Assembly (NCBI GenBank): GCA_020722945.1
Contig: DYJV01000058.1
Span: forward strand, 1-15,111
DNA: 15,111 nt
Reading direction: 5' to 3'
Source: Candidatus Methylomirabilis sp.
GTDB taxonomy: Bacteria > DYJV01
The notes below the pieces were generated by a model. That model did no database searches. It was given only the letters and a program-made list of their open reading frames with translations, and was not told where the DNA came from. The stretch's first letter is position 1. Every line of letters starts with the position of its first letter. Positions 1 through 15,111 of the stretch are shown here, in pieces. A program made the position numbers and the translations under genes.

Positions 1-31
1 GAGAAATTAATAATATTTTTTAAATACTCAA

Positions 32-1534
32 TTAATTGATTTTTCTGCAATCTATCTGATAATTCTTAATTTTATACTGTATAATCCTCTTTGTTGTCCC
101 AAGAATTTTTGCTGCTTTTGTTTGATTACCTTTGCTCTCCCTGAGTGCTTCAAGTATCAAAGATTTTTCGTATAAAGAGACAAGGGAATCAAAAGTCCCT
201 TTTATCCTTTTGCACGATTCGACTTTACCCATTTTTATAGATGGTGGGAGATCCTCTATCTTGATGATCCCATCTTTAGTTATCAAGGCTGATCTCTCAA
301 TGCAATTTTGGAGCTCCCTAACATTACCCGGCCAATTGTATGAAGTAAGTATCTCCATTGCAAGATTATCAATCCCTTTTATCTCCTTTTTAAGCTCTTT
401 CTTTATGTTGTGGATAAAGTGATCTGTAAGTAAAACAATATCTGAACCTCTCTCCCTAAGTGGAGGTAGATGTATAGGGAACACATTCAACCTATAATAT
501 AGGTCTGAACGAAATTTCTTCTCAGCTATCTCCCTTTCAAGATCCTTATTTGTAGCTGCAATAATCCTTACATTTGTTTTGATTGTTTCTGTCCCACCTA
601 TCCTCTCAAAAGATCTATCTTCAAGAATTTTCAGTAACTTTACCTGAAGAAAAATAGGAAGCTCCCCAATCTCATCTAAAAAGATAGTTCCATTGTTTGC
701 AATCTCAAACTTCCCCTTTTTTTTATCAATAGCACCTGTAAAAGCACCCTTCTCATGCCCAAAAAGCTCGTTTTCCATAAGATTTTCAGGGATAGCCCCA
801 CAATTAATCTTTACAAGCATAAACTTACTTCTACTACTTTTGTTGTGTATCTCTGAAGCAATAAGACCCTTGCCGGTTCCTGTCTCTCCTGTAATTAATA
901 CAGTGGAATTGGTGTCTGCAACTTGATCTATCAACTCAATAACTTCTTTTATAAGGTCACAATTACCAATTATTGGAGAAGCATGGATATTTTGGCTTAT
1001 AGTCTGACGTAATTTTATATTCTCCTCTATGATCTTCCGTATATGAACCTTGGATGCAATAAGATTTGCAACTATCTGTAGAAAATCAACTTCATACTGT
1101 AGATCTGTCCCCTCCAACACCCTATCAACAGAGAGAGCACCTACAACATTATCTCCATACTTTATAGGAACACACAAAAAAGCAAGCTCGCTCCTATTTA
1201 TGAGTGATCTTCTTGCTCCTGATTTGTCTAAAAAGAGAGGCTCTTGGTTAAGATTTGGGATAGCAATAGGTCTCCCTGTCGCAACCACTGTCCCTGTAAC
1301 ACCCTCACCAAGCCTATAAAATATTCTGTCCCTCTTCTCTGGGATACCATAAGTTACCTCAACATGTATCTCCTCCAGATCTTGCCTGTAAATGGATATC
1401 ATTCCACGTTGCATCCCTACCTTGTTTGCAAGGATCTCAAGAAATCTATACATAATTTTTTCAAAATCTATATTTTCAGTGCTCTTATTTAGTAAAATAC
1501 TTATTTCATTTAATGTCTCAAGGTGTATATTCAT
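32..1534 (-). CDS. nifA: NifA-like sigma-54-dependent transcriptional activator
   Basis: A 500-residue enhancer-binding protein that would activate RNA polymerase carrying sigma-54, classically at nitrogen fixation promoters. Domains in order: an N-terminal GAF domain (about 20-165) with the phrases GEGVTG and GALSVDR seen in NifA GAF domains; an AAA+ domain with Walker A GETGTGKG (216-223), the sigma-54 contact loop GAFTGA (263-268) and Walker B TIFLDEIG (283-290); and a Fis-type helix-turn-helix (about 467-493). There is no receiver domain, so control is probably through the GAF domain or a partner. Cysteines are present at 411 and 441, but I see no CxxxxC pair in the linker, the hallmark of oxygen-sensitive NifA. 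The ATG is preceded by AAGGA at a good distance. No nif structural gene or NifA upstream site (TGT-N10-ACA) is visible here, so the specific name rests on GAF and helix-turn-helix resemblance. An NifA-related activator of another pathway remains possible. Confidence 0.75.
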   Translation of the reverse strand: MNIHLETLNEISILLNKSTENIDFEKIMYRFLEILANKVGMQRGMISIYRQDLEEIHVEVTYGIPEKRDRIFYRLGEGVTGTVVATGRPIAIPNLNQEPLFLDKSGARRSLINRSELAFLCVPIKYGDNVVGALSVDRVLEGTDLQYEVDFLQIVANLIASKVHIRKIIEENIKLRQTISQNIHASPIIGNCDLIKEVIELIDQVADTNSTVLITGETGTGKGLIASEIHNKSSRSKFMLVKINCGAIPENLMENELFGHEKGAFTGAIDKKKGKFEIANNGTIFLDEIGELPIFLQVKLLKILEDRSFERIGGTETIKTNVRIIAATNKDLEREIAEKKFRSDLYYRLNVFPIHLPPLRERGSDIVLLTDHFIHNIKKELKKEIKGIDNLAMEILTSYNWPGNVRELQNCIERSALITKDGIIKIEDLPPSIKMGKVESCKRIKGTFDSLVSLYEKSLILEALRESKGNQTKAAKILGTTKRIIQYKIKNYQIDCRKIN

Positions 1535-1583
1535 AGATTATCCTTACGTTATTTAAGATAAATTTTAATAGATACAATGATCT

Positions 1584-1612
1584 ATAATAAAAATAATGGC
1601 AGTAGCACACAA
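1584..1612 (-). promoter_or_regulatory. Weak candidate sigma-70 promoter for the nifA-like gene
   Basis: Read on the minus strand, a -35-like TTGTGT (1607-1612) is followed after 17 bases by a -10-like TATTAT (1584-1589), about 50 bases before the start codon. The -10 matches 5 of 6 consensus bases and the -35 only 3 of 6, so this is a tentative call in AT-rich sequence. The -35 overlaps one arm of an AGCACAC inverted repeat (1604-1610 and 1646-1652) that could be an operator or chance. I found no -24/-12 sigma-54 promoter in the gap 1535-1826. Confidence 0.3.
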
Positions 1613-1826
1613 ATGTAAATAGAAGAGAACAAGATAGAGGCAAGAGTGTGCTCTTTGGTAGATTTTATCAGTAGCCATATTTAGAGTATTTAAGTATGGG
1701 ATATGACACAAAAATGTTCTAATGTAAAGATGTTAATTTGCTTTATATAATTTAACAAAAATTAATCTTCATTCAGTATCTCTTTATCAACCCTTTTATC
1801 CATATATCACCCACCAGAAAATTTTA

Positions 1827-3737
1827 TTAAAATTTGTATTTTAAGGTAAACATAACATTAAAAGGGTAATTTTTAACAGGTGCATAAATACCGGGTAACT
1901 CAAATCTGTTGTTTAATATATTTTCAGCAGATATATTACCTGATAATTTTTTAGAGAATTTAACTTCTGTCCCTATATCAAGTGTAAATTCACTATTTAT
2001 ATCTATATTTTTGTTATCAATCAGAAATGAAAAATCCCTCTCACCTATATAATTGATACGGAAAAAACCTTTTATGAGCTTATCTTCATAATATAACCCT
2101 GTTCTTCCAAAATGTTTTGCACCAATATCAAAACTTTTATTTAGTAGGGTATAATACTTTTCTATCTCAAAATTTGGCTTCACAATAATATAATCAAGGA
2201 CTTCATACTCCTCCTTATCTAATTTGCTGTCAAATATAGTTGAGAAATTGGATGACCATTTCAATTTGTCTGATATCTTCATATCAAATTTAAGATTTAT
2301 ACCATAAAGAGTAGAAGAATACTCTTCAGAGTAACCTGCATAGTTGTTCTCTATTACAAGGTCTTTTAACCTATTACTGTAAAGTAGTATATTTAAAGAT
2401 GATTTGTCGTTAAATTTTAAATCACTCTCCACATTTATACTGTAGATTTTTTCAGGATGGACATCAGATTCACCTATAAATTTTTTAGGAAATGGTGTCC
2501 TGTAAGATATCCCGTAATTTACTTTAATATAAAATTTATCTTTAAAATAACCTGCACCCAGACTATAACTATCACTGCTATCATAATCTGAATGTATATC
2601 TTTCCTATAACCACCCCATACCTCAAAATCTTTTATATGTTTGAGGAGTTGAAAATATAAGGAGTGAAGCTCGGTATCGATATCAGCTTTTTCAACAAGT
2701 GGATTAAATGGAGATTTATTGTTTATATAATCGGGGAGATAACTTCTGACAAATATATCTGAATCAACTATATGATTCTTTCTGAAACTGTATCCTACAC
2801 TCAACATTGCAGAGTTGTCCCAAAAATCTTTGTTATAATTTAGACCACCAAAATATATCCTATTTTTCTGCTTTATCTTAAAATCTTTATCAATTGATTC
2901 ATAATCTTGATCAAGATAGTAAGATTTAACAGAAAACATTGAATGATCAAAAGATTTGTTATATTCAAGTTTTATAAGATTAAAAGGTTTACTATTTTCA
3001 GAATCCCATATAAAATCTTTATAATTGTTTTTGAAATTATTATCTACCTTTGACAATTTGACTGCAAGCTGAAGCTCATTATTCAGAGTAATTTTGCTAT
3101 AAAAATCTATATATTGGCTATCATCTGCATAATCAGTTTTAAATTTTTTATCATCCTCTTTGTAATAAAGTGAAAACATCCCGTCAAATTTCCCAATCTG
3201 GTTACCACCTTCAATAAAAAATCCTTTCTCTTTATTATAACTGTTAGCAAATGAGTCAATATGCAGACCATTTATCTCTTTCCCTGTTTTTACAACAGCA
3301 TTCATAACACCTGCATAAGCATCAGGTCCCCAAAGAACAGATGATGCACCATAAACCATCTCTATCTTTGAAAGGTTATTTAAAGGAATCTCTCCATTGA
3401 GAGGCACAACACTCCTGGTCAAATCTGAGGTAATTGGCACACCGTCGTAAAGGAAGAGAACAGAATCTTTTAACCCATTAAAATAAAGCTTATTTTGCTG
3501 GCCATTCTTCTCCGTATAAAAACCATTGATACCATCTATTTTTGATATAAAATCACTCGATGTAAAATCGATACTTTCTACACTATTTGATGCAGGTGCT
3601 TTATCAGGATTTTCAGGTTTGCCTGAAACAATAGTTATAAAATTGGTATCCTCTCCAAGGTAAAAGATATTGTCATCACCAAGTAGAGAGGATGATATAA
3701 AAAATATACAGAGTATAAAAAGTATTCTCCCTTTCAT
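1827..3737 (-). CDS. TonB-dependent outer membrane receptor
   Basis: A 636-residue outer membrane channel that takes up a scarce ligand using TonB/ExbB/ExbD energy. An N-terminal signal peptide (about 1-20, hydrophobic core, then Asp-Asp) leads into a candidate TonB box around ITIVSG (34-39). A plug domain follows (about 40-152) with the family phrases VLFLYDGVPI and IEMVYGASSVLWGPDA (125-140). The rest (about 155-636) has the alternating aromatic pattern of a 22-strand beta barrel and ends in the terminal Phe typical of outer membrane proteins. The length is on the short side for the family, similar to BtuB or CirA. The start codon directly abuts the stop of the response regulator gene, and the ribosome site GAGGA lies inside that gene, so the two are coupled. 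The ligand cannot be read from the sequence; siderophore, cobalamin or another metal chelate are all possible. No clear intrinsic terminator follows. Confidence 0.88.
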   Translation of the reverse strand: MKGRILFILCIFFISSSLLGDDNIFYLGEDTNFITIVSGKPENPDKAPASNSVESIDFTSSDFISKIDGINGFYTEKNGQQNKLYFNGLKDSVLFLYDGVPITSDLTRSVVPLNGEIPLNNLSKIEMVYGASSVLWGPDAYAGVMNAVVKTGKEINGLHIDSFANSYNKEKGFFIEGGNQIGKFDGMFSLYYKEDDKKFKTDYADDSQYIDFYSKITLNNELQLAVKLSKVDNNFKNNYKDFIWDSENSKPFNLIKLEYNKSFDHSMFSVKSYYLDQDYESIDKDFKIKQKNRIYFGGLNYNKDFWDNSAMLSVGYSFRKNHIVDSDIFVRSYLPDYINNKSPFNPLVEKADIDTELHSLYFQLLKHIKDFEVWGGYRKDIHSDYDSSDSYSLGAGYFKDKFYIKVNYGISYRTPFPKKFIGESDVHPEKIYSINVESDLKFNDKSSLNILLYSNRLKDLVIENNYAGYSEEYSSTLYGINLKFDMKISDKLKWSSNFSTIFDSKLDKEEYEVLDYIIVKPNFEIEKYYTLLNKSFDIGAKHFGRTGLYYEDKLIKGFFRINYIGERDFSFLIDNKNIDINSEFTLDIGTEVKFSKKLSGNISAENILNNRFELPGIYAPVKNYPFNVMFTLKYKF

Positions 3738-5093
3738 CTAATCCTCTTCAAGCATTTTAACTCTTGTTCTGAATTTAGTCCTTGTAAGTCCAAGAAGTCT
3801 TGCTGCTGCACTTTTGTTCCCACCTGTTTTATCAAGAGCTTGCTTTATGATACTTTTTTCAAAATCTTCAAGATTAATCCCATTTTCAGATAACTCAAAA
3901 TTACTAAGGGAAGATACCGAGCCCCCACCCTGATCCTTGAGAAACGCAAAACTATCAACATTAAGTGGGAGCACCCCGTTAGAGAGGATATAAGCCCTTT
4001 CAACAATATTTCTCAACTCTCTTACATTTCCCGGATAGTTATAGTTTTTGAGAGTAACAATAGCTGTTTCTGTAAAATACTCTTTAAAACTACCAAAATT
4101 TCTTTTTATAAAATTTTCAGCAAGGGGGATAATATCTTCCCGTCTATCTCTTAGTGGAGGCACTTCAATAGGTATAACATTAAGCCGATAGTAAAGGTCA
4201 TCCCTAAACTCACCATTATCAACCATCTTTTTTAAATTTTTGTTTGTAGCTGCTACAATTTTTAGATCAACGGCAATCTCTTTTGATGAGCCTATAGGGA
4301 TAAATTTTTTCTCCTGCAAAACTCTTAATAATTTACCCTGTACCTCAATCGGGATATCTCCAATTTCATCAAGAAATATTGTCCCTCCATTTGCAATCTC
4401 AAATGCACCCTTTTTATCTTTTATAGCACCTGTAAAAGCACCCTTTTCATATCCGAAAAGTTCTGACTCAACAAGCTCTTTGGGGATCGCATTGCAATTT
4501 AGTGCAACAAAACGTTTATTTCTTCTATCACTAACTTTGTGTATATACTTGGCTATCAACTCTTTACCCACCCCTGATTCACCTGTGATTAGATATACAG
4601 AGCTATTGAGCCTGACTGCTTTTTCTGTGTCAATAAGGATTAGCCTCATCTTATCAGATTCAAATATGATTTCGTCAGATAACTGAATCTTTTGAAGCTC
4701 TGATCTTAACTCATCCTTCTCTTTAAGTATCTTTGAAAGCCCAAGAGCTCTCTCTACTGTAAGGATAATCTTATCCTCTTCAAAAGGCTTCTGAATATAG
4801 TCAAACACACCTGCTCTGATAGCTTCAACTGCTGACTCAATAGTGGCAAAAGCAGTTATAAATATCACAGGAACTGGGATATTCTCCTCTTTAATCTTCT
4901 CAAAAAGCTCTATCCCATTCATCTCAGGCATCTTTATATCACTTATTACAATGTCTATCTTCTCCCGTCTCAACAGAGAAAGGGCTATAACTCCGTTTTC
5001 AGCTTCAAATACATTATAATTTTTCTCCATAAGGATAATTTTTAAAATTGTTCTAAGCTTATCCTCATCTTCAACAATAAGTATATCAGGCAT
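3738..5093 (-). CDS. NtrC-family sigma-54-dependent response regulator
   Basis: A 451-residue DNA-binding response regulator, almost certainly the partner of the kinase encoded just upstream. The receiver domain (1-120) has the acidic pocket E8-D9-E10, the phospho-acceptor D52 in the SDIKMP motif, T80 and K102. The AAA+ domain has Walker A GESGVGKE (171-178), the sigma-54 contact loop GAFTGA (218-223) and Walker B TIFLDEIG (238-245). A Fis-type helix-turn-helix (about 424-447) contains NKSAAARLLGL. All elements for sigma-54 activation are intact. The ATG has an AAAGGAG site about 10 bases upstream, and the gene starts 15 bases after the kinase stop. Position suggests it controls the adjacent TonB receptor or a remote uptake regulon. 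I found no -24/-12 promoter in the intergenic parts of this window, so its targets may lie elsewhere. Confidence 0.93.
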   Translation of the reverse strand: MPDILIVEDEDKLRTILKIILMEKNYNVFEAENGVIALSLLRREKIDIVISDIKMPEMNGIELFEKIKEENIPVPVIFITAFATIESAVEAIRAGVFDYIQKPFEEDKIILTVERALGLSKILKEKDELRSELQKIQLSDEIIFESDKMRLILIDTEKAVRLNSSVYLITGESGVGKELIAKYIHKVSDRRNKRFVALNCNAIPKELVESELFGYEKGAFTGAIKDKKGAFEIANGGTIFLDEIGDIPIEVQGKLLRVLQEKKFIPIGSSKEIAVDLKIVAATNKNLKKMVDNGEFRDDLYYRLNVIPIEVPPLRDRREDIIPLAENFIKRNFGSFKEYFTETAIVTLKNYNYPGNVRELRNIVERAYILSNGVLPLNVDSFAFLKDQGGGSVSSLSNFELSENGINLEDFEKSIIKQALDKTGGNKSAAARLLGLTRTKFRTRVKMLEED

Positions 5094-5108
5094 AAAATTT
5101 AAACTCCT

Positions 5109-6431
5109 TTAAATATTAAATTCCAAAATAAATGTTGTCCCACCATTATCAGCAGGTGAAACATTTATCTTACCATCAAGCTGATAAACAGCTTTTGCAA
5201 CAAATGTGAGTCCCAATCCAGAACCCTCCCTCTTTGTTGTATAAAAAGGTTCAAATATCTTTTCACAATCTTCAATCTTAATCCCTTTACCATCGTCAGT
5301 TAGATCTATTTTGAAAATTGAGTTGTAATTTCTGGCAGTAATCTTGATAGTTTGTGAATCTGCTTCAACAGAATTTTTGATTAGATTTTCAAGTATATGT
5401 GACAATACCTCTGCATCTGTATTTACATTAAAATCATCTGCATCAACCTGAAAATTTATGTTGTTAAAGTTAATTTTTGATTTATCTACTATTTTATCCA
5501 ATAAAATTTTTATATTCTCCTCTTTTAGAGTCACATTTACATTTTTTGACATTGATAAAAATCCTCTGACAAGTTTATCAATTCTCACAACCTCCTCCTC
5601 AATATAACTTATCATCTCCCTTTTTACTTTTGGCTCAATGGTATCTTTTTTTAAGATATCAATGGCACCCTTTATGATACCGAGAGGATTTTTTATCTCA
5701 TGAGCTATTGTGAGTGAAAACTTTCCTATCTCTGCAAGTGACTTCTGCTGAACAATTTTCTGGTAATTCTCCTTTAACCGATGGAGCATTGATGTATAAA
5801 CATTGTATATATCCTCAATTTCAGGAGCCATAATATTTTTCTGTTTTTTAATAAAAGCTAACAATTTATCCTCATTTTCAAGATTTTCCCGCCAAAAAAG
5901 GAGAGGATTAATAAATGTTTTATTCAATACCATATAAGCAAATAAAAAAGCAGTAATCATAATCACAAAAGAGATAAAAATAGAGAGTAATAAAATTTTA
6001 AGCATAAGATTTTTTATATTCTCTCTGGTATAAAATATCTCAACACTCCCAAAATTCTTTATTTTTTCTTCATCAAAAAAACTCTCTGTTGAAAGCTGCC
6101 TTACAACAAGTGGATAAGATTTTTTATAAGATGAAGTTCCACCAGATGAGATAATTTCTACACCCTTTTCATCATAAACTTTCACACCCACAATATCTTT
6201 ATCCTTTAATGTGGCTTCTGCTCTTTTGTATAAAATCTCTTTCCTGTTTAAAAGGAGTGCAAGCGATGCAGCTTTTGAAAATTCATTCCCAATTATATCT
6301 ATCTTTTCATGAAATTTCTCCTTAAAGAGATCAAGGAAAAGTTTGTTGTTAACAATCAAAGCAGTAACCATTGTAGTGCTCACTGATATAAAAATTATAA
6401 TCAGAAATCTTTTTTTTAAATCGAGTTTCAC
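5109..6431 (-). CDS. Membrane sensor histidine kinase
   Basis: A 440-residue two-component sensor kinase. Two membrane helices (about 8-28 and 143-170) bracket a periplasmic domain of roughly 115 residues. A linker (about 171-230) leads to the HisKA dimerisation domain with the phosphorylated H244 in the sequence IAHEIKNPLG. The HATPase domain follows with an N box around N353, a G1 box with D379, G381 and G383, an F box near 393-397 and a G2 box GSGLG (403-407). Everything needed for autophosphorylation is present. Translation begins at GTG, which overlaps the stop of the upstream binding-protein gene in a GTGA four-base overlap; a GGGAG site is spaced correctly before it and no better ATG exists. 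The upstream secreted binding protein probably presents ligand to the periplasmic domain, and the downstream NtrC-type regulator should receive the phosphate. Confidence 0.93.
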   Translation of the reverse strand: MKLDLKKRFLIIIFISVSTTMVTALIVNNKLFLDLFKEKFHEKIDIIGNEFSKAASLALLLNRKEILYKRAEATLKDKDIVGVKVYDEKGVEIISSGGTSSYKKSYPLVVRQLSTESFFDEEKIKNFGSVEIFYTRENIKNLMLKILLLSIFISFVIMITAFLFAYMVLNKTFINPLLFWRENLENEDKLLAFIKKQKNIMAPEIEDIYNVYTSMLHRLKENYQKIVQQKSLAEIGKFSLTIAHEIKNPLGIIKGAIDILKKDTIEPKVKREMISYIEEEVVRIDKLVRGFLSMSKNVNVTLKEENIKILLDKIVDKSKINFNNINFQVDADDFNVNTDAEVLSHILENLIKNSVEADSQTIKITARNYNSIFKIDLTDDGKGIKIEDCEKIFEPFYTTKREGSGLGLTFVAKAVYQLDGKINVSPADNGGTTFILEFNI

Positions 6432-7237
6432 TTCTTCTCCCTGTTTACAAAATCAAATGGTGATGAGAAAATATGAGTTTCTGTATAACCTTTTACTATT
6501 TTAAACAAAAGGTCGCTTATTTTCTTGTAATCTACAATTACAGAGTAATATGCACCACCCTCAAGAAAGTAGTTATTAAATCCTATAACTTTTACCTGAT
6601 TGAGTGTTGCTTGCTCTATTATGTAATCTATAATCTCTTTTGATGAGTAAATTTTGTCAGGGAGAACCCACAGATATTTGTATTTATGCGTTTTAATTGC
6701 ACTTACAAGAGAATCAATATTATGAATTTTTTCAACTTTTATATTCAGATCTTGATATTTTTCTGAAATATCATTACCTTTAAGAAGAAAGTCTGTTGTG
6801 TTGGAATCTGAATAGGGTGCATAAATTTTATTGATACCCTTTTTCCTGAAAAATTGGGCAAGCTGGTGATACTCAGGGTAGAGAAAAATAGTGTAACTAT
6901 TATTGTCAGATATAAAGAGTTCAGCTTCATTGATATATATTGAAAAAGTAAATATCTTTTTTTGAGGGAGTTTCATATCCTTTACAAGATAGTTTGCCTT
7001 GCTGCCAGAAGCAACAACCACATTGCAGGAGTTAAAATCATCCTTTTTGATTTTGCTATCATCTAAATTTAAAATTCTACTTTTTATATCTGAATGTTCT
7101 TTGAAGGTATTGACCATCTCCATATAAGGTCTGATACTTTTACTCAAAAGAAAACAAATTTCTTGAGCATATAAATTGGGAAAATAGAGATGTGAAAAAA
7201 GAAATAGTATGATTAGAAGCCTATTTAATTTCAACAA
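6428..7237 (-). CDS. Secreted substrate-binding protein of the ABC_sub_bind type, no transporter partner
   Basis: A 269-residue protein with a type I signal peptide (hydrophobic 6-20, likely cleavage after A24 in LYAQ), so it should act in the periplasm. The remainder has the alternating strand and helix pattern of a two-lobed periplasmic binding fold. The C-terminal run GGAYYSVIVDYKKISDL resembles the region of ABC_sub_bind family proteins (PF04392) where a small-residue/aromatic stretch precedes a helix. No permease or ATPase gene lies nearby. It sits directly before a histidine kinase with a four-base overlap, which suggests a ligand-sensing rather than transport role. The start appears to be TTG inside the end of the upstream gene (17-base overlap), with an AAAGGA site about 8 bases before it; a second TTG lies one codon earlier and no ATG gives the full signal peptide. 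Family assignment is from memory of motifs and moderately sure. Confidence 0.72.
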   Translation of the reverse strand: MLKLNRLLIILFLFSHLYFPNLYAQEICFLLSKSIRPYMEMVNTFKEHSDIKSRILNLDDSKIKKDDFNSCNVVVASGSKANYLVKDMKLPQKKIFTFSIYINEAELFISDNNSYTIFLYPEYHQLAQFFRKKGINKIYAPYSDSNTTDFLLKGNDISEKYQDLNIKVEKIHNIDSLVSAIKTHKYKYLWVLPDKIYSSKEIIDYIIEQATLNQVKVIGFNNYFLEGGAYYSVIVDYKKISDLLFKIVKGYTETHIFSSPFDFVNREKK

Positions 7238-10097
7238 TCCTTTCCTTTATTTGTTCACGTTTTTTTACAACATAACTGTAAGTTGAGTCGAGCTGCTCCT
7301 GCCTTTTAGCCGCATCTTTTGAACTTGTGGGGATAGTGTATATCAAAATATCTTTTGGTGCTAAGAGAAACTGATCCTTAGCAATTAATACACCCCTTGT
7401 AATAAAATCCCAATCTTCAAGAAATTCTATACTCTCATCAAACTCCCCAATCTCATCGGCAAACTCCTTCTCTATGATAAAAGAGCCCATTGGAATATAA
7501 TTCATAATCATAATTTTATCTTTATCAAACTCAGTCATATGAGAGTGTGATAAAACTCCATCTATTTTGTTATCAGTTTTGAACTTCATTGAACCACCGT
7601 AAACAAATTTTTTGCCATCTTTTAGAGCGTAATTAATCAAAGTTTCAACTGCATCTCCAAATATTACATCATCGTCATCGAGAAACATTATAAATTTACC
7701 ACTGCACTCACTTTTACCAATATTTAAAGCCCTTGTCCGACCATAATCTGTCTTTAATAGTTTAATATCGATAAATGGTTTAAATTGAGCAACCACATCT
7801 TCTGCTTCATTACTTTTATCCTCTATGACCAAAATTTCTATACTCTTGTATGTCTGATTCAATATTGAGATAAGTGTTCTTTTTAGAAGCTCTCCACGTT
7901 TGTGAGTCCTAACTATCACTGATACCATAGGGTCATTAGTGGAATTGGGAGATTTATCGGATCTGACATCATGTCCTCTCCTCCTTAATACTTCGTATCC
8001 AAAACCTGTATCAGGAAATGTGGGTAATTTGGTTAAACTCTCAATTTTATTTGAGCAGCCCTTTAAATATGCCAAAAAACATTTATAAATCAACTCAATC
8101 GCTTCAATTTTGTTAGATTTTGAAAAAGCAAGCCACAACACATTATAGATATTGATACTATTTCGGTATTTACCTCTGATGTAACAATTTGATATAGGAC
8201 CAAAATTTTTTAATGAATCCCTATGGCCAAGATCATCGTGAAAAATCTTTGCAAGTGGCAAATATAAAACTCTCTTATTTTTTATTTTGATCCTCCAAGA
8301 TAAATCAACATCCTCAGCATAAAGAAAGATGTTTTCGTCAAACCCTTTAATTTGAAAAAAATCATCACTCTTTATAAGGAAAAAACATCCCGACACCCAG
8401 CACGGCTCAAGTGTAACAGGACTATATAACTTCGGATGCTCATATGGGATATGCCTTGCTTCAACAACTCCCAAATCTTTTATCTTTAAAAAAGGTTGCA
8501 CCATATACCCAATTGTATCAGGAAAAAGTAGAGCATCAGGATTCATAATAAGAAAATGTGTCCCAGATGAATTTTGTGCGGCTTGATTAATTCCAGCTCC
8601 AAACCCTCTATTATCAGAAGATTTGAGAAGATTAAGATTTATTCCACTCTTCTCAAAGTCAGCTCTGAAACCTTCAATGAGAGAAATAGTTGTATCAGAG
8701 GAGTTATTATCAACAATAGTCAACTCAAATGGTTTGACTATACTTTTTAAGATTGAATTAAGTGTTTCACCTAAGAATTGAGCTGAATTGTATGTGACCA
8801 TCAAGATAGATATTTTGATATCTTGATAATTTGATAACCCCACAAAAGTTCGTAAGTTCCCAGATAAAATTATATCCTCATCTGATGGAATAGTGAGATT
8901 AAAAGGGACATTATCTTGAGCAGATTGTTTTATTTTACTCTCTATCTTACTCTTTAAAATATGAATATTCCCTGTTACAATATAATGCTTCAATTTTTTT
9001 ATTGAGCCTGTTAGCAGGCGTAACGGCAAAGTAACTCTCCAAGAGAATGATGAGTGAATATGCTTTACCAAACCTCTGTAATAGTTGTCTAATGCTGTTT
9101 TCTCTTTATTGGCATTAATCAAATCTTTTAGAGCTTCTTCCAACTTGCTCTGTAAAATATTATTATAATCAATTAATTGATTATATCTACTCTCAAGAAA
9201 ATCTTTAGACTCTTTAAGGGTAGTAATGTGATTATTTAAATTACTGATATTGTTCTGGTAATCGACTTTTATCTGTGAAATCAGCTCTTTAAGTGATTGT
9301 ATTTCAAAATTTTTATTTAGAATATCTTTTAAAAAATCTTCATCCACCTTATTTAACTTAAAATTAGAACCTTTTAAAAGAGAGTAGCAGTAAGATATAA
9401 AATCTATCTCCAAAAAATTTTCAGAGGGGATATGCCAAAATGGTTCAGCATAAAAATCACTCTCAGAATCAGAAATAGTAAAAGATCTAAATTTATCACG
9501 TGCTTTAAATATCTCGTTATATTTTATCCGAGCCACTTGAGATTTATACTCTGACATAGCAAGAAATTTCTTATCTGCAACCTTGCTGATATCTACCAAT
9601 ACATTGACAGGAAAAAGATTGTAAGTCTCATAAAACCAGAGATCGACTTTAAACTCTTTGATACAATCGATAAAAAACCATGTTGTAACTCTATGGTCAG
9701 GGTGATAATCAAAAAGTGATGGGATAAATATATTGAGAGGGTAGTTAACTTGAAGAGTTTTGAATACATTTAAAAAATATTTTTTAAATTTACTTTTATT
9801 GTCATACACAGCTCTATCAGGTATTTCCATGAAAAATATATTGTCTTTATTGACACCAAGAATATTTAGAGCTTTTTCTGCCTCACCTCTTCTAATATCT
9901 TTATCACCAAACATCTCCCCAAGCGTAACAAATAAAACTTTTACAGGGATTTTAGACTCCCGTGCAAGAGCAATTGTCCCACCCATTGCGAATGTTTCAT
10001 CATCAGGGTGAGGTGCAAGAATAAGCCATTGACCTGAGGGAAGATTATCTTTTTTGTAGACTTTGGGGAAAATATCTCTTTCAGATAGAAAATCCAT
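7221..10097 (-). CDS. PIG-L deacetylase / coiled coil / double family 2 glycosyltransferase fusion
   Basis: A 958-residue multidomain cytoplasmic protein. Residues about 22-225 form a PIG-L (LmbE-like) zinc deacetylase with the PHPDDE motif (29-34) and HPDH (132-135), enzymes that remove acetyl groups from N-acetylglucosamine-type sugars. A predicted coiled coil (about 262-345) and the linker phrase SWRVTLPLR (352-360), common in large glycosyltransferases, follow. The first GT-A domain (about 427-690) has VDNNSSD (462-468), the metal-binding equivalent NPDA (519-522), and an AEDVDLSWR acceptor motif (594-602), like rhamnosyltransferases. The second (about 725-925) starts VSVIVRTHKRG, has DDDD (807-810) and EDWD (894-897). 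Both look catalytically intact. The likely job is building a surface glycan: O-antigen, capsule or protein glycan. The ATG has a GGAG site. It is the first gene of the leftward operon and overlaps the next by 17 bases. There is no signal peptide or membrane segment. Confidence 0.88.
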   Translation of the reverse strand: MDFLSERDIFPKVYKKDNLPSGQWLILAPHPDDETFAMGGTIALARESKIPVKVLFVTLGEMFGDKDIRRGEAEKALNILGVNKDNIFFMEIPDRAVYDNKSKFKKYFLNVFKTLQVNYPLNIFIPSLFDYHPDHRVTTWFFIDCIKEFKVDLWFYETYNLFPVNVLVDISKVADKKFLAMSEYKSQVARIKYNEIFKARDKFRSFTISDSESDFYAEPFWHIPSENFLEIDFISYCYSLLKGSNFKLNKVDEDFLKDILNKNFEIQSLKELISQIKVDYQNNISNLNNHITTLKESKDFLESRYNQLIDYNNILQSKLEEALKDLINANKEKTALDNYYRGLVKHIHSSFSWRVTLPLRLLTGSIKKLKHYIVTGNIHILKSKIESKIKQSAQDNVPFNLTIPSDEDIILSGNLRTFVGLSNYQDIKISILMVTYNSAQFLGETLNSILKSIVKPFELTIVDNNSSDTTISLIEGFRADFEKSGINLNLLKSSDNRGFGAGINQAAQNSSGTHFLIMNPDALLFPDTIGYMVQPFLKIKDLGVVEARHIPYEHPKLYSPVTLEPCWVSGCFFLIKSDDFFQIKGFDENIFLYAEDVDLSWRIKIKNKRVLYLPLAKIFHDDLGHRDSLKNFGPISNCYIRGKYRNSINIYNVLWLAFSKSNKIEAIELIYKCFLAYLKGCSNKIESLTKLPTFPDTGFGYEVLRRRGHDVRSDKSPNSTNDPMVSVIVRTHKRGELLKRTLISILNQTYKSIEILVIEDKSNEAEDVVAQFKPFIDIKLLKTDYGRTRALNIGKSECSGKFIMFLDDDDVIFGDAVETLINYALKDGKKFVYGGSMKFKTDNKIDGVLSHSHMTEFDKDKIMIMNYIPMGSFIIEKEFADEIGEFDESIEFLEDWDFITRGVLIAKDQFLLAPKDILIYTIPTSSKDAAKRQEQLDSTYSYVVKKREQIKERIVEIK

Positions 10098-10152
10098 TAC
10101 TTCTCCATAAAAATATTTTTAAATAACTATTTATAAAGTAAATATGACAGAT

Positions 10153-10181
10153 ATTAAACTATATTTTTTCTGAAATGTAAA
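10153..10181 (-). promoter_or_regulatory. Candidate sigma-70 promoter for the leftward glycosyltransferase/sensor/receptor operon
   Basis: On the minus strand TTTACA (10176-10181) and TTTAAT (10153-10158) are separated by 17 bases, each matching 5 of 6 consensus bases. Transcription would begin near 10146 and give a leader of about 50 bases before the ATG at 10097. The sequence is very AT-rich, so chance matches are likely; position and spacing are the main support. All five downstream genes could be served by it. Confidence 0.45.
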
Positions 10182-10223
10182 GTAAAACTCTATATTTTGT
10201 GATAAAAAAAACTAAGTATTTAT

Positions 10224-10253
10224 TTGACATTGAATTTTTTATCTGTTAATTAT
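10224..10253 (+). promoter_or_regulatory. Candidate sigma-70 promoter for panBCD
   Basis: A perfect -35 TTGACA (10224-10229) is followed after 18 bases by AATTAT (10248-10253), 4 of 6 to the -10 consensus; TAATTA at a 17-base spacing is poorer. Transcription would start around 10259-10262, right at the foot of the leader stem-loop, so the RNA would begin with that structure. The exact -10 is uncertain. Confidence 0.5.
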
Positions 10254-10258
10254 TCTTA

Positions 10259-10286
10259 TTCGCTTGGATCTTACGACCGAGACGAG
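10259..10286 (+). ncRNA. pan-motif-like leader stem-loop with two bulged adenosines
   Basis: The RNA can fold into a single hairpin. The base pairs 10259-10262 with 10283-10286, then 10263-10267 (CUUGG) with 10277-10281 (CCGAG), then 10269-10270 with 10275-10276, closing the four-base loop UUAC. This leaves exactly two unpaired adenosines in the stem: A10268 on the 5' side and A10282 on the 3' side. From memory, the pan RNA motif is a stem-loop with two highly conserved bulged adenosines found upstream of panB, panC or panD, which is exactly this position. The function of pan RNAs is unproven but they are thought to regulate pantothenate synthesis. I cannot compare with the covariance model, and a fold this small can occur by chance; the genomic position is the strongest support. 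A tandem second copy, seen in some examples, is not evident here. Confidence 0.55.
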
Positions 10287-10317
10287 GCTTATAACAATTT
10301 TTGTTTAAAATACATAG

Positions 10318-10342
10318 CCTTCCGTTTTGGAAGGTTTTTTTT
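10318..10342 (+). terminator. Intrinsic terminator in the panB leader (attenuator)
   Basis: A perfect six-pair stem CCTTCC (10318-10323) and GGAAGG (10329-10334) closes the loop GTTTT and is followed at once by eight T residues (10335-10342). It points in the direction of panB and ends one base before the GGGTGA ribosome site (10343-10348). No gene lies between the panB promoter and this terminator, so its role is most simply attenuation of panBCD transcription. An alternative pairing of 10284-10289 with 10316-10321 would consume four bases of its 5' arm and act as an antiterminator. Confidence 0.82.
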
Positions 10343-10351
10343 GGGTGACTA

Positions 10352-11137
10352 ATGAAAATTACAGTTTCTTCACTTAAAGAGAAAAAGTTATCAAAAGATA
10401 AGATAACTATGCTTACTGCTTACGATTTTGCTTACTCTCAGATAATTGATAGTTGCGGGATTGACATTATACTTGTCGGGGATTCTTTAGGGATGGTTTT
10501 TTGTGGCTATGAAAACACTCTCCCCGTAACTCTTGATCAGATGATATACCATACTAAAGCAGTCGTTAATGGCCGCACAAATTCTCTTGTTGTCATAGAT
10601 CTCCCTTTTCTCACTTATCATGTTTCAATTGAGCGTTCGATAGAAAATGCCGGAAGAGCCATAAAAGAGAGTGGTGCAGAGATAGTAAAGCTCGAAGGTG
10701 GGGTCACTATGGCAAAAACAATCAAAGCTATTGTTGATGCCTCTATCCCTGTAATGGGTCATATTGGACTTACTCCCCAATCGATTCATCAGATGGGTGG
10801 TTTCAAGGTCCAGAAAGAGAGGGATAAGTTACTCTCAGATGCAAAAGCAGTTGAAGATGCTGGTGCATCTGCAATAGTATTAGAGTGCATCCCTGAATCA
10901 ATTGCCAAAGAGATTACAGACTCTCTTACTATTCCTACAATAGGGATAGGAGCTGGTAAATATTGTGATGGACAAGTGCTGGTTATCAATGACCTTATCG
11001 GAGTTTTTGACAGATTTACACCTAAATTTGTCAAAAAATACACCAACATCAAAGCCAATATCCAAAATGCAGTCAACGATTACATAAACGAAGTTAAATC
11101 AGGAAAATTTCCTGATGATCAACATACATTTAAATAG
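10352..11137 (+). CDS. panB: 3-methyl-2-oxobutanoate hydroxymethyltransferase (ketopantoate hydroxymethyltransferase)
   Basis: A 261-residue enzyme, full family length, that transfers a one-carbon unit from 5,10-methylenetetrahydrofolate to 2-oxoisovalerate to make ketopantoate, the first committed step of pantothenate synthesis. The magnesium ligands expected from E. coli PanB are present as D44 (in VGDSLGMV), D83 (in VIDLPF) and E115 (in KLEGG), and the catalytic glutamate is E178 in VLECIP. The signature GHIGLTPQS (136-144) is intact. The fold is a TIM barrel acting in the cytoplasm. The ATG has a GGGTGA site four bases upstream that directly follows the U tract of the leader terminator, so expression depends on read-through. 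The next gene, panC, starts 18 bases downstream behind a strong GGGGAGG site. The ketopantoate reductase gene panE is not in the window. Confidence 0.97.
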
Positions 11138-11155
11138 TAGTTATGGGGAGGTTTA

Positions 11156-12022
11156 ATGCAAATATTCAATAATCCTCAAGAGCTTCAGCAATACGTTTTA
11201 TCCCAAAAAAGAAAAGGTCAGCTCTTCTCACTTGTTCCTACAATGGGGTTTTTACACAAGGGACATATCTCCCTTATGCATCAAGCTAAAGTATACGCTA
11301 ATAATGTAATTGTGAGTATCTTCGTAAATCCTACCCAGTTTGCACCTAATGAAGACCTCGACAAATATCCGAGAGATTTTGAAGGGGATGAAAAAAAGTG
11401 TAAAGATGCCGGAGTTGACATTATTTTTTACCCTTCAAATGAAAGTATCTACCCTGCTGACTACCAAACTTTTGTAAATGTTGAAAAAGTTTCCCAAAAT
11501 TTATGTGGAGCATCAAGACCTCATCACTTTCAAGGTGTTACTACAGTTGTAGCCAAATTATTCAATATTTGTCTCCCTGATTATGCTTTCTTTGGTGAAA
11601 AAGATTTTCAACAGCTTACAGTCATCAAAAGAATGACTAAAGACCTTAATTTCCCAATTGAGATTATCCCTGTCCCAACATTTAGAGAAGATGATGGACT
11701 TGCAATGAGCTCAAGGAACAAATATCTTAAAGGTAAAGAGCGAGAAGATGCTTTGGTGCTCTACAAATCAATAAAAAGAGTATCCGAGTTATTTAGCAGA
11801 GGTGAAAGAAATGTTTCTCTTTTGCTATCTGAAGCCCAAAAAATTATAAGCTCTACCCCTTTAGCCTATATCGACTACATTAAAATTGTCGATATAGAAA
11901 CTATGAATGATGTAGACTTTATAACAAAAGACTCTCTCTTTGCATTAGCAGTAAAGATAGGGTCAACAAGACTTATAGACAACTGTAAATTATTGTTAAC
12001 TAAAGGAGAAAAAGATGTATAG
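11156..12022 (+). CDS. panC: Pantothenate synthetase (pantoate--beta-alanine ligase)
   Basis: A 288-residue ATP-dependent ligase that joins pantoate and beta-alanine through a pantoyl-adenylate intermediate, the last step of pantothenate synthesis. It has the nucleotidyl-transferase signature HKGH (34-37) within [10 protein letters not shown], the conserved VNPTQF (58-63), GEKD (147-150) with downstream QQL, and the SSRN loop (185-188) that binds ATP. The length is normal and no key residue is missing. It is in the middle of the operon: its last eight bases overlap the start of panD, whose ribosome site AAAGGAG lies within panC, so the two are likely translationally coupled. Such coupling makes sense because PanD supplies the beta-alanine that PanC uses. 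Confidence 0.97.
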
Positions 12023-12368
12023 AACAATGATAAAATCAAAAATCCACAGAGCTACTGTGACAGGTGCTGATTTGCAATATGAAGGTAGTATCACTATTGA
12101 TAAAGACTTATTAGATGCATCCAATATTGCCCCTTACGAGCAGGTTCATATCTACAATATCAACAACGGTGTTCGTTTTGAAACATATGTAATAGAGGGA
12201 AGAAGGGGTTCTGGTGAGATATGTCTCAATGGTGCTGCTGCAAGGTGTGTTCAGAAAGGGGATCTTGTAATCATAGTTTCTTATGTTATGCTACCTGAGG
12301 AGAAGGTTGTAGGCTACAAACCAACCTACGTTTTTGTTGATGGTCAAAATACCCAGATAAACAAATAG
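12015..12368 (+). CDS. panD: Aspartate 1-decarboxylase proenzyme
   Basis: A 117-residue pyruvoyl-dependent enzyme that makes beta-alanine from aspartate for PanC. The proenzyme cleaves itself between G24 and S25 in the YEGS motif, turning S25 into the pyruvoyl cofactor. The catalytic and structural residues R54, Y58 and N72 (in LNGAAAR) are in the expected positions. The start was chosen because the N-terminus [12 protein letters not shown] aligns with the usual family start and puts the cleavage serine at residue 25; a well-spaced AAAGGAG supports it. It overlaps panC by eight bases and is the last pan gene. No intrinsic terminator is visible after it. Bacterial PanD may need a separate maturation factor such as PanM or PanZ, but none is seen here. 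Confidence 0.97.
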
Positions 12369-12383
12369 CAAATGGTATAATCT

Positions 12384-12547
12384 TTCGCAGAGACACAAAA
12401 GAAATAAATCTCACAGAGCGATGCATTGCAATGTGCTGAGCCTGTCGAAACAAGTTTATCCCAAAGTCGCAGAGCCGCAAAGATAATTTTAAAGCTCTGA
12501 GGTATGAGAACGAATAAAACTTTGCACCTTAGCGTCTTGTCAAGAAA
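12384..12547. repeat. Degenerate GCAGAG/GCAAAG-type dispersed repeat mosaic
   Basis: Three related blocks are visible. Block A (about 12384-12400) reads TTCGCAGAGACACAAAA; block B (about 12461-12482) contains GTCGCAGAGCCGCAAAG; block C (about 12520-12547) is the same kind of sequence inverted, its reverse complement containing AAGACGCTAAGGTGCAAAG. B and C therefore form an imperfect inverted repeat around about 37 bases. Between A and B lie a perfect 10-base palindrome CATTGCAATG (12424-12433) and CTGAGCCTGTCGAAACA (12436-12452). From memory, both the GCAAAGACGCAAAG type and the GAGCCTGTCGAA type occur as unannotated intergenic repeats in many unrelated bacteria. No transposase or target duplication is visible. 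Confidence 0.5.
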
Positions 12548-12732
12548 ATATTTCACACCCCAATACATCAGAATAGTTGACCACACAAATGCAAAAAAAC
12601 TCTTCCTGTACATCCATAAGATTGACCTAAAATATAGAATCATCAAAGAATGGTCAAGTGAATCTTTTTATCGCTATAATGAAATCTCCCTGCATATCAG
12701 CCTAAAATATGTTACCCCGTAAAAAAAATTAG

Positions 12733-12761
12733 TTGATTAAGATGTAAAAATAAAATATAAT
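12733..12761 (+). promoter_or_regulatory. Sigma-70 promoter for the pseudopilin operon
   Basis: TTGATT (12733-12738, 4 of 6) and a perfect TATAAT (12756-12761) are separated by the ideal 17 bases. Transcription would start near 12768, about 26 bases before the first pilin ATG, whose ribosome site AGGA lies seven bases upstream of the start codon. This is the best-formed promoter in the window. Confidence 0.68.
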
Positions 12762-12793
12762 ATAAAATAATTTCTTGTAATCAGGATTTTATT

Positions 12794-13273
12794 ATGCAAT
12801 TTTACACCAAAAAATCTGGATTTACAATTGTAGAGCTTATAATCGTGATAGTTCTTATCGGGATTGTAGCTATTATTGTGAACAGCAGGATATCTGACAT
12901 ATCATTTTTTCAGACAAGTGCTGATATTGATCAGCTAATCTCCCACATCAAATATATCCAACACAAATCAATGGTATCAGGTGGGTGCTGGCGAATAGAG
13001 TTTAATGCTTCAACTGATAGCTACTCTATCTATGATAAAAATGGAAATTCTGTTAAATTTCCAGATAAAAATAGTAATAGTGTAAATTTAGAAACTGATT
13101 TCACAATTACAAAGGGTGGCTCTCCACTATCATCACCTATATATTTTGATTACATAGGGAGACCTTGTGAAGATAATTTATGTAAAAATAGAACCACCTC
13201 TCAAATCAGAATAACTTGTGGATCATCCAATATTTTAATAGAACCTCACTCAGGGGGGGTATATGTCGAGTAG
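12794..13273 (+). CDS. mshC: MshC-like (GspH/FimT-type) minor pseudopilin
   Basis: A 159-residue prepilin-like protein. A short basic leader ends at G9, followed by F10-TIVE with the conserved glutamate E14 at mature position 5, and a hydrophobic helix to about residue 29. This is the class III signal recognised by prepilin peptidase. The C-terminal part IRITCGSSNILIEPHSGGVYVE-like segment (residues 138-159) resembles the IxIxPxTGxV ending of GspH/FimT and MshC proteins. Four cysteines (65, 125, 130, 142) may form disulphides in the exported head. It is the first gene of a four-gene cassette and overlaps the next by 11 bases. It would act as a minor subunit that starts or caps an MSHA-type type IV pilus. 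The mshC name rests mainly on gene order, so GspH/FimT-family is the safe assignment. Confidence 0.75.
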   Translation: MQFYTKKSGFTIVELIIVIVLIGIVAIIVNSRISDISFFQTSADIDQLISHIKYIQHKSMVSGGCWRIEFNASTDSYSIYDKNGNSVKFPDKNSNSVNLETDFTITKGGSPLSSPIYFDYIGRPCEDNLCKNRTTSQIRITCGSSNILIEPHSGGVYVE

Positions 13274-13820
13274 AAATGGGTTCACACTGATAGAGATTAT
13301 AATTTTTATAGTTGTATTTACTCTCGGCGTAGTTGGTATAATGACCCTTTTTTATAATACTCTCGGCAAAACAAGTGATCCTATTGTTAGAAATAGGTCT
13401 ATACAGATTCTCCAAAGCACAATGGAGCAGATATTTAACAAAAAATGGGATGAAAGAGTTCCAAATGGTGGATGCCAAGATTCCGACTACACCTCAGGCC
13501 ACGCCTGTGATACGACACTCTCTTCAATATCTGGTCCTGATGCTGGAGAAACCGATTTTACTAAATATGACGATATTGATGATTTTGTTGATACTGGTGA
13601 TGATTATAGCAAAACAAAGGAGTGGGAGAGTAGCTCACTCGGATTCACTTCAGGCTACACAATAAAGATTACCGTTACTTATGCAGATGTCAATCCTACT
13701 ACGGGTGCTATTACATCCAATACAACCTCAAAAACAGACTACAAAATGATAACTGTTGAGCTAAATTCAGGAGCACTCGGAGAAGTTTACAAAATTACAG
13801 CAGTGAAGGCAAACTTTTAA
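13263..13820 (+). CDS. mshD: MshD/PilV-like minor pseudopilin
   Basis: A 185-residue prepilin-like protein. A very short leader ends at G6 and is followed by F7-TLIE with E11 at mature position 5 and a hydrophobic helix to about residue 30. The head region contains an acidic stretch, DDIDDFVD (103-110), close to the DDVDDF motif I remember from MshD proteins, plus further aspartates that could bind calcium. Two cysteines, C71 and C82, could form a disulphide loop. It starts inside the end of the upstream mshC-like gene and its TAA stop shares one base with the next ATG (TAATG), so translation is coupled. Its expected place is the minor-pilin tip complex of an MSHA-type pilus. PilV is the alternative family name. 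Confidence 0.75.
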   Translation: MSSRNGFTLIEIIIFIVVFTLGVVGIMTLFYNTLGKTSDPIVRNRSIQILQSTMEQIFNKKWDERVPNGGCQDSDYTSGHACDTTLSSISGPDAGETDFTKYDDIDDFVDTGDDYSKTKEWESSSLGFTSGYTIKITVTYADVNPTTGAITSNTTSKTDYKMITVELNSGALGEVYKITAVKANF

Positions 13821-14545
13821 TGAACAGAGGTTTTACTCTTGTTGAGCTTATAATTACCATTGTCCTACTTGGAATTGTTGCTGGAGTGGGTGTAAATATT
13901 ATATCAAGGGTATTTATCGGCTATTCAGATAGCAAAACCAAAAATTTCCTTTACAATGAAGGGAAATTTGCAGCAGAAAGGATTGACCGAGAGATAAGAG
14001 AATCAGTCCCAAATACATTGAGAATACACAATAGTAGCACTCTACAATTTGCACTCTTTTCAGATATGATGTATTATGACAATACAACTATCAATAAAAT
14101 AAATATCTACGACAATGATTCTCCACTTTCAATAGGGGACAATGTCTCAATTTATATTACATCATCTTCCCATTTTTACAATTTATCAAGAGTTTACAAT
14201 GTAACAGGTGTTAATAATTATGACAACTACTCAATAATTACTTTTGACAAAAATATCTCAAAAGATTCCCCATACAAAAGATTATTTGTTGTTGAAACTC
14301 CAGTTACTTTCTACCTTGATGGAGACACACTCAAGAGGTGCTTTGCCTATCCACCAAATATGTCAAATTATGGGAATCCTGATGGGACATGCAATATTGT
14401 TACAAAATATGTTGAGAGCGTTACCTTTACCTATGAAGCTGGAGTTACTTGGCGAACAGGAGTTTTAACCATAGATATCAAATTATCAAAAGCTGGGACA
14501 TCTATCACTTACACACACAAAGTTCAGGTGAGGAATGTCCCTTAA
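13820..14545 (+). CDS. mshO: MshO/PilW-like minor pseudopilin
   Basis: A 241-residue prepilin-like protein, the largest of the cassette. The leader is only MNRG, cleaved after G4, followed by F5-TLVE with E9 at mature position 5 and a hydrophobic helix through about residue 27. A helical spine continues through KFAAERIDREIRE (about 53-65), typical of PilW/MshO proteins, and a beta-rich head follows. Its C-terminal repeat-free segment ends in alternating polar and hydrophobic residues as expected for an exported head domain. It overlaps the preceding gene by one base and is followed after 33 bases by the MshP-like gene. It probably joins the minor-pilin priming complex of the MSHA-type pilus. 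Confidence 0.75.
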   Translation: MNRGFTLVELIITIVLLGIVAGVGVNIISRVFIGYSDSKTKNFLYNEGKFAAERIDREIRESVPNTLRIHNSSTLQFALFSDMMYYDNTTINKINIYDNDSPLSIGDNVSIYITSSSHFYNLSRVYNVTGVNNYDNYSIITFDKNISKDSPYKRLFVVETPVTFYLDGDTLKRCFAYPPNMSNYGNPDGTCNIVTKYVESVTFTYEAGVTWRTGVLTIDIKLSKAGTSITYTHKVQVRNVP

Positions 14546-14578
14546 ATATTGGCTATGGCTCTAATCAAAGAGGATAAG

Positions 14579-14983
14579 ATGAAACTTTTAAAAACAATTG
14601 AGATAATTAATCACTCTTCTCTTATCAATAATAGGGGTGCTTCACTTATAGTTGCAATATTTATGCTTGTTGTATTTGGAGTTATCGGAGTAGGGCTTGT
14701 TTCTATGCTTACAACTTCCCATGAGACTTCCTCAGAGGATATGGTATCAATACAAGCATTTTTTATGGCAGAATCGGGTGCTGAAATCAAAATTTTTGAC
14801 ACAGTAAAAACAGGCAGTGTATCACCAAAATCTTACTCTTGGGGTAACTACAATATAACAACAGCGATATCTTCTATTTCAGATATAACAGAAAATCCAA
14901 AATACTCTCACTACTACAATATCAAATCTAAATGCACTGTTATGAATATAAAAAGAGAGATAGAGGGAAAATTTTTAAAATAA
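14579..14983 (+). CDS. mshP: MshP/PilX-like pilus assembly protein
   Basis: A 134-residue protein with a single N-terminal hydrophobic helix (about 20-44) following RGASLIVA. It lacks the GFTxxE prepilin signature, as is usual for PilX/MshP-type proteins. After the helix, AFFMAESGAE (60-69) matches the xAFxAAQSGAE-like segment typical of the family. I chose the ATG at 14579 because GAGG lies five bases upstream. The same frame is open back to a TTG at 14549, but that start has no good ribosome site. One cysteine (C119) is present. It is last in the C-D-O-P cassette, and a MshQ-like gene would be expected further right, outside the window. Confidence 0.7.
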   Translation: MKLLKTIEIINHSSLINNRGASLIVAIFMLVVFGVIGVGLVSMLTTSHETSSEDMVSIQAFFMAESGAEIKIFDTVKTGSVSPKSYSWGNYNITTAISSISDITENPKYSHYYNIKSKCTVMNIKREIEGKFLK

Positions 14984-15069
14984 AGATAAACCAAAAATAG
15001 CAGGTTTACGGATTAAAACTAAAGTCTGAAAGAAAAACAAAGATAGAAAGAGAGAGACAAGAATATAAC

Positions 15070-15108
15070 CACCCCGTCACCTAACGGTGCCACCCCTCCA
15101 TAGAGGGG
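15070..15108. repeat. Repeat-like pair of small GC-rich hairpins at the window edge
   Basis: In an otherwise AT-rich region, CACC-TAAC-GGTG (15078-15089) and CCCCTC-CATA-GAGGGG (15093-15108) form two adjacent perfect hairpins, preceded by CACCCCGT. There is no T run after the second, so it is not a typical intrinsic terminator. From memory, CACCCCGTC...CACCCCTCC...GAGGGGAAT strings recur between genes in many bacteria, which suggests a REP-like or small mobile repeat. The element may continue beyond the window. Confidence 0.5.
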
Positions 15109-15111
15109 AAT

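Follow-up and report, generated by a model that had tools for sequence, protein, structure and literature searches.

The pan motif (Rfam RF01749) was first described in 2010 by Weinberg et al., whose main text (PMC2864571) presents a stem with two conserved bulged A residues and the conserved sequence GGAUC...GACCGRGAC, and names as targets only panB, panC and aspartate decarboxylase (panD) operons in three phyla. According to the same source, most pan elements, not all, occur in tandem, hence a second stem is not required (PMC2864571). Terminators, antiterminators and transporter, CoaX or CoaBC targets are absent from that main text. RNA-seq studies of Bacillus methanolicus and Paenibacillus riograndensis located pan in the 5' UTR of panB operons but gave no mechanism, and in the literature searched we found no report of a terminator mechanism, effector or ligand for pan, which is weak evidence of absence. 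Two other kinds of regulatory RNA resemble the working mode that we predict for pan. In the PyrR-binding attenuators of pyr operons, a small stabilised hairpin, the anti-antiterminator, permits the terminator to form when the end product is plentiful; the pan hairpin would likewise serve as an anti-antiterminator, but its sequence is unrelated and we know of no protein for pan. In strand-invasion terminating riboswitches, the sensor helix is invaded by the terminator arm as it is transcribed, unless the sensor is bound. The terminator arm is predicted to invade the pan stem in a similar manner, whereas the pan sensor is a single short stem whose ligand and direct binding are putative.

The stretch of DNA analysed here (15,111 nucleotides, hereafter the window) carries a pan element on its forward strand, 64 nt upstream of the operon panBCD (10352–12368), which has the gene order panB-panC-panD: panB, ketopantoate hydroxymethyltransferase (10352–11137; PF02548, E 5.4e-113), panC, pantoate-beta-alanine ligase (11156–12022; PF02569, E 1.5e-104) and panD, aspartate decarboxylase (12015–12368; PF02261, E 1e-51). 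The pan hairpin (10259–10286) has the 5' strand UUCGCUUGG-A-UC, the loop UUAC and the 3' strand GACCGAG-A-CGAG, and it folds at -10.0 kcal/mol compared with -4.8 for shuffles (z -2.7). Both the sequence and the fold place exactly two bulged adenosines, A10268 and A10282, where an earlier note on this DNA had seen them. The promoter claimed in that note is partly upheld: TTGACA (10224–10229) and AATTAT (10248–10253) are present with a spacing of 18 nt, but promoter-type sites in the region are no more numerous than by chance (2 against 1.9), so that this probable promoter has comparative support only, from promoter-like sites that end 6–19 nt 5' of the pan stem in 16 of 114 leaders, several of them unrelated, compared with 3% in shuffles. 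An intrinsic terminator, AGCCUUCC-GUUUU-GGAAGGUU followed by a U-tract, occupies 10316–10342, slightly wider than the 10318–10342 first proposed; its stem covers 10316–10336, the U-tract runs to 10342, and in shuffled versions of the region the expected number of terminators is 0.0. As the note had stated, the panB ribosome site follows at once, probably GGGUGA (10343–10348) as read from the sequence.

The gene that precedes the leader (7221–10097) is divergent, on the opposite strand, and therefore the terminator acts on transcripts of the panB leader only; its assignment to an upstream gene is ruled out. The protein encoded by this neighbour has 958 residues and combines a PIG-L deacetylase domain with two stretches of glycosyltransferase family 2. 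Another reverse-strand gene (6428–7237) encodes a 269-residue protein without a Pfam match and adjoins genes for a histidine kinase, a sigma-54 response regulator and a TonB-dependent receptor.

The window differs from the pan motif as presented in the main text of PMC2864571 in having one stem instead of the commoner two and in scoring below the Rfam cut-off. RF01749 is a two-stem model of 92 positions, and a search with it, named in the earlier note as a check, does report the window (25.7 bits in the leader, 27.3 bits in the genome-wide search), but only below the gathering cut-off of 36.2, which is a detection threshold and not a trait. This cut-off assumes two stems, and 13 of 18 further loci with pan stems also fall below it. 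In this leader the two-stem model forces its first stem onto the promoter, and we rejected that placement (10213–10240), which runs into the -35 box and does not have the two bulges. We found no second stem of the two-bulge layout in 10098–10258. Matches to rseX and other Rfam families in the leader were also set aside, being far under their cut-offs and largely driven by the terminator. A one-stem covariance model, for which ten pan stems from other genomes were used and the window was left out, scored the window at 25.9 bits (E 1.2e-5) as its sole match in the 2.5 Mb genome. Positions 10259–10286 are a one-stem member of the pan family. The coaX gene of the same genome (G000:C4:3484–4242, L231) lies on a separate contig and has no pan element, the genome having one pan match.

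The 3' strand of the pan hairpin has an alternative partner. In the minimum-energy fold of the antiterminator, CCGAGACGAGGCU (10277–10289), which is most of the pan 3' strand plus its tail, pairs with AGCCU(UC)CGUUUUGG (10316–10330), composed of the terminator 5' arm, the loop and the first two bases of the 3' arm. The helix has 13 pairs, 10277–10284 with 10323–10330 and then 10285–10289 with 10316–10320, with two unpaired bases between. The six-base pairing of GAGGCU (10284–10289) with AGCCUU (10316–10321) reported in the earlier note exists and is only one end of this helix; the overlap that it described, with the lower hairpin and four bases of the terminator arm, is real but too narrow, since the antiterminator takes nearly the whole pan 3' strand together with the terminator 5' arm and loop. 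The duplex (-16.7 kcal/mol) is more stable than its dinucleotide-shuffled controls, whether the terminator side is shuffled (z -2.2, p 0.02) or the hairpin side (z -3.4, 0 of 200 as good). The pan hairpin and the antiterminator are mutually exclusive, and folding thus bears out the competition between hairpin formation and antitermination proposed before. The window holds two traits of a transcription attenuator, an intrinsic terminator between stem and gene and an alternative, mutually exclusive antiterminator.

Equilibrium folding of growing transcripts, all starting at 10258, gave the pan stem alone up to 10316. From 10320 the tail AGGCU pairs with the nascent arm and the pan core stays intact, and both are allowed together for 3' ends between 10320 and 10328. 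With RNA free to 10330, the pan stem is open and the antiterminator has a probability of 0.90, and from 10334 the terminator is closed and the pan stem restored, with a probability of about 0.9 or above. Because polymerase covers roughly the last 9–12 nt of a transcript, this turning point falls when polymerase is on the U-tract. In the full-length leader, pan stem plus terminator (-23.2 kcal/mol) are favoured over the antiterminator (-19.4) by about 4 kcal/mol, and the 'on' state would therefore depend on kinetics and timing or on an effector.

The version of the one-stem model that includes the window matched 55 of 386 genomes sampled across bacteria, and a scan for the pattern CGCYTGGATC..GACCGRGACG gave at least 120 stretches, a collection biased by this pattern. 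At least 157 distinct pan stems were obtained, and 130 of those listed have same-strand coenzyme A pathway genes behind them. The other 27 of the 157 were regarded as chance pattern matches and excluded from all tests; four of them have less than 170 nt behind the stem, and in several a chance coding match is likely (Streptomyces, Rhizobium). Record titles of the pathway-gene leaders, which carry the depositors' own taxon labels and often belong to MAGs, add Nitrospinota, Acidobacteria, Binatia, Spirochaete (Treponema) and Dormiibacterota to the three phyla of the 2010 main text. The window does couple a pan stem, matched by the one-stem model, to a terminator (10316–10342), but the view that such wiring would be a special case does not stand, since 97 of the 130 pan leaders of pathway genes among the matches listed have a terminator before the gene. 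In an earlier set, a simple detection rule found terminators in 86 of 114 leaders against 8 of 114 shuffles. By comparison, panB leaders without pan have a terminator within 130 nt in only 2 of 19 cases, or 1 of 18 when L029, whose genome has a weak pan match at that place, is counted as pan; with L029 so counted, 9 of 11 panB leaders with pan have one. Among the matches listed, 33 of the 130 leaders lack a detected terminator, and in most of these the pairing is not clear. In six such leaders (L089, L123, L128, L132, L150 and L151) the pan stem lies within about 20 nt of the start codon, in L089, L123 and L132 immediately at it, and direct translation control is possible judging from position.

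Most pan leaders in our sample have one stem. Tandem stems are nevertheless real, as a second upstream stem with the same two-bulge layout and another sequence occurs in 20 of 114 leaders and in none of the shuffles. Such a stem, AGCCAUCGACC..GGCGGUGAGCU, recurs about 50–60 nt upstream of the pan stem in Chloroflexota-type leaders (L124, L134, L147, L173 and L188), and Bacillota-type leaders (L099, L185) have another version.

The match between the pan 3' strand and the terminator was analysed by permuting partners among 94 leaders, and the true pairs average -15.99 kcal/mol compared with -14.32 for permuted partners (z -6.7, p<=5e-5). The variable pan tail alone also matches its own terminator (z -3.4). 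For the invariant core alone the permutation is not significant (z -0.8), because the core hardly varies, and for the same kind of reason, both halves being conserved, the terminator of the window pairs about equally well with many other pan 3' strands and its own partner ranks 57th of 94. Stretches located just upstream of pan pair far worse with the terminator (-8.0 versus -16.1). Several lineages show matched changes: an unusual pan tail is met by an equally unusual terminator in L185 (ACGAGACGC and GCGCAUUUCGU), in L072 (GACAGAGG and CCUUCUGUC) and in L208 (ACGCAAU and AUUGCGU), and L217 likewise has a changed tail with a matching changed terminator. Within the pan stem, covariation is seen at the two pairs not fixed by the search pattern (Fisher p 7e-6; permutation p<5e-5). 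The covariation in homologous leaders that the earlier note had named as a check is thus present; it comes from distant relatives only, since the one other genome of the window's order that was compared gave no panB match. The structures, their mutual exclusion, their recurrence and their covariation are all computed.

Analysis of the genes behind the 130 stems among the matches listed showed that the first gene is PanB in 76, a DUF2520 reductase in 29, PanC in 10, an ECF transporter ATPase in eight, an S58 peptidase in four and PanF, PanS or a BioY-like ECF component in one each. The transporter, CoaX and CoaBC names are supported by NCBIfam or Pfam; the PanF and PanS queries, each cut at 320 residues, gave strong matches that fall short of NCBI's cut-offs. 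Nearly all of the 29 operons that begin with DUF2520 have panD, panB or panC behind it. This Rossmann protein, first for example in L134, L162, L185, L208 and L193, is presumably an alternative ketopantoate reductase (cf. Francisella PanG). Several pan-led ECF operons run on with EcfT, a substrate component and CoaX, and two of them with CoaBC; pan lies upstream of an ECF operon with substrate component and CoaX in L095, L096, L106, L127, L175 and L180, and the operons of L095 and L127 also contain CoaBC and an S58 peptidase. In L091, L155, L166 and L170 an S58-family peptidase comes first, followed by panD, DUF2520 or panB/panC. Enzymes related to S58 peptidases release N-terminal beta-alanine, and therefore these peptidases may supply it. 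One pan-like stem (L104) lies 186 nt upstream of a 6-phospho-3-hexuloisomerase (HxlB) gene and may be due to chance. Besides synthesis, the regulon covers import by ECF, PanF or PanS and the later steps CoaX and CoaBC. This range beyond panB, panC and panD narrows the signal to the status of pantothenate or coenzyme A, acting in feedback, and a regulon so composed would suit control by the end product.

We consider it most likely that the leader is a transcription attenuator of panBCD in which an effector-stabilised pan hairpin switches the operon off. The direction of control, the effector and the operation in cells are what we infer, as follows. RNA polymerase would start just before the pan stem, which would fold first. 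The emerging 5' arm of the terminator (AGCCU...) would then pair with the free tail AGGCU behind the pan stem and from there invade the stem base by base, which the complementarity of arm and loop to the pan 3' strand makes possible. A pan stem that nothing holds together would give way to the 13-pair antiterminator, and transcription would run on into panB. A pan stem stabilised by an effector, one that signals enough pantothenate or coenzyme A, would halt the invasion, so that the terminator would close and the operon would be off. A stem held closed prevents the antiterminator and lets the terminator win, so that the bound state would be the off state and the signal would mean 'enough'.

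The layout was called riboswitch-like in the earlier note, and a protein effector would fit it as well as direct metabolite binding. That the effector is an RNA-binding protein gripping the two bulged A residues and responsive to pantothenate or coenzyme A, in the manner of PyrR, has in our opinion close to an even chance. At about 28 nt the pan stem is short, its conservation is high, and the upstream two-bulge stems of other sequence in 20 of 114 leaders look as if the layout itself were recognised. A dimeric protein-binding motif was in fact proposed from the simple stem and the frequent tandems (main text of PMC2864571), but a dimer is not needed, because many leaders, that of the window included, have a single stem. 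Moreover, the many phyla that carry the motif would require an equally widespread protein, and the few operons read gene by gene contain no gene for an RNA-binding protein. A true riboswitch, in which the pan stem directly binds coenzyme A, a precursor or pantothenate, is a serious candidate that we rate somewhat short of an even prospect: the span of the regulon from synthesis and import to CoaX and CoaBC is expected of an end-product sensor, and the same stem is joined to expression platforms that differ between lineages, mostly terminators and in some cases a stem right at the start codon, but a single short two-bulge stem would be an unusually small aptamer and the literature searched gave no pan ligand.

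Folding also permits the pan core and the short pairing 10285–10289/10316–10320 together for 3' ends from 10320 to 10328, so that the sign of control could be reversed, a stabilised pan stem aiding antitermination and turning the operon on. This is unlikely, given that in most leaders the pairing extends far along the pan 3' strand, frequently as far as base one, and the stem must open, and that the short pairing alone would not outlast completion of the terminator. The full-length energies, which favour the terminator, would further suit a constitutive leader that only sets a low expression of panBCD, with the complementarity as a by-product of conserved sequence; the permutation result (z -6.7), the lineage-specific matched changes and the near absence of terminators from panB leaders without pan make this very improbable. 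An attenuator switched off by a stabilised pan stem is thus the reading that we retain, and comparison of the leaders indicates that its mechanism most likely applies to much of the pan family.

Three things are new relative to the main text of PMC2864571 and the literature searched: the antiterminator, the standing of one-stem pan elements as a common type, and targets that include transporters, CoaX and CoaBC. The comparison supplies the motif with a mechanism, a terminator-coupled switch whose competing structures share the pan 3' strand, backed by compensatory evidence, and the one-stem leader of the window, at about 90 nt, is small enough for direct probing and transcription tests. Across bacterial groups the pan arrangement is probably a feedback switch. 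According to reviews, coenzyme A has no known riboswitch and is conspicuously missing from the list of riboswitch ligands (PMC9971707, PMC10043782). We put forward only tentatively, and with some doubt, that in many bacterial groups the pan stem is a direct sensor of coenzyme A or a late precursor and exerts its control mainly by strand invasion at a terminator; if the pan stem does sense coenzyme A, it would be the missing RNA sensor that these reviews name.
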